Position numbers and translations under genes: made by a program. Positions 1-64,000 of a stretch of 64,000 nucleotides of DNA are shown in pieces. Under the pieces are notes generated by a model. It was not told where the DNA came from and ran no database searches. It worked only from the letters and a program-made list of their open reading frames with translations. The DNA comes from Cohnella algarum. GTDB taxonomy: Bacteria; Bacillota; Bacilli; Paenibacillales; Paenibacillaceae. Positions within the stretch are counted from its first letter, which is position 1; the number at the start of each line of letters is the position of its first letter. The DNA is taken from positions 5,079,001 to 5,143,000 of the forward strand of contig NZ_JAFHKM010000002.1 of assembly GCF_016937515.1 (NCBI RefSeq). The letters run 5' to 3'.

Positions 1-1407
1 GATCGTGTCGTAGCCGTCCGGCAGCTCCATGATGAAATCGTGCGCCTGGGCCAGCTTCGCGGCTTCGACGATTTCCTCCATCGACGCGTCCGAGCGCCCG
101 TAGGAGAGGTTTTCCTTGATCGTCGTCGAAAACAAAAACGTTTCCTGAAAGACGATCGCGGTCTGCTTCCGCAGCGTTTCGAGCTCCCAGTCGCGAACGT
201 CGACGCCGTCCAGCGTGACCGCCCCTTCCCCGACGTCGTACGCGCGCAGGAGCAGTTGGACGATCGTGGATTTGCCGGAACCGGTTCCGCCCAGGAACCC
301 GATGACGGAGCCCGGAGACGCGTCGAGATTGAAGTCGATCAGCGCGGCCGGCTGGTGATCGTGATTCGGATACCGGAAGCTGACTTTCTGGTAGCGGATG
401 TGCCCTTTGACGGCGTCTCCTTCCAGCCGGACCGGGTGGTCGTTGTCGCGAATCGCGAAAGGCTTATGAAGCAGCTCCAAAAGACGCTCCCCGGCCGCCT
501 TCGATTGCGTATAGTTGTTGATTTGGAAGCCAAGGTTCCATAAGGGCGCCACGATCATGCCGAGCATGAAATTCATCGAAATCAGGTCGCCGAGCGTCAT
601 CGCCCCGTAGATGACCCGAAGGCCGCCGACCAGAATGAGCACGGCCACGCAAATATTGGCGAGAAATTCGATAATCGGAAAATATTTCGCCCATACGCCG
701 GCAAGATGCAAATGGTTGTCCCGGTATTTTTCGTTGCCGGTCGAAAACTTTTTCATTTCATGGTCTTCGCTCGCAAACGATTTGACCGTGCGAACGCCCA
801 TAATGTTTTCCTGAACGCTGACGGTCAGGCTGCTGATGGCCGCGCGGATCGAACGAAATACCGGATGGATCTGCTGTTCGAACCGGATCGCGACGAAGCC
901 GATGACCGGAATTAGCGCGAGAATCAATAACGTCAGGGGCCAATCGATAATTGCCATCATGATGAATCCGAATACGAGCAGGAAAAACGTATTGAGCAAT
1001 TGCGCGAAGCCGAAACCGATAAAGTTGCGGATCCCTTCGATATCCGCCGTCAAGCGGGACATCAAATCCCCGGTTCTGGCGGAATCGTAAAACGAGAAAG
1101 AAAGCTTTTGCAGTTTTTCGTAGCTCGCATTGCGCAGTCGGTATGCCAGTCTGTTGCCGAGCCTGCCTCCGCTGAACCCGTGAACGTACTGAAAAGACGC
1201 CTTGAGGACGACAAGGCCGACCGCCCCCAGGGCAAGTCCCACCAGCCCGTCGTATTGCCCTACGACGATCATGTCGTCGATCAATACGCCCAGCAAAAGC
1301 GGATACACGAGCCCGAGCGCGGTAGCGAATGCCAAGCCCAGCACCGATCCTGCGAGAAATCCTTTGTCCTGCCAAAAATACGCCTTTAAACCTCGGAAAA
1401 TATCCAA
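1..1407 (-). CDS. ABC transporter, fused permease/ATP-binding protein (3' end outside window)
   Basis: This is a type I ABC exporter half-transporter in which membrane and ATPase domains share one chain; such proteins export drugs, lipids or peptides. The window holds 469 codons. The N-terminal part is hydrophobic, beginning DIFRGLKAYFWQDKG and followed by several membrane helices, and contains the typical stretch FYDSARTGDLMSRLTADIEG. The Walker A motif GGTGSGKST lies near residue 372 and the Q-loop region IVFQETFLFS follows. The LSGGQ signature and Walker B lie beyond position 1. The start is taken as TTG at 1407-1405, because a GGGAGGT ribosome-binding site lies about 10 bases upstream and no ATG fits. 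The substrate cannot be told from the sequence. Confidence 0.85.
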   Translation of the reverse strand, partial: MDIFRGLKAYFWQDKGFLAGSVLGLAFATALGLVYPLLLGVLIDDMIVVGQYDGLVGLALGAVGLVVLKASFQYVHGFSGGRLGNRLAYRLRNASYEKLQKLSFSFYDSARTGDLMSRLTADIEGIRNFIGFGFAQLLNTFFLLVFGFIMMAIIDWPLTLLILALIPVIGFVAIRFEQQIHPVFRSIRAAISSLTVSVQENIMGVRTVKSFASEDHEMKKFSTGNEKYRDNHLHLAGVWAKYFPIIEFLANICVAVLILVGGLRVIYGAMTLGDLISMNFMLGMIVAPLWNLGFQINNYTQSKAAGERLLELLHKPFAIRDNDHPVRLEGDAVKGHIRYQKVSFRYPNHDHQPAALIDFNLDASPGSVIGFLGGTGSGKSTIVQLLLRAYDVGEGAVTLDGVDVRDWELETLRKQTAIVFQETFLFSTTIKENLSYGRSDASMEEIVEAAKLAQAHDFIMELPDGYDTI

Positions 1408-1443
1408 TTGTCGACTGACCTCCCTGTTGGTCGTTACCTCGGA

Positions 1444-1472
1444 AGTGTAACAGGATCGTCACACCCCTTCAA
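1444..1472 (-). promoter_or_regulatory. Predicted sigma-A promoter of the ABC exporter
   Basis: On the minus strand a -35 box TTGAAG (1472-1467) and a -10 box TACACT (1449-1444) are separated by 17 bases, 37 bases before the TTG start. Seen by eye only. The rest of 1473-1608 shows no gene. Confidence 0.45.
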
Positions 1473-1608
1473 ACGGCAGAAAAGGGGAATATCGTCCGCA
1501 AGCCGGAACGAACGCGGCTGAGCGGCCCGGAACGAGTTAAAATCTCCCATATGATCGGATTTAAGCCACGATATCCCCTATTTGATGTGAAAGCGGGTGC
1601 AAAATGCC

Positions 1609-1659
1609 GAAAACGAAAGAAAAGGCCCCTTCCCGATCGTTATTTTCGGGAAGAAGCCT
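1609..1659 (-). terminator. Rho-independent terminator after the dynamin gene
   Basis: The arms CTTCCCGA (1629-1636) and TCGGGAAG (1646-1653) are extended by AGGC/GCCT outside them. On the minus strand a T-rich run (1622-1609) follows. It sits just below the end of the displaced dynA reading frame at 1696, which supports that frame being the true 3' end of the gene. Confidence 0.7.
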
Positions 1660-1695
1660 GATTATGCGCACCCCGTTCCTTTGGCCGAGGCCGCC

Positions 1696-4600
1696 CTATT
1701 TTGCCGATCGCAGGACGGCCCATTTTTGTTGAATTTCCGCCCACATCCGCTCCTCGCCCGGCTCCCCGAGCGCTTGCTCGATTCCCTCCGCGAACGCCGC
1801 GAGCTCGGCGACCGCTCCGTCCGCCGCCGCCAGCAGGGAAGCGCCAAACGCCTCCTCCACCTTTGCGCTCCACAGCTCCTTCGTTTCGGCGAGCGCCCGG
1901 TCCGCCGCTTCGAAGAGCTCTTTTTCCAGCTCGGAACGAAGCGCAGTCCGGCCATCCTTCTCGAAAAAATGCTTCGGGCTGCGGAACGCGTTCCACAACC
2001 GGCGGCTGTCGGGCGCCTGAGCCGCCTCCAGCGGATCGGCCATCGGCAGCGTCAATTCGGGCTTCGGCGGCTGCTCCGGCGAAAACCCGTCCAGATCGGC
2101 GCGGGCGGCTTCCTCGGCCACCCTTTCCGAAATGCGCTTGTGCAGCGTTCCTTCCAAACGCAGCCCCGCCGCGCGCATTTCCTGAAGCAGGTCCTCCCCT
2201 ACGCTGCGCTTCAAATCCGCCAGCAAGCGAGCAGCATCTTTTTCAGGTCGCGGCCGTCATCCTGCAAAACCGACGGATGAAACGCCGCGGCAAAAAAATC
2301 GTTGAACCGGTACCGCACCCGCTGGCGCAAATGGTACAGCTGATCGTTCGTCTCCTGGACGAGCGGCTGGACGGCCGTATCGTTCATCGAGCGAAGCAGC
2401 CGAGCTTTAAGGTCGGATGCCTCCTCCAGCATTTTCCGGCTGCGGGCTTGCCGTGCCGCCGCGTCCTCGCTCGCCGACCGGACGATCCGGGCCATAAGCG
2501 AATCGATCCGGTCGAGCTCCTTGTGCGCGGCCTGAACCGCAAGACCGCCGAGCTCTTCCCGCGAGAAACGGTGAAACGCCGTCTCGAACGCGGCGAGGCC
2601 GGAGGAACGCATGCCTTCGTCCGAGCGCGACAGCTTTGCCTCCAGCCCTTTCAGGCTGGAGACGGGGAACAGCCGCGGCTTGCGAATGCCGTGCTTGAGC
2701 AGTTGCGCCTCCACGTGGCCGAGGACGGCCTGCAACTCCTCCTCGGAAGCCGCCAAATCGGCCGCGTTGACGATAAAAAACATTTTATCCAGTTCGAATG
2801 CGTCCTTGACGCTGCCCAGCTGATTCAAAAAGCCGCGGTCCGCCTCCGTGAACGCATGATTGTAATACGTGACGAAAAGAACGGCGTCGGCGTCTTTAAT
2901 ATATTGAAACGAGACGCCCGTATGGCGCGCGTTGATGGAGTCCGCCCCCGGCGTATCCACCAGCACCGCGCCGCTGCGGGTGAGAGGCGCGTCGATGTGC
3001 AAATCGACCGACGCGACGAAGCACGAAGCCTCCTCTTCGGCCACGTACCGGCGATACTCTTCTTCGGCGACCTTCAGCTCACGGCCGAGCAGCGCCCCGT
3101 AGCGCGGCCATCCGGCCGCAGCCGCGTTCAGAAACGCAAGGTGCGGCCGCCCGCGCGGATGGAGCTCATCCGGCGACATTCGGCTCGCCAGCGCGAGCAG
3201 CGCTCCCGCATCGTCTCCGGCCGCCGCGATATCCGGCTCCGCGACGCCGAGCCGATGAAGCGAATGGCGGATGTCGTCCAGCATATCCTCGGCGGACTTC
3301 ATCCGGATTCGCGCCGTGCCGTGAGGGAACGACTCGGCCGGCGGCACGATGCGGTTGATCGTCGCCGTCGTCGGGTTCGGCGAAACCGGCAGCGCTGGCA
3401 GGCCGACGAGACTGTTCGCGAAGGACGATTTGCCCGCGCTGAACGCGCCGAACAGCGCGATCGTAAACCGGCTCTCGCGGAATCTCTCCGCCTTCGCGCG
3501 CAGGCTCGCCGCCTGTTTGCGCAGCGGCGGCAGCGGCTCCAGCAGCTCGGCTGCGGCGGCAAGCAGCGCCGCCGCTTCCTTCGCCCCGCTCAAGGCGTCT
3601 CCGCCGGTCTCGCCGGCGGCTCCTTCATCCGACTGCCCTGTCGGCCGCGTCGATCCAGCTTCAAGCCCCGACGGAGCCTCGGCATTCGCTCCCGGCCCGT
3701 TCGCCGCGGCGCTTCCTTCATCCGCCGCTTGCAGCTTCGCCGCGCTTTCCGCAAGATCGGGAGCCTCCGGCCGGGGCAGCAAGCCTGGCGCAAGCGCGCT
3801 CGGCTCGGGCAGCATCGCCAGCAGCTCCGCTTCCGCTTCCCGTTCCTGCCGCGCCAGCTCCTCGAGTCGCCTTGCCCACTGTTCCTGCTGCGCCAGCGCT
3901 TCGATTTCCCGCATGGCTTCCCGCTCCGCCGCCAGGCGCTGCGGCTCCCGGGCCTCCTCCAGCCCGCCGTAAAACCGCAGCGCCTCCTTGCGAACGGACG
4001 CCTTCCGCTCGGAGCTCAATTCGGCGGCAAAGTACAGCGTCGCCTGGCCGTCCGCCCCGACGCCGGGCTTTACCCGCTCCCGCATCCATTCGGCGGTCGC
4101 TTCCGGAAAAGCAGTCGCGAGCTCGGCTTCGAGCGCCGCTCCTTCCCTTCCGGCAAGCTTCGCTTCCTTGCGCAGCAAATTGCGCACATGGCCGAGCAAA
4201 TTCGCCCCGAGCTGCGAATTGAAATCGGTCGCCAGCTCGTTCCATCGGCGCTGCCGTTCCGCTTCCGTCTTCGCGGCGCCGGCGAACCAGCCCGCCTTAA
4301 AGCCTTGCTGCATGCTTTCCAGCGCGAGACGAGCCTTCTCCCGCGTTTCCGCGGGCGTCAGATTCGCATTGCTCAGCAGTTTATCCAGTTCGCTTCTGAA
4401 TCCGTCCCTGCGCTTTTCCGTTTCCGCCCGCAAAGACGAAAGCTTCAACTCGAGCTCCTCGCGTCTTTTCGCGACAAGCCGCGCGCCTTCCTCCCCGCCC
4501 AAACGCTCCAGCAGCGATTCCCGCTCGATAAGATGCCGCTGCCTTGCGTTCTCGCGAAGCTGTTCCGCCAAATGCCGGGCGGAGCGATCCGCGCTCTGCA

Positions 4601-5399
4601 GCAGCAGCTCCTCGCGAAGCGGCTTCAGGCCTTCGATCACGCGAATCAGTTCGTTCCATTGCGATAACGGATGATCGGGCTCCCGCAAGGACAAAAACAG
4701 GACGCCGGCCGTTTCGATTCGCCAATTCGCAAGCGCCTGCAGCACCCCTTCGCGGAACGAGCGGAAGGCCACTTCCCGTTCCCGATGCTTGTCGACCTGG
4801 TTGACGATCAGGTAGGTCGGTTTTCCCCACCGATGCAAGGTTCGCAAAAAACGAAAATTCACTTCCGACAACACATGGTTATAGTCCGTAACGAAAAACA
4901 CCACATCGGCCAGGTGAAGGGCCGATTCGGTTGCCGCCCGGTGCGCGCCGTCGGTCGAGTCGACCCCCGGCGTATCGACGAACGCCATATGGTCGCCCAG
5001 CAGCGGAATCGGATACGTGACGTCGATCGACGCTACCCCTTCTCCGTCGATCGCGAGATCCTTCAGCTGTTCCACCGGCAGCTCCGGCTTCGCGGTCACC
5101 GTGCCGTCGGCCGCGCGAAAAACGACGCGCGCCGCGGGCTTCCCGTTGGCGATCGTCACGACGTTCGCGCTCGTCGGAATCGGCGAGGACGGAAGCAGCC
5201 GCTCTCCGCACAGGGCGTTGACGAGCGTCGACTTCCCCGCCGAAAAATGGCCGCAAAACGCAAGCGTAACGTTTCCCTGCGCCGCCTTTTTCGCCAACTC
5301 GTCATATTTTTCCTTTAAAAGAGCGTCTCCGCCGGCCGCCGCTTTGTCGGCCATTTCTCGCAAAATATCCGCATACACGCGTTCGCTTATTCCGTTCAC
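1696..5399 (-). CDS. dynA: Dynamin-family GTPase with two dynamin modules (probable frameshift near 2226)
   Basis: This is a bacterial dynamin-like protein of the tandem type known in Bacillus (DynA), a membrane-bound GTPase involved in membrane fusion and in protecting the membrane against pores and phage. Two P-loops are visible: GHFSAGKST near residue 50 and GAFSAGKSS near residue 650. Their switch motifs are VDTPGVDS and VDTPGADS, with long charged helical stretches between and after. The start is GTG at 5399, eight bases after AAGGAGG and overlapping the nth stop codon by four bases (GTGA). The first frame stops at 2211 after about 1062 residues. A second frame from about 2226 to 1696 continues with a helical domain (LLADLKRSVGEDLLQEM) and ends just before a terminator. 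One missing base near 2220 would join them into about 1234 residues, close to the usual DynA length. Confidence 0.8.
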
Positions 5400-6115
5400 A
5401 GGGCCTCGCCTCCTTGCGCTTTCTTGGCTGCGGCTGCCGTTTTGGGCTGCCCTTTGGCCGACGTCTTGCGGCTGCGCTCTTTCATTCTCTTTTTCCCGTC
5501 CGGGCAAACGTCAAGCAAAGCGCAAACATCGCACTGCGGATTTTGCGCCTTGCAATGATATCTTCCAAAAAAGATAAGCCGATGGTGCGTGAGCGTCCAT
5601 TCCTCCCGCGGCACCAGCTTCATCAGTTTCTTTTCGACCTCCAGCACCGAATCGTCCGGCTTGGCCACGGCCAGCCGTTTGGAGACGCGTTCCACGTGGG
5701 TGTCCACGGCGATAGCCGGAACGCCGAAGGCGTTGGACACCACGACATTCGCCGTTTTCCGCCCGACTCCGGGCAATTGCGTCAACGACTCGTGGTCGCT
5801 CGGAACCTCCCCGCCGAAACGGTCGATCAGCAGCCGGCAAAGCTTCTGTATGTTGGCCGCCTTGTTGCGGAAAAGCCCGATGCGGCGAATATCGTTTTCC
5901 AGCTCTTCCAACGGAACGCTCAAATAGTCTTCCGGATTACGATATTTTTCGAACAGCGTCGACGTGACTTTATTCACCGTTTCATCCGTACATTGGGCGG
6001 AAAGCAGCACCGCGATCGTCAATTCGAACGGGTTGCGATGATTCAGCTCGCAGTGCGCGTCCGGGAACATCTCCGCGATGACGTCCAGAATGTGTCTCAT
6101 TTTAGCGGCATTCAT
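5396..6115 (-). CDS. nth: Endonuclease III (DNA glycosylase/AP lyase)
   Basis: This base-excision repair enzyme removes oxidised pyrimidines and cleaves the abasic site. The helix-hairpin-helix LPGVGRKTANVV carries the catalytic lysine, and AVDTHVERVSKRL carries the catalytic aspartate. The C-terminal 4Fe-4S motif has the spacing C-x6-C-x2-C-x5-C (CKAQNPQCDVCALLDVC). A lysine-rich tail of about 30 residues follows. The start is ATG at 6115 with AAGGAG eight bases upstream; an open frame extends further but lacks a site. It is followed directly by dynA with a GTGA overlap, so the two are probably translationally coupled. About 239 residues. Confidence 0.95.
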   Translation of the reverse strand: MNAAKMRHILDVIAEMFPDAHCELNHRNPFELTIAVLLSAQCTDETVNKVTSTLFEKYRNPEDYLSVPLEELENDIRRIGLFRNKAANIQKLCRLLIDRFGGEVPSDHESLTQLPGVGRKTANVVVSNAFGVPAIAVDTHVERVSKRLAVAKPDDSVLEVEKKLMKLVPREEWTLTHHRLIFFGRYHCKAQNPQCDVCALLDVCPDGKKRMKERSRKTSAKGQPKTAAAAKKAQGGEAL

Positions 6116-6232
6116 GCAACTGGCTCCTTCTTCACGTGAAAAGCGACGTTCATTTTCATAAAGAAAGTGTACCGGAACTTGGGCGGATCGACAAGCATCG
6201 CGTGTCAAGTCGGATATACCTTCCCATCCCCC

Positions 6233-6423
6233 CGCTTATTCGTATCCCCTTCGCTCAGAGGGCGTGCGCCAGTATCCGAACGGTTGAACGCCTATCCGTA
6301 TCCCCATCGTTCAGCGGGAGGTGCCCAATATTCGAACGGGTGACGCTTATCTGCATCCCCATCGTTCAGCGAAGGGGACCAATATTCAAACAGTTGACGC
6401 TTATCCGTATCCCCTTGTTTCAG
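6233..6423. repeat. About 3.5 tandem copies of a 54-56 bp repeat
   Basis: Copies begin at 6233, 6289, 6344 and 6398 (the last partial). Each starts with a block close to CGCTTATCCGTATCCCC, then TCGTTCAG, then a second block containing AATATTCGAACGGTTGA. Copies differ at several positions, so they are not a fresh duplication. The core CTTATCCGTATCCCCTTG of the last copy (6400-6417) recurs exactly, in inverted orientation, at 7756-7773 beyond the transposase-like gene. The rest of 6116-6585 holds no gene. Confidence 0.8.
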
Positions 6424-7773
6424 AACTTGCCGCTGCGCAAAAATTTTTTATATTCCATGCCTCGATCAAGCCGATTTTTCACACCTTTTCATTCCATTTA
6501 ACCCTTGAAACAAGAACGTTTGTTTGGTATATTTAAATCAGAACATTTGTTCCCGTTTGTAAAAAATGGAGGGAGCGATGAGAGCATGTTGGAGGAAGAA
6601 CTGGCTTTCGAGCAATTTTGCCGACAATTTCGCACGGAGGATCAATGCATTGCCGCCTTGTATCGCTTCAAATGGCCGAACGGATTCCGCTGTCCCAAGT
6701 GCGGTCATTCCAGCGCCTATACTATTTCTACTCGCCGTCTCCCTCTTTATCAGTGCAGATCTTGCCGCAGCCAGACTTCCCTCATCGCGGGCACGATTAT
6801 GGAAGGAAGCAAAACGGAGCTTCGGTTATGGTTTCAAGCAATTTTTCTTCATTGCCGTCCCGGCGGGATTAATGCGATGTCGCTGCGGGATATTCTTGGC
6901 GTTACATATAAAACAGCCTGGCTGATTTGCCACAAATTGCGTTTCGCGATGAGTCGGAGAGACGCGGAATTTTTGTTGAACGGAAACGTGCATATCATGA
7001 GCGCCATTTATGGCGAAAAACGGCACTTCTTCGCAACGCTAGACGAACACGAACACCCCATTATTATCGGGGCATCGATGGATTCGGAAGAGCGCGCCTT
7101 ACATTTGAAAATCAAAATTCAGCCTAAATCCGTTAACGCTTTTCGGGCCTCTCGATGGGACGAAAAACTATTTATTGACGAATATGTCGATCAAAACGCG
7201 AATTGCGTGCTTTTCACCCCCGCAAATCAAAGCGATTCCAAGAGAAATCTGAGGCGGCTGGGATGGCGTGCTGAATGTTGGCTTATGGGCCGATTCGGCA
7301 TGCTTGGCTCCAAGCACTTTCAGGCTTATCTGGATCATTTTTGCTACATGCAAAACCGAAAAACCGATACCCGCCTTGACTGCCTCTTAAAGGACTGCGC
7401 AGCCTTCAAGACCGTTACCTATCCGAAGCTTACGGGCTCTAACGCTTCTGCTCGTTATCGCAGGCTGAGGCAATTTTCGAATCAAAGGTCCAAAACCGCA
7501 ATTTAAAATCGTAACCGGGCGTTGCTTTGAACACAGCCATTACAGCCATGACTGTGCCTTTTTGCAGATTTTTACGCCTTTTGTCCCTCCCTGGCTTCGC
7601 CTTTTTTCCTCCTCATCTCAGTATCGATAAGTCCCTCTTTCCCACGAAATTAAAAGGAAGGAACTAAGGGGTATTTATGGTAATTAAAGGGGATTGAATG
7701 AGATAAATAATGAAGTTAAGGAAGTATAGAGGTAGTAAGATCGTTTTTTCTGAGTCAAGGGGATACGGATAAG
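6400..7773 (+). mobile_element. Putative relic element: transposase-like gene between 18-bp inverted repeats
   Basis: The 18-bp sequence CTTATCCGTATCCCCTTG at 6400-6417 is repeated perfectly and inverted at 7756-7773. The 1374-bp interval holds one ISXO2/IS1595-like transposase gene and is visibly richer in A+T than its surroundings. No flanking target duplication is evident. The left repeat also occurs in diverged tandem copies, so the repeats may be an intergenic repeat family rather than classical terminal repeats. The span is therefore tentative. Confidence 0.4.
6586..7506 (+). CDS. ISXO2/IS1595-like transposase family protein, catalytic residues apparently lost
   Basis: The N-terminal half matches the IS1595-type zinc-ribbon and linker: CPKCGHSS and YQCRSCRSQTS form a four-cysteine ribbon, followed by AGTIMEGSKTELRLWFQAIF and LGVTYKTAWLICHKLR. 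In this family a VEVDE-like motif supplies the first catalytic aspartate; here the aligned stretch reads NGNVHIMSAIYG with no aspartate. The later SNLK-WLLGTH region that carries the catalytic Asn/Glu reads WRAECWLMGRF. The C-terminal SKHFQAYLDHFCYMQNRK is still typical. The frame is intact (306 residues). ATG at 6586 is chosen although GGAGGG lies 11 bases away; an upstream in-frame start at 6505 is possible. Likely a domesticated or decaying transposase; this alignment was done by eye. Confidence 0.7.
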   Translation: MLEEELAFEQFCRQFRTEDQCIAALYRFKWPNGFRCPKCGHSSAYTISTRRLPLYQCRSCRSQTSLIAGTIMEGSKTELRLWFQAIFLHCRPGGINAMSLRDILGVTYKTAWLICHKLRFAMSRRDAEFLLNGNVHIMSAIYGEKRHFFATLDEHEHPIIIGASMDSEERALHLKIKIQPKSVNAFRASRWDEKLFIDEYVDQNANCVLFTPANQSDSKRNLRRLGWRAECWLMGRFGMLGSKHFQAYLDHFCYMQNRKTDTRLDCLLKDCAAFKTVTYPKLTGSNASARYRRLRQFSNQRSKTAI

Positions 7774-7883
7774 AGCATGCGAAAAGAAAATATAGCATTC
7801 GGAGGACAGCGGACGGAACGGCAAACAACGAATATTGAATGAAGAAGGACGAACAATGAACAATGAACATCGAACAAGCGAAC

Positions 7884-7932
7884 ATTAAACATTAAACATT
7901 AAACATTAAACATTAAACATTAAACATTAAAC
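7884..7932. repeat. Seven exact tandem copies of the 7-mer ATTAAAC
   Basis: Seven perfect head-to-tail ATTAAAC units fill 7884-7932, preceded by degenerate GAACAAT-like units from about 7850. It is a microsatellite-like tract in an otherwise gene-free, A+T-rich region (7507-8021). Confidence 0.95.
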
Positions 7933-7982
7933 GACGATCATCGAGCGGCAAATTACGAAAGGCTATCGACGATCATCGAGCG
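7932..7982. repeat. 16-bp direct repeat CGACGATCATCGAGCG
   Basis: Exact copies lie at 7932-7947 and 7967-7982, immediately after the 7-mer tract. No function can be assigned. Confidence 0.85.
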
Positions 7983-8021
7983 ATGAACGAGTGTCCAGTT
8001 GCCGAATGTTCGACCGCTAAG

Positions 8022-8058
8022 AAAAACGGCCGAGCCCGGAGCTGTCCGGACCCGACCG
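8022..8058 (-). terminator. Rho-independent terminator of the SLH protein gene
   Basis: A 14-bp stem (8027-8040 with 8045-8058, including three G-U pairs) and a four-base loop are followed on the minus strand by TTTTTCTT. It lies 34 bases after the stop codon of the SLH gene. Confidence 0.85.
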
Positions 8059-8091
8059 CTAAACTGATTTGCTGGCATTCGAGTTATCTAT

Positions 8092-10803
8092 TTATTGCTT
8101 GACTACTTCGACGGCTTGGCCGCGAAGTGTGTAGATCGTGATGGCGTTGCCGTTAATGAAGCTGCCCGTCGTCAGCGTCGAGCTCGCGTCGTGAAGATAA
8201 GCTTGCGGATGAAGCCTGACGAAATTGTTCGTTTCCGAGATGGAGGCTACTTTCCAGTAAAGAAGATTTCCGTCGAAGCGGAAGAACGTTTTGGCGACTC
8301 CGGGAACGATCGTTACCACGTTGCGGTCCTGCTCGTCCTTGCGAACTTCGACGCGGTCGTTTACTTGGACGGAAGCAAGCGAGGATTGAACGACGCTATC
8401 CTTGTAAACGATTGGCGACGTTCCGACCGATTGTGATACGACGGCGCCGGAATTCGTTTGAATTTGCAGCGTGCCCGTTGCGGAATCGACGGCCGTCACT
8501 TTGCCGTAAACGGTCGGCACATATTTGAGAACGGTCGGCGTATTGCCGAGCATCGTGACGGTTGCGAACGAACCGGCGGCAAATTTGCCGATTCCGGTCG
8601 CGTTGCCGTTCTCGTCAAGGAACGACGTGCCCGTTCCGAGCGTCCACTCGTTCGTAACGCCCGAAGTGGATTTCAGCGCAATTTTGTTCGTCGCCGAATC
8701 GACCGAAACGACTTCGAATTGGACTTTCCGTTGAACGTAGATCGTCGATACGTAATCTTGCGTCGTATTGAGAATGGCCGATACCGTGTCGCCAACCGCG
8801 ATATTGGAAAATGTCGGCGAGGTTTGACCGTAAATTTCGACTATCGGCGTCGTGTACGGAATCGTTACCGAGGTTCCGTTGGATTGCTGCAGCGTTAACG
8901 TTTTGGTCGTCGTGTTGTTCGCGGTCACCGTGCCCGTATACTTGGCGATAAACGTAATCTTGATGGCCCGATCGTCGATATAGCCGATGTCGATTTTTTT
9001 GTTTTTATAGAGCATGAGGGCGGCGGCCTGGGCATCGATCAAGTTGCCGTCCATATAGTAGCGTGTTGAATCAGTAATAAAAAATGCTTTGGGATTTCCT
9101 GAACTATCCTTGACAGTTAAAACTTTTGAGTCTGGGTCATAGTTAGAAGAGACGACCGCGCCGGCGATATTGACGACCGTGCTGTCGCTCACTTCGACGG
9201 AGGCCACTTTGCCTTCCCCGTTCAGCGTCATCGTCACGAGGTCGCCGCTCATCAGATCGGCGACGGTTGCATCCGTCAAGCCGTTGATTTTCACCGCAAC
9301 GTTGTCGGCGTAAAATTTGAGAACGACTTCGTCGTCTCCGGTCTCCGTGTACTGGATCGTTTTGGCGCTCGTATCGACTTTAAAAATCGTTCCGCCGATC
9401 GTGCTGGCCGCAGGCGAACTGGTGATGACGATCGAGGTTACTTCTCCGTTCGAAACCTCATAGGAAATCGTGTCGCCGACTTTCAATACTTCTGCGCCGA
9501 CATAATTGCCGTCCTTCTGATATTTGGCGGTGGCCGATGCCATACGGGACTCGGCAATTCCCGTCGTCTCGTCTTTAACGGTCAGCGACCGGTTAGCCGC
9601 ATCCCACGAAACGACCGTCCCTTGGCCGCTTTTGTTGACCGTCGATTGGCCCAGCGAGATGGATACGATTTTTCCGTTCGGGCGAATGGCATCGATGCTC
9701 AGATTGACATTTGCATCCGCCGGCAAATCGGCAAGCCGCAAGGCGTTATTTTCCGCGTCGGTCACGACCGGCGGAAATTCCGGATCGTAATCGTACGTGG
9801 CCACTTCTTCTCCGCTTAACAGCGAAACTTGATATTTCGTCGTATTGACGACGATCAGCTTGCCCTCGACCGTTTTGACCTGGGGCGTATCGTCCGTTTG
9901 CTCGACGTAAGCGGCGCCGCCGGCACCGTCGCCGATGACGAGCGCCTTGCCGTACAGCGTAAGGCTGTCGACGGACGTCAACTTCTCCGAATCGAAGCGA
10001 GAGAACAACGTTTTATCCGAAACGGCATATGTCGTCATCGATCCGTCCGCATGAAGCATCGTGAGCTGACCCGCCGAAATGCCGATCCAGATTCCCGAAG
10101 CCTGGCCGGGATAGGCCGTTTCGACCAACGGTTCGGCCCGGCTGATCAAGGTCGCGGCCGTCGCGCGGGAAACCTTGCCTTTCGGATCGAACTTGTTGCC
10201 GTCCGTTCCCTTGACCAGGCCCAGGCTTACGGCAGCGTTAACGTAGCCGAGCAAGGCCGTGTCGATGGCGGAATTATCGTTGAACGTTGTCGCCCGGTCC
10301 TTTGCCGCTGCGGCATCCGCTTCCTTGCCGACCGCGCGCACGAGGAGCCGAGCGATCCATTCGCGGGTAGCCGGCGTTGCTCCCCAGGAAGATCCGGACT
10401 CTTTTTCCGCCAATGCGTATTCTTCGTTTCGATTGATGAGTCCTTGCGTAAATGCGTAATCCACATACGAGCTAGCGTAATTGCTCACCTGGAACGTGCT
10501 CGGATAGGCAACGACTTTATCGCTGTCGACTTCGCTTTCCAATCCGAGCAATCGCAGCGCCATGATAACCGCATCCTGACGGGTAACTGAACCGTTCAAA
10601 TCGAATTTGCCTTCGTTGCCTTTCACGATTCCTTGCAATGCCAGCTTGGCGATATGCTTCTCCGCCCAGTGCCCCGAGGGGACGTCGCTGAACGGCGTCG
10701 TTGCCGCCGAAGCGGACGGGCTAGCCGCCACCGCTCCCGTCCATACGAGCGCCAGCATGACGATCAATGTAACCCATTTTTTCCCGTTTGCCGCGAGCGC
10801 CAT
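8092..10803 (-). CDS. S-layer homology (SLH) domain surface protein
   Basis: This is a secreted protein of 903 residues. A signal peptide (residues 1 to about 33, ending ASPSASAA) is followed by three SLH modules near residues 36-80, 100-160 and 170-215, recognisable from FSDVPSGHWAEKHI, TRQDAVIMALRLLG, KGTDGNKFDPKGKVSRA and similar. SLH triplets bind pyruvylated secondary cell-wall polysaccharide. The remaining 680 residues are a string of beta-rich segments with motifs such as GTVVSWDAANRSLTVKDE and GKVTAVDSATGTLQIQT, probably stalk-like domains of unknown role. It lies 13 bases after the amidase gene in the same direction, so the pair is probably one operon for cell-envelope proteins. GGGAGA precedes the ATG. 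Confidence 0.85.
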   Translation of the reverse strand: MALAANGKKWVTLIVMLALVWTGAVAASPSASAATTPFSDVPSGHWAEKHIAKLALQGIVKGNEGKFDLNGSVTRQDAVIMALRLLGLESEVDSDKVVAYPSTFQVSNYASSYVDYAFTQGLINRNEEYALAEKESGSSWGATPATREWIARLLVRAVGKEADAAAAKDRATTFNDNSAIDTALLGYVNAAVSLGLVKGTDGNKFDPKGKVSRATAATLISRAEPLVETAYPGQASGIWIGISAGQLTMLHADGSMTTYAVSDKTLFSRFDSEKLTSVDSLTLYGKALVIGDGAGGAAYVEQTDDTPQVKTVEGKLIVVNTTKYQVSLLSGEEVATYDYDPEFPPVVTDAENNALRLADLPADANVNLSIDAIRPNGKIVSISLGQSTVNKSGQGTVVSWDAANRSLTVKDETTGIAESRMASATAKYQKDGNYVGAEVLKVGDTISYEVSNGEVTSIVITSSPAASTIGGTIFKVDTSAKTIQYTETGDDEVVLKFYADNVAVKINGLTDATVADLMSGDLVTMTLNGEGKVASVEVSDSTVVNIAGAVVSSNYDPDSKVLTVKDSSGNPKAFFITDSTRYYMDGNLIDAQAAALMLYKNKKIDIGYIDDRAIKITFIAKYTGTVTANNTTTKTLTLQQSNGTSVTIPYTTPIVEIYGQTSPTFSNIAVGDTVSAILNTTQDYVSTIYVQRKVQFEVVSVDSATNKIALKSTSGVTNEWTLGTGTSFLDENGNATGIGKFAAGSFATVTMLGNTPTVLKYVPTVYGKVTAVDSATGTLQIQTNSGAVVSQSVGTSPIVYKDSVVQSSLASVQVNDRVEVRKDEQDRNVVTIVPGVAKTFFRFDGNLLYWKVASISETNNFVRLHPQAYLHDASSTLTTGSFINGNAITIYTLRGQAVEVVKQ

Positions 10804-10816
10804 CGTCTCTTCTCCC

Positions 10817-12349
10817 TTATGCCAGATTCAAATACGTTTTGATTGCGGTAGCCAGCCCTTGCGCCAACCTGTTTTGAAAATCCTCCGTGAACAATTGCGC
10901 CTCGTCGGAGGCGTTGGACAGGTACCCGGCCTCGTACAATACTGCGGGCATTTTCGTTTCCCGCGTTACATAATAATTGGCCGTGCGCAGCCCGTTATCC
11001 TTCAACCCGCCCGCCGGAACGGCGTATTGATGAATCGCTTCGGCGAACGCTTTGCTGTCCGCGCGGGTATAATACGTTTCGCTGCCGTTGATGGAAGGCG
11101 AATTGCTGTTGGCGTGCACGGACAAGAACAAATCGGCGCCGATCGAGTTGGCCAAATTCGCCCGATCCGCCAGCGTCGGGTACGTATCGTCCGAACGGGT
11201 CAGCACGACGTTCAGCCGAGATTCCGTCGCGAGCAGCGCTTGCAGCTTGAGCACGACCGACAGGTTGAAATCTTTTTCCCTTTTTTTCGTAATGCTCGAA
11301 GCGCCGGGATCGGAGCCCCCGTGACCGGCATCGATCACGATCGTATATGCGGATTTCTCCGGCGCCGAAGGCACCTGCACGGACGGCGACGTCAACGCGA
11401 TTTTCAATTGCCGGCTCGTCAGATCGTTCGTCATTTCGAATCCGGATGCCTGAGTGAGATCGAGCACGAAACGCAGCGTCGGCGGTTCGTCCGAAAACTT
11501 GGAGTAACGGATTTTTTGCAATACGGCGTGTCCTTCCACGACAAGCTCGCCGGCCTGAACGTTTGGATCGGCGGCAAAGCCGGGACTAAACGATGGTCCG
11601 AATGCCGAATACGGGATATCGACGATAATCCGGTCCGGACCGGTAAGCGTAGAAATTCGGGGCTGAAGGATGCCTTCGTATGTAAAAATGACGGCTTCGT
11701 TTTCGAACCGCACTTCGTTGACCGTGCCGGTATTCGCGGACGGCTTCGTCACGGTCCCGCCGCCGTTTCCGTTCTCTCCGCCCGGCGTTTCGCTTCCGCC
11801 GGCGTTATCGCCGGGCGCTTCCCCCGCGCCGGTTCCGTCATCGGGGTCGACCACCCCGACCGTTCCTCCGTCCGGAGGAGGCGATTCGGCCGGTTCCTCT
11901 CCGGTCGTTCCGCCGCTGCCGTTCGCGCTGTAGAGAAACGCGGACTTGGCGACGTTGTCCCAATACACTTGCAGACCGAACGCCTCGCCGGTAAAACGCA
12001 GCGGAATGAGCGTCGTGTTCGACTTGGCGACCGGCGAAGCCAGCATCGTTTGTTCCGCTCCGTCGACCGTCGCGGTCTTCTTGCCGATCGTCATAACGAC
12101 GACCGACGTGCCGTTATTGACGGTGACTTGCTTCGTGTCTTTGTTGTAATCGACCGTATACCCGAGATTTTCCGTCACGATCCGAACCGGAACCATCGTA
12201 AAATTGCCGATAATTTGCGGCGGTTCGGTCGGTTCCAAAACTTTGCCGTCCAGGATGAGCTTAGGGGTAACCGTTTGCGCGGTAGCGGCCCCAGCCGTCA
12301 GGAACAGCATGACGATGGCGACAAACAACAGGGACGTCCAATTTTTCAT
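10817..12349 (-). CDS. N-acetylmuramoyl-L-alanine amidase with copper-amine-oxidase-like and AMIN domains
   Basis: This secreted peptidoglycan hydrolase cleaves the bond between muramic acid and L-alanine. Domains in order: signal peptide (1-24), copper amine oxidase N-terminal-like module (about 30-140, a common Paenibacillaceae surface module), a Gly/Pro/Asp-rich linker (about 140-205), an AMIN domain (about 210-325; NEVRFENEAVIFTYEG, PDRIIVDIPYSAFG) and Amidase_3 (about 335-507). Zinc and catalytic residues are visible in VIDAGHGGSDPGA, KREKDFNL, LFLSVHANS and LYEAGYLSN. It lies upstream of the SLH gene in the same orientation. The AMIN and oxidase-like modules probably localise it to the wall. 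510 residues. Confidence 0.9.
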   Translation of the reverse strand: MKNWTSLLFVAIVMLFLTAGAATAQTVTPKLILDGKVLEPTEPPQIIGNFTMVPVRIVTENLGYTVDYNKDTKQVTVNNGTSVVVMTIGKKTATVDGAEQTMLASPVAKSNTTLIPLRFTGEAFGLQVYWDNVAKSAFLYSANGSGGTTGEEPAESPPPDGGTVGVVDPDDGTGAGEAPGDNAGGSETPGGENGNGGGTVTKPSANTGTVNEVRFENEAVIFTYEGILQPRISTLTGPDRIIVDIPYSAFGPSFSPGFAADPNVQAGELVVEGHAVLQKIRYSKFSDEPPTLRFVLDLTQASGFEMTNDLTSRQLKIALTSPSVQVPSAPEKSAYTIVIDAGHGGSDPGASSITKKREKDFNLSVVLKLQALLATESRLNVVLTRSDDTYPTLADRANLANSIGADLFLSVHANSNSPSINGSETYYTRADSKAFAEAIHQYAVPAGGLKDNGLRTANYYVTRETKMPAVLYEAGYLSNASDEAQLFTEDFQNRLAQGLATAIKTYLNLA

Positions 12350-12463
12350 GCTTCACCTCGGTGTACGAAATCTCTTTTCAGCTACCGGAAGAATGCGTTC
12401 TCACTCCGGGCTTGTCCATGAAAAATTAGACGTGAATAAAAGGTAAAAGTTGCGAGAATAATA

Positions 12464-12515
12464 GGAAAAAAAGGCCCTTTGTCCCGATTTCTGCCGAACC
12501 GGGAACAGAGGGCCT
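12464..12515 (-). terminator. Terminator after leuCD
   Basis: Arms AGGCCCTTTGTCCCG (from 12472) and CCGGGAACAGAGGGCCT (12499-12515) form a long stem. On the minus strand TTTTTTT follows. It sits nine bases past the leuD stop. Confidence 0.85.
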
Positions 12516-12523
12516 ATGAGTGA

Positions 12524-13132
12524 TTAAAACGTATTGGCAAGCCGCGCCTTATGCTGCATCTCGTACTCCGCGATTTTGTCGTCATGCTGAAGCGTAAGCC
12601 CGATGTCGTCCAGCCCTTGGAGCAGGAACTGGCGGCGATGCTCGTCGAGGTCGAAGGAAATGGCCAGCCCGTCTTCGTCGGAAATCCGTTTGTTCTCCAG
12701 ATCGACCGTCAGGGAGTAGCCTTCCTTGGCGTTCGTCTTCTGGAACAGTTCCTCGACTTGCTCTTCGCTCAGCTTGATCGGAAGAATGCCGTTTTTAAAG
12801 CAGTTGTTGTAAAAAATATCGGCGAACGAAGGCGCGATCACGACGCGGAAGCCGTAATCGAGAATCGCCCAAGGCGCATGCTCCCGAGAGGAGCCGCAGC
12901 CGAAGTTGGCGCGGGAGATCAGGACGGAAGCGCCCTGGAACCGCGGCAAGTTCAGGCTGAAATCGGGAATCGTGGCGCCCTGTTCGTCGAATCTCCATTC
13001 GTAGAACAGGAACTGGCCGAAGCCGCTCCGTTCGATCCGTTTCAAAAATTGTTTGGGGATGATGGCGTCCGTATCTACGTTCACGCGATCGACCGGGGCG
13101 ACAAGGCCCGTCAATTTGTCAAATGGTTGCAT
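12524..13132 (-). CDS. leuD: 3-isopropylmalate dehydratase small subunit
   Basis: This swivel subunit of isopropylmalate isomerase, with LeuC, converts 2- to 3-isopropylmalate in leucine synthesis. The family hallmark [12 protein letters not shown] is present near residue 79, with [15 protein letters not shown] at the N-terminus and the typical [11 protein letters not shown] context. Length 202 residues is normal. The ATG at 13132 follows AAGGGG by about nine bases. It lies 17 bases after leuC; a longer open frame running back into leuC is only a shadow. A strong terminator follows. Confidence 0.95.
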
Positions 13133-13149
13133 CTGTCCGTGCCCCTTTC

Positions 13150-14571
13150 TTAAGCCGTTACTTCGGATTCGAATTTCCAATTGCGGACGTCGGTGAACTT
13201 GCCCGTAACCGCTGCCGCTGCCGCCATCTCCGGCGAAACGAGGTGCGTCCGTCCGCCGCGGCCTTGGCGGCCTTCGAAGTTGCGGTTCGAAGTCGACGCG
13301 CAACGCTGTCCGGGCTTCAGCACGTCCGGGTTCATCGCCAGACACATCGAGCAGCCCGCATCGCGCCATTCGAAGCCCGCTTCGATGAAGATCTTGTCGA
13401 GACCTTCCTTCTCGGCCTGCAGTTTGACGCGCCCGGAGCCGGGAACGACGATCGCGGTCACGGTCGGCTTGACTTTGTAGCCTTTCGCAACTTTCGCGGC
13501 GGCGCGCAGGTCTTCGATCCGGCCGTTCGTGCAGGAACCGATAAACACATAGTCGATCGGGATTTCCGACATCGGCGTGCCCGGTTTCAAGTCCATGTAT
13601 TCCAATGCTTTTTCCGCGGCTTTGCGTTCGTTTTCCGTCGGGAGCTGTTCCGGGTAAGGAACGGTCGACGTAATGCCGGTACCCATGCCGGGGCTCGTTC
13701 CCCACGTAACTTGCGGCACGAGCGTCGAGACGTCGAGATCGACGACCGCATCGTACTCGGCGCCTTCGTCGCTGACCAGCTGCTTCCATTGCTCGACCGC
13801 GCGGTCGAACGCTTCGCCTTGCGGCGCGTACTCGCGTCCGCGCAAGTAGTTGAACGTCGTTTCGTCCGGCGCGATCAGGCCGGCGCGGGCGCCGCCTTCG
13901 ATGGACATGTTGCAGACGGTCATCCGCTCCTCCATCGACAGGGCGCGAATCGCTTCGCCCGTATACTCGATGACGTAGCCGGTCGCAAAATCGGTGCCGT
14001 ATTTGGCGATGAGGCCGAGGATCAAGTCTTTGGCCGTAATGCCCGTCGGACGCTGTCCGATAAAGCGAACCTTCATCGTCTTCGGCTTTGCCTGCTGCAA
14101 GCACTGGGTAGCCAGCACGTGCTCGACTTCGCTCGTCCCGATGCCGAACGCGAGCGCGCCGAACGCGCCGTGGGTCGACGTGTGGCTGTCGCCGCAGACG
14201 ATCGTTTTGCCCGGATGCGTGAGGCCCAGTTCCGGCCCCATGACGTGCACGACGCCTTGGTCGATCGTGTTCAGGTCGTAAAGCTTGACTCCGAACTCTT
14301 TGCAGTTGTTGGTCAACGTGTCGACTTGCTGCTTGGAAATCGGATCCTTGATGTTGAAACGGTCCCGGGTCGGAACGTTGTGATCCATCGTCGCGAACGT
14401 CAGGTCCGGACGGCGAACCTTGCGGCCGCTCATGCGCAAGCCTTCGAACGCTTGCGGACTCGTCACCTCGTGCACGAGATGCAGGTCAATGTACAAAATG
14501 CTAGGTTTCCCCTCTTCCGAGTGGATGACGTGATTGTCCCAAATTTTCTCGAACATCGTCTTTTTACTCAT
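13150..14571 (-). CDS. leuC: 3-isopropylmalate dehydratase large subunit
   Basis: The catalytic [4Fe-4S] subunit of isopropylmalate isomerase, 473 residues. The cluster cysteines are visible in [13 protein letters not shown] and [12 protein letters not shown]; the aconitase-family motif [18 protein letters not shown] is near residue 130. The start is ATG at 14571 with GGGGTGA five bases upstream; a GTG nine bases further up is in frame but lacks a site. Together with leuD it forms a two-gene unit; leuA and leuB are not in this window. The divergent LysR gene is a candidate regulator. Confidence 0.95.
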
Positions 14572-14636
14572 GATTTTCACCCCGTCGTGGTCTTGTTCGT
14601 GAACGTTATGTGAACAATTAGGTTTAAGATGACTCT

Positions 14637-14666
14637 ATCATAACACCGCGGCACTCATTGTTCCAA
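14637..14666 (-). promoter_or_regulatory. Predicted leuCD promoter
   Basis: On the minus strand a -35 box TTGGAA (14666-14661) and a -10 box TATGAT (14642-14637) are 18 bases apart. The -35 box lies inside one of the two LysR-type repeats. Between promoter and gene, 14594-14616 holds a TGTTC/GAACA inverted repeat with GTGAAC twice; its role is unknown. Confidence 0.5.
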
Positions 14667-14707
14667 CATATAATATCTATAAGGTTGATAGTTCCATGTT
14701 ATAATAT
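14660..14707. promoter_or_regulatory. Candidate LysR-type operator between leuC and the LysR gene
   Basis: A 17-bp direct repeat with 14 identities lies at 14660-14676 and 14691-14707 (GTTCCA then TATAATAT), 31 bp apart, about three helical turns. Between them CTAT-N7-ATAG (14677-14691) is a dyad of the T-N11-A form typical of LysR-type regulators. The second repeat also carries a TATAAT (14701-14706 region) that could serve the LysR gene. Confidence 0.55.
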
Positions 14708-14737
14708 GGGTACTATTCGATCGCCGGAGGAAAGAAA

Positions 14738-15664
14738 ATGGAATTCCGCTTGCTCCAGTACGTCATTCAAATCGCGGCCGAGCGCAATTTTTCCCGCGCC
14801 GCCGAAAAGCTGCACATCGCCCAGCCGTCGCTCAGCCAGCAGCTGTCCAAGCTGGAAAAGGAGCTCGGCGTGCTGCTGTTCAAGCGAAGCACGAACTCGG
14901 TCGAGCTCACCCATGCCGGCTCCGTCTTCGTCGACAAGGCGCAGCGGATCGTCGACATGACGGAGCAGCTGCGCCGCGAAATGGAAGACATCGCGGACTT
15001 GCGCAAAGGCCGGATCGTCATCGGCAGCCTTCCGATGACGGGAACGCACGTGCTCCCGCTCGTCATTCCCGCTTTTCGCGCCGCGTACCCGGACATCGAA
15101 ATCGCCCTCGTCGAAGAAACGTCGGCGGAGCTCGAGCAGCTGACCGCGAGCGGCGGGACCGACGTCAGCGTCCTGTCGCTTCCGCTGGTCGAGCAAGCGC
15201 TGACGTACGAGCCGATCATGGAGGAAGGCCTTCTGCTCGCCGTTCCTTCCGAACACCGCCTTGCCGCCCGTCGCGCCGGCGAACCCGTCGCGGTGGAAGA
15301 GCTGCGCGAGGAATCGTTCGTGCTGCTGAAAAAAGGGCAGGGCTTTCGGGACATTTCGCTGCGCATGTGCAGAGGTGCGGGGTTCGAACCGAAAATCGCC
15401 TTCGAAAGCGGCAATATCGAGACCGTGCAATCGCTCGTCGCCGCCGGCCTCGGCATCGCGTTCGTGCCGGAGATGGTTACCCGCCAGTCGGGACAGGGAC
15501 TCGCGCCCAAGTATGTGCCGCTCCTGGGCGCGCCGACGCGCACGCTCGTCATCGCCTATCGGAAGGGCCGCTATTTGTCCAATGCCGCGGAAGCGTTCAT
15601 CTCGACGATTCGCCGCGTCATCGGGGGCACCGAAAGCGGGAGAAGCGGCTCCGGCGGCGGCTAA
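14738..15664 (+). CDS. LysR-family transcriptional regulator
   Basis: This has a winged helix-turn-helix at residues 1-60 (EFRLLQYVIQIAAERNFSRA then LHIAQPSLSQQLSKLEKELG) and a LysR substrate-binding domain at about 90-295 (KGRIVIGSLPMTGTHVLPLV). Length 308 is normal. GGAGG precedes the ATG by about nine bases. It is divergent from leuC and shares its control region, so by the usual LysR logic it may control leuCD and itself; the effector is unknown. The stop codon abuts that of mtnU directly (convergent, no gap). Confidence 0.9.
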   Translation: MEFRLLQYVIQIAAERNFSRAAEKLHIAQPSLSQQLSKLEKELGVLLFKRSTNSVELTHAGSVFVDKAQRIVDMTEQLRREMEDIADLRKGRIVIGSLPMTGTHVLPLVIPAFRAAYPDIEIALVEETSAELEQLTASGGTDVSVLSLPLVEQALTYEPIMEEGLLLAVPSEHRLAARRAGEPVAVEELREESFVLLKKGQGFRDISLRMCRGAGFEPKIAFESGNIETVQSLVAAGLGIAFVPEMVTRQSGQGLAPKYVPLLGAPTRTLVIAYRKGRYLSNAAEAFISTIRRVIGGTESGRSGSGGG

Positions 15665-16483
15665 TCAAATCTCGTACAGCGCGGGACGGCGGTCGGCAAA
15701 CACCGGGATCCGTCCCCTCACTTCGTCGACAAGCGCCAGGTCGAGCTCGGCCGTCACGATGGTCTCGTCCTCGCCGCCTTCGGCGATCACTTCGCCCCAC
15801 GGGTCGATAATCATGGAGTGGCCGAAAAACTCGCTCGTCCCGCTTTTGCCGACGCGATTGCAGGCGACGACGTACATCTGGTTCTCGATCGCCCGCGCTT
15901 GCAGCAGCGTCCGCCAATGGTGGAGCCGCGGGTGCGGCCATTCGGCCGGAACGAACAGCACCTTCGCGCCGCCCAGCGCCAGCATTCTCGACAGCTCCGG
16001 AAAGCGGATGTCGTAGCAGATCATCGCGGCCGCGGCGGTCCCTTCCAGCTCGAATCGTCCCGGCCGGTCGCCCGCCTCCAGGTGCAAATGCTCGTCCATC
16101 AGTTGAAACAGATGGATTTTCGAATATTCCGCCGTAACTTCTCCCTTGCGGTCGAAGACGTAGACGGTGTTGGTCACGCGGCCGGAACGGTCCGTCCCGC
16201 CTTCGCGGAGATTCGCGATCGATCCGGCAACCACGTTGACGCCGTGCTGGCGGCTGAACGCGGATACGAACGCCTTCGTGCGGGCCCCTTCCGGATCCGC
16301 CAGCTCGCCGATCCGATCGAGCGCATACCCGGTGTTCCACATTTCCGGAACGAGCAGGACGTCCGGCTTCGGATCCGCGGTTACGGCCTGCGCGAGCATC
16401 CGCTCCGCGCGCTCGAAATTCCGGTCGGGGTTTCCCGCTTCTATATGCATTTGAACAAGCGCGACGCGCATTTTGCTGCTCAT
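15665..16483 (-). CDS. mtnU: Carbon-nitrogen hydrolase (omega-amidase type, MtnU-like)
   Basis: This is a nitrilase-superfamily amidase. The catalytic triad is visible: Glu in LLVPEMWNTGYA, Lys in EYSKIHLFQ and Cys in MICYDIRFPELSR. In Bacillus the mtnU product neighbours the methionine-salvage aminotransferase MtnE, and omega-amidases remove the alpha-keto-glutaramate made when glutamine is the amino donor. Here too it lies next to mtnE, divergently. ATG at 16483 with AGGAGG eight bases upstream is chosen over a further ATG at 16510. 272 residues. The exact substrate is inferred. Confidence 0.8.
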   Translation of the reverse strand: MSSKMRVALVQMHIEAGNPDRNFERAERMLAQAVTADPKPDVLLVPEMWNTGYALDRIGELADPEGARTKAFVSAFSRQHGVNVVAGSIANLREGGTDRSGRVTNTVYVFDRKGEVTAEYSKIHLFQLMDEHLHLEAGDRPGRFELEGTAAAAMICYDIRFPELSRMLALGGAKVLFVPAEWPHPRLHHWRTLLQARAIENQMYVVACNRVGKSGTSEFFGHSMIIDPWGEVIAEGGEDETIVTAELDLALVDEVRGRIPVFADRRPALYEI

Positions 16484-16707
16484 TCGGCAGTCCTCCTGTT
16501 TGATGTTCATTCATGGCGGCTATGGCGACGATTCGCCACGAACCGTAACTTTCGCAGCGTGCAACCATCGCAGCACGCAACAAACACAGCACGCACTCAT
16601 CGTAGCGCAATTCGAAGCCCGGCGGCAAGCGCCTTTATTCCTTCTTTTCCGATTGCTTTAACTTCAGGCCGTATGCTACATTTTAAAATATGCGATTTCA
16701 GTCCCGC

Positions 16708-16736
16708 TTGTCTTCCGGAAGTTCATTATTTATCAT
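16708..16736 (+). promoter_or_regulatory. Predicted mtnE promoter
   Basis: TTGTCT (16708-16713) and TATCAT (16731-16736) are 17 bases apart. No S-box (SAM riboswitch) sequence or terminator hairpin is seen between here and mtnE. The rest of 16484-16817 holds only loose CGCAGCACGCA-like repeats near 16550-16600. Confidence 0.4.
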
Positions 16737-16817
16737 GATAAAATGTCGAGATCACATGCCGGGCAACGCGCGACGTGGAAAATCGGTCTCAACTTAGCTG
16801 GAGTGTGAATAGAACCC

Positions 16818-17996
16818 ATGGTCAAAACGATAACGCCGGCGCAGCGCATTCAAGAGCTGCCGAAGCAATTTTTCGCCGCGCTCGTCGCGAAAGCGAACGC
16901 CCGGGCCGCAACCGGCCGCGACGTGCTCAATTTCGGGCAGGGCAATCCGGATATGCCGACGCCTCCGCACATTGTCGAAGCCTTGAAGCAAGCTGCCGAC
17001 AATCCGCTCTACCACAAATATCCGCCGTTCCGCGGCTTCGCCTTTTTAAAGGAAGCGATCGCGAAGCGTTACAAAGACGATTACGGCGTCGAGCTGGACC
17101 CCGAAACCGAAGTGGCGGTGCTGTTCGGCGGCAAAACCGGCCTGATCGAAATCAGCCAATGCCTGCTCGACCCCGGCGACGTCGCGCTCGTTCCCGACCC
17201 CGGCTATCCCGATTACTGGTCGGGCGTCGCCCTTGCGGGCGGAACGATGGCGTTCATGCCGCTGCTCGCGCAAAACGGCTTTTTGCCGGATTACGAAGCG
17301 ATTCCGGCGGACGCGCTGGCCAAAGCCAAGCTGATGTTCCTCAATTACCCGAACAATCCGACTTCCGCGACCGCGACGAAATCGTTCTATGAGGATACGG
17401 TCCGATTCGCCGAGGGAAACGGCATCGTCGTCGCCAGCGACTTTGCCTACGGCGCCATCGGCTTCGACGGCAAGCGGCCGGTCAGCTTTCTCGAAACGCC
17501 GGGCGCCAAGGAGGTCGGCATCGAGTTTTACACGCTGTCCAAAACGTACAACATGGCCGGCTGGCGGGTCGGCTTCGCCCTCGGCAACCGCGACGTGATC
17601 GAAATGCTGAATCTCATTCAGGACCACTATTACTGCAGCCTGTTCGGCGGCATCCAGGAAGCGGCGGCGGCGGCGCTGACCGGTCCGCAGGACTGCGTCG
17701 CGTCGCTCGTGCGGACGTACGAGCGGCGCCGGAACGCGCTGTACGACGCGCTCGCCGAATTCGGCTGGAACGCGCCGAAGCCGGCCGGCTCCTTTTTCTG
17801 CTGGCTGCCGGTGCCCGAAGGCTACACGTCCGCGTCGTTCGCCGATCTGCTGCTCGAGGAGGCCGATCTCGTCGTCGCGCCCGGCATCGGCTTCGGAACG
17901 CACGGTGAAGGCTACGTGCGGCTGGGCCTTCTCGCCTCCGAGGAGCGGCTCGAGGAAGCCGCGCGGCGGATCGGCCGGCTGCGGCTTTTCCGCTGA
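16818..17996 (+). CDS. mtnE: Methionine-salvage aminotransferase MtnE
   Basis: This PLP-dependent class I/II aminotransferase converts 4-methylthio-2-oxobutanoate to methionine, the last step of methionine salvage. It closely resembles Bacillus MtnE in its landmarks: LPKQFFAALVAKANAR, FGQGNPDMPTPPHIV, HKYPPFRG, FLNYPNNPTSATA, the PLP lysine in YTLSKTYNMAGWRVGFA, and VAPGIGFGTHGEGYVRLGLL. 392 residues, normal. The ATG at 16818 has only a weak GGAGTG 12 bases upstream. Divergent from mtnU. The other salvage genes mtnWXB follow after the proBAC genes. Confidence 0.9.
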   Translation: MVKTITPAQRIQELPKQFFAALVAKANARAATGRDVLNFGQGNPDMPTPPHIVEALKQAADNPLYHKYPPFRGFAFLKEAIAKRYKDDYGVELDPETEVAVLFGGKTGLIEISQCLLDPGDVALVPDPGYPDYWSGVALAGGTMAFMPLLAQNGFLPDYEAIPADALAKAKLMFLNYPNNPTSATATKSFYEDTVRFAEGNGIVVASDFAYGAIGFDGKRPVSFLETPGAKEVGIEFYTLSKTYNMAGWRVGFALGNRDVIEMLNLIQDHYYCSLFGGIQEAAAAALTGPQDCVASLVRTYERRRNALYDALAEFGWNAPKPAGSFFCWLPVPEGYTSASFADLLLEEADLVVAPGIGFGTHGEGYVRLGLLASEERLEEAARRIGRLRLFR

Positions 17997-18003
17997 CGGT
18001 TCC

Positions 18004-18032
18004 TTTACAACCGGCGCCGCTCGTGCTATGCT
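18004..18032 (+). promoter_or_regulatory. Predicted promoter of the proBAC T-box transcript
   Basis: TTTACA (18004-18009) and TATGCT (18027-18032) are 17 bases apart, about 15-20 bases before the presumed start of the T-box leader. Confidence 0.6.
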
Positions 18033-18049
18033 ATTTTCACAAGCAAGCC

Positions 18050-18317
18050 GCCATTTTGGCGGCGACGGATCGGTAAACGCAACGAAGGGAAACGAAGCGT
18101 CAACGGGCCTGTCCAGAGAGCGAATTCGCCTGGCTGCGAGAATTCGCCTTGCCCCCCGCTTCCCCCAGCCCTGAGCGGCCGGCGACGAGCCGGACAGTTC
18201 CCTCTGTTACGGGGAATCCAAGCGGATGCGGCCTTGCGCGTGAAGGCGGCATCAATGAAGGTGGTACCGCGGAAGGCAACTTTCGTCCTTTAGTTCAGGG
18301 CGAAAGTTTTTTTGTTT
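18050..18317 (+). ncRNA. T-box leader (tRNA-sensing riboswitch), probably tRNA-Pro
   Basis: The conserved T-box sequence AATGAAGGTGGTACCGCG is at 18254-18271. Stem I hallmarks CAGAGAG (near 18113) and a GCGAATTC/GAATTCGC stem are upstream. The intrinsic terminator has arms AACTTTCGTCC (18278-18288) and GGGCGAAAGTT (18298-18308) and then a T run. Uncharged cognate tRNA stabilises the antiterminator and allows read-through. The C-rich stretch CCCCCCGCTTCCCCCAG (about 18151-18167), where the specifier loop is expected, contains CCC proline codons, and the downstream genes make proline. The specifier assignment is inference; the boundaries are approximate. Confidence 0.9.
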
Positions 18318-18377
18318 TTCCGACCGGCATGCGATGGCATCGATGAAAGAAAGCTATGAGCGAAAGGACTGTTTTCC

Positions 18378-19487
18378 ATGACGCAACGGATCGTCGTCAA
18401 GATCGGCAGCAGCTCGCTGGCGACGAGCGAAGGAGGCCTCAGCGGCGAACGCGTCCGGTTTTACGCCGGCGAATTGGCCGCCCTGCACAAGCAAGGCGTC
18501 CAGGTGCTGCTCGTCACCTCGGGCGCGGTCGCCGCGGGCTTCCGGCAGATCGGCTATGCCGTCCGACCCAAGCAGATTCACGAGAAGCAAGCTGCCGCGG
18601 CCGTCGGCCAGGCGCTGCTGATGAGAGCATACCAGGAAGCGTTCGAGGAGCACGGCATTTCCGCCGCGCAAATCTTGCTCACCCGGCCGGATTTCGCAAG
18701 CCGCTCCCGCTCCAGGTACGCGCATCGGACGATCGAAGAGCTGCTCAGGCAGCGGGTCGTGCCGATCATCAACGAAAACGACACAGTCGCGGTCGACGAA
18801 TTCAAATTCGGGGATAACGATTCCTTGTCGGCGCTCGTCGCGAATTTGGCGAAGGCCGACAGCCTGTATATTTTGACCGACATCGAAGGGCTGTACACCG
18901 CCGACCCGCGCAAGGATCCCGAGGCGAGGCGCATCGAACGGGTCGAAGTCATCTCCGAGGACTTGTACAAAATCGCGGGCGGCGCCGGTTCGGCGGTCGG
19001 CACCGGCGGCATGCGCTCGAAAATCGAAGCCGCCCGCATCGCGATGGGCGGCGGCGTCGCCACCTTTATCGGCCGGGTCACCGAGCCGGGCGATTTGGCC
19101 GCGGCGGCGGGCGGAACCGGCCGGGGCACCTACTTTGCGGGCTCGCTGCACTCGCTCCCGGCCAAAAAGCAGTGGATCGGCTTTTTGTCCGTCCCGCAAG
19201 GACGCATCATCGTCGACGACGGAGCCGTCGCCGCCCTGCTGCACAAGGGATGCAGCCTGCTGCCGGCTGGCGTGCTTCGTGCCGAAGGGGATTTTCACCC
19301 CGGAGACGTCGTCGAGGTGGCCAACGCCGAAGGCAAAACGCTCGGCCGCGGCGTGTCGAATTACGACGCCTGGCAGCTGACCGCCGTTGCCGGACTGTCC
19401 AGCGAAGAGGCGCTGCGGCGGGTCGAAGTCGCCCGGGTCGAAGTCGTTCACCGCGACGAATGGGTGACGACGCTCGTCAAGCAATGA
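18378..19487 (+). CDS. proB: Glutamate 5-kinase
   Basis: First enzyme of proline synthesis, phosphorylating glutamate with ATP. An amino-acid-kinase fold spans about residues 1-250 (RIVVKIGSSSLA, LLVTSGAVAAGF, NENDTVAVDEFKFGDND, GTGGMRSKIEAARIA) and a C-terminal PUA domain about 275-360 (GRIIVDDGAVAALLHKGCS). Length 369 is typical. AAAGGA precedes the ATG. It lies behind the T-box leader and before proA. Confidence 0.95.
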   Translation: MTQRIVVKIGSSSLATSEGGLSGERVRFYAGELAALHKQGVQVLLVTSGAVAAGFRQIGYAVRPKQIHEKQAAAAVGQALLMRAYQEAFEEHGISAAQILLTRPDFASRSRSRYAHRTIEELLRQRVVPIINENDTVAVDEFKFGDNDSLSALVANLAKADSLYILTDIEGLYTADPRKDPEARRIERVEVISEDLYKIAGGAGSAVGTGGMRSKIEAARIAMGGGVATFIGRVTEPGDLAAAAGGTGRGTYFAGSLHSLPAKKQWIGFLSVPQGRIIVDDGAVAALLHKGCSLLPAGVLRAEGDFHPGDVVEVANAEGKTLGRGVSNYDAWQLTAVAGLSSEEALRRVEVARVEVVHRDEWVTTLVKQ

Positions 19488-19530
19488 TCAGGCACTTGAT
19501 ACGATCTATTTCCCACAGGAGGCGAACCGA

Positions 19531-20778
19531 ATGAGCGAAGTGAAAACGAAAGCGGGACTGGCGCAGGACGCCGCCGCGACGTTGAACAAACTATCGACCG
19601 AACAAAAAAACGAAGCCCTGCTGCGCATGGCCGACGCGCTGATCGCCGCGGAAGCGGACATTCTCGCGGCCAACGAAGAGGATTTGCGCCGCGGCCGGGA
19701 AAACGGCACCGCTCCCTCCATGCTCGACCGGCTGAAGCTGACGCCGGAGCGGATCGCCGATATCGCGCAGGGCTTGCGCGAAGTCGTCGCGCTGCCGGAC
19801 CCGGTCGGCGACGAGCTGGAGCATATCGAACGCCCGAACGGGCTTCGCATTCAAAAAATCCGCGTTCCGCTCGGCGTCATCGGGATCGTTTACGAATCCC
19901 GTCCCAACGTCACGGTCGATGCTGCGGGTTTGTGCCTGAAAACCGGCAACTCCGTCGTGCTGCGCGGCGGATCGGCGGCCATTTCCTCGAATAAGACGAT
20001 CGTCGAAGCGCTCCGCAAGGCGCTCGCGGATACGGCCGTTCCTCCCGAAGCGCTGCAGCTGATCGAGGACACGAACCGAGCGTCCGTCGACGAAATGCTG
20101 AAGCTGAACGGCCTGCTCGACGTCGTCATCCCCCGCGGAGGCGCGTCGCTGATCCAAAACGTCGTGCAAAACGCGACCGTGCCCGTCATCGAGACGGGAG
20201 CCGGCATTTGCCATACGTATATCGACGCCGGCGCCAAGGCCGCGATGGCCGAAGCGATCGCGCTCAACGCCAAGGTGCAGCGCCCGTCGGTGTGCAACTC
20301 GATGGAGACGCTGCTCGTTCACCGCGAATTCGCGGAGGCGCATTTGGCCGCCCTCGCCGAAAGCTTCAAGAGCAGCAGCGTCGAGCTTCGCGGCGACGAT
20401 CGCGTCCGCAAGCTCGTGCCGTGGGCGAACGCCGTAACCGAGCAGGATTTCGCGACCGAGTACAACGACTACATTTTGAACGTCAAAATCGTCGATCGTT
20501 TGGATGAGGCGCTCGAGCATATCCGGAAATACGGCACGAAGCATTCCGAATGCATCGTGACGGAAACGCCCGAACATGCGGAGCGCTTCCTGCAGGAGGT
20601 CGATGCGGCCGCCGTGTATCACAACGCGTCCACCCGCTTCACGGACGGGTTCGAATTCGGCTTCGGCGCCGAAATCGGCATCAGCACGCAGAAGCTGCAT
20701 GCCCGCGGACCGATGGGCCTGCCCGCCCTCACCTCGACGAAATTCAAAATCGTCGGCAGCGGTCAAATACGCAAGTAA
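19531..20778 (+). CDS. proA: Gamma-glutamyl phosphate reductase
   Basis: Second step of proline synthesis: NADPH reduction of glutamyl phosphate to glutamate semialdehyde. An aldehyde-dehydrogenase fold of 415 residues, with LGVIGIVYESRPNVTVDA, LKTGNSVVLRGGSAA, the catalytic cysteine in AKVQRPSVCNSMETLLVH and GFGAEIGISTQKLHARGPMG. CAGGAGG lies eight bases before the ATG. It follows proB by 43 bases without a terminator. Confidence 0.95.
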   Translation: MSEVKTKAGLAQDAAATLNKLSTEQKNEALLRMADALIAAEADILAANEEDLRRGRENGTAPSMLDRLKLTPERIADIAQGLREVVALPDPVGDELEHIERPNGLRIQKIRVPLGVIGIVYESRPNVTVDAAGLCLKTGNSVVLRGGSAAISSNKTIVEALRKALADTAVPPEALQLIEDTNRASVDEMLKLNGLLDVVIPRGGASLIQNVVQNATVPVIETGAGICHTYIDAGAKAAMAEAIALNAKVQRPSVCNSMETLLVHREFAEAHLAALAESFKSSSVELRGDDRVRKLVPWANAVTEQDFATEYNDYILNVKIVDRLDEALEHIRKYGTKHSECIVTETPEHAERFLQEVDAAAVYHNASTRFTDGFEFGFGAEIGISTQKLHARGPMGLPALTSTKFKIVGSGQIRK

Positions 20779-20864
20779 TAGATGAAAAATAACGGCGGCC
20801 GAAGTGACGACGGAAGACTTAATACTTGAGGCTGAAGGCCGCCGGCAAAATTGGAGTGTTTCAA

Positions 20865-21747
20865 ATGTCCGAACAACGCCAAGGGAACGTCTCCCCTCTC
20901 GCGAACGTCGATTTATGCTTTTACGGGGCCGGCTCGATGGCCGAAGCGATCGTTCGGGGACTTACCGCTACCGGGGCCGCGTCCCCGGAACGAATGACCG
21001 TCCTGAACCGGCAAAACGCGGCCCGCCTGGCCGAACTGCGGCAGCTGTACGGGGTTCGGCCCGCGGCAACCGATGCCGAGAAGCGGCAGGCGCTCGCCGG
21101 AGCCGGCGTCATCGTGCTGTGCATGAAGCCGAAAGACGCGGCCGAAGCCTTGCTCGGCCTTAAATCCTTTCTGCGCGAGGATCAGCTGATCGTTTCGGTC
21201 ATCGCGGGATTGTCGATCGAAACGATCCAGCTGCTGCTCGGCAGACCCCAACCCGTCGTTCGCACGATGCCGAACACGTCCAGTACGATCGGCCTCGGCG
21301 CGACCGGCCTCAGCTTCTCCGAAACCGTCGCCGCCGAAGGCCGCGCCCTGGCGCTTGCGATGTTCGACGCCGTCGGCATGACGACGGTCGTCGAAGAGCG
21401 GCTGATGGAAACGGTCACCGCCGTTTCCGGAAGCGGTCCCGCCTACATCTATTACATGATGGAGGCGATGATCGCGGCGGGCGTCGCCCAGGGCTGTCGC
21501 CCGAAGCCGCGCACGCGCTAACCGTGCAGACGGTTCGCGGCGCGGCCGAAATGGTCCGGCAAACCGGCGAATCCCCGCCGACTTGCGCCGGAAAGTGACC
21601 TCGCCGAACGGTACGACGCAGGCGGCGATCGAAACGATGGACCGCCTCGGCTTCGTCGAGACGGTCGGCCGGGCGCTCGACCGCTGCGCGGCGCGGGCGG
21701 CGGAAATGGGACAAGCGATCGCCGAAGATGCGCTGAGCCGGAAATAA
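20865..21747 (+). pseudogene. proC: Pyrroline-5-carboxylate reductase, broken by two apparent one-base deletions
   Basis: The last step of proline synthesis. The N-terminal Rossmann domain is intact (LCFYGAGSMAEAIVRGL) and the dimerisation part reads ETVTAVSGSGPAYIYYMMEA. The frame breaks at about 21494 (GGGCTG where GGCCTG would keep frame) and again at about 21577 (CCCCGCC where CCCCGGCC would keep frame). Restoring one base at each site gives LSPEAAHALTVQTVRGAAEM and then DLRRKVTSPNGTTQAAIE, the normal ProC C-terminus, ending at the TAA at 21745-21747. The ATG at 20865 follows GGAGTG by six bases. The near-perfect remainder suggests a recent mutation or a consensus error. Confidence 0.85.
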
Positions 21748-21774
21748 AGAACGAGAAGAAAGCAGGGATCTACG

Positions 21775-23010
21775 ATGAGCGAAAACCAAGCCTACACGAC
21801 GGCCACATACCGGCTGTTCGACGATAAAGCCGATTTCGCGAAAAAAGCGGAAGGCATCGCCGTCGGCCTTACCGTCGGCAGCTGGACCGAACTTCCCGAA
21901 GTTGCAAAGCAAAAAATGGAAATGCACCTGGGCAAAGTCGTTTCCATCGACGCTCACGAGCCGGACAACGCCGCTCCCGGCGAGCGCTACGCCGACATTA
22001 CGATCGCGTACCCGGAATTGAACTTCAGCCGCGATCTGCCGGCGCTGCTCGTCACCGCATTCGGCAAGCTGTCGATGGACGGACGCATCAAGCTGCTCGA
22101 CCTCTCCCCTTCGGCCTCTTTCCTCGGCGCGTTCGCCGGTCCGAAATTCGGCATCGAAGGCGTCCGCGAGCGGCTCGGCGTGTTCGACCGTCCGCTGCTC
22201 ATGAGCATCTTCAAATCGGTCATCGGCTACGACCTGCCGAATTTGCGCGAGCAGTTTTTGCAGCAGGCGCTCGGCGGCGTGGATTTGATCAAGGACGACG
22301 AAATTTTGTTCGAAAATCCCCTCACGCCTCTGGAACGCCGCGTCGAAACGTGCGTCGAAGCGGCCCGGGAAGCGGAAAAAACGACCGGGCAAAAGCTGAT
22401 TTATTTTACGAATTTGACCGGTCCGACGTTCAAGCTGCGGGAAAACGCGCTGAAGGCGATCGACGCGGGCGCGAACGGCCTGCTGTTCAACGTGCTCGCC
22501 TACGGCTTCGACGCGCTGGCCGAGCTGGCCGCCGATCCGGCCGTCTCCGTTCCGATCGCGGCTCACCCGGCGATGGCCGGCGCGTTTTATCCGTCGCCCC
22601 ACTACGGCATCGCCGCGCCGCTGCTGCTCGGCAAGCTGACGCGGATCGCGGGCGCCGATCTGTCGCTCTTCCCTTCGCCCTACGGCTCCGTCGTCATGCC
22701 GAAGGAGGAAAATCTCGCCGTCCAGGCAGCCCTCGTCGACCCCGCGCTGCCGCTTAAAAAGGCGTTCCCGGTTCCGTCGGCGGGCATTCATCCGGGACTC
22801 GTGCCGCTCATCATCCGGGATTTCGGCGGAGAAGTCGTCGTCAACGCCGGCGGCGGCGTTCACGGCCATCCGCAAGGGGCCGCGGCCGGCGGACGAGCCT
22901 TCCGGCAAGCGATCGACGCGGTCGCCGCCGGGGCGTCTCTCGAAGCGTACGCGGCCGACCGCGAAGAGCTGCGGCTCGCGATCGAGCGTTGGGGGGTCCG
23001 CCACGCATGA
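21775..23010 (+). CDS. mtnW: 2,3-diketo-5-methylthiopentyl-1-phosphate enolase (RuBisCO-like protein)
   Basis: A methionine-salvage enolase related to the RuBisCO large subunit but not fixing CO2. N-terminal beta/alpha domain TTATYRLFDDKADFAKKAEG; TIM-barrel landmarks FAGPKFGIEGVRERLGVF, GVDLIKDDEILFENPLTPLE (metal-binding KDDE region), ANGLLFNVLAYGFDAL and NAGGGVHGHPQGAAAGG. The carbamylatable lysine is present in DLIKDDE. 411 residues, normal. It follows proC by 27 bases without a terminator, so it is probably on the same T-box transcript. Confidence 0.93.
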   Translation: MSENQAYTTATYRLFDDKADFAKKAEGIAVGLTVGSWTELPEVAKQKMEMHLGKVVSIDAHEPDNAAPGERYADITIAYPELNFSRDLPALLVTAFGKLSMDGRIKLLDLSPSASFLGAFAGPKFGIEGVRERLGVFDRPLLMSIFKSVIGYDLPNLREQFLQQALGGVDLIKDDEILFENPLTPLERRVETCVEAAREAEKTTGQKLIYFTNLTGPTFKLRENALKAIDAGANGLLFNVLAYGFDALAELAADPAVSVPIAAHPAMAGAFYPSPHYGIAAPLLLGKLTRIAGADLSLFPSPYGSVVMPKEENLAVQAALVDPALPLKKAFPVPSAGIHPGLVPLIIRDFGGEVVVNAGGGVHGHPQGAAAGGRAFRQAIDAVAAGASLEAYAADREELRLAIERWGVRHA

Positions 23011-23690
23011 GCGCGACAGACGTACGTCCTCCGGTGCTGTTTTGCGATTTCGACGGCACGATCACGATGAGCGACAACATCGTCGCGATCATGAAGCATT
23101 TCGACCCGCCCGGCTGGGAGCCGATCGTGAAGGACATCGTCGCGGAAAGGAAAAAGGTGCGCCAAGGCGTCGGCGAAATGTTCGCCCTGCTGCCCTCGTC
23201 CATGCGGGAGGAAGTGACGCGGTTCGTTCTCGAAAACGCCGGCATCCGTCCCGGGTTTCCGGAGCTGCTGGCTTGGTGCGAAAAGAACGAAGTCGATTTT
23301 TTCGTCACGAGCGGCGGCATCGATTTTTTCGTGTATCCGCTGCTTGCGCCGTTCGATATTCCGCGGGACCATATTTTTTGCAACGGAAGCGATTTTAGCG
23401 GGGAACGCATCCGGATTACGTGGCCGAACCCATGCGATGACGATTGCGACAATGCCGGCGGCTGCGGCATGTGCAAAACGACGATCATTCGCCGCTATCC
23501 GCGCGAACAGTATCGGCGCATTCTGATCGGCGACAGCGTCACGGATTTTCCCGGCGCGAAGCTGGCCGATCTCGTCTACTCGCGTTCGCACCTGACGGAA
23601 AAATGCCGCGAGCTGGGGCTCCCCCACGTCCCGTTCGAAACTTTTCACGACATCGTGGCACATTTGGAACAAGGAGACTGGAAACGATGA
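23007..23690 (+). CDS. mtnX: 2-hydroxy-3-keto-5-methylthiopentenyl-1-phosphate phosphatase
   Basis: A HAD-superfamily phosphatase of methionine salvage, acting after MtnW. Motif I is FCDFDGTITMSDN, motif II FFVTSGGIDFFV, and motif III/IV ILIGDSVTDFPGAKLAD. A cysteine-rich insert NPCDDDCDNAGGCGMCK is typical of this family. ATG at 23007 overlaps the mtnW stop (ATGA), implying translational coupling; an earlier start in frame is not needed. 227 residues. Confidence 0.92.
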   Translation: MSATDVRPPVLFCDFDGTITMSDNIVAIMKHFDPPGWEPIVKDIVAERKKVRQGVGEMFALLPSSMREEVTRFVLENAGIRPGFPELLAWCEKNEVDFFVTSGGIDFFVYPLLAPFDIPRDHIFCNGSDFSGERIRITWPNPCDDDCDNAGGCGMCKTTIIRRYPREQYRRILIGDSVTDFPGAKLADLVYSRSHLTEKCRELGLPHVPFETFHDIVAHLEQGDWKR

Positions 23691-24343
23691 GCGAAGTTGC
23701 CAAGCAACCGATTCTTCTGGAGGACAAGCAGCGGGTTTACCGCGAGCTGTCCGTCGTCAAGTCCGATTTCGCCGCCCGCGGCTGGTTCCCGGGCACGAGC
23801 GGCAACCTGTCCATGCGCGTCGGCGATTTCTCGCCGGAAGCCTTTACATTCGCCGTCACCGCAAGCGGCAAGGACAAAGCCGCCTCGACCCCCGAGGACT
23901 TCCTGCTGGTCGACCAGACCGGCAAGCCGTGCGAGGAAACCCGGCTCAAGCCGTCCGCGGAAACGCTCATCCATTGCGAAATTTACCGCCTGACCGGCGC
24001 CGGCGCCATTTTTCACATCCATTCGGTGTTCAACAGCATCGTGTCCGAGCTGTTCTGGGACCGCAAAGCCGTCCCGGTCGAAGGCGTCGAGCTGATCAAG
24101 GCGTTCAACATTTGGGACGAGGAAGCGGTCATCGACGTGCCGATCGTCTCCAACTTCGCTCACATCCCGAGCATCGTGCCGGAAGTGACCGAGCGGCTCG
24201 ACCCGCGCATTCCCGGCATCCTGCTGCGCAAGCACGGCATTTACGCGTGGGGACGCGACGCCTTCGAAGCGAAAAAGCATCTCGAAGCGTTCGAATTCCT
24301 GTTCGAATACGTGTACCGGATGCAGTTGGTGCGCGGGAAATAA
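23687..24343 (+). CDS. mtnB: Methylthioribulose-1-phosphate dehydratase
   Basis: A class II aldolase/adducin-fold zinc enzyme of methionine salvage. The zinc ligands are visible in FHIHSVFNS (HxH) with the third histidine in LLRKHGIYAWG. RGWFPGTSGNLSMRVGDF is the family N-terminal signature. ATG at 23687 overlaps the mtnX stop (ATGA) and follows AAGGAG by ten bases. 218 residues. The order mtnW-mtnX-mtnB is as in Bacillus; mtnD, mtnK and mtnA are not in the window. Confidence 0.92.
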   Translation: MSEVAKQPILLEDKQRVYRELSVVKSDFAARGWFPGTSGNLSMRVGDFSPEAFTFAVTASGKDKAASTPEDFLLVDQTGKPCEETRLKPSAETLIHCEIYRLTGAGAIFHIHSVFNSIVSELFWDRKAVPVEGVELIKAFNIWDEEAVIDVPIVSNFAHIPSIVPEVTERLDPRIPGILLRKHGIYAWGRDAFEAKKHLEAFEFLFEYVYRMQLVRGK

Positions 24344-24349
24344 AAACGA

Positions 24350-24437
24350 AACGAAAAAACGGCCGGAATCGGCCGCTTCATTGTCCGCAAACTCGCTTTT
24401 CGGAAAATGAGCGGCCGTTCCGGCCGTTCTCTTTTCG
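24350..24437. terminator. Bidirectional terminator between mtnB and dut
   Basis: Arms of 23-25 bases (24358-24382 with about 24406-24428) pair almost perfectly, starting AACGGCCGG and ending CCGGCCGTT. CTCTTTT follows on the plus strand and a T-rich run follows on the minus strand. It serves both converging genes. Confidence 0.8.
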
Positions 24438-24457
24438 AGACGAACGCCGCTTGCGCT

Positions 24458-24901
24458 TTACGTCCCGGTGTGGCCGAAGCCGCCCGCTCCCCGCACCGTT
24501 TCGGAAAGCTCCTCCACTTCGGCAAACCGCACTTGCGGCACCGTTTGAAACACCATTTGCGCGATGCGCTCGCCGCGGTTGATCGCGAACGGTTCCCGGC
24601 CGAGGTTGATCAGCAGCACCTTCACTTCGCCCCGGTAATCCGCGTCGATCGTGCCCGGCGAATTAAGGCACGTAATGCCGTGTTTGTAGGCCAGCCCGCT
24701 GCGGGGCCGCACCTGGGCCTCCAATTCGCGGGGCATCGCCATCGCAAAGCCCGTCGGGATCAAAGCCCGCTCTCCCGGCCCGAGAACGACCGGCTCGGTT
24801 ACGGCCGCGTGAAGATCGAACCCCGCCGCCCATTCGGACATTTTTTGCGGGAGCGCGATGTCTTCATTCCCCGGCAGCCGCTTCAACTGTACTGGATACA
24901 A
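24458..24901 (-). CDS. dut: dUTP diphosphatase
   Basis: Hydrolyses dUTP to dUMP, keeping uracil out of DNA. Trimeric dUTPase motifs in order: [50 protein letters not shown] and the C-terminal [10 protein letters not shown] arm. 147 residues. The likely start is TTG at 24901 with GGGAGG seven bases upstream, inside the last codons of the peptidase gene (38-base overlap); an upstream start at 24925 lacks a site. Confidence 0.92.
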
Positions 24902-26144
24902 TGAATTCCCTCCCGATTCCTTCAAGCGCTTTCTCCTGTCCGCCGACCAGCGCGATCGAACAAGGTTCCGCCATTACTTTTTCCAGCATGCCTTTAACGT
25001 CTTCCATCGAAATCGAATCGATGCGCTCGAGCATTTCGTCGAGCGTGAAATGCCTTCCCAGCATGAGCTCGTTTTTCCCGATGCGGTTCATCAGGCTGCT
25101 CGTGCTTTCCAGGCTCAAAATGAGATTCCCTTTAAGCTGTTCCTTGCCCCGGACAACCTCCGCCTCGGTCAGGCCCTTGTCTCTCAGCTCCTGGAGCATC
25201 TCCATCGTCAAATCGTAAACGTCCCGCGTCTGCTTGGGCGCGGTGCCCGCGTATACCGTCAGCAGGCCGCTGTCCGCATAGGACGTATGGTAAGAGTAAA
25301 CCGAATATGCGAGGCCGCGCTTTTCCCGGATTTCCTGGAACAGCCTGGAGCTCATGCCGCCGCCGATCGAATTATTGAGCAGAATCATGGCATAAAGCTT
25401 CGGATCGTCGATCGCGCAGCCCGGAAACGTCAGGCAGAGATGATTTTGCTCGGTTTTCTTCTTATGAAACAACGCATCGGAACGAAATTTCGGCGCATGC
25501 AGCGCGGCGTCGGAGCCGCGAACGTCGAAATGCCCGAAATGCTTCTCGAGCAGCTCCAGCACGCTTTCATTGACGTTGCCCGCAAGGCTGACGACCGTAT
25601 TTTCGATCCGGTAGCGGTCCTTCATATAGCCGCGAAGATCCTGCGGCCCCATCGCGTTCAGCAGCTCGGCCGTGCCCAAAATCGGGTAGGCGAGCGGATG
25701 GTCGCCGAAGGAGGCCCGGGAAGCCAAATCGTGGACCGTATCGTCGGGCGTGTCTTCGTACATCGAAATTTCTTCGAGGATGACGTTCTTTTCCTTGGCG
25801 AGCTCTTCGTCCGCCATCTGCGACCTGAAAAACATATCCGACAGCACGTCGACCGCGATCGGCAAGTGCTGGTCCAACACTTTGGCGTAGTAGCACGTAT
25901 ATTCCTTGGACGTAAACGCATTGACGTTGCCGCCGATGCCGTCGAACCGGTCCGCGATTTCCTTGGCGGAAAAACGTTCCGTGCCTTTGAACAGCATATG
26001 TTCGATAAAGTGGGAGATCCCGTTGTTGTCCGGCGTTTCATTGCGGGAACCGGTCCGGACCCAAATTCCGAAAGCGACGGAACGGCTGGTCGGAATCGAT
26101 TCGATCATGACGCGCAGGCCGTTTTTTAATTGATATTTGTTCAC
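24864..26144 (-). CDS. mlpA: M16-family zinc peptidase (MlpA/YmxG-like)
   Basis: A mitochondrial-processing-peptidase-like metallopeptidase. The inverted zinc motif is [19 protein letters not shown] (HxxEH), with the downstream glutamate in [14 protein letters not shown]. The C-terminal half has [12 protein letters not shown] and [20 protein letters not shown]. In B. subtilis the same position after pnpA-ylxY is held by mlpA. GTG at 26144 is the start, with GGGGGAG upstream. It has its own predicted promoter and a palindrome in the leader. 426 residues. Confidence 0.85.
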
Positions 26145-26155
26145 CCATTCTCCCC

Positions 26156-26169
26156 CTACTGATCAGTAG
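26156..26169. promoter_or_regulatory. 14-bp perfect palindrome in the mlpA leader
   Basis: CTACTGATCAGTAG is a perfect palindrome placed just downstream of the predicted -10 box and just upstream of the mlpA ribosome-binding site. This is a classic operator position; the binding protein is unknown. Confidence 0.4.
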
Positions 26170-26173
26170 TAAC

Positions 26174-26202
26174 ACTATACCAAATATCGACAAGCGTCTC
26201 AA
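26174..26202 (-). promoter_or_regulatory. Predicted mlpA-dut promoter
   Basis: On the minus strand TTGAGA (26202-26197) and TATAGT (26179-26174) are exactly 17 bases apart. Confidence 0.6.
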
Positions 26203-26284
26203 CCGCGCGGACGGGAGAATCCGACACGCGGCCAAACGAGACGCCTGCCGAACGACGCGAACAAAAGCCGGCCAATCGCCGCGC

Positions 26285-27301
26285 CTATGCGGCCGGACGG
26301 TCTTCCGTTCGCGCCGACGAGAGCGTATCCGTCACCGTGCCCGGCTCCAGCCCCTTTTCGCGAACGGCGCGGATGATGCCCGCGAGCGCCTGCTCCGTCG
26401 TCGAAGTCGGATGCATGAGAATAAGCGTTCCGGGCTCCGCCTGGGCGGAAACTTTGGCCACGACCCCGGAGGCGGGGGGCTTTTTCCAGTCGATCGTATC
26501 GAGCGTCCACAGCACCGTTCGCAGTCCCAGCCCGGATGCCGTTCGCACGGTCAGCTCGTTAAAGTCGCCCGACGGCGGCGCAAACCATTTATTGCTCGTC
26601 CCGAGCCCGTCTCTCAGCAGCGCCTCCGTCTTCGCAATCTCGCTTCGTTGGCGCTCGGCGCCAAGCCGGCTCATGTTCGGATGGGTATACGCATGGTTGG
26701 ACGCCTCGTGGCCCGCTTTCACGATTTCCCGGGCTTTGTCGAGATTTTTGCTCAGCCAGGTGCCGTCGAAAAAAAACGTCGCTTTCGCCTTTTCGTCCGC
26801 AAGCGTCTTTAACATCGAAGGCAAATATTCGTCGCCCCAGGCGACGTTGATCATCAAACCGACCATCGGCTTGTTCGGATTTCCGCGATAGACGGGAGCC
26901 GGCTCCAATTGATCCAATTGCACCGCGGGCTCAAGTTCGCGGAACACCCACGGAAATCGGCCCGGCTCCCCGCCCGGACCGAGTCCAAGCTCTTTCGCCC
27001 GCGCCAGCGTGGCGTCGATGTCCACTTCCCGGCCGTTGTAGCCGGGGATCGCTTTCCACACCCGGTCGATTTTCGCGTCGACCGGCGGTATCGCGAGTTT
27101 CGGCGCTTCCGCTTTTATCCATTCCGCAAGACCCGCAGGTCCCGCGTCGGTCTTCTCCAGCCCGCCAAACGCGATGGAGGCGGTTTTGTCGCTTTTTACG
27201 GCTTGTACATAAGGCGCGATCGGACCGTAGCGGCCGGCGGCCAACAGCGCCGCCAGGCAGACCAGCAGCGCCGCCAGCCGAATCGGCGACGTCGTTCGCA
27301 T
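26285..27301 (-). CDS. ylxY: Polysaccharide deacetylase-like protein (YlxY-like)
   Basis: A NodB-fold protein with an N-terminal membrane anchor or signal (RLAALLVCLAALLAAG). In active NodB enzymes the first motif is TFDDG; here the aligned stretch is LMINVAWGDEYLP, lacking the paired aspartates. The metal-histidine motif SNHAYTHPNM is kept, as is LMHPTSTTEQAL. ATG at 27301 with GAGGAGGG is chosen over a longer frame. 338 residues. The position after pnp matches B. subtilis ylxY. The stop codon lies in a CCGGCC/GGCCGG hairpin (26268-26296) followed by TTTTG, a possible terminator. Confidence 0.82.
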   Translation of the reverse strand: MRTTSPIRLAALLVCLAALLAAGRYGPIAPYVQAVKSDKTASIAFGGLEKTDAGPAGLAEWIKAEAPKLAIPPVDAKIDRVWKAIPGYNGREVDIDATLARAKELGLGPGGEPGRFPWVFRELEPAVQLDQLEPAPVYRGNPNKPMVGLMINVAWGDEYLPSMLKTLADEKAKATFFFDGTWLSKNLDKAREIVKAGHEASNHAYTHPNMSRLGAERQRSEIAKTEALLRDGLGTSNKWFAPPSGDFNELTVRTASGLGLRTVLWTLDTIDWKKPPASGVVAKVSAQAEPGTLILMHPTSTTEQALAGIIRAVREKGLEPGTVTDTLSSARTEDRPAA

Positions 27302-27448
27302 CGGATTCCCTCCTCGTCCGCGCGCGGGCTCGCGCGCTTCAATCCAGGACAACCCGTGCGAGGCAGCGAGTTTCCTCGCCTCCATCTTATGCCAAATCGA
27401 CTTAAATTATGTACGAGACCTAAGGCGGGCCGATCTTATCGCAAACAT

Positions 27449-27482
27449 GAAAAAAGAGACTGACGGTATCGGTCTCTTTTCA
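27449..27482. terminator. Terminator after pnp
   Basis: AAAAGAGAC and GTCTCTTTT flank an 11-base loop; T runs follow on both strands, so it may work in both directions. It lies about 20 bases past the pnp stop. Confidence 0.75.
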
Positions 27483-27500
27483 GCAGGTATTCGGTTCGCC

Positions 27501-29609
27501 TTAATTGGCAGGAACTTGCGGGGCGCTCGCGTTCAGCAGCACTTTGCGCGACAGGTTGATGCGTCCCATCGAATCAATTTCCGTGACTTTGACTTCGATC
27601 TTGTCGCCGATCGCGACGACGTCCTCCACTTTCGCCACCCGCTCGTTCGCCAGTTGGGAAATGTGAACGAGTCCGTCCTTGCCCGGCAAAATTTCCACGA
27701 AGGCGCCGAATTTTTCGATTCGCTTCACCGTTCCCATGTAAATTTCGCCGACGACGACTTCTCGCACGATGCCTTCGATGATCGAGCGCGCTTTCTCGTT
27801 GGCCGCCGCGTCGGAGGAAGCGATGTAGACGGTGCCGTCCTGCTCGATGTCGATTTTGACGCCGGTATCTTCGATGATCTTGTTGATGATCTTGCCGCCG
27901 GAGCCGATGACGTCGCGAATTTTGTCCGGATGGATTTTCATCGTGACGATTTTCGGCGCGTACGGACTCAGCTCTTTGCGCGGTTCCGCAAGCACTTCCA
28001 TCATTTTGCCGAGAATGAACATCCGGCCTTCCTTCGCTTGCTCGAGCGATTGCGTCAGGATGGAGCGGTCGATGCCGTCGATCTTGATGTCCATCTGAAT
28101 CGCCGTCACGCCTTTGGCTGTGCCCGCCACCTTGAAGTCCATATCGCCGAGATGGTCTTCCATGCCCTGGATATCGGTCAAAATGGAGAAGTGGTCTCCG
28201 TCCTTGATCAGCCCCATCGCCACGCCCGCTACCGGCGCCTTGATCGGCACCCCGGCGTCCATCATCGCGAGCGTGCTCGCGCAAATGCTTGCCTGGGACG
28301 TCGAACCGTTCGATTCCAGCACCTCGGATACGAGACGAATCGTATACGGGAATTCGGATTCGTTCGGAATGACCTTGAGCAGGGCGCGTTCGCCGAGCGC
28401 ACCGTGCCCGATTTCGCGGCGGCCCGGGGGACGCAGCGGGCGGGCTTCGCCGACCGAGAACGGCGGGAAATTGTAGTGGTGCATGAACCGCTTCGACTCC
28501 TCGAGTCCGATGCCGTCCAAAATCTGCACGTCGCCGAGCGGGCCGAGCGTGCAAACGCTGAGCGCCTGCGTCTGGCCGCGCGTAAACAGACCGGAGCCGT
28601 GCGTCCGCGGCAGCACGCCGGTGTCGCCGGAGATCGGACGGATTTCATCGAGCTTGCGGCCGTCCGGACGCACTTTGTCATGCGTGATGAGCCGGCGGAC
28701 TTCGTTTTTGACGATGTCGTACAGCACTTCCTTGACGTCGCCCAGCTTCTCGGGAGCATCCGCGTATGCGTTCGCGAAGTGTTCCACCGTCTCGGCGTTG
28801 ATCGCGTCGATCGCTTCCTGCCGGGCATGCTTCTCGGCGATTCGCACCGCCTCGACGAGGCGATCCTTGGCGTACGCGTTTACGTCCGCTTCCACGGCTT
28901 TGTCGACGGCGTGCAGCACGACTTCCATTTTCGGCTGGCCGGCTTCCGCTTGGAGCTGCTCGATCGTCGCCACGATTTTTTTGATTTCTTCGTGCCCGAA
29001 CATGATCGCTTCGAGCATTTCCGTCTCCGGCACCTCGTCGGCTTCCGCCTCGACCATCATGATGGCGTCCTTCGTGCCGGCGACGACGACGTACATGTCG
29101 CTCTTCTCTTCCTGGGCGACCGTCGGGTTGATGACGAACTGCCCGTCGACCCTTCCGACGATGACGCCGCCGATCGGTCCGTTAAACGGAACGTTCGAAA
29201 TCGACAATGCGGCGCTCGTGCCGATCATCGCGGCGATTTCCGGCGAGCAGTCCTGATCGACGCTCATGACGAGATTGACGATTTGCACGTCGTTCCGGAA
29301 GCCCTCCGGAAACAGCGGGCGAATCGGACGGTCCGTCAGCCGGCTGGCCAGGATCGCCTTTTCGCTCGGACGTCCTTCCCGTTTGATGAAGCCGCCCGGA
29401 ATTTTCCCTACGGCGTAAAGACGCTCCTCATAATTGACGGTAAGCGGGAAAAAATCGAGATCCTTCGGCTCGGACGATGCCGTTACCGTCGACAGAACGA
29501 CCGTTTCGCCGTATTGGACGTAAATGGCTCCGTTCGCTTGCTTGGCCAGACGACCGGTTTCCAGAACGAGCGGACGACCGCCAAGCTGCATTTCTACACG
29601 ATGTACCAA
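27501..29609 (-). CDS. pnp: Polyribonucleotide nucleotidyltransferase (PNPase)
   Basis: A phosphorolytic 3'-5' exoribonuclease and part of RNA decay. Two RNase PH domains (about 1-220 and 310-540), then KH (about 555-610; [20 protein letters not shown]) and S1 (about 620-690; [19 protein letters not shown]). [12 protein letters not shown] and [16 protein letters not shown] are family signatures. The start is TTG at 29609, seven bases after GAGGAGGG; an ATG six codons further in is less well placed. About 702 residues. It follows rpsO, as is usual in bacteria. Confidence 0.96.
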
Positions 29610-29706
29610 GCATATCCCTCCTCTATTCGGCCTTATGTACTTTCGACACACTTTCATTATTTCCTGCCGGAGTCATCTTAAGAACCGTTTCTTCGGTTCG
29701 CTCGCT

Positions 29707-29766
29707 CAATTAAAAAGCAACCCGGTGCCCGTCGGGATCGTTCCCGTGCGACACGACAGGTTGCTT
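29707..29766 (-). terminator. Hairpin terminator/attenuator between rpsO and pnp
   Basis: AAGCAACC (29715-29722) and GGTTGCTT (29759-29766) close a long hairpin with further inner pairing. On the minus strand TTTTT follows. Partial read-through into pnp is likely, as in other rpsO-pnp units. Confidence 0.7.
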
Positions 29767-29781
29767 CTTGCAACGCGCAAA

Positions 29782-30051
29782 TTAACGGCGCAGGCCGAGC
29801 TTTGCGATCAGAGCGCTATAGCGGTTGACATCTTTGTTTTTCAGGTATGCCAGCAGCTTGCGCCGTTGGCCGACCATCTTGAGCAGACCGCGGCGGGAGT
29901 GGTGATCCTTCTTGTGCTCCCGGAAGTGGCCCGTCAGGTTGTTGATGTTCTCCGTCAGGATAGCAACTTGGACTTCCGGGCTCCCGGTGTCCGAAGGGTG
30001 CGTCTTGAATTGCTCGATCAGTTCTTGCTTGCGTTCTTGCGTCAGTGCCAT
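29782..30051 (-). CDS. rpsO: 30S ribosomal protein S15
   Basis: Primary 16S rRNA-binding protein of the small-subunit platform. 89 residues, the standard length, with the signature [19 protein letters not shown] and [20 protein letters not shown]. The ribosome-binding site is GGAGGTGA. It has its own predicted promoter in the gap after ribF. Confidence 0.98.
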
Positions 30052-30172
30052 CCTCGTTCACCTCCTTGTTCGTTCGAATCGCCATTGGCCCAGCTGGCGC
30101 CGGTGAGAGCAAACGGCCAAGCCAAGGTTCCAAAATACCGCTGCATATGCCGGAGCATAGGCAACAACTATC

Positions 30173-30202
30173 AGTATAGCATAGGACGAATGCCGGTTAC
30201 AA
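30173..30202 (-). promoter_or_regulatory. Predicted rpsO-pnp promoter
   Basis: On the minus strand TTGTAA (30202-30197) and TATACT (30178-30173) are 18 bases apart, leaving a leader of about 115 bases before rpsO. An eight-base-pair stem (GCGATCGG/CCGATCGC, 30240-30274) lies at the ribF stop but has no T run. Confidence 0.5.
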
Positions 30203-30273
30203 TGGCGCGGTCAAGTTTTGTTCGTTATCGACGAAGCGGGCGATCGGACGCCAGCGTCGCTTTCGCCCGATCG

Positions 30274-31245
30274 CTAGGCGAGCGAGCGCGTCTCGGCCAA
30301 AATTTCGCGGGCTTCGTCCGCGTCCCGTTTGATTTGCAGGCTCAGTTCTTCGAGCGAGCCGAACTTTTTCTCCGGGCGAATGTACTTGACAAACTGCACG
30401 GCAAGCTCGCGGCCGTAAAGATCCCCGTCGAAATCGAACAAATGCGCCTCCAGCTTCGGTTCCCCGCCCGCTTCGTCGACGGTCGGCCTGATGCCGACGT
30501 TCATGACGCCTCCGTATTCCGCGCCGCCGTCTTTTGCCCGGACCGCATAGACGCCGTGGCGCGGAAGCACGTACGGCTCGTCGGCCGAAAGATTGGCCGT
30601 CGGAAACCCGATCAGCCGCCCGCGAGCCTGGCCGTGCACGACCGTCCCCGTCAGTTCGTACGGCCGGCCGAGCAGGAGCGCCGCCCGGTCGCAATGGCCG
30701 TCCGCCAGCTCGGCGCGGATGCGGGTGCTGCTCACCTTGGCCCCGTCGAGGTATACCGGTTCGACGACTTTAACGTCGATGCGGCCTCCGGCCAGCTCCC
30801 GAAGCGTGGCGGGATCGCCCTGCCCCCGGTGGCCGAACCGGAAATCGAACCCGACGACGACGGTCGAAACGTTAAGCGGCGCAAGCAGGCTGCCGACAAA
30901 CTGCTCGGCCGTCACTTGCGAAAAGCCCAAATCAAACGAAACGACATAGACGATGTCCACGCCGAGCTCCGCGAAACGGGCCGCTTTCCGATCCAGCGGC
31001 GTCAAAATCGTGTTGTATTGGTCTTTGCCCAATACGACGCGCGGATGGGGGTCGAACGTAAGCGCCGCCGAGCGTTGTCCCCGGTCCCTGGCGAGCGAGA
31101 CGGCTTTCTTGATCACTTCCGAATGGCCGAGATGGACGCCGTCAAAAAAACCGATGGCGAGCGAGACGCCTTCCGGCTTTGCGGCTTGCTCCGGTATGTC
31201 GAAAGCTTGCGCCACAGTCGAAAAAGAAATGTCATAACGTTCCAC
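30274..31245 (-). CDS. ribF: Bifunctional riboflavin kinase/FAD synthetase
   Basis: Makes FMN and then FAD. The nucleotidyltransferase domain is at about residues 20-180 (SLAIGFFDGVHLGHSEVIKKA, STRIRAELADG) and the riboflavin kinase domain at about 185-315 (GRLIGFPTANLSADE, YGGVMNVGIRPTV). The start is GTG at 31245 with AGGAGG seven bases upstream. 323 residues. It follows truB by 24 bases, as in many Firmicutes. Confidence 0.95.
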   Translation of the reverse strand: MERYDISFSTVAQAFDIPEQAAKPEGVSLAIGFFDGVHLGHSEVIKKAVSLARDRGQRSAALTFDPHPRVVLGKDQYNTILTPLDRKAARFAELGVDIVYVVSFDLGFSQVTAEQFVGSLLAPLNVSTVVVGFDFRFGHRGQGDPATLRELAGGRIDVKVVEPVYLDGAKVSSTRIRAELADGHCDRAALLLGRPYELTGTVVHGQARGRLIGFPTANLSADEPYVLPRHGVYAVRAKDGGAEYGGVMNVGIRPTVDEAGGEPKLEAHLFDFDGDLYGRELAVQFVKYIRPEKKFGSLEELSLQIKRDADEAREILAETRSLA

Positions 31246-31269
31246 TTGCTGTCCTCCTGCCATTTCCGA

Positions 31270-32220
31270 CTACCGAACGGCCTGTCCGTTTTCGTCCGCC
31301 GGATGAAACACTTTGACCGGACGAAGGGAAGCTCTTTCGGCATCGGCGTCGAACAATCCGAGAAAAGCTCCGTCCTCGCGGTACAGTCGCCACAGTCCCG
31401 GCTGCTTCGGCTCCGGATCGAGCGCTTTCGCCTCGATCGTCTTCCCGTTCAGCGCGTTTCTCGCTTCGGCAAAAGAAGCCCTGGCGCTCGGAAGAAAGCC
31501 GAGCAGCCGGTCGGCCGGGATAAACTTCTCTTCCAGCGCTCCGTCCTGCTTCAGCTGCGCCATCCGTTCCAGCGTCAGGCAATCCCGCTCCGTCAGCCCG
31601 GAGCTCTCCACGCGCTTCAGCTCGGCCATGACGGCCGGCACCGCAAGCTTGCGGCCGATATCGACGCATAGCGTCCGTATATAAGTCCCTTTCGAGCAGC
31701 GAACCGAAAAGCGAACCTCCGGATGCGGTCCCGCCGCGTTCAATTCCAGCACTTCGATGCCGTGAATCGTCACGGGCCGGGCTTTGCGCTCGACCGTCAC
31801 GCCTTGCCGCGCGAGCTCGTAAAGCCGCTTGCCGTTCACCTTGACCGCCGAAACCATCGGCGGCGTCTGCTCGATGTCGCCGACGAACGACCGGATCGCC
31901 GCAACGATATCCCCTTCGGTCAGATGATGAACCTCCGCTCGTTCGACGACCTGTCCTCCGGCGTCCTCCGTATCGGTCGCGATGCCGAACCGGAGCGTCG
32001 CTTCGTACGCTTTCGGCATCTCCTGCAAATATTCCACCATCCGGGTTGCCCGTCCGACGCAAATCGGCAAAACGCCCGTTACGGCGGGATCCAGCGTGCC
32101 GGTATGCCCGATCCGCCGGACGCCGATAATGCGGCGGGCTTTGGCCACGACGTCGTGGGAGGTCCAGCCGGCGGGTTTCCAAACGCCGAGCACGCCTTCG
32201 TACGAATGGTTGCCGTTCAT
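31270..32220 (-). CDS. truB: tRNA pseudouridine(55) synthase
   Basis: Forms pseudouridine 55 in the T-loop of tRNAs. The catalytic aspartate is in GHTGTLDPAVTGVLPICVG; LGVWKPAGWTSHDVV and CSKGTYIRTLCVDIG are further signatures. A C-terminal PUA-like part is present. ATG at 32220 overlaps the nrnA stop by ATGA. 316 residues. Confidence 0.95.
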   Translation of the reverse strand: MNGNHSYEGVLGVWKPAGWTSHDVVAKARRIIGVRRIGHTGTLDPAVTGVLPICVGRATRMVEYLQEMPKAYEATLRFGIATDTEDAGGQVVERAEVHHLTEGDIVAAIRSFVGDIEQTPPMVSAVKVNGKRLYELARQGVTVERKARPVTIHGIEVLELNAAGPHPEVRFSVRCSKGTYIRTLCVDIGRKLAVPAVMAELKRVESSGLTERDCLTLERMAQLKQDGALEEKFIPADRLLGFLPSARASFAEARNALNGKTIEAKALDPEPKQPGLWRLYREDGAFLGLFDADAERASLRPVKVFHPADENGQAVR

Positions 32221-33209
32221 GAGCGTTTGGCCTCCAAATCCGCCCGCAGCGCCGCCAGCACCCGTTCGATCGCCTCCGCGAGCGGCGCCGCGATCCGGCA
32301 GCCGGATGCCCGGATATGGCCGCCGCCTCCGAATTGCTGCGCGACGGCGGCGACGTCGACGAGGCCCGCCGAGCGAAAGCTCACTTTTACGCCTTCGTCC
32401 GCAAACTGCTTGAACAGCAGCCCGACCTCGACGCCCTCGATATTCCGCGGATAGTTGACGAGCCCCTCCAAATCTTCGTTCGAAGCGCCCGTCTCGGTCA
32501 AATCGTCGGCAGTGACCCACAGCCAGCCGATTTTCCCGTCATCGCTGAACGCAAGGCGCGACAGCGCCCTCTGGATCATGAGCATTTGTCCCATCGTCAT
32601 TCGCTCCAGCAGCCGCTCCGCCAGCGCGGCGCCGTCCGCTCCCGCGGCAAGCAGCGAGGACGCGATTTCCATGACGCGCGGACTCGTATTCGAATACCGA
32701 AAGCCGCCCGTGTCGGTCATCAGCCCGGTATACAGGGCCGTCGCCATTTCCGCGTCCGGGGTCAGCCCCATCGCGTTCATCAGTTCAAAAACGATCTGAG
32801 CCGTCGCGGCGGCGTCGAAATCGAGCAGGTTGACCGTCCCGAAGCCGTCGTTCGTCGCATGGTGGTCGATGTTGAGCAGCTCGCGATCCGGGGCAAACCA
32901 TTTGGCAGCTTCCCCGACGCGGCCGAAATCCGCGCAGTCGACCGTGACGACATGCTTGAAAAGCTTCATGCCGCCGTCGCCGGCCGCCGTCGCGATGTCT
33001 CCGCTTCGCCACAAATACGACAGCCGCGACGGAACCGGCCCGTCGTTGTACATCGTAAATCGCTTGCCCAACCGATCGAGCAGCCATCCGATCGCGACGG
33101 TGGAGCTGATGGCGTCGCCGTCCGGCTGTACGTGGGCGACGACGAGAAAATCGTCGCGCTCCCGCAAAAAACGCGCCGCCGCCTCGAATTGCCCGGACCG
33201 ATCGTTCAT
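32217..33209 (-). CDS. nrnA: DHH-family nano-RNase/pAp phosphatase
   Basis: Degrades very short RNAs and dephosphorylates pAp. The DHH domain has AHVQPDGDAISSTVAIGWLL, VDCADFGRVG and LNIDHHATNDGFG; the DHHA1 domain ends FGGGGHIRASGCRI. 330 residues. It overlaps both neighbours by four bases (rbfA upstream, truB downstream), so the three are coupled. Confidence 0.93.
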   Translation of the reverse strand: MNDRSGQFEAAARFLRERDDFLVVAHVQPDGDAISSTVAIGWLLDRLGKRFTMYNDGPVPSRLSYLWRSGDIATAAGDGGMKLFKHVVTVDCADFGRVGEAAKWFAPDRELLNIDHHATNDGFGTVNLLDFDAAATAQIVFELMNAMGLTPDAEMATALYTGLMTDTGGFRYSNTSPRVMEIASSLLAAGADGAALAERLLERMTMGQMLMIQRALSRLAFSDDGKIGWLWVTADDLTETGASNEDLEGLVNYPRNIEGVEVGLLFKQFADEGVKVSFRSAGLVDVAAVAQQFGGGGHIRASGCRIAAPLAEAIERVLAALRADLEAKRS

Positions 33210-33559
33210 TCTCCGCTCTCCCGGTTGATTTTTTGCAGCAGCGATTCGATATGGCTGCCGTATTCGATCGAATGGTCGAAGCGAAATTCGATTTCGGGCG
33301 TGTGGCGGAGTCTCATTCTCCGCCCGAGCTCGCTCCGGAGGAAGCCCTTCGCCTTGCCGAGCGCGTGCAGCGACGCTTCCTTCTGCTCCTCGCTCCCGAG
33401 AATGCTCAAAAACACCCGGGCCAAAGATAAATCGTTCGTAACATCCACCCCGGTAACGGTGATGAATCCGATGCGCGGATCCTTCAGTTCCGTCTGGATC
33501 AGGGTGCTGATTTCCCGCTTTATTTCCTCGCCGACGCGTCCGACGCGAAATTTGGCCAT
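33206..33559 (-). CDS. rbfA: 30S ribosome-binding factor A
   Basis: A KH-fold small-subunit maturation and cold-adaptation factor. 117 residues, normal, with FRVGRVGEEIKREISTLIQ, LKDPRIGFITVTGVDVTNDL and RMRLRHTPEIEFRFDHSIEY. It sits between infB and nrnA. Confidence 0.96.
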   Translation of the reverse strand: MAKFRVGRVGEEIKREISTLIQTELKDPRIGFITVTGVDVTNDLSLARVFLSILGSEEQKEASLHALGKAKGFLRSELGRRMRLRHTPEIEFRFDHSIEYGSHIESLLQKINRESGE

Positions 33560-33591
33560 GCCTGCTTCACCTCATGCCGCCAGCCCTTACG

Positions 33592-36396
33592 TCAAGGCTG
33601 GACAGATTCCATTACAAAGGCCTCGATCACGTCGCCGATTTGAATGTCGTTGAACTTCTCGAGCGTCAAGCCGCACTCGTAGCCTTCCGACACTTCCTTG
33701 GCGTCGTCCTTGAACCTTTTGAGCGTATCGATTTTCCCTTCGTACACGACGATTCCGCCGCGGACGAGCCGCGCTTCGGCGGTGCGGGTCACCTTGCCGT
33801 CCGTGACCATGCAGCCCGCGATCGTGCCGACCTTGCTGACCTTGAACGTTTCCCGGACTTCGGCGTGCCCGATGACCTTCTCCTTGAAGACCGGATCGAG
33901 CATTCCCTTCATGGCCTGCTCGATTTCTTCGATCACCTTGTAAATGATCCGGTGCAGGCGGACGTCGACCTTCTCTTGTTCCGCGAAGGCCGCGGCCCGC
34001 GGCTCGGGACGGACGTTGAACCCGACGACGATCGCCGACGAAGCGAGGGCGAGCGTAATGTCCGATTCGGTAATGGCGCCGACGCCGGTATGAATCGCCT
34101 TGACGCGCACGCCTTCGATCTCGATTTTCTCGAGGGAGCCTTTCAGCGCTTCGAGCGAGCCTTGCACGTCGGCCTTCAGGATGACGTTGAGATCTTTGAT
34201 CTCGCCTTCCTTGATCTTGTTGAACAAGTCATCCAGCGTAACCTTGGAGTTGGACTTGAGCGTTTCCTGGCGCGTTTTGATCGAACGCTTTTCGGCGATT
34301 TCGCGCGCCTTCCGCTCGTCCTCGAACACCATGAACGGATCGCCGGCTTGCGGCACTTCCGTGAGGCCCGTAATTTCGACCGGCGTCGACGGTCCCGCTT
34401 CCTTGACGCGTCGGCCGCGGTCGTTCGTCATCGCCCGGATGCGTCCGAACCGGTCGCCGGCAACGAACGCGTCGCCCACTTTGAGCGTTCCGTTCTGGAC
34501 GAGAATGCGGGCGATCGGGCCCTTGCCCTTGTCGAGCTCGGCTTCGAGTACCGTGCCGCGCGCGCGTTTGTCCGGATTCGCCTTGTAGTCGTTCACTTCG
34601 GCGACGAGCAAAATCATTTCCAGCAGGTTGTCGAGGTTCAGGCGCTGCTTCGCGGACACTTCGACGAAAATCGTGTCGCCGCCCCACTCTTCCTGCACGA
34701 GACCGTATTCCGTCAGTTCCGTCTTGACTTTATCCGGATTCGCGCCGGGTTTGTCGATTTTGTTGACGGCCACGATAATCGGAACGTTGGCCGCTTTGGC
34801 ATGGTTGATCGCCTCGACCGTTTGCGGCATGACGCCGTCGTCGGCCGCGACGACGAGAATCGTAATATCCGTTACCTGGGCGCCGCGGGCGCGCATCGTC
34901 GTAAACGCTTCGTGACCCGGCGTATCGAGGAACGTGATCTTCTTCCCGTTGACTTCGACTTGATAGGCGCCGATATGCTGCGTGATGCCGCCGGCTTCGC
35001 CGGAAGCGACCTTCGTCTCGCGAATGGCGTCCAGCAGCGTCGTCTTCCCGTGGTCGACGTGGCCCATGATCGTGACGACCGGCGGGCGCTCGAGCAGATC
35101 GTCCGGATCGTCGTTCTCTTCGATCGTCTCGAAGTTCGTGTCCTCCACGACGATCTTCACTTCGGTTTCGACCCCGAACTCGCTCGCGACGAGCAGCACG
35201 GTGTCGAGATCGAGATCCTGGTTGATCGTCGCCATGACGCCGAGGAAGAGCAGCTTCTTGATGACTTCCGACGCGTCCTTGTGCAGCAGCTTGGCGAGCT
35301 CGCCGACCGTCATCTCGCCGCGGACGATGATTTTTTTCGGCGTGTTGTCGATTTTTTCGCGGGGCGGCTGGTTGTTGCGGTTTTTCCCGTTTTTGCCGCC
35401 TTTGCCGCGCGATTTAAAGTTCATCCGGCCGTCGTCGAACCGTTTGCCGAAATCGTTCTCCTTGCGCTTGCCGCCGGCGCCCCCGTTGCGGTTGAAATCC
35501 TCGCGGCCTTTGCCGCCGCCCGGACGCGCGCCGCCGCGGCTGCCCGCGGGAGCCGCCGCCGCTGCCGGCGGAGCCGGAATGCGCGCGCCGAAGCCGCCGC
35601 CCGCGCCCTGCGGACGACCGCCGCCTTGACCTTGCGGGCGATTGCCGCCGCCTTGGCCTTGCGGACGGTTGCCGCCGCCCTGTCCTTGCGGGCGGTTGCC
35701 GCCTTGACCCTGCGGGCGGTCGCCGAAGCGATTGCCGCCGCCTTGCCCCTGGCCCTGCGGACGATCGCCGAAGCGATTGCCGCCCTGCCCTTGGCCCTGC
35801 GGGCGATTGCCGCCGCCCTGCCCTTGGCCTTGCGGACGGTCGCCGAAGCGGTTGCCGCCCTGCCCTTGGCCCTGCGGGCGGTCGCCGAAGCGGTTGCCGC
35901 CCTGTCCTTGACCTTGCGGACGGTCGCCGAAGCGGTTGCCGCCCTGCCCTTGGCCCTGCGGACGGTCTCCGCGGCCGCCCTGATCATGCGCGCGCTCGCC
36001 TTGCCGGCCGCCCGCGCGGTCGCCTTCCGCTTGCGGGCGCTCGCTTTGGCCGCTTTGCGCCGGCTGCGGCTGCTCCGCTTGCGGCGGCTTCGGCGCCGCC
36101 TTCACGGCAGCTCCGTCTTCCGCCTTGCGGCCGCCCGCCGGAGCGTCCGGACGAGCTCCGCCGCCGGCCGGCTTCGACTGCGCCATTTTGGCCGCCGCGT
36201 TCGCTTTAACGTCGCGGAAAAACTTCTCGACGGCGTGAACCATGTTGTCTTCCATGACGCTCATATGGTTGTTCACGGGCAGATTGACCCGCTTCAGAAT
36301 CGTTATGATTTCCTTGCTGCTCATGTTGAGCTTTTTGGCGTATTCGTATACGCGAACCTTATCCTTGTTGTCTTGCGTCTCTTGTTTATTAGTCAA
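33592..36396 (-). CDS. infB: Translation initiation factor IF-2 with a long repeat-rich N-terminus
   Basis: The GTPase that places initiator tRNA on the 30S subunit. An IF2N domain (residues 1-55, [18 protein letters not shown]) is followed by a disordered region (about 70-300) made of [18 protein letters not shown] repeats, then the GTPase core with G1 [14 protein letters not shown] near residue 445, G3 [17 protein letters not shown] and G4 VAVNKIDKP. At 934 residues it is longer than Bacillus IF-2 because of the repeats. The start is TTG at 36396, preceded by GGAGGTG and overlapping the rplGA stop by eight bases. Confidence 0.96.
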
Positions 36397-36718
36397 TATT
36401 GTCCACCTCCGAATGTTGAACCCAGCCGCTTCGAATCATGTCGGCAAAGCCTCGATCCGTCACGGCAAACAAAACGCGCTCGGGCTTGCCGACGGCGCCG
36501 CCCAGCTCGTACCGCGTATATCCGATCAATAGCGGAACGTTGTAGCTTGCGCATTTGTCCGCCACTTTTTTACGCGTCAGCTCCGATGCGTCTTCCGCCA
36601 GCAGCACCAGCTTGGCATCGCCGGAGCGTATGGCTTTTTGCACGATTTCTTCCCCGGATGCCAGCTTCCCCGCCCGCATCGCGAGCCCCAGACGGGACAG
36701 CGCCTTATTCGTCGTCAT
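36389..36718 (-). CDS. rplGA: L7Ae-family ribosomal protein (YlxQ)
   Basis: A small kink-turn RNA-binding protein of the L7Ae/L30e fold, 109 residues. [39 protein letters not shown] and [20 protein letters not shown] are typical. It lies between rnpM and infB in the conserved nusA-infB order and overlaps both. Confidence 0.9.
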
Positions 36719-37022
36719 CTTCGTCCGCCAGCTCCTTTGCCGCGTTGAACTCGTCCTGCACCTTGATGAAGTCCGCTTCCAGCCGATCGTAAATTTCCGG
36801 CGGCACCGTCGTTTTGAGCGCCCTGTCGAGCGCCTTGTTTTTTTTGGCCAGCTTGAAGCAGGAGGATTTGCCGCACAAATAGGCGCCCCGCCCGGGCTTT
36901 TTGCCCGTCATGTCGATCAGGATTTCCCCTTCGGGCGTGCGGACGATGCGGATCAGCTCCTTCTTCGGCATCATATCCTGCGTGGCGACGCATTTGCGCA
37001 GCGGAATTTTACGTTGCTTCAT
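36705..37022 (-). CDS. rnpM: RNase P modulator RnpM (YlxR)
   Basis: A DUF448/YlxR protein, shown in B. subtilis to bind RNase P RNA and modulate its activity. 105 residues with IPLRKCVATQDMMPKKELIR and GKKPGRGAYLCGKSSCFKLA. An acidic tail (ADEDDDE) overlaps the rplGA start by 14 bases. Confidence 0.92.
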   Translation of the reverse strand: MKQRKIPLRKCVATQDMMPKKELIRIVRTPEGEILIDMTGKKPGRGAYLCGKSSCFKLAKKNKALDRALKTTVPPEIYDRLEADFIKVQDEFNAAKELADEDDDE

Positions 37023-37069
37023 CGTCCTCTCCCCCTGTCTTGCAGCTATATGAACGGCCGGATCTGCGG

Positions 37070-38170
37070 CTAGTCGATGGTCACGCTGTCCTGATGCATC
37101 ACTTCGCCGGTCAGCGTCCGCGGCCTGCCGTACTCCTGCTCCGCTTGCGTCTCGCTCTTGATATCGATTTTCCAGCCGGTCAGCTTCGCCGCGAGGCGCG
37201 CGTTCTGCCCTTTAATGCCGATGGCGAGCGACAGCTGGTAGTCGGGCACGATGACCCGGGCCATTTTTTCCGCTTCGAACACGATCACTTCCAGCACCTT
37301 GGACGGGCTGAGAGCGTTCGCGACGTACTCCTCCACGAACTCGGACCAGCGGACGATGTCGATTTTTTCGCCTTTCAATTCGGTGACGATCGTCTGCACG
37401 CGAACTCCTTTCGGGCCGACGCACGAACCGATCGGATCGACTTCGGGATTGCGGGAATGGACCGCGATTTTCGAGCGGAAGCCCGCTTCCCGCGCGACGG
37501 AGCGGATTTCGACCGTGCCGTCGAAAATTTCCGGAACTTCCAGCTCGAACAGCCGTTTCAGCAGTCCCGGATGCGTGCGCGACAAAATGATTTGCGGCCC
37601 TTTGCTCGTGTTTTCGACTTTCGTAATATAAGCCTTGACGCGCTCGAGCTGCTTGAATTTGTCCGTCGGCATCAGCTCGGTCAGCGGAAGGGCGGCTTCG
37701 ACCTTTCCGAGATCCACGTACAAGTTGCGCGTATCCATCCGTTGAATGATGCCGGTGACGATGTCCTGTTCCTTGTCGACGAACGCGTTGTAAATCAGCC
37801 CCCGCTCCGCTTCCCGGATGCGCTGGGTGACGACCTGCTTCGCCGTTTGGGCGGCGATGCGCCCGAAATCCCGCGGCGTCACCTCGATTTCGGCGATATC
37901 TTCGAGCTGGTAATGCGGGTTGATCGCACGGGCGGCTTCGATCGAAATTTCCAGGCGCGGATCGAGCACTTCCTCGACGACCGTCTTGCGCGCGTACACC
38001 TTGATCAGGCCGGTCGTTCGGTTGACGTCTACCCGCACATTCTGGGCGGTATTGAAATTCCGCTTGTAGCTGGAAATCAGAGCCGCTTCGATCGCTTCGA
38101 TGAGGACATCTTTGCTGATGCCCTTCTCGCGCTCGATTTCGGAGAGCGCTTCGATAAATTCCATGCTCAT
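37070..38170 (-). CDS. nusA: Transcription termination/antitermination factor NusA
   Basis: Binds RNA polymerase and controls pausing and termination. An N-terminal polymerase-binding domain (MEFIEALSEIEREKGISKDV), S1 (about 135-200) and two KH domains (CVGPKGVRVQTIVTELKGEK; AIGIKGQNARLAAKLTGWKI). 366 residues, the usual Firmicute length without acidic repeats. GGAGGAA lies 12 bases before the ATG; a second ATG is two codons in. Confidence 0.97.
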   Translation of the reverse strand: MSMEFIEALSEIEREKGISKDVLIEAIEAALISSYKRNFNTAQNVRVDVNRTTGLIKVYARKTVVEEVLDPRLEISIEAARAINPHYQLEDIAEIEVTPRDFGRIAAQTAKQVVTQRIREAERGLIYNAFVDKEQDIVTGIIQRMDTRNLYVDLGKVEAALPLTELMPTDKFKQLERVKAYITKVENTSKGPQIILSRTHPGLLKRLFELEVPEIFDGTVEIRSVAREAGFRSKIAVHSRNPEVDPIGSCVGPKGVRVQTIVTELKGEKIDIVRWSEFVEEYVANALSPSKVLEVIVFEAEKMARVIVPDYQLSLAIGIKGQNARLAAKLTGWKIDIKSETQAEQEYGRPRTLTGEVMHQDSVTID

Positions 38171-38194
38171 GTGAAGATGATTCCTCCTTCGGGA

Positions 38195-38656
38195 TTAGAA
38201 CACAATGGCCAGGCGAGCCGAAGCCACTTTATCGTAAGGGATGGCCTGTTTGCGGTTTCCGATCGTCATCCGGATCATCGCCCCGTCAAAACCGTCCAGC
38301 CTTCCTTCAAATTCCTTGGCGCCGTCTACCGGCTCGTATGTCGTGATGAAGACATGACGACCGACCGCTTTCGCCACATCCTCGGGCTTCTTCAGCGGCC
38401 GTTCCGCGCCCGGGGAACTGACTTCGAGAAAATACGCATCCGGTATCGGATCCGTCTCGTCCAGCTTCGCGCTTAAATATTCGGAAATGCGGCCGCAATC
38501 GTCGATGTCGATGCCGCCTTCCTTGTCCACGAATACGCGCAGGAACCAATTGCCGCCTTCCTTCACATATTCCACGTCCACCAGTTGGAAGCCGTTCTCT
38601 TCCAGATACGGCGTCGCCAGCTCCTCGACGGCGGATTTGATTTTCGGTGCGCTCAA
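38195..38656 (-). CDS. rimP: Ribosome maturation factor RimP
   Basis: Needed for 30S subunit maturation. 153 residues with [40 protein letters not shown] and [19 protein letters not shown]. The start is TTG at 38656 after GGGAGGG. It is the first gene of the nusA-infB operon. Confidence 0.95.
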
Positions 38657-38740
38657 ATGTGTGACCCTCCCGATTGCTTCAAATGGATCGTCCGCTTTCC
38701 GCCGCCGCGCATACCGAAAAAGGCCCTTGGCAAAACGGAA

Positions 38741-38762
38741 AGAGTGGGTTTCCCCACTCTTC
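38741..38762 (-). promoter_or_regulatory. Strong hairpin in the rimP leader
   Basis: AAGAGTGGG and CCCACTCTT form a nine-base stem in the leader RNA, followed on the minus strand by TTTCCGTTTTGCC. This may be an attenuator of the nusA-infB operon, comparable to leader hairpins seen ahead of rimP in other Firmicutes. No experiment is known to me for this sequence. Confidence 0.5.
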
Positions 38763-38796
38763 TGCAGACAGTGATATCCACATGATTACCAAAAAT

Positions 38797-38826
38797 AATA
38801 TACCATAACCTGTCGCGGGCTGGCAA
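38797..38826 (-). promoter_or_regulatory. Predicted promoter of the rimP-nusA-infB operon
   Basis: On the minus strand TTGCCA (38826-38821) and TATATT (38802-38797) are 18 bases apart. The ISLre2 element ends about 20 bases upstream, so the insertion has left little room for upstream control sites. Confidence 0.6.
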
Positions 38827-38847
38827 CCTGATTTTACCGTCCGTCAG

Positions 38848-40428
38848 TGTCAAGCTAGCGTGGGCAGTCATTTAAGATGCCTGGAACGCGAACCCCGAAG
38901 GAACCTCTTCCTTGTAAGCGCTTTGCTTCGTTCTTTCATCAAACACAAGTGATTTGTCAGAATTTTTTGCCGTTATCCGCGAAGTGCTTTGAGTGCCATA
39001 CCCGTTGTGCTGCTTTGCTTCGGTCCTTGCAGCATGCGAATCATTCCAGCGATACAACCCTTGACCGGTTGCGTCACGTTCTTGAGCAATTGCCGCATGT
39101 TTATCGACTGCTGCGGCGTTGCCTGCTTACTCGCTTGTCCTTCAACCGTTCTTACCACCGTGCCCGCTTCTTGAATCCTCATCATCGTCCTCAGCATCGC
39201 CCTGACGCCTCGCTCACTCCAACTGTACCCGCCACGCTTCGTCCGCTTGGCGAATATACGCATCTGCGATTCCGCGCTTCCCATCGGGCGCATACCGCTT
39301 GTGTCGATCCCCTTCGCCTGGAGTGTTTTTCGGTAGTCGTCCAAATGCTTCTCATGCCGCTTTAGAAATCTTTTATACGGCTTCCAATCCTTCCGGTTCT
39401 CTTCCGCTATCTCTTGCTCCGACACGCCTTCCAGGACCGCCATAAGCGCGGCTGCATCCTGTTTGGCCAAAGACCGTCTCACGGTCTCCCACACCTGCGG
39501 CAAATGACCAACAAAGCGTTTCAAATCACGCGCCACATGAAAGCGGTCCAGCATGTACAGACATTGGTGAAAGTAGGATGTACATTCCCCGATCCACGCC
39601 GCGCCGTCTCCGTTCACCACAAGCCACGTGTTCTCGTCGATTTCGTAACGCTCCACCAGAAAGTCCCCGAACCCTTCCCAGAAGTCGCCGCCGCTCGTAT
39701 GCAGGTAATGCTGTTTGTTCTTCAGCTGTACCCGCTTGCCGTTCTTCTCCCAGCCTTCGTGTACGACTGCAATTGCGTTCTCCATCCCGCGCTTTTTGCT
39801 CCGCTGCAGCTTCGTGTACAGCCCATCCACTTCCACGAACAGCACGCGGGCAGCGCGCCGTTTCACCGCTGGCATCGGCTGTTGCGCACGCTCCATCAGT
39901 TTTTCCCTGATCGCTTGGTGGCTCAGCACATTGTAGCCCAAAAGCTGCTCCAGCCTCTTTGCGCTGTCCCGGTACGACGGTCCTTGGCTTGCGAATGCGA
40001 TTGCTGTCTCTTCCAAATGCGGACTGACTTTCCCGCGCCCTTCGAATTGCAACAGCTGATCCAGCAGATACACGTGTTTGCCGCTTCTACGGTCACAGTA
40101 CAATCTCCGCTTAAAGCGCACATTCCCGAACACTGTGTTGACGCTTGTTTCACGCTCGTCCTTTACTCGATAACGCTCTCGGTCCCGTTGCTCCAGGATC
40201 TGCTGATCCAGCGCCTCCAGTACCTGCTTCATCGCACGAGCGAATTCCTCCTGCATTTTCCGGAAAATCCATTGCTCAATCTCTTTCATCGTCGGCATTG
40301 TTGTGGTAAAGTGGCTCACAGGAGCTTCCTCCTTCTTGGTGTGTTGTGCGCAAACATCACTTTACCAAGGGAGAAGCTCTTTTTCTATATCCGCTTTTTC
40401 CAATTCCTACACCCACAGAGATTTTACA
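38848..40428 (-). mobile_element. ISLre2-family insertion sequence (approximate ends)
   Basis: About 1.58 kb carrying one transposase gene. The right end, read inward on the minus strand, is GTGTAAAATCTCTGTGGG; the left end reads GTGTCAAGC then GTGGG, an imperfect inverted match. No target-site duplication could be found by eye, so the ends are approximate. It lies between the rimP promoter and the chemoreceptor gene and interrupts no recognisable gene. Confidence 0.7.
38973..40319 (-). CDS. ISLre2-family transposase
   Basis: A 448-residue transposase of the ISLre2 (formerly UPF0236) family. Typical parts are RRLYCDRRSGKHVYLLDQLL, ATRVLFVEVDGLY-like RVLFVEVDGLYTKLQ with the first acidic residue, VVNGDGAAWIGE with the second, and MLDRFHVARDLKR. 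The C-terminal GSAESQMRIFAKRTKRGGYS follows. The frame is complete, so the element could be active. AGGAGG precedes the start. Confidence 0.9.
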   Translation of the reverse strand: MSHFTTTMPTMKEIEQWIFRKMQEEFARAMKQVLEALDQQILEQRDRERYRVKDERETSVNTVFGNVRFKRRLYCDRRSGKHVYLLDQLLQFEGRGKVSPHLEETAIAFASQGPSYRDSAKRLEQLLGYNVLSHQAIREKLMERAQQPMPAVKRRAARVLFVEVDGLYTKLQRSKKRGMENAIAVVHEGWEKNGKRVQLKNKQHYLHTSGGDFWEGFGDFLVERYEIDENTWLVVNGDGAAWIGECTSYFHQCLYMLDRFHVARDLKRFVGHLPQVWETVRRSLAKQDAAALMAVLEGVSEQEIAEENRKDWKPYKRFLKRHEKHLDDYRKTLQAKGIDTSGMRPMGSAESQMRIFAKRTKRGGYSWSERGVRAMLRTMMRIQEAGTVVRTVEGQASKQATPQQSINMRQLLKNVTQPVKGCIAGMIRMLQGPKQSSTTGMALKALRG

Positions 40429-40450
40429 CTATCCCGGCAATCGAACGCGT

Positions 40451-41962
40451 CTACGGCTCAAACTGCTTTTGCAACTCCTGGCTGAGTCCGTTCAGCCGCT
40501 TGATCTCGTGATCGACCTCCATCGCCGCTTGAATCAAGATGTCGCTTTTCGCGGACAACTCGTCCATCGCCGATATCCCTTGTTCGATCACCGACGCGAT
40601 CTGGTTCATCTCGCCGGTAACCGCGGAGGAACCGTTATTGACGGCGGTTATCGTCTCGTAAACGGTCGAGATAAACTGCCGCAGCCGCTCGATCAACTGC
40701 CGGATTTCCCGAAAATCGTCCGCGAACTCCATGATAAACGCGCTGGATTGGCGAACCGCCGCCTGTCCTCGTTCGACCAGCGAAAAGTTGAACCGGCTTT
40801 CATCCTGAACGGAGGTCAGCATGTCCTGGATTTCGTCGGCCGCGCGGCGGCTTTGATCGGAAAGCTTCCGGATTTCGTCCGCCACCACGTTGAATCCCCG
40901 GCCGTGCTCGCCCGCTCTCGCCGCCTCGATCGTGGCGTTCAAGGCAAGCAAATTCGTTTGCTCGGCGACCTCTTGAATAAGCCCGATCATGCTTTGCGCC
41001 CGAACGACCGATTGCTTCAAGGCGTTCATCGATTCGAAAATTTCGGCCATCGACCGGAGCACCTCTTCGTTTTGCGCCTGCAGCCGAACGACTTTCTCAT
41101 GGCTTTCCGCCGCCGCCTCCTCCGTCGCCGCCGCGTTTCTTCGCATTTCCTCCGATGAATCGATCGCGTTTTGAATGGAACGGTTAATCGTATCCAGGCT
41201 GGTCTCGATCTGCTCGACCGACAAAATCTGGTTTCCCAAACCCCCGATCACTTCTTCGAACGCAGCCATCATCTCCCGGTTTATCCGCACGTTCGAATCG
41301 GACTTTCCCGTCACGATTTCCGACGAAGCGCGAATGTGGTCCGACAAGCCCTCGACCTGCCGGATCAGGCGGCTCCGGCTTTCTTCATGCCGCCTTTTCT
41401 CCTCTTCCAGTTGGGCCGTAATGGTTTGCTTCGACCGGATTTGCAGCATCGTGGCGCTCGACGTCAGAATAAGAAATCCCGCATGGACGACCAGCATCAA
41501 AAAAGGATAGGAATCGGTCCCGAACACGAGCCGCGGCGCGAAAAAAAAGCCCCAAACATGCTGAACGGCGAACAGGGCGGTCATCAACGAAACGAGCTTG
41601 ATATTTTCAAAGTAGGCGACGGCGGCGATCACCATAAAGATGGAGAAGTGGAATTCGACTCCGCCGCCGCTCCCGCTGATCATCGAGATGCTGGAAAACG
41701 TCAGCGACAACGTAATGACAAGCGGCAGCAAACGATGATCCCGATTGCGCAAAAAAAGGAACACGCCCCATCCTAAAACAAGCATGGAAACGATTAAGAG
41801 CGCGTATTGTCCCCCGGCCGGTCCCGGAGCGGCCGTAGCTTCTCCGTGGCCCGTTCCGTGCCGGAACGGATCCATCGTTTGCGCGAAAATGAAGATCGCC
41901 GCGTTGATCGCCGCGGCGGCGAAGGCCAATTGAAGCATCAAGCGATTTTTTTTGTCTTGCAT
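40451..41962 (-). CDS. Methyl-accepting chemotaxis protein without an extracellular sensor domain
   Basis: A chemoreceptor that passes signals to CheA/CheW. The N-terminal 180 residues form about six membrane helices ([33 protein letters not shown] and others) instead of the usual two with an outer domain. The cytoplasmic signalling tip is clear: [40 protein letters not shown]. No HAMP domain is obvious. 503 residues. GAGAGGAAG precedes the ATG. It probably senses membrane or energy state or a small permeant molecule; this is inference. Confidence 0.88.
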
Positions 41963-42041
41963 GAAAATGGGTTCTTCCTCTCGTTGAAGTCGGTGTGTCG
42001 CTCTATTAAAGAGGATACATTGCCCATCTGAAATATTTTTG

Positions 42042-42076
42042 AAAAAAAAGAAACCGCCCTTTCGTCGGGCGGTTTC
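42042..42076 (-). terminator. Terminator after ilvD
   Basis: GAAACCGCCC (42050-42059) and GGGCGGTTTC (42067-42076) form a perfect ten-base stem, followed on the minus strand by TTTTTTTT. Confidence 0.9.
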
Positions 42077-42092
42077 CGATGCTCGCGGCGAC

Positions 42093-43784
42093 TCACGGGA
42101 ACAGGTCCGTTACCGCTCCCTTGGCCGCGGAAGACACGAGCTTCGCGTATTTGGCCAATGCGCCGGAGGACGCTTTCAGCGGCGGCGCGCTCCAGGCGTC
42201 AGCCCGACGTTCCAACTCCTCTTCCGAAACCTCGAACGAAAGTTTCTGCGTTTCGCTGTCGATCGTTACATTATCGCCCTCTTGAAGCAGCGCGATCGGA
42301 CCGCCGTCTTGCGCTTCCGGAGCGATGTGGCCGACGACGAAGCCGTGCGACCCGCCCGAAAATCTTCCGTCGGTCAGCAGCGCGACTTCGCCGCCCAGGC
42401 CTTTGCCGACGATCATGGCCGTCACGGAAAGCATTTCGGGCATCCCCGGGCCGCCCTTCGGTCCGCAATAGCGGATGACCAGCACGTCGCCTTTGCGGAT
42501 TTTGTCTGCGACGATCGCTTCCGTCGCCGCTTCCTCGCTGTCGAACACCCGTGCGGGTCCGGAAAATCGCGTCTTCTTCATCCCGGACATTTTCGCGATC
42601 GCGCCTTCCGGCGCCAGGTTCCCCCGGAGCACGACGAGCGGCCCCGTCGGCTTCAGCGGCCGCTCGAACGGCTGAATGATCGCCTGCTCATCGCTCAGCG
42701 GCGCCGCGTCTGCCAAATTTTCCGCCAGCGTTTTCCCCGTTACCGTAAGGCATTCGCCGTGAAGCAAGCCTTTCTCCAGCAAAAGCTTCATGACGCCGGG
42801 CACGCCGCCGACGTCGTTCAGATCCTGCATCGCGTATTTGCCGCTCGGCTTCAAATCGGCCAGATGCGGAACTTTGACCCGGATGCGCTCGAAATCGTCG
42901 TACGTCAAATCCACCCCGACCGAATGCGCGATGGCGATCAAATGCAGAAAAGCGTTGGTCGAACCGCCGAGCGCCATGACGACGGCGATCGCGTTTTCGA
43001 ACGCTTTTTTCGTCATGATATCCTTCGGATAAATCCCTTTTTCGAGCAGTCGGAGCACGGTTTTCCCGGCTTCCTCGCATTCCGCCGCTTTATTCGCGGA
43101 AATGGCGGGAGCCGAGGACGAACCGGGCAGGCTCATGCCCATCGCTTCCGCGGCCGCGGCCATCGTATTCGCCGTATACATGCCCCCGCAGGAACCGGGA
43201 CCTGGACAAGCGCTGCATTCGACTTTGTGCAGCTCGTCCTCCGTCATTTTGCCGTCGTGATATTTTCCGACCGCTTCGAACGCGGTGACGATATCGACCT
43301 TCCGTCCGTCCATATTTCCGGGCTGAATCGTTCCTCCGTACACGTAGACGGCCGGCAAATTCAGGCGGCCGATCGCCATCAGGCAAGCCGGCGTATTTTT
43401 GTCGCAGCCGCCGATCGCCACCACGCCGTCGAAACGCTCCGCGTTCGTCACGATTTCGATCGAGTCCGCGATCGCCTCCCGGCTCGGCAGCGAGAAGCTC
43501 ATCCCCGCGTGCCCCATCGAAATGCCGTCGGACACCGTTATCGTATTGAAAATAAGAGGTGCGCCCCCGGCCTGCCTTGCCCCTTCCTTCGCGCGCTTCG
43601 CCAAATCGTCGATGTGCATGTTGCAGGGCGTCACTTCGCTCCATGTGCTGGCGATGCCGATCATCGGCTTCCGAAAGTCCTCGTCCCCGAACCCGACGGC
43701 CCGAAGCATCGCGCGGTTCGGAACCCGGTTGACGCCTTCGCTGATCACCTTGCTGCGAATCCGCAAATCTGGATTTTCAGTCAT
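42093..43784 (-). CDS. ilvD: Dihydroxy-acid dehydratase
   Basis: An Fe-S enzyme making 2-oxo acids for valine, isoleucine and, indirectly, leucine. Signatures are [15 protein letters not shown] and [18 protein letters not shown], with [20 protein letters not shown] near the C-terminus. The ATG at 43784 is nine bases after GGAAAGG; an ATG three codons upstream touches the ribosome-binding site and is less likely. 563 residues. It follows the GntR gene closely (stop at 43804), forming a two-gene unit. Confidence 0.95.
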
Positions 43785-43803
43785 TTTATTCATCCTTTCC
43801 GCT

Positions 43804-44469
43804 TTAGATTAGCGCGTGCAGCTCGTGCATCGGACGGATCAGGTTTTGCTTCATCATGCCGGATGCCAGCCCGGAATCCCGCTTTTCGAGCGCGGATATA
43901 ATCGCGGCATGCTCTTCCACCGATGCCTGCGTCGCCGTCACGGGCTGCTTGAGGAACACGTACTTGAATCTGCGAATGTGAATTTGCAGCGATGCGCTGT
44001 AGGATGCGACGTACGGATTGTCCGACGCGTCCACGACGACGTTATGGAACTGCTCGTCGAATTCCATCGCCTGATAAGGCCTTTCGCTTTCGATCGCCTC
44101 CGCGAACCGGGCGTTGAGCTCCTTCAACGTCTCGATCTGTTCCGGCACGATCAGGCGGGCCGCATCCTCGGCCGCCAGCGCGTGCAGCGCCGCAAGCGTC
44201 GGATACAGCTTGAATATATCTTCCTTCTCGATGCTCGTGACGCGCGTTTCCTTGCCGGGAAACATGGCGACCAGGCCTTGCACTTCCAGCAGCTGAAGCG
44301 CCTCCCGGATCGGCGTCCGGCTGACCGCCAGCGATTCCGCAAGCTCCGCATCGATCAGCTTTTCCCCCGGACCGAGCGTCCCGTCGATAATCCAGCGCTG
44401 GATTTGGGAAAATACGCGTTCCTTGGCCGACATTCGAATCGGCGACGAAAAATTGGGCGGGATCGGCAT
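43804..44469 (-). CDS. GntR-family transcriptional regulator (FadR type)
   Basis: A winged helix-turn-helix at about residues 14-75 ([40 protein letters not shown]) and an all-helical FCD effector domain (about 85-215; [43 protein letters not shown]). ATG at 44469 with GGAGGA is chosen over a longer frame. 221 residues. It lies upstream of ilvD in the same operon, suggesting that it controls ilvD and itself; a dyad overlaps its own -10 box. Confidence 0.88.
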
Positions 44470-44495
44470 TCGGATCCTCCTTTTTGAATTTGTTA

Positions 44496-44529
44496 TATGC
44501 AATATATCGCATACATATATTGATTTCAA
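44496..44529 (-). promoter_or_regulatory. Promoter of the GntR-ilvD unit with an overlapping operator-like dyad
   Basis: On the minus strand TTGAAA (44529-44524) and TATATT (44506-44501) are exactly 17 bases apart. TATGC-N8-GCATA (44496-44513) overlaps the -10 box. The placement suggests repression by the GntR protein itself. Nothing is seen in 44530-44676. Confidence 0.6.
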
Positions 44530-44676
44530 TAGTTTTTTTCCGAGTTTACTCAATCGCGTGCCTCTGTTTGCGTTTGGATGCTTGAAATGAGTCACCGCGA
44601 CTCAACTGGATCGCGCGAGAGCAGCAAAACTTCTTTCGGAAGACGAAGAACTTATCCATTCAGATAGGCAGCACAA

Positions 44677-44703
44677 AGCCCGCCAGGCTTCGCCTGACGG
44701 GCT
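44677..44703. terminator. Hairpin terminator after the DUF350 gene
   Basis: AGCCCGCCAGGC and GCCTGACGGGCT pair around TTC. The T run is better on the plus strand (AATTTTT) than on the minus strand (TTTGTG), so it may act in both directions. It lies 44 bases past the DUF350 stop. Confidence 0.6.
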
Positions 44704-44746
44704 CGCAATTTTTAACCTATTCCCGCATTTCCGGCAGCGGCGTCCG

Positions 44747-45151
44747 TTACATGAGAAACGTACCGATGACGATCGACGTCCCGATGATGATCGATCTCAG
44801 AAGTTGGGCGACGGCCAGATTACCTTTGGCGATTTCGTCGCAAACTTTGAATTTCGGCGTCAGGAAATCGAAAATCAAATAGACGAGGCATTGAATGACG
44901 ATGCCGACTCCGGACCAGACGATCATGGCGAGCCAGTCGTCCGAGCCGAAGGACACCATCGCGACGATGATGCAAAGCCCGAGCAGCTTGCTTCCCATGT
45001 ACAGCCCTGCCGCTTCGTTGCCTTTGGCGATTTCCTCGCCGTCGTCGAATCGGGTCAGCTTGCCGAACGCGAACGCTCCGACCAGCAGCACGATCAGAAG
45101 AATGCCGATCCCGATCGCCACGTTCAATAAATCGATTCCAAAATCTTTCAT
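44747..45151 (-). CDS. DUF350 inner-membrane protein (YjfL-like)
   Basis: 134 residues with four predicted membrane helices arranged as two similar pairs: NVAIGIGILLIVLLVGAFAF, LYMGSKLLGLCIIVAMVSFG, WLAMIVWSGVGIVIQCLVYL and QLLRSIIIGTSIVIGTFL. Conserved polar loops FDDGEEIAKGNEAAG and CDEIAKGNLAVA repeat the motif EIAKGN, typical of DUF350. ATG overlaps the stop of the ligase gene (ATGA). The biochemical role is unknown; in E. coli yjfL sits with yjfM and yjfC in a comparable cluster. Confidence 0.88.
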   Translation of the reverse strand: MKDFGIDLLNVAIGIGILLIVLLVGAFAFGKLTRFDDGEEIAKGNEAAGLYMGSKLLGLCIIVAMVSFGSDDWLAMIVWSGVGIVIQCLVYLIFDFLTPKFKVCDEIAKGNLAVAQLLRSIIIGTSIVIGTFLM

Positions 45152-46479
45152 CCCACTGTTCCTCCCTTATGGATTATCGCCGGACAGTAATACGCCATAT
45201 CCCCCGTAATTTTGCCGCCAACCCGGGGCAGCAGTCCGCAATAGCGCCCGCCGACGACAAACGCCCCCGTCAGCAAATAGCCGGTATACGGCCCGTCCTC
45301 CGTCTCGATCGTAAGCTCCTGCATCGGAAATAGCCGCTGGTACATTTTCGGCTGGCGCTCGTAATATTGCCGCGTTTCCGGCGTCTCGCCGTCTTCGGCG
45401 CCCCACTCGTCCAGAAGGAGGCGCCCCGCGTCGTCATACAGGGCCGTCCCTTTGCCCTCGCGTCCCCAATACCCTTTGGCGACGTAGGGCGTCCCCGTCC
45501 GAACGAAAAGCGTATTCTCGTAATATGCGGGGAGCAAATACGTTTCGATCGTCTTCGCGTCTTCGGCATCGAACAGCTGAAATCCGCAGTACGCTTCGGT
45601 TTCGTCCCGGCGTTCGTACAACGACCAAATCAAAGCCATGAATCCTTTGCTCTGCGTTATAATGCTCTGCGCCGGATTGATCAGTCCGAGCTTGCCCAAC
45701 TCGACCAGCTTCAGCAAATGGCGGCCGACCGGTTCCCCCGTTGCCTCCTCGGTATCGTGAACGAGATATTCGAGCGGGTACAGCCGGTACAAGATCGAAA
45801 TTCGCTCGCCGTTCAAATAAAGGCCGTCGCCCGGCACGATTTCCAGTTCCTCCAGGGGAGCGTACGCCGTGCGATAACCCGCTTCGCCGACCGCGTTCCG
45901 CACGTACTCGGCGTTGATCCGATCCTCCAGATGCCAGCCGTAGCTGGAAAAAACGATCAGCCCGTCGAGGCCGTTCGAGCGGTAGTGTTCGATAAGCTCT
46001 GCAAAAGCGGTCCGTATCGCCGATCGCATCCCTCCGGACGTCGCGGGATGCGGCGAATGCCGCTTCGCCAGCTCGCACGCCAAATAAGCCGTTTCCGGGA
46101 CGCCTGTCGGCGTATCCGTATTGTTTTCGATGCATTTCATTCCCGCCTCGTTCACGATCCAGTCCTGGCGAGACAGGCCGTGAAACGGAACCTCCACCCG
46201 GGCTGCGGCGAGCAGCGCGGGATGAAGGCCGAGGTACGTTTTCAAAAAGGAATCGGGCAAAAAACGCTGGGCGAACCGCAGCGCTTTCCAAAACACGTTG
46301 TCGACGCTCTCGGCCGCCGCGCGAATCGCTTCGACCTCCGTCTCCCCGTAATGAACGAAGGACGGCACGCAGTACTCCTTGCCGTACATCCGGTGGTAGG
46401 GAACGGCATCCGCAAGCTCGTCCCGGAACACTTCGTCGTGGGAAAGTCCGATTCGGCTTATCCGGTTTATCCGACTCAT
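45148..46479 (-). CDS. Glutathionylspermidine synthase-like ATP-grasp ligase (YjfC/YgiC-like)
   Basis: An ATP-grasp amide ligase of the Gsp synthase C-terminal family, 443 residues and without the amidase half. Motifs: KCIENNTDTPTGVPETAYLA, SIITQSKGFMALIWSLYE, TPYVAKGYWGREGKGTALYD (phosphate-binding loop region) and YTGYLLTGAFVVGGRYCGLL. YgiC/YjfC proteins are not proven to make glutathionylspermidine, so the substrate is open. It starts five bases after the lipoprotein gene stop and overlaps the DUF350 gene by four bases, so translation is coupled. Confidence 0.88.
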   Translation of the reverse strand: MSRINRISRIGLSHDEVFRDELADAVPYHRMYGKEYCVPSFVHYGETEVEAIRAAAESVDNVFWKALRFAQRFLPDSFLKTYLGLHPALLAAARVEVPFHGLSRQDWIVNEAGMKCIENNTDTPTGVPETAYLACELAKRHSPHPATSGGMRSAIRTAFAELIEHYRSNGLDGLIVFSSYGWHLEDRINAEYVRNAVGEAGYRTAYAPLEELEIVPGDGLYLNGERISILYRLYPLEYLVHDTEEATGEPVGRHLLKLVELGKLGLINPAQSIITQSKGFMALIWSLYERRDETEAYCGFQLFDAEDAKTIETYLLPAYYENTLFVRTGTPYVAKGYWGREGKGTALYDDAGRLLLDEWGAEDGETPETRQYYERQPKMYQRLFPMQELTIETEDGPYTGYLLTGAFVVGGRYCGLLPRVGGKITGDMAYYCPAIIHKGGTVG

Positions 46480-46484
46480 GCGGC

Positions 46485-46757
46485 CTAGCCTCCCGAACTG
46501 CTCGTACCGCCGCTGCCGAAGCCTTTGAAGGCGCTTTTCTTGGACTTGGAGCCGTAATAATAGCCGCTGCCGCCGTCATCGTCCTCGCACACTTCATAAT
46601 CGTCGTCGCAGTCGTCCGCCAGCGAGCCGCATCCCGTCAAGGCGACCGGAACGCTGAGCAGCAGCGCGAACGTAAGCATTTTCGTCCCGTTTCCCGCTCC
46701 TTTTCGAGATTCGTTTTCCCCGGCAGAGGCATGCAAAGATTCTGCCCTATCCTTCAT
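46485..46757 (-). CDS. Small lipoprotein of the DUF350/ligase cluster
   Basis: 90 residues. A hydrophobic signal with lipobox (LLLSVPVALTGC) near residues 30-43 is followed by an acidic stretch (DDCDDDYEVCEDDDGG) and a Gly/Ser/Tyr-rich tail ending FKGFGSGGTSSSGG. ATG at 46757 overlaps the stop of the upstream gene (ATGA), with AAGGAGG nine bases away. Its position and Gly/Ser-rich tail resemble the lipoproteins YgiB/YjfM that accompany YgiC/YjfC in E. coli; homology is not shown. Confidence 0.75.
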   Translation of the reverse strand: MKDRAESLHASAGENESRKGAGNGTKMLTFALLLSVPVALTGCGSLADDCDDDYEVCEDDDGGSGYYYGSKSKKSAFKGFGSGGTSSSGG

Positions 46758-47242
46758 CGGACGATGTCCTCCTTCATATAAAAGACAACCTTGTTTCGGT
46801 CCGCGTCAAAAACGGAATAAATCGTTTCGTGCGTGCGGCCGTTAGCGACGACATAATGGTCCAGCAGCAGCCGGGCGATTTCGAGCGGGTCTTCCGGCGC
46901 CGCGACGGGCTCCCCGCGGCGGAACCTGCGCCCGTCCCAATGCAGAAATTCGGCTTCGGGAGCAGGCGCGGTGTCGCAATGCTCCGACAGCGGCGGCTCG
47001 ATTTGCGGCCCGTACTTCTCCAGCTCGCGACCTTCGAACGGCTTGACGTAAATCGTATGCAGCCGTCCTTCTTCGGACTCGTGCGAGGAGTGCTCGAACA
47101 GCCGATTTCGCAGCACGGTCGCGTTGACCAGTTTTCGCATGAACAGGTCGTCGCTTCCGACCGGCAGCTCCAGCAAATCCCGGACGACTCTCTCTTCCGC
47201 GTTCGACCATTCGCAATAGCGCAGCATGCGGACGATGGACAT
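46754..47242 (-). CDS. Protein of unknown function, first gene of the DUF350/ligase cluster
   Basis: 162 residues, predicted soluble, no signal peptide. I do not recognise it. It contains MLRYCEWSNAEERVVRDLLE, GRLHTIYVKPFEGRELEKYG and, at the C-terminus, ETIYSVFDADRNKVVFYMKE. ATG at 47242 with AAGGAG ten bases upstream is chosen over a longer frame to 47299. It overlaps the lipoprotein gene by four bases. A TATAAT-like box lies near 47345 on the minus strand. By position it may act with the ligase and membrane protein. Confidence 0.75.
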   Translation of the reverse strand: MSIVRMLRYCEWSNAEERVVRDLLELPVGSDDLFMRKLVNATVLRNRLFEHSSHESEEGRLHTIYVKPFEGRELEKYGPQIEPPLSEHCDTAPAPEAEFLHWDGRRFRRGEPVAAPEDPLEIARLLLDHYVVANGRTHETIYSVFDADRNKVVFYMKEDIVR

Positions 47243-47394
47243 CGTTAGCGCGCTCCTTCCGTCATTTTTCGGTAAACTTCCGTATCGCAAACAACGCATA
47301 GCCTTGCATCATAATCGGCCGATAATCTCGAGAATCCATGCTAATTATACGACAAGCAATAAATCCGTTAGCTTTAAATTTTTCTAAAATCGAC

Positions 47395-47426
47395 AAAAAA
47401 CTCCCGCCTTCTTCGGAAGGCGGGAG
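47395..47426 (-). terminator. Terminator after patB
   Basis: CTCCCGCCTTC (47401-47411) and GAAGGCGGGAG (47416-47426) form an 11-base stem with a TTCG loop; TTTTTT follows on the minus strand. Confidence 0.92.
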
Positions 47427-47487
47427 CGTTCGCGCCGGTCCCTTAACCGGCAATATATCATTTGTTGTGTCCAGCATGTCGGGCCGC

Positions 47488-48666
47488 TTACCAGCCAAAC
47501 GTCCGGCCGATCCGGCTCAGCGCCTCGTCCAGGATGCTTCGCGGACAGCCATAGTTAAGCCGCATAAAGCCTTCCCCGCCTTCGCCGAAAATCGGGCCGG
47601 GGCTAAGCAGCACCTTCGCTTCCTGCTTCATCCTTTGCTCCAGTTGCTTGTCGTCGCCGGACAGATCCCGGAAGTCGAGCCAAGCCAAATAGCCGCCTTC
47701 CGGCTTGAGGTAACGGACGGACGGCAGCGTCCGGGCCAATTCCTCCGCGATTCGCTGCGCGTTTCCGTCCAGGTAAAGAAGCAGCTCGTCGAGCCACTGC
47801 TCCCCTTCCGGAGAATAGGCCGCCGCCGTCGCCGTCAATCCGAGCACGTTCGCTCCCCCTACGTGGAACAAATTCAGCTGCTTGTCCAGCTTCTTTTTCA
47901 GCTCGGGATTCGGAATGATCAGGTTGGAGGTTTGCAGGCCCGGCACGTTGAACGTTTTGCTTGGCGCCGTGCAAACGATCGACAGCTCCGCGCATTCGTC
48001 GCCGAGCGAAGCAAACGGAATGTGCCGCGAGCCCGGCAAAATCAGATCCCCGTGAATTTCGTCGGAGACGACGACAATGCCGTGTCTGCGGCAGATGTCG
48101 CCGACCTGGCGAAGCTCCTCTTCTTTCCAAACGCGGCCGACCGGATTGTGCGGACTGCACAAGATGAGCAGCTTCGTTTCCGGGTCGGCCGCCTTGCGCT
48201 CCAAATCCGCCAAGTCCATGCGGTAGTAGCCGTTTTCCGAAACGAGCCGATTGTTGAACAACTTCCGGCCGTGGCTTTCGACCGCCTCGCGGAAGGGCCC
48301 GTAAACGGGCTCCTGAATGATGACGCCTTCTCCCGGCTCCGTAAGCGCCAATACGAGAAAATTGAGCGCGGGCACGATCCCCGGCGTGATCGTGATCCAA
48401 TCCTTTTGAATGCTCCACCCATGACGTTTCCGATGCCAGTAAATAACCGCGTCGTAGTAGGCCGAATCGGCGAACGGATAGCCGAACACGCCGTGGGCGA
48501 CCCGCTCCTGCAGCGCGGTCCGAACCGCCTCAGGCGCGGCAAAATCCATATCCGCCACCCACATCGGCAGCGTGCCGTCCGCTTTTATGAACGATAGAAA
48601 TTCCGGGTCCCATTTGACCGACCTCGTGCCTTCCCGCGGGATGATTCGATCGAATTGTTCCTTCAT
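47488..48666 (-). CDS. patB: PatB/MalY-type cysteine-S-conjugate beta-lyase
   Basis: A PLP enzyme splitting C-S bonds, for example cystathionine to homocysteine. 392 residues: SVKWDPEFLSFIKADGTLPM (the usual N-terminus), MWVADMDFAAPEAV, FGYPFADSAYYDAV, LCSPHNPVGRVWKEEE, VVSDEIHGDLILPG, the PLP lysine in CTAPSKTFNVPGLQTSN and EGFMRLNYGCPR. AGGAGG precedes the ATG. It starts 12 bases after the stop of the molybdate-type regulator and is probably co-transcribed with it. Confidence 0.9.
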   Translation of the reverse strand: MKEQFDRIIPREGTRSVKWDPEFLSFIKADGTLPMWVADMDFAAPEAVRTALQERVAHGVFGYPFADSAYYDAVIYWHRKRHGWSIQKDWITITPGIVPALNFLVLALTEPGEGVIIQEPVYGPFREAVESHGRKLFNNRLVSENGYYRMDLADLERKAADPETKLLILCSPHNPVGRVWKEEELRQVGDICRRHGIVVVSDEIHGDLILPGSRHIPFASLGDECAELSIVCTAPSKTFNVPGLQTSNLIIPNPELKKKLDKQLNLFHVGGANVLGLTATAAAYSPEGEQWLDELLLYLDGNAQRIAEELARTLPSVRYLKPEGGYLAWLDFRDLSGDDKQLEQRMKQEAKVLLSPGPIFGEGGEGFMRLNYGCPRSILDEALSRIGRTFGW

Positions 48667-48678
48667 GATGCGATCCTC

Positions 48679-49626
48679 CTATGTCTCGAATAAAATCGTC
48701 CCGGTCAATGACAGATCGTAGCCGGAAATGGCTCCCAGCTCCTGTCTGAAGGCGTCCGACCGCAAAATCGAAAGCAAGGCTGCGATCCGGGACTCGTTTT
48801 CGGGCGTTTTTAACGCGACCAGATCGTAACGTTCCCGGATGAGCGGAATGAAGTCGACCTGCCCGACGATCGCCGCGGCCTTCTCCGCCCCTACGCCGAC
48901 ATCCGCATCGCCGGAGGAGACTTTGCCGGCGACGCCGATGTGATTCGTCTGCTCGTCGCCGTATCCGGCGACCGCGCCCGGCGAAATGCCGCGAAGCCGA
49001 AGCTGCTCGTCCAGCAGCACCCGGGCTCCCGAGCCCTTTTCCCGGTTGGCAATCCGCAGCCCGGGCCGCCCAAGGTCGTCCCAATTCTCGATCTTGAGCG
49101 GATTTCCGGCCCGTACGTAAAAGCCTGCGTTTCGGACGAGCAGATGGACGACGATATAAGAAAAACCGGTCAAAATTTTGCGGATGTAAGGCAAATTGTA
49201 TTCGCCCGTATCGCCGTCCAGCAGGTGCGTGCTGACGATGTCCGCTTCTCCGCGGTACATCGCGATCAGGCTGTCCAGACTCCCGGCGTAAGAGCGCAAC
49301 GGACGGCCGAATTCGCCTCTCTTTTCCAAATAGTTGGCCAAAATATCGAGACTGACGTCCTGCCCCGTAATGACGAACGGACGACCGGCCGCGCTCGCCG
49401 CCGGAATCGAACGGGCGGCGTTGTCGGGAGAAGGCTGAACGCTTCCGCTCATTTTCCCTTTCGCTTTCCGTTTGTACGCCTCCAGATCCGAAGCATCCAC
49501 TCTCATCTGCTTGCCGACTTTATAGGAAGGCAGCTCGCCTTTTTTGATGAGATCGTATACGGTGAGCTTGGAGATTTTGAGCAGCTTCGCCACTTCTTCC
49601 GTCGTGTAGGATGTGTCGCTTGTCAT
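48679..49626 (-). CDS. Helix-turn-helix regulator fused to a periplasmic-binding-protein-like domain
   Basis: 315 residues. An excisionase/MerR-type helix-turn-helix at about 6-55 (YTTEEVAKLLKISKLTVYDL, VGKQMRVDASDLEAYKRK), a linker, then a PBP-like domain of about 220 residues (PFVITGQDVSLDILANYLEK, STHLLDGDTGEYNLPYI, GLRIANREKGSGARVLLDEQ). Such proteins often sit beside molybdate or tungstate transport genes and act as oxyanion-responsive regulators; here modAB is divergent. AAGGGG lies eight bases before ATG 49626; a longer frame lacks a site. Confidence 0.85.
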   Translation of the reverse strand: MTSDTSYTTEEVAKLLKISKLTVYDLIKKGELPSYKVGKQMRVDASDLEAYKRKAKGKMSGSVQPSPDNAARSIPAASAAGRPFVITGQDVSLDILANYLEKRGEFGRPLRSYAGSLDSLIAMYRGEADIVSTHLLDGDTGEYNLPYIRKILTGFSYIVVHLLVRNAGFYVRAGNPLKIENWDDLGRPGLRIANREKGSGARVLLDEQLRLRGISPGAVAGYGDEQTNHIGVAGKVSSGDADVGVGAEKAAAIVGQVDFIPLIRERYDLVALKTPENESRIAALLSILRSDAFRQELGAISGYDLSLTGTILFET

Positions 49627-49672
49627 CGGAACGCCCCTTTGCCGAAACCTCGATAAATCCCATTTTACCATA

Positions 49673-49731
49673 TTTACAGGATCAAAGAACGGAAGATATA
49701 ATATCATCAATTATAACTAAATATAACTAAA
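49673..49731 (+). promoter_or_regulatory. Predicted modAB promoter with tandem operator-like repeats
   Basis: TTTACA (49673-49678) and TATAAT (49697-49702) are 18 bases apart. The -10 box lies in a perfect palindrome GATATAATATC. Just downstream, TATAACTAAA occurs twice in tandem (49712-49721 and 49722-49731), one helical turn apart. The divergent regulator is the obvious candidate ligand. Confidence 0.6.
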
Positions 49732-49752
49732 CATCATTTTGGAGGGCATTTC

Positions 49753-50601
49753 ATGTTCAATTTCGTTAAAAACGGTTCCGCTCTTTGCGCTCTTCTCGCC
49801 TTCGGGCTGCTTGCCGCCTGCGGTTCGAATGCGAACACGGCCGGCCCGAACGGACCCGCAGCCGAATCTCCCGCTTCTACCGCCGAAGCATCCGGAAAAA
49901 CCGTCGAGCTCACCGTTTCCGCCGCCGCGAGCCTGACCGACGCGCTTTCCGACATCGAGCGATCGTTCGAAGCCGCGCACCCGAACATCCGCATCGGCTT
50001 CAACTTCGGCGCATCCGGCGCGCTGCAGCAGCAAATCGAGCATGGCGCTCCGGCCGATCTGTTTTTCTCCGCCGCCGCCAAAAACATGCAGGCGCTCGTG
50101 GACGGCGGCTATATCGAAGCCGACCGGCAAACCGATCTGCTCGCGAATTCGCTCGTCGTCATCGTGCCTGCGGACGGGACGGCGACCGTTGCGCAAGAAA
50201 GCGATCTGACGCGGGACGCGATCAAGAAAATCGCCGTCGGCATTCCGGAAAGCGTGCCGGCCGGCAGCTACGCCAAGGAAGCGCTGACGCGCGCAGCGCT
50301 ATGGGACGAGCTGCAGCCGAAGCTGGTGCAGGCCAAGGACGTGCGTCAAGTATTGCAGTACGTGGAAACGGGAAATGCGGATGCGGGCTTCGTCTACCGG
50401 ACCGACGCCATCGGCTCGGAAAGCGCCCGGATCGCCTTCGAAGTCGATCCGGACGCTTATTCCGCGATCCGCTATCCGGTCGGCATCGTCAAGACGACGA
50501 AGCATGCCGCCGAGGCGGAACTGCTATACGATTACCTGCTGTCCCCGGAGGCCGGCGAAATTTTCGAAAGCTACGGGTTTGCCGCGGCAGGGCGGCCGTA
50601 G
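49753..50601 (+). CDS. modA: Molybdate ABC transporter substrate-binding lipoprotein
   Basis: Captures molybdate or tungstate outside the cell. Signal with lipobox GLLAAC at residues 17-23, then a spacer, then the ModA fold: ELTVSAAASLTDALSDIERS, FNFGASGALQQQIEHGAPAD, DLFFSAAAKNMQALVDGG and FVYRTDAIGSESARIAFEV. 282 residues. GGAGGG precedes the ATG. modB follows after three bases. Confidence 0.93.
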   Translation: MFNFVKNGSALCALLAFGLLAACGSNANTAGPNGPAAESPASTAEASGKTVELTVSAAASLTDALSDIERSFEAAHPNIRIGFNFGASGALQQQIEHGAPADLFFSAAAKNMQALVDGGYIEADRQTDLLANSLVVIVPADGTATVAQESDLTRDAIKKIAVGIPESVPAGSYAKEALTRAALWDELQPKLVQAKDVRQVLQYVETGNADAGFVYRTDAIGSESARIAFEVDPDAYSAIRYPVGIVKTTKHAAEAELLYDYLLSPEAGEIFESYGFAAAGRP

Positions 50602-50604
50602 CCG

Positions 50605-51267
50605 ATGATCGATTGGCAAGCCTTCTGGGAGCCGGTGCGCCTTTCGCTGCAGGTGGCGCTCCTGTCCGGCATCGCCGCTCTCGTCCTCGGCACCGCCGCC
50701 GCCTGGCGGATGGCCGGAGCAACGTTTTTCGGCAAAAGCCTGCTGGAAACGGCGTTCATGCTTCCGCTCGTGCTGCCTCCCACCGTCGTCGGCTTCATCC
50801 TGCTCGTCGTGCTGGGGCGTAGAAGCCCGATCGGGAAAGGGATCGAATGGCTGGCTTCGGCCCCGCTTCTGTTTACATGGTGGGCGGCGGTCGTCGCTTC
50901 CGTCATCGTCGCGTTTCCGCTTGTTTATCAAACGATGAAAACCGGCTTTTCCTCGATCGAACCCGAGCTCGAGGATGCCGCGCGCTCGGCCGGCGCCGGC
51001 GAGTGGCAGGTTTTTCGCTACATTACGCTTCCGCTCGCCTTCCGGTCCCTGCTGACCGCGTTTATATTAGGGTTCTCGCGGGCGCTCGGCGAATTCGGCG
51101 CGACGCTCATGATCGCCGGCAACATTCCCGGCAAAACGCAAACCGTGCCGACCGCCATCTATGTCGCCGTCGATTCCGGCAACACCGGGATGGCTTGGGC
51201 ATGGTCGGTCGCGATCGTCGCGATTTCCTATGTCATGTTGCTGCTGGCGGGCAGAAAAACGCGATAA
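50605..51267 (+). CDS. modB: Molybdate ABC transporter permease
   Basis: The membrane channel of the molybdate importer, 220 residues with about five or six helices. It begins WQAFWEPVRLSLQVALLSG and contains LPLVLPPTVVGFILLVVLGR and the ATPase-contact loop EDAARSAGAGEWQVFRYITL. FSRALGEFGATLMIAGNIPG is typical of ModB. No modC follows; a terminator does. Confidence 0.93.
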   Translation: MIDWQAFWEPVRLSLQVALLSGIAALVLGTAAAWRMAGATFFGKSLLETAFMLPLVLPPTVVGFILLVVLGRRSPIGKGIEWLASAPLLFTWWAAVVASVIVAFPLVYQTMKTGFSSIEPELEDAARSAGAGEWQVFRYITLPLAFRSLLTAFILGFSRALGEFGATLMIAGNIPGKTQTVPTAIYVAVDSGNTGMAWAWSVAIVAISYVMLLLAGRKTR

Positions 51268-51309
51268 CGCACCCGGCTCTGCGAAAGGCAGCGCGCGGGT
51301 GCGTTTTTT
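51267..51309 (+). terminator. Terminator after modB
   Basis: ACGCACCCG (51267-51275) and CGGGTGCGT (51296-51304) enclose a second GC-rich hairpin; TTTTTT follows. The first arm begins at the last base of the modB stop codon. Confidence 0.9.
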
Positions 51310-51354
51310 CTTGACGACTGTCCTTTAAGGCGGCGAAGCCGTTTTTACTTCGGC

Positions 51355-53819
51355 TTACGTGTCTTTCCGAAATACCGGTTTTGCGGTCGTCCCGCGCTGG
51401 GGCAGGAAAAAATCGCGTTCGACGTCCCCCGCCGCCAGGGGCCGGCTGTAGTAATAACCCTGGATTTTCCGGCAATCGTTGGCGGTCAATATATCGAGCT
51501 GGTCCTTCGTCTCGATGCCTTCGGCGATGACTTCCATGTTCAGGTTTTGCGCCATCGAAATGATCGTCGCGACGATCGCTTTGTCTTTATTGTTGAACGT
51601 GATGTCGCGAATGAAGGAGCGGTCGATTTTGACTTTATGAATCGGCAATTGCTTCAAATAACTGAGCGAGCTGTACCCCGTTCCGAAATCGTCCAAGCTG
51701 ATCCGCACGCCGATTTCCGTCAGCTCGTTCAGGATTTCAATCGTTATTGAAGGGTTCATCATCATGCTTTCCGTGATTTCCAGCTCCAGATACCGGGGTT
51801 CAAGCCGGGTTTCCTCCAAAATCTGCCGGATGTAGGTCGTCAAATGCGGCTGATGAAATTGCTGCGAAGACAAATTGACCGATACGGGAATGAGAGGCCC
51901 CCCCGCATCGTGCCATTCCTTCATTTGCCTGCACGCCTCGCGAAGCACCCAGGTGCCGATCTCGTAGATCATGCCCGTTTCTTCGGCAATGGGGATAAAC
52001 TGTCCCGGCGACACGACCCCTTTGACCGGATGCATCCATCGCACCAGCGCTTCGACGCCGATCATCGCGTCGTCCTCGGTGCGGATTTGCGGCTGGTAGT
52101 GAAGCGACAGCTCTTTGCGTTCGAGCGCCTTGCGCAAATCGGCTTCGATTTCGACCCGCGATTGCAGTTGCGAGTTCAGCTCGGACGAGAAAAAGCGGAA
52201 GCCGTTTTTCCCGCGGTTTTTGACCTCGTACATCGCCATATCCGCGTTTTTCAGCAATTGAACCGCATCGGTTCCGTGATCGGGGTACAACGCGATCCCG
52301 ATGCTGGCCGTCACGTAAAAATCGTTGTCCTTCAGACGGTACGGAAGGCCGAGCGCAGCCACGATCCGCTCCGCCAGCTCCTGCATCTGCTCGATCCGAT
52401 GGCCGTCGAACAGCAGCGTAAATTCGTCGCCGCCCATTCGGGCAAGAGTAGCCTCGAACCCGTCCATGCAGCGTTGAATCCGTCCGCACACATCCTTAAG
52501 CAGCTGATCGCCGTACGTATGGCCGAGCGAGTCATTGATCAATTTGAACCGGTCGATATCCAGGACCATGATGGCAAAGCCGGTCTGTTGCGCCTTTGCC
52601 GAATCGATCTTTTGCGCAAGCAAGCGGTCGAACATCCGGCGGTTGGGCAAACCCGTCAGCTCGTCATGATAGGCCAGGTGATAAATTTGCTCCTTGGCCC
52701 GCTTTTCCGTCGTAATGTCCCGGAACATAATGTAGGTTCCCGCCGCCTGATCGTCGACCGCGATCGGGACGTTGCTCACGCTGAGCTCCAGCCTTCGCCC
52801 GTCGCCGCGCACGATGGCGGTTTCCGTATTGAACGAGCCCCCCGGAAGGCCTGTTCGAACAGCTTCGCCAGTTTGTCGCGTTCCTCCTCCGGCGCGATGG
52901 AGAGGAGCACGGAGGCCGGCTTATTGTAAAAATAAGACGGCTTCATTCCGGTAATGGCGGAAGCTGCCGGATTGAATTCGACGATCTTCCCCTCCATATT
53001 GACGAAAATAACGCCTTCTTGCGTATTCTCGTAAAGCGATTTGTAGCGTTTCTCGCTGCGCTTCACTTCCGAATTTTTGCGGGCGAACCGATTGGAAATG
53101 ACGATTCCGCCAAGCGACAGACCGAGGGTCAAAATCGTACCGGCGACGATGACGTAAGCCAGCAATTGCTGATCGAGCACCATCCCCGAAGCGAGCGCCG
53201 ACTTTTCCCCGTGTTCGAAACGGGCGGCCGCCATCCCCGTATAATGCATGCCGACGACCGCCGCGCCCATAATGAGGCCGCTGCCGGCTTTTTTCCAGCT
53301 GTCGCGCTTCCCTTGCCCTTGCCGGAAATAGAACGCCAGCCACAGCGCCGCGTACGACGCGGCCAGCGCGATCGCGATGGAAGCCGCGAACAGCAGCGGA
53401 TCGTAGGTGATATCGATGAGCATGGCGCCCATTCCGATATAATGCATCGCCGATATGCCGGTCGCAAGCAGCGTTCCGCCGATGAACAATTTGCCGAGCG
53501 ACAAGCTGCCCGTACCGACGACGTACAGAGCGATAAAGGATGCCGCAATCGCGGCCAACACGGACACGAACACGAGCCACAAATCGTAGGCAACCGGAAC
53601 GGGAAGCGAGAAAGCCAGCATGCCGACGAAATGCATCGACCAGATGCCCATGCCCATGGCGACGGCTCCGAAAAACAGCCATAACCCCCGTACTTTTCCC
53701 TTCGTCGCGTTGATTTTCCCGGCCAGATCCAACACGGTAAACGAGGCCATGACGGCGACAATGTAGGAAAAAATAACAAGCGCGGGATCGTAGGTACCGT
53801 GAACGTGAACGTGCTCCAT
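51355..53819 (-). pseudogene. MHYT-PAS-GGDEF-EAL membrane signalling protein, split by an apparent one-base deletion
   Basis: A cyclic-di-GMP turnover protein. The N-terminal MHYT sensor (about seven helices) shows its three motifs in SMHFVGM, AMHYIGM and GMHYTGM; a PAS domain follows (YKSLYENTQEGVIFVNMEGK). The frame breaks at a C6 run (52838-52843): one more C would join GAFRGG to SFNTETAIVRGDGRRLELSV. The second part has GGDEF (LARMGGDEFTLLF) and EAL (IGVEALVRWMHPVKG). Restored, the protein has about 821 residues and the layout of B. subtilis YkoW. Both GGDEF and EAL motifs are intact, so synthase and phosphodiesterase activities are possible. Confidence 0.85.
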
Positions 53820-54024
53820 CTTTTACTTCCTCTCTCGAACCGTGCTGGCGGATAAAGTCGAATGTTGTCCTTCATTGATCTAACTTCTTCTGACAAGGCA
53901 ATTCAATAGGTCTTTGGACCTTATTGTACATGACGTTAATGAAACATTTCTGAAACGTTCGATGGGCAAACCCGCTCCCCGACCGATACGAAGGGGATTC
54001 CGCATTGTGCTTGCTTGCGGAAAA
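53820..54024. other. Gap between the MHYT-gene start and the sugar-operon terminator
   Basis: This stretch is A+T-rich near 53880-53950 and probably holds the promoter of the MHYT gene (minus strand). No supported gene is seen; an open frame crossing the terminator at 54025-54079 is not credible. Confidence 0.5.
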
Positions 54025-54079
54025 CAAAAAAGGAGCCGCGCCGATCGGCTCTCGTTCTTTGGCCGATTGGCGCAGCTCC
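54025..54079 (-). terminator. Terminator of the sugar operon
   Basis: Arms at 54032-54049 and 54061-54079 pair over 18-19 bases with two mismatches; TTTTTT follows on the minus strand. It lies about 170 bases past the stop of the dehydratase gene, the last gene of the operon. The bases between (54080-54252) show no gene. Confidence 0.8.
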
Positions 54080-54252
54080 GCATTCCGATCCGGCCGCAAA
54101 ACAGCGGCAGGACCGCTCTCCCGGCATCGCGATTTGTCCCCCGCCAGCTCTGCCGGATTAAAGCGGTCTTTTCGGCTTTCGCGAACGGACAATCCTTCGA
54201 TCGGCTAAAAATTCAACGCAGGCCTCCCCAGGCCTCCGACTTCATTCGCCCG

Positions 54253-55455
54253 CTACGGCCGGGCGGAAGTGCCGTCGGGCAGCCTCGCCAGCGTCCAGTC
54301 CGGCAGCCGGTTGACGCACGGATATTGCGCCGCGAGCGCTTCGTCGATGTCGACGCCGAGGCCCGGCTTGTCGTTCGGATAGGCGTATCCGTCCCGAAGC
54401 TCCGGACAGCCGGGGAACACTTCCCGGATCCGGTCGGAAAAACCGTACCATTCCTGCACGCCGAAATTCGGAACGCACAAGTCCAGATGGAGGTTCGCCG
54501 CATGGCCGACCGGCGAGACGTCCCCGGGACCGTGCCATGCCGTGCGCACGCCGAACGCCTCGCCGAGCGCGGCCAGCTTGCGAGCCGGCGTCAGTCCGCC
54601 GATCGCGCTGATATGCACGCGGATGAAATCGATCAGCGAGCCGGAGATGAGCGGCGTCCACTCGCGCGGGTGGGTGAACAGCTCGCCCATCGCGATCGGC
54701 GTCGCGCTCTGGCCGCGAATGGCGGCGAACCCGTCCAACTGCTCGGGCGAAAGCGGATCCTCGAGGAAAAAGAGCCGGTACGGCTCGAGCTGCTTGGCAA
54801 GCCGCACCGCTTCGATCGGCGGGACGCGCTCGTGGACGTCGTGAAGCAATTCGATCTCGAAGCCGATTGAGGCGCGCAAATGGTCGAACAGCCGGGGAAC
54901 GCTACGCGCGTACGCGTCCGGGTCGTAATACGCGCCGGGAAGCGCGCCGGCGGGCGAGCGGATCGTCTGGCCGCGGCCGCCGTAGCCGCCAAGCTGGCAG
55001 CGAACGTAGCGAACCCCTTGCTCCATGAAGCTCCTCGCATTCTCTTCGACTTCCCGTTCGTCCCGTCCGTCCGCGTGCCGGTAGACGGCCGCCGCTTCGC
55101 GGCATTTGCCCCCGAGCAGCTCGTACAGGGGCATTCCGGCCCGCTTCCCTTTAATATCCCACAGCGCCATATCGACGCCCGACAATGCGTTGTTCAGCAC
55201 GGGGCCGTTGCGCCAATACGAGCTGACCATCGCCGTCTGCCAGATATCCTCGATTCGCTGCGGATCCTTCCCGATCAAAAACGGCTTCAAATAGTGCTCG
55301 ACCGCATTCGCCACCGTCAAATACCGCTGGGTGAACGTCGCGCAGCCGAGCCCGTAAAGCCCCGGCTCCGACGTTTCGATTTTGACGACGACCAGATTGA
55401 TCCCTTCGGGCGCGGTCAAAATCGTTTTCACGTCGCGGATCGTAATCTCTCCCAT
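54253..55455 (-). CDS. Enolase-superfamily sugar-acid dehydratase (ManD/RspA type)
   Basis: Dehydrates a sugar acid such as D-mannonate or D-gluconate to the 2-keto-3-deoxy acid. Metal ligands are in LLHDVHERVPP, FFLEDPLSPEQ and IAMGELFTHPREW; AWHGPGDVSPVGHAANLHLD and the loop QLGGYGGRG are typical of ManD/RspA. 400 residues. ATG at 55455 follows AGGAGG by 11 bases; the longer open frame upstream is a shadow of the SDR gene. Some family members have very low activity, so the substrate must be tested. It ends the sugar operon. Confidence 0.85.
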   Translation of the reverse strand: MGEITIRDVKTILTAPEGINLVVVKIETSEPGLYGLGCATFTQRYLTVANAVEHYLKPFLIGKDPQRIEDIWQTAMVSSYWRNGPVLNNALSGVDMALWDIKGKRAGMPLYELLGGKCREAAAVYRHADGRDEREVEENARSFMEQGVRYVRCQLGGYGGRGQTIRSPAGALPGAYYDPDAYARSVPRLFDHLRASIGFEIELLHDVHERVPPIEAVRLAKQLEPYRLFFLEDPLSPEQLDGFAAIRGQSATPIAMGELFTHPREWTPLISGSLIDFIRVHISAIGGLTPARKLAALGEAFGVRTAWHGPGDVSPVGHAANLHLDLCVPNFGVQEWYGFSDRIREVFPGCPELRDGYAYPNDKPGLGVDIDEALAAQYPCVNRLPDWTLARLPDGTSARP

Positions 55456-55481
55456 ATCCTGTGCGTCCTCCTCTTCCGATC

Positions 55482-56297
55482 TTAATCGGCGAACGGCCGG
55501 CCCCAGCCGTAGCCGGCTTCCGGCGACACGTCCTCGGGCATGCCGGGGACGATCAGCCCGCCGTCCACCCGCAGCGTCGTTCCGGTCACGTAGGCGGCCT
55601 GCTCCGAAGCGAGCCACGCGCACGCTTCGCCGATGTCGGCCGTCGTTCCGGTCCGGCCGAGCGGAATTTTCCGGCCGATCGCCTCGTACCAGCGTCGGAC
55701 GTCTTCCCCCTCCCGGGAGGCCGTCGCCCCGGGCGCGACGCAGTTGACCCGGATGCCGTACGGCGCCAGATCGAGCGCCGCCGATTGGCTTGCCCGGGTC
55801 AGGCCCGCCTTCGTCGCGCCGTATACCGCGTCGCCCGGGTGCGCGCGCTCCGCCCGCGTCGATGTGATATTGACGATGCTTCCCCGAATGCCCCGCTCGA
55901 CCATATGCGCCGCGGCGGCCTGCATCGCCAGCAGCGGCGCCCGCAAGTTCAAATGAACGAGGCGGTCGAATTCGCCGGGGGTAAGCTTTCGCACGTCGGA
56001 AAACCGTGAAACGCCGGCGTTGTTGACGAGAACGTCGAGCCGTCCGAGCTCGCGGACCGCCTCTCCGACGAGCGCGGACGGGGCCGCCGCTTCGGTCAGA
56101 TCGCACGGCCGAACGAAGCACGTTCGGCCGAATTCGTTCCGAATCCTGGCCGCAACGGCATTCGCCTGGTCCTCTTCCCCGAAATGGCTTATCGCGATGT
56201 CGTAACCGCGCGAAGCGAACGCGAGCGCGACGCCTTTGCCGATCCCGACCGCTCCGCCCGTGACCAGCGCCGTCTTCGCCGTCTTCGATTCGTTCAT
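55482..56297 (-). CDS. SDR-family NAD(P)-dependent oxidoreductase
   Basis: A classical short-chain dehydrogenase: cofactor motif VTGGAVGIGKG, DVLVNNAGVSRF, catalytic Ser and YxxxK in NITSTRAERAHPGDAVYGATK, and the C-terminal VTGTTLRVDGGLIVPG. 271 residues. The dehydratase gene starts 26 bases after its stop. It probably oxidises or reduces the sugar or sugar acid handled by this operon. Its start is preceded by two duplicated start regions that encode mini-ORFs. Confidence 0.9.
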   Translation of the reverse strand: MNESKTAKTALVTGGAVGIGKGVALAFASRGYDIAISHFGEEDQANAVAARIRNEFGRTCFVRPCDLTEAAAPSALVGEAVRELGRLDVLVNNAGVSRFSDVRKLTPGEFDRLVHLNLRAPLLAMQAAAAHMVERGIRGSIVNITSTRAERAHPGDAVYGATKAGLTRASQSAALDLAPYGIRVNCVAPGATASREGEDVRRWYEAIGRKIPLGRTGTTADIGEACAWLASEQAAYVTGTTLRVDGGLIVPGMPEDVSPEAGYGWGRPFAD

Positions 56298-56369
56298 CCG
56301 GTCGATCCCTTCCTTTCGTTCATGCGAACGGTCCCTTCCTTTCGTTCATGCGAACGGTCCCTTCCTTTC
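56298..56369 (-). repeat. 26-bp tandem repeat carrying ribosome-binding site and start codon; two 9-codon mini-ORFs
   Basis: Units 56324-56349 and 56298-56323 (plus a partial third unit upstream) each read, on the minus strand, ATGAACGAAAGGAAGGGA and then a short tail. Each ATG opens a nine-codon frame (56349-56320 and 56323-56294) whose TGA overlaps the next ATG; the second overlaps the SDR start. The stop of one and the start of the next are thus chained. Upstream, AGCGCGCCC/GGGCGCGCT (about 56376-56398) forms a nine-base hairpin without a T run. Confidence 0.75.
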
Positions 56370-56408
56370 CTTCGCAGCGCGCCCCGCAGGGCGCGCTCCG
56401 GTTCCGCC

Positions 56409-59400
56409 TTAAGGCTGCCTCTCGAGCCGGATCGCTTTGAACAGTCCGCCGTCCTTGCTTCCGCCGATGCCGCCTCCCCATTCGATCCAGCCTTTCCGAC
56501 CCTGCACGTCGTTATCGTTTACGAGAACGGAAAAGCCGAGCAGTCCGTCTTCCGGCAAAGCCGGCGCCAGCTCCGTCCACGGAAGAGCCAGCTCGTAAAC
56601 CGTTTCCTTCGTTTCCTCGTTTCGCGTCACGGCGATCCGCGCGTTTTCGACCAGTCCGACGTGCAGTCCTTCGTCCGCAATCCAGCGATAAAGCTGCGGA
56701 CCGCTTCCGGTCAGCGCCATCCCGTATTCGAACCATTGTCCCCGTTCGCCCGGCATCCCTTGGGAGACGGCAAACTGAATGCTGTCGCCCTGCCACATCG
56801 TTTCGCCCGCCGCGGTTTGCGAGAAGACATCGTCGCGGACGGAGGCGGACAAGTAGAAGTTTTCGTCGTCCCACGTGCCCCAAATGTTCCCGCTCAAATC
56901 GTCCGCGCCGGCGTAGCCGTTCATCTCTACCTCGCCTTCGCCCGCGAGGTCGATCGGCGCGACGCCGGCAAAGTCGTCTAGCTGGCCGTCCACGTTGACG
57001 GCGCGCAAGGGGAACGGCTTCATGTCTTCCTCCGCGGCGAGCCGAATTTTTCCTTCGAACGCGGAGGAAGGCGCATTTTCGAAATTCAGCTTCAATTGCA
57101 CGCCGTACGTCTCGCCCGCCGGGAGCGCGGGCACGGGCAAATCCGTTCCTCCCGCCGCGCCGGCCGGGATCGGAACGGATAAGGCTTCCGTTCCCGACCG
57201 CTCGCCGATTCGCCATTCGATGCCGCTCATCTCGATCGGCTCGTCAAGCGAATTCGCGACGTTCAGCCGAAGCTTATCCTGACCGTCGACCCGCACATGC
57301 TTGACCGCAAGCCTCACCGGGTTCGCGATTTCGACCTCCGTCCGAAGCTTGCCGACCTTGTTCCCGTTCCGGACGATATACCCCGTCACCGTTTTCGTTT
57401 GCGGGGTATCCCGTCCCGGGACCGTGAAATCCAAAACGGCCGTCTCGTGCGGCATGACGTCGATGTCGTAGACGGCGCCTTCCACCGAAAGCTGCGCCTG
57501 AATCCGCCCGCGGGGCGGCTCCGAATTGTCGACGGCGAGCGACACCGCCAGCGGCGCTCCCGTCGCCGACAAACTTCCGGTCAGGGCGAACTTGCTTCCT
57601 TCCGAGATGGAGCCGATCGCCCCTTCGATATAGACCGGAGATTCGGTCAGCGTCAAATAGACGTACCCGTTCAGCGGATAAAGCGTGTCCTCCGTTCCCA
57701 TCAAATCGGTCACCTTAACCGGCGCGTCCGTTTCGATTTTCGCCTGCTTCGGCTCTGTCGACCAGACGACGCGGGCGGCTCCGACAGCCCCTTCGAACAA
57801 ATAGCTGTGGATCCCTTCGCCGATCGGCTCCCGATGGGAGAACGCCTTGCCCGTCAACTGCCGGGTCATCGTCGCGTAGGAGACGTATGCCGGCTTGGGC
57901 GCGTATTTGCCCTTCGGATCCTCCGCATTGCGCACGATGCCGAAGTTGTGCTCGTTATACGTTTCGTTCACTCCGTCGTTCATAAAGTCGTACCAGAACA
58001 GCTTCTCGACGCCGGACGCCAGCGCTACGACGTGGCTGCGGACGATATACTCCGCCTGCCGGCTTTCGCTGACGCCTCTCGCGTCCGCCTGCGTCGGCCA
58101 GCCGATTTCCGTAATCCAGATCGGCTTCGGCCGGCCGCCGTTATACTCCATGATGAGCGCCTGCAGGTCGGCGAGCGCATCCGCCAGACCTTCCGGAGCG
58201 CCCGGATACCGGTACGGATGGACCGAAACGACATCCATATAGTCCAAACCGCCGCGGCTGAAGACGTCCTCCAGCCAGTTCAGCGGGATGCCCGCGGTCG
58301 CCGCGCCGGCGACCGTAACTTCCGGCCGGGCCGCCTTGATCGTCTCGTACGTCTTTTTCAACAATTCGTAATAATTTTCCGGCTTCGAATCGGCCGGCCC
58401 GTCGCCGCGGTCGCCGAAACCGATATTGAATTCGTTATAGACCTCGACCCATTCGATTTGCTCCTCGAAATGCTCCGCGACCGCCCGTCCGTAATTCGCG
58501 TAACCTTCTCTTCCTTCGTCGGAATACGGCGTGCTGTTGTTGTCGTAGAACGGATTTTCATACGTGAGGACGATGAGCGGCTTGATGGCGTTCGCTTCCG
58601 CGCCGGCCATATACGTTTCGAATTTGCCCGCGAACGCATACGTCCCTTTCGGCTTCTCCACCGATCCCCAGTACATTTCGTCACGGATATTTTTCGTCCC
58701 CGCTTTTTGCAGCAGCGGAAGGAGATCGGGGTTCCAGGACTGCCCGAAGTGCGTCGCCATGCCGAACGGCGAATCCGGGACCGCGCCAAGATCGAACGGG
58801 GCAGGACGGCAAGGGAAGTCGTCGCTTCCCGGAGCGGGCTTCCGCCGCGCAGCGCCGTCACGTTCACCGTATAGTACCCGCTCTCGAGCCCCGCAAGCGC
58901 AATGTTCGCGTAACCGCCGCCGGTCGGATCGGTTTGTACGGATACCGGATTGCCCCAATAATCGTACACGGCCGACACGACCGAATCGCCCGATGTCAGC
59001 GCGCGCAGCGAGACCGGCTCGCCGACGGCGAAGACGTTGCCCGGGCGATCCTGCTGGAGTTCCAGATCGGGCACCGTCGCGGTCATGACGACGTCGTCAA
59101 ACCGAATGACGCCGCTGTTCTTTCCTCCCGTCAATCCGGAACGGTCGAAAACGAAGGAAATCTGCTTGGCGGGCGAATGCCATACGCCGTCGTTCGCGCC
59201 TCCCCAGTGGCTGTATTGCGTCCCGCCGTCGAACACGCTTATGGATATGCGCTGCCAGTCGGACGTAGACTGCAAGGAGATTCGCTGCTGATGCACCTGT
59301 CCGGTCTCATCCGTCATCCGAAACCCCAGCCGGCTGACATCGGACGTTTTGACCCAGAACGACAGCTCCAGCGCTTCGTAAGCCGGAAGCGTCCGGGTAA

Positions 59401-59683
59401 GCGCGACGTAGTTGCCGCCGCCTGCGAAGTTCCCGGTCAGCTTGCCCGAGCGCGCTCCGGAACGAAAGGATGCCGGGTCGCGGACGAAGTCGCCCTGCGC
59501 CCCGGGAAATTCCGAACCGAGCGACAGCGTCCAGCCTTCCTCGGCCTCGAAACCGCCGAAGACGACCTCCCTCGTCAAGGTTTCGGCGCTGGCTCCGACC
59601 GTGGCCGGGCCGAACGACCCTATTGAAGCGAATACGAAGAAGGAGACAAGCAACATCGCGATTTTTTTCGTTCGAGCCGCCAT
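56409..59683 (-). pseudogene. Large secreted glycoside hydrolase (clan GH-A) with CBM9-like domain, split by an apparent one-base deletion
   Basis: About 1091 residues if the frame is restored. Signal peptide (IAMLLVSFFVFASIGSFGPA), an N-terminal galactose-binding-like module (LELSFWVKTSDVSRLGF), then a TIM barrel with the acid/base glutamate in EVYNEFNIGFG and the nucleophile in IWITEIGWPTQ, beta-sandwich modules, and a C-terminal CBM9/DOMON-like domain (NVDGQLDDFAGVAPIDL, NGYAGADDLSGNIWGTW). The frame breaks near 58802: CTGCCCCG where CTGGCCCCG would give VLAPFDLGAVPDSPFG. The exact GH family (5, 39 or related) cannot be fixed by eye. ATG at 59683 is chosen; GAGAGGAG lies 13 bases away. Confidence 0.82.
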
Positions 59684-59744
59684 TCTTGTCCATTCTCCTC
59701 TCGAAATTCTCAAAATGGTATCGATTGGATTCGATTCGCTAGCT

Positions 59745-60623
59745 TCAACCCCGGATGCCGCTGAATGTAAAGCCCTGCATGATGTATTTTTGAAAAACGA
59801 GAAACAGGATCGCGGGCGGGATGATGGCGTACGTCAGCGCGATAAACTGCACGTCGAGCGGAGCCGCCGATTTGAGATTGAAAATCGCGACGATCACCGT
59901 CCACATGCCGCTGTCCTTCAGCACCATATACGGCCAGAAAAAATCGGCCCATGCCGCGTTGACCGTAAAAATCGTAATCGCCATCATGACCGGAACGCTT
60001 AACGGCACGACGATCCGGAAAAAAATCGCCAGCCTCGTGCACCCGTCGATTTTCGCCGCGTCGATGAGCGCCTGCGGGATGCCCTCGAAGAATCCTTTAA
60101 AAATGATCGCGTAGAAAGCGTTCGCCCCCGCCATCATCCACAACGGGAGAAACGAGTCGGTCAGATTGCCGAGCAGCGGAAAATCGATAATGGTTTTGAA
60201 TATCGGCACCATGCCGAGCGTATTGGGCAGCAGCATCGTCCACAGGACGAGCACGAACACGAATCTGCTGCCCGCCGGCTTCAACACGGCCAGAAAATAC
60301 CCCAGCAGCCCGTTGAACAAGACGGAGAAGACGACCGTGCCGGCCGTAAGAAGAAGCGTGTTGGCGTACAGCCGGGCAAAATTCAGCTCTCTCCACGTAT
60401 CCGCCAGCTTGTCGAGCTGGAACGTGCGGGGAATCAAGGTCGGCGGAATCGCGAAAAACTCCTTGATATCCTTGACGCTCGAAGCGAAAATCCAGAGCGG
60501 CGGAAGCAGACAGACGAGCGAAATGATCGCCAGCGCCGCGAGCAAAAGCGCGTACAGCAGCCTGATGCCGGGCCGTTTGTAGTCCAGCTTGCCGATGATG
60601 CCGACGAAGTCGCGCGATTTCAT
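59745..60623 (-). CDS. Carbohydrate ABC transporter permease (MalG/AraQ-like)
   Basis: 292 residues with six membrane helices; the ATPase-contact EAA loop is EGIPQALIDAAKIDGCTRLA. It begins with a cytoplasmic KSRDFVGIIGKLDYKRPG and ends FQKYIMQGFTFSGIRG, typical of the MalG-type partner. It lies 13 bases after the other permease gene and before the glycoside hydrolase. No ATPase gene is present; a shared MsmX-type ATPase elsewhere is likely. Confidence 0.93.
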   Translation of the reverse strand: MKSRDFVGIIGKLDYKRPGIRLLYALLLAALAIISLVCLLPPLWIFASSVKDIKEFFAIPPTLIPRTFQLDKLADTWRELNFARLYANTLLLTAGTVVFSVLFNGLLGYFLAVLKPAGSRFVFVLVLWTMLLPNTLGMVPIFKTIIDFPLLGNLTDSFLPLWMMAGANAFYAIIFKGFFEGIPQALIDAAKIDGCTRLAIFFRIVVPLSVPVMMAITIFTVNAAWADFFWPYMVLKDSGMWTVIVAIFNLKSAAPLDVQFIALTYAIIPPAILFLVFQKYIMQGFTFSGIRG

Positions 60624-60636
60624 GTCGGCCCCCTTT

Positions 60637-61574
60637 CTAGTCCTCGTTCGACCGCTTGTTGATCCGGAAGTAGACGGCCGTCAGCGCGGCCAGAATGACG
60701 AAGGTGATGACCCCGACCGCAAGCGATCTTCCGGCTTCGAAGTAGCGGAACGCGTAGTGGTAGCTCGTCAGCATGAGCGACATCGACGCATTGTTCGGCC
60801 CGCCCTCCGTCATCGTCAGCGGTTCGTACAGCACTTGGAACACGCCGATGATTTGCAAAATGAACATGATCCCGATGATGTGCGAAATTTGCGGGATCGT
60901 AATATGGCGAAGCCGTTTGCGGATGCCCGCGCCGTCGATGGCGGATGCCTCGTACAGCTCGTGATTGACGCCTTGCAGGCTGGCAAGGTACAGGATGACC
61001 GTCCCCCGAACGCCCGCCACGTCATCGTCACGATAATGAGCGGGATCGTCAGCGAGGAATTTTGCAGCCATTGCGACATCGGCAGCCCGAGCGCGTCGAG
61101 CAGCATGTTCAACAGCCCCCCGGGACCCGGATCGAACAGAAACATCCACAGCAGCGCCGCGGCCACTCCCGGCACCATGCCGGGGAAGTAGACCGCGAAC
61201 TTGAAAAAGGATTGCATGTGCTTCATTTCGTTGATCATGACCGCCACGGCGATCGGCACGAGAAAACCGATGACGAGCGACCAGAACACGTAAAGAAACG
61301 TATTGACCAGCGTCTGCTGAAAAACGGAATTGCTGACGACGTCGATATAATTTTGCAATCCGTTGAAGCGGACGGCGTTGTACCCTTTCGTTTCGAAAAA
61401 AGACAGGGCGAAGCCGGAGACGATCGGCTGCCAATGAAAGACGACGAAGAAGAACAGGCTGGGCGCGATCAGCAGCCACGAGGGGACGTCCCGATGAAGC
61501 CATCGTTTCCAGCCTGCCGCAGCTTTGGCCGTTTTCACGGCCGCCGCCGCCCTGATGCCGGGTTGCGCGCTCAT
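60637..61574 (-). pseudogene. Carbohydrate ABC transporter permease (MalF/UgpA-like), split by an apparent one-base deletion
   Basis: The N-terminal part runs from ATG 61574 (VPSWLLIAPSLFFFVVFHWQ; YFPGMVPGVAAALLWMFLFD) to WRAFGG, then the frame breaks at a C5 run (61003-61007). One more base restores TVILYLASLQGVNHELYEAS, the EAA loop region ELYEASAIDGAGIRKRLRHI and the C-terminal helices. About 312 residues when restored. It is six bases after the solute-binding gene stop. Confidence 0.85.
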
Positions 61575-61580
61575 GCCCGA

Positions 61581-63014
61581 TCAACCCTTCGCTTTGTCGA
61601 GATAATCCCGCTGGAAGTCGGCGACCGCCGCGTCGAGCAGTGCTTTCGGATCGGCGTTTTCGTCGGTCAGCACCGCCTGTACGACCGCGTCCAGCGTTTT
61701 GTACAGCTCCTGGGCGTTGACCGGCTCTTCCGGGCGAATCGTGACGCCTTCGTTCTTCATATAGTCGGACCAAAGATCGAGATTGACGTTTTTGTGCTTT
61801 TGCCGAATCGCGTCCTCCGCCTGAACTCTTTCTTCGTTGATCCAGGCCTGCATGCCGTGCGGCCCGACGATCCGGTTCAGCTTCCGGTCGGCGGCCAGCG
61901 ACTCCTCGAGCCCTTTCAACGATTCTTCGCTCGCCTCGGGCGAAACGCCCTTGATTTTCAGCCACTTGAAACCCGCTTCGATCTGCTCCGGCGTGCTGTT
62001 GTTCGCGAACATGAACAGACTTCCGCCGGTCAGGGACACCCTGCCCCCAGGTCCGGCCGGAACGGCGGAGACGGCCAGATTGTCCTTGTTCATTTTGTAG
62101 TCGTTGATCGGGTTGTTCATCCAGTCGGACGTACCGAACGCCATCGCGACCTGATCCGTTCCAAACAGGCGGTACATGTCGTTGACGTCGACAAGAACGT
62201 TGTCGGGCAGCACGTCATATTTCCATTTCAAGTCCTTCATATATTGCAGCGCCGCCACCGCTTCCGGGCTGTTGAACACCGCCTGCCACTTGCCGTCCAC
62301 CTGCTTTTCGAACTCGGCCCCGAACGACCAGGCGATCGTCATGAACTGCCAGCCGCCCTGGTTGTTTTTGGTCGGGAAGAAAAAGCCCGCCTTGCCGGTT
62401 TTGTCCTTGATGATTTTGGCCGTTTCGGCCAGCTCTTCGTATGTCCGCGGGAATTTGGGCACGCCTTTGTCGTCCAGCAATCCCGCCTCCCGGAACAGGT
62501 TGACGTTGTACCACATGCCCATGTAGTAACCGCTTACCGGAACGCCGTATATTTTGCCGTCTTTTTTGACCAGCTCGAGCATCGCCGGGTTGAGCGCCTC
62601 CGTATAGCCCAGCCGATCCATATACTCGGTAATATCCGCCGCGTACCCGGCGTTCATGATTTTGGGAGGCTCCGTAAACCACGTGCCGAACAGGTTCGGC
62701 AACTGGCCGCTTTCGGCCTTCGGCAAAAACGTGTTCGTGTCGTAAGTGAAATTTTCCGTTTTCATCGATATGTCCGGATTTTCCGCCTCGAATTTCGCCT
62801 TCCACTGCTCGAACTGCTCCAGCCGCTGATCCTGCGGTTTCGGCCAATCCCCGTTGTGAAACACGATTTCCTTCGCTTCCTGCCTGCCTCCCGTTCCGGA
62901 AGCCGACGGCAAGGCCGTTCCGTCCGTTCCGCCGTTTTCCGCGCTTCCTCCTCCGCAGGCGGATAAGGCAACCGTCATCGCCGCTCCCAAAGCCAGCCAT
63001 CTCCATGTTTTCAT
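61581..63014 (-). CDS. Sugar ABC transporter solute-binding lipoprotein
   Basis: A family 1 extracellular solute-binding protein, 477 residues. Lipobox VALSAC at residues 15-20, then a Gly/Ser spacer and the binding fold: FEAENPDISMKTENFTYDTN, LFGTWFTEPPKIMNAGYAAD, GKIYGVPVSGYYMGMWYNVN, QVAMAFGTSDWMNN. GGGGAGGG precedes the ATG. First gene of the operon leading through two permeases, glycoside hydrolase, SDR and dehydratase; a cre site lies upstream. Confidence 0.93.
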   Translation of the reverse strand: MKTWRWLALGAAMTVALSACGGGSAENGGTDGTALPSASGTGGRQEAKEIVFHNGDWPKPQDQRLEQFEQWKAKFEAENPDISMKTENFTYDTNTFLPKAESGQLPNLFGTWFTEPPKIMNAGYAADITEYMDRLGYTEALNPAMLELVKKDGKIYGVPVSGYYMGMWYNVNLFREAGLLDDKGVPKFPRTYEELAETAKIIKDKTGKAGFFFPTKNNQGGWQFMTIAWSFGAEFEKQVDGKWQAVFNSPEAVAALQYMKDLKWKYDVLPDNVLVDVNDMYRLFGTDQVAMAFGTSDWMNNPINDYKMNKDNLAVSAVPAGPGGRVSLTGGSLFMFANNSTPEQIEAGFKWLKIKGVSPEASEESLKGLEESLAADRKLNRIVGPHGMQAWINEERVQAEDAIRQKHKNVNLDLWSDYMKNEGVTIRPEEPVNAQELYKTLDAVVQAVLTDENADPKALLDAAVADFQRDYLDKAKG

Positions 63015-63069
63015 GCCTGTCGTTTTCCCTCCCCAAACCGATTTCTTGCTCGCAACGTTGCTAAGTAAA

Positions 63070-63083
63070 TGTTAGCGTTTACA
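63070..63083 (-). promoter_or_regulatory. cre site (CcpA-binding catabolite-responsive element)
   Basis: On the minus strand TGTAAACGCTAACA matches the cre consensus TGWAANCGNTNWCA at every position. It lies 56 bases upstream of the solute-binding gene, where CcpA would block transcription when a preferred sugar is present. Confidence 0.8.
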
Positions 63084-63125
63084 TTCGAGAATGAACATAC
63101 GGGAAAACTGCAAAAAGGTTTAAAA

Positions 63126-63170
63126 TGGTGCTGCGTTTCCTGTTATAATCGAAGTGCTTGAGCAAGCGCT
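63126..63170 (+). promoter_or_regulatory. Predicted promoter and hairpin of the sensor gene
   Basis: TATAAT at 63144-63149, with a poor -35 match about 17 bases upstream. An inverted repeat AGTGCTTG/CAAGCGCT (63153-63170) follows in the presumed leader and could be an operator. Confidence 0.45.
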
Positions 63171-63191
63171 TTCAGGGAGGCGGAAAACGTC

Positions 63192-64000
63192 ATGTTCAAA
63201 AAGTTTTCTCGGCGGATCGCGCTCATTACGATCGTTTCCGTTTCCGCTTTTACGGCGGTCGTCGGAGCGCTCGCGTACGAATGGGCGAAGCGGACGGTCG
63301 TTTCCGAGTTTGCGGCGATTTCGGCGAACTCTTTTCAAAGCTCGTTCGAGCTGCTTGAGCAATTTTTGAACGCGACCGGCGAAACGGCCAAAATGATCGC
63401 CAACAATCCGAACCTGGCCGTTGCCGTCGGCAGCCCGAACGCGTTCGGCGAAGCGTCCCTCCTGCTCGACAGCCTCGCGTACGGCGCCGACTTGAACATT
63501 CGCGGCATATCGCTCTACCGGCCGGATGGAACCGTTTACGCGATGAGCGGAATGTCGAATTTCCCCCCGTTCGAGCAATTGGCGGCGGAAACGGCCGTCC
63601 GGCGGTTTCTGGACGATCCGGACCGCCAGACGATGTGGGTTTCCCGGTACCGAAACCTTGCTTCCTACTACAACTACCGTTATGTCGAGAACGGTACATT
63701 CAGCTTGCTGCTCAAAGGGGCGTCGGTCCGGGAAGCGATGACGGGAACGGTCATGGTGTTCGATCTGGAAACCGTCGCGCTGTTCGACTTTTTCGTCACA
63801 AACAATGCCCTTTTCTCGCAAAACCGGTTATTCCTCGTTCGCGACGGTTCCGACATCGTCCGATACGCCTCGGGTCCCGGCGAGGAAGCGATCGAGGCGG
63901 ACGATTTGCGGCGGCTGAACGAAAGCCCGGGCGGGCGCTTCGTTTCGATAGGCGGCGACCGGCTCATCCTGCACGAAACGATTCTCGGCTCCAATACGAA
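63192..64000 (+). CDS. Membrane sensor protein, probably a YesM-type histidine kinase (3' end outside window)
   Basis: 269 codons are visible. A membrane helix at residues 8-30 (IALITIVSVSAFTAVVGALA) is followed by a large outer domain (ISANSFQSSFELLEQFLNAT, SLYRPDGTVYAMSGMSNFPP, GTVMVFDLETVALFDFFVTN). This layout is that of YesM/LytS-like sensor kinases or of YesN-type AraC regulators with a membrane sensor; the deciding C-terminal domains lie beyond the window. GGGAGG lies 11 bases before the ATG. Divergent from the sugar operon, it probably controls it. Confidence 0.75.
   Translation, partial: MFKKFSRRIALITIVSVSAFTAVVGALAYEWAKRTVVSEFAAISANSFQSSFELLEQFLNATGETAKMIANNPNLAVAVGSPNAFGEASLLLDSLAYGADLNIRGISLYRPDGTVYAMSGMSNFPPFEQLAAETAVRRFLDDPDRQTMWVSRYRNLASYYNYRYVENGTFSLLLKGASVREAMTGTVMVFDLETVALFDFFVTNNALFSQNRLFLVRDGSDIVRYASGPGEEAIEADDLRRLNESPGGRFVSIGGDRLILHETILGSNT

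Follow-up and report, generated by a model that had tools for sequence, protein, structure and literature searches.

A repeat family in Cohnella paired with an IS1595-type protein that lacks the transposase catalytic residues

Introduction

How does a DNA element spread when none of its own products seems capable of cutting DNA? The question is raised by a locus in a genome of the Cohnella group. There, the gene for a transposase-like protein, P0001, lies between short repeats that face each other across it. In some genomes of these soil bacteria and their relatives such loci have multiplied, yet the element offers no obvious means of its own for strand cutting.

There is a precedent for repeats that are paired with a transposase-type protein. 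In published accounts of RAYT (TnpA-REP) and REP, the gene lies between inverted repeats that are found elsewhere in the genome as well, protein and repeat diverge together, and inverted doublets occur without the gene (PMC2817692, PMC3116915). In some species the repeats are crowded at distances of up to 200 kb from the gene (PMC2817692, PMC3116915). We found no other repeat-protein pair of this sort besides RAYT-REPIN in the literature covered here, nor any description of such a pair built on an IS1595-type protein; preprints and most subscription journals lay outside that coverage. A first-pass annotation of the locus had already drawn the analogy with RAYT and REP. The inverted flanks, the co-divergence and the extra copies described below bear it out, but the repeats are not palindromes and the gene is multi-copy.

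We propose, at somewhat better than even confidence, that the locus is one copy of a RAYT-REPIN-like repeat-protein element that is built on a dead IS1595-type transposase, released by the SOS response and dependent on borrowed chemistry. It would then be a second repeat-protein pair beside RAYT-REPIN, derived from an unrelated protein without DNA-cutting residues, and it would separate two jobs of a transposase: recognition of the ends and the chemistry. The most telling features go beyond the first-pass annotation. They are the LexA-like boxes, the catalytic loss in every member checked, and the gene-less arrays with two inward-facing arms.

Results

The locus and its repeats

The window, the whole stretch of 64,000 nucleotides that was analysed, comes from a 6.2-Mb genome (G000; 6.19-Mb contig). 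The gene for P0001, a DDE-less IS1595-like protein of 306 amino acids, occupies positions 6586..7506 on the plus strand. Its left arm consists of four plus-strand repeat copies, at 6235..6258, 6291..6314, 6346..6369 and 6400..6423, whose starts are 56, 55 and 54 bases apart; TRF calls this array at 6233-6414 with a period of 56 and 81% matches. The right arm is a single minus-strand copy at 7750..7773. Left and right copies face each other, with their CAG ends pointing inward. The 15-mer of the first-pass annotation is perfect in the fourth left copy and, at 7759, in the right one. Searched with up to 3 mismatches, a 22-nt version of the repeat has 5 matches in the window and none in any of 100 shuffles (mean 0.00, maximum 0), which confirms the reported cluster of repeats beside a transposase-like gene. 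Four direct copies spaced by about 55 bases, and one inverted copy, also stand as first described; the proposed 18-bp core gives way to a conserved unit of about 24 nt. Upstream, a gene on the minus strand turns its 5' end towards the locus; from its translation, we take it to resemble an nth-type endonuclease. Downstream, another minus-strand gene, of 903 amino acids, turns its 3' end towards it.

The repeat unit has two halves. The 3' half, TATCCC..TTCGCTCAG with its CTCAG end, is common genome-wide; the variable 5' half, here CTTATCCG, is particular to the locus type of P0001. With at most one mismatch, the 3' core TATCCC[CG]TTCGCTCAG occurs at 56 sites in the genome, and its reversed control at none. 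The further repeats that the first-pass annotation anticipated are thus present, but its own 15-mer is not the family that spreads genome-wide. At 0-1 mismatch the 15-mer has 8 sites, all inside 88 kb (4.998-5.087 Mb) around the gene; 2 mismatches add ten, mostly scattered, against 4 for the reversed control. The wider family appears only through the 3' core.

Is the repeat a REP in the strict sense? Three window copies fold at only 0 to -0.2 kcal/mol, and the GT(A/G)G head is absent from the repeat alignment. A palindromic REP is ruled out, as the window copies do not fold.

The gene had been taken for a single-copy one. This proved wrong: P0001 belongs to a multi-copy family, and its own genome holds two more full-length paralogues (47-48% identical) and one gene fragment. 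Both paralogues bear related repeats on both sides, with a different 5' half. Outside the source genome, the closest relative that we found is in C. laeviribosi. Beside one of them (L028, 2937-3053) are seven overlapping copies of a GCCAGTTGACTCG-like 13-base tandem unit, which resemble an expansion of the 3' half of that paralogue's flanking repeat.

A transposase fold without its catalytic residues

P0001 is a protein of the IS1595 (ISXO2) type, with a zinc ribbon, an HTH-like part, a C-terminal KHLQxYL motif and an RNase H-like fold, and with no catalytic set. Among Pfam profiles only Zn_ribbon_IS1595 scores above its cut-off (53.3 bits against 25.4). It corresponds to residues 17-63 (6634..6774, plus strand), in which C36, C39, C57 and C60 are invariant. 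The best NCBIfam profile is IS1595, below cut-off. PF12762 (DDE_Tnp_IS1595) has no match in P0001, and some relatives match its C-terminal part. A confident model suggests that the RNase H-like fold is retained at residues 132-270 (6979..7395, plus strand). A sequence search of solved structures gave no credible match (best E 0.73), and Foldseek gave none at E 0.001 or better.

Could this nonetheless be an ordinary, self-moving IS1595-type element, whose ends carry several repeats, whose derivatives resemble MITEs and whose catalytic centre has diverged past alignment? Ends with multiple repeats are known, those of Tn7-like elements being an example. Five DDE-type IS1595 proteins, aligned jointly, keep both aspartates and the lysine. 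Among 82 family members, by contrast, none keeps both aspartates and none the lysine; L111, which has an early stop, was excluded from these counts and from the dN/dS estimates below. The first-pass annotation was right to call the gene catalytically altered. The stretch from the first aspartate to the third position is also shorter in the family (median 89) than in the nearest DDE-type proteins (median 104), and no invariant acidic residue at residues 128-262 of 120 aligned sequences offers a replacement. With the lack of a clean 8-bp duplication described below, these data make a self-moving element unlikely.

Single aspartates survive, the first in 19/82 members (15 of them from one genome) and the second in 2/82, and catalytic loss from active ancestors may therefore be recent in some branches. 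As far as its residues tell, P0001 is apparently unable to cut DNA alone. Judged by its catalytic domain, the locus is no longer an IS1595 element.

Repeats and protein occur and diverge together

Does the arrangement hold at other loci? We hand-picked 63 gene loci, from the best matches listed, in 29 of the 37 genomes of the genus, the source genome included; 18 of them come from one genome, G023, a skew that the tests on 36 representatives below answer in part. The search for repeats covered 650 bp upstream and 800 bp downstream and tolerated 3 mismatches to the core. They point inward in 244/245 copies and stand on both sides of the gene at 51/63 loci. Ten of the 12 loci short of one side belong to G023; at these the left repeats have diverged further but can be recognised by eye. 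Among 20 hand-picked loci from five other genera (14 from two genomes of one genus), repeats occur on both sides at 18, on the left only at 1, and were not found at 1; the limit here was 4 mismatches, at which a few out-of-place matches appear, for example two in L152. Three further families of the order supplied five loci, of which three have TATCCC..TCAG inverted repeats and two do not.

The variable half follows the protein. Protein identity stays below 80% among the 36 representatives used here. Within one locus, the 9-nt 5' halves on the left of the gene differ from those on its right at a mean of 3.0 of 9 positions; when right sides were reassigned among loci (10000 permutations), the mean was 5.5 and the minimum 4.6. 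Repeat distance tracks protein distance (Mantel r 0.71; none of 5000 permutations as high). Because common ancestry of protein and flank would give part of this signal, it speaks for a stable pair and is not proof of binding.

Gene and repeats also occur together across genomes. At E <= 1e-25 the gene is found in 93 of 295 genomes of the family (19 genera). Within the genus, all 37 genomes carry gene and repeats, with 8-105 core copies (median 39) against 0-2 matches to the reversed pattern per genome. Outside the genus, at least 4 core repeats occur in 32 of 56 gene-positive genomes and in 2 of 202 gene-negative ones (Fisher 2.6e-23); repeats are rarer where the gene is missing, a comparison that the first-pass annotation had called for. 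Two gene-negative genomes break this pattern: G051, with 12 copies, which is 89% complete and lacks the gene even at 1e-20, and G199, with 4 copies. At least one core match is present in 82/202 gene-negative genomes, mostly one or two. Of the 56 gene-positive genomes, the core count stays below 4 in 24, and in 6 of the 56 the core is absent; genera with other versions of the repeat may be undercounted, since the search pattern is the Cohnella-type core.

These comparisons bear on a further account: chance, or a tandem duplication that arose passively next to a decayed transposase. The left array of the window is indeed a diverged tandem repeat. Enrichment, orientation, co-divergence and gene association nevertheless lie far beyond the controls. 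Shuffles, the reversed control, orientation and gene association rule out chance or tandem slippage, to which we assign a vanishingly small probability.

LexA-like boxes upstream of the gene

Upstream of the P0001 gene lies a sigma-70-like promoter, TTGAAA-17-TATATT (6505..6533, plus strand; 10/12 positions), found in a scan whose overall yield is near chance (3 found, 2.3 expected). LexA-like box 1, GAACGTTTGTTT (6514..6525, plus strand; 1 mismatch), falls between the two promoter hexamers. Box 2, GAACATTTGTTC (6541..6552, plus strand), is perfect and is the same 12-mer as one of three such boxes upstream of the host lexA gene.

Such boxes recur across the family. A GAACNNNNGTTC-like box with at most 1 mismatch lies within 100 bp upstream of the gene at 62/63 genus loci, compared with a mean of 1.7 and a maximum of 5 in 200 mononucleotide shuffles and with 0-6 in 100-base windows inside the gene. 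The box is perfect at 41/63 loci, and 40/63 have two. At all 20 loci from the five other genera, at least one box lies no more than 150 bp away, and at all five loci from other families one lies within 400 bases around the start of the frame. The gene looks like one under DNA-damage (SOS) control, with LexA presumably binding at these predicted boxes.

Gene-less arrays

Repeats also form arrays without a gene. In the stretches of the source genome examined outside the gene loci and the one gene-fragment locus, we found 22 gene-less clusters with 68 repeat copies. Three-mismatch matches without TCAG were dropped, and the sites at 5110908, which is in the window, and 5985970 were left out. Nine of the 22 clusters are two-sided, and in all nine the copies read plus and then minus, that is, inward (chance given composition, 8e-10). 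One-sided clusters make up the remaining 13, and 12 of these consist of a single copy. Arms contain 1-10 repeat copies. Two two-sided arrays that were folded form long hairpins, better than shuffled sequences (z -5.6 and -2.9).

In the window, a 1-mismatch core match, TATCCCCTTCGGTCAG, stands by itself at 31908-31923 (G000:C2:5110908). The single repeats at G000:C2:20358 and 6193562 share the 5' half and the bases that follow and lie near opposite contig ends; they are perhaps a duplicated stretch. Gene-less sites are seemingly sparser at about 2.1-4.4 Mb of the 6.19-Mb contig, an impression for which there is no chance control.

Copies multiply and sites vary

Some genomes hold many copies. 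G023 has 26 gene matches, and 16 fetched copies of one type are about 90% alike; at E <= 1e-20 there are 44 matches in G248, 35 in G252 and 37 in G284. In genomes with 15 (the intact ones), 12 and 4 copies, median dN/dS between copies is 0.23, 0.22 and 0.10, with 0.99 for the highest single pair. These low ratios show that the protein has stayed under purifying selection as copies multiplied, and suggest that persistence or multiplication favours copies whose protein works.

Are the copies absent where relatives have the same site? We searched 40 genomes for the flanks of two G248 copies and retrieved 12 places. All seven for the L138 site lack the element. The flanks, 91-92% identical, abut each other in G252, with about 4 bases of overlap in a T-run after a terminator-like hairpin; in G284 the same terminator-like place holds 457-458 bases without repeats (L199 871-1327); and the other five, from more distant genomes, contain short diverged spacers. 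For the L140 site there were five places: G284 has the element, G252 has 29 unrelated bases, and the remaining three, from more distant genomes, contain short spacers. Element presence varies by site, by transposition or by recombination.

Duplications of 8 bp at the target are usual for the IS1595 family (PMC8101967). Neither filled/empty comparison shows a clean target-site duplication, of 8 bp or otherwise. When 16 G023 and 12 G248 copies were compared for exact element ends and target duplications, the ends varied and nothing clean emerged; the comparison also covered 14 G248/G284 copies. In a crude search without a control, Rho-independent terminators adjoin several copies.

Copies may also exchange sequence. 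Between L028 and L029, near-identity begins at the ribosome-binding site and runs through the gene, while the promoters have diverged and the downstream region is mosaic, suggesting gene conversion between paralogous elements. Mosaic exchange of this kind could mimic transposition.

A domesticated protein would be another way to account for a dead catalytic centre. P0001 would then be an SOS-induced DNA-binding regulator, or a repair or nucleoid factor; the repeats would be its binding sites, and the arrays would affect genes nearby or the structure of the chromosome. The LexA-like boxes, the presence of the gene in other families of the order and the two gene-less arrays with predicted long RNA hairpins all fit such a role. 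Against it stand the number of gene matches (up to 44 per genome), the divergence of each locus type's repeats with its own protein, and absence at orthologous sites of relatives. These same three facts, copy number, own-protein divergence and absence at orthologous sites, are the grounds on which we see a multiplying element and not a single host regulator, and we regard domestication as improbable.

Where might the chemistry come from?

If the proposed repeat-protein element borrows its catalysis, a resident DDE-type IS1595 element is a possible donor. The source genome does contain a decayed DDE-type IS1595 gene (G000:C2:2985428-2986213; two matches, one with two in-frame TGA codons). We surveyed 12 chosen genomes, most with many copies or repeats and one, G003, with few, for the IS1595 DDE domain only. 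PF12762 has no match in seven: G018, G020, G010, G003, G248, G252 and G284. Among them are all three genomes with 35-44 gene matches. G023 has one match, to nearly the whole domain, and G007 and G027 have partial ones. In G009 and G028, matches are confined to the C-terminal part and start no earlier than profile position 86; family genes account for three of the four places in G028 and for two of the five in G009. Action in trans by a resident DDE-type IS1595 element is unsupported as a general rule. The ends of two DDE-type copies, L158 and L168, were also considered as ancestors of the repeat, and their contigs are too short to tell.

Discussion

We infer repeat binding and borrowed chemistry as the most economical reading of this locus, not as a result. 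DNA damage would lift LexA repression of the P0001 gene. The protein would bind the repeats, using its zinc ribbon and HTH to recognise the variable half, and would synapse both arms of an array. It would thereby supply end recognition for the spread of the element and of the gene-less arrays alike. Cutting and joining of strands would come from outside the element, either from another nuclease or transposase or from host repair of DNA at the time of the SOS response.

How close is this to the systems already known? Like RAYT and REP, the family has inverted flanks, co-divergence of protein and repeat, extra copies elsewhere and clustering near the cognate gene, and its gene-less inverted doublets with hairpin potential recall REPINs. 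The protein, however, is of the IS1595/DDE type and not the HUH/Y1 (IS200/IS605) type, and it has lost its catalytic residues. The repeat is no palindrome and lacks the GT(A/G)G head, the gene has LexA-like boxes, and core matches number 8-105 per Cohnella genome where REPs usually exceed 100. The system is not a RAYT, and its repeats are not REPs by definition. Taken together, these features add up to what appears to be a RAYT-REPIN-like system that arose independently from an IS1595-type protein.

Other comparisons are looser. The zinc ribbon, HTH-like part, terminal motif and fold tie the protein to IS1595, but the family is without the catalytic D, D and K, and the element has multiple end repeats in place of a single terminal inverted pair. 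MITEs, of which RUP and Correia elements are named as examples (PMC2817692), are likewise gene-less inverted-repeat units related to a gene-bearing element; here, in contrast, each arm is an array of 1-10 copies, and the protein to which the units are related has no catalytic set. A further likeness is to ISCR elements. Their transposase is unrelated to P0001 and is considered active. What the two share is a transposase-type gene under SOS influence, predicted here from the boxes and described for ISCR as SOS-promoted transposase expression (PMC13393415).

A bolder claim, which we offer tentatively and at distinctly less than even confidence, is that the family is a new kind of replicator: an SOS-switched pseudotransposase that recognises its own two-armed arrays, enables arrays with and without the gene to multiply, relies for all catalysis on its host or on unrelated elements, extends across an order, and keeps its own protein-repeat code in each copy. 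The system makes three matters testable: the spread of a repeat family without catalysis of its own, a tie of that spread to DNA damage, and the evolution of a DNA-binding code. For the last, dozens of natural protein-repeat pairs are at hand, in which the protein can be set against the variable half of its repeat.

The window contains other tandem repeats besides the left arm. Just outside the right arm, at 7881-7932, the heptamer AACATTA is repeated 7.4 times without error, and further arrays lie at 35530-35971 and 56289-56373, with units of about 20-117 and 26 bases, respectively.
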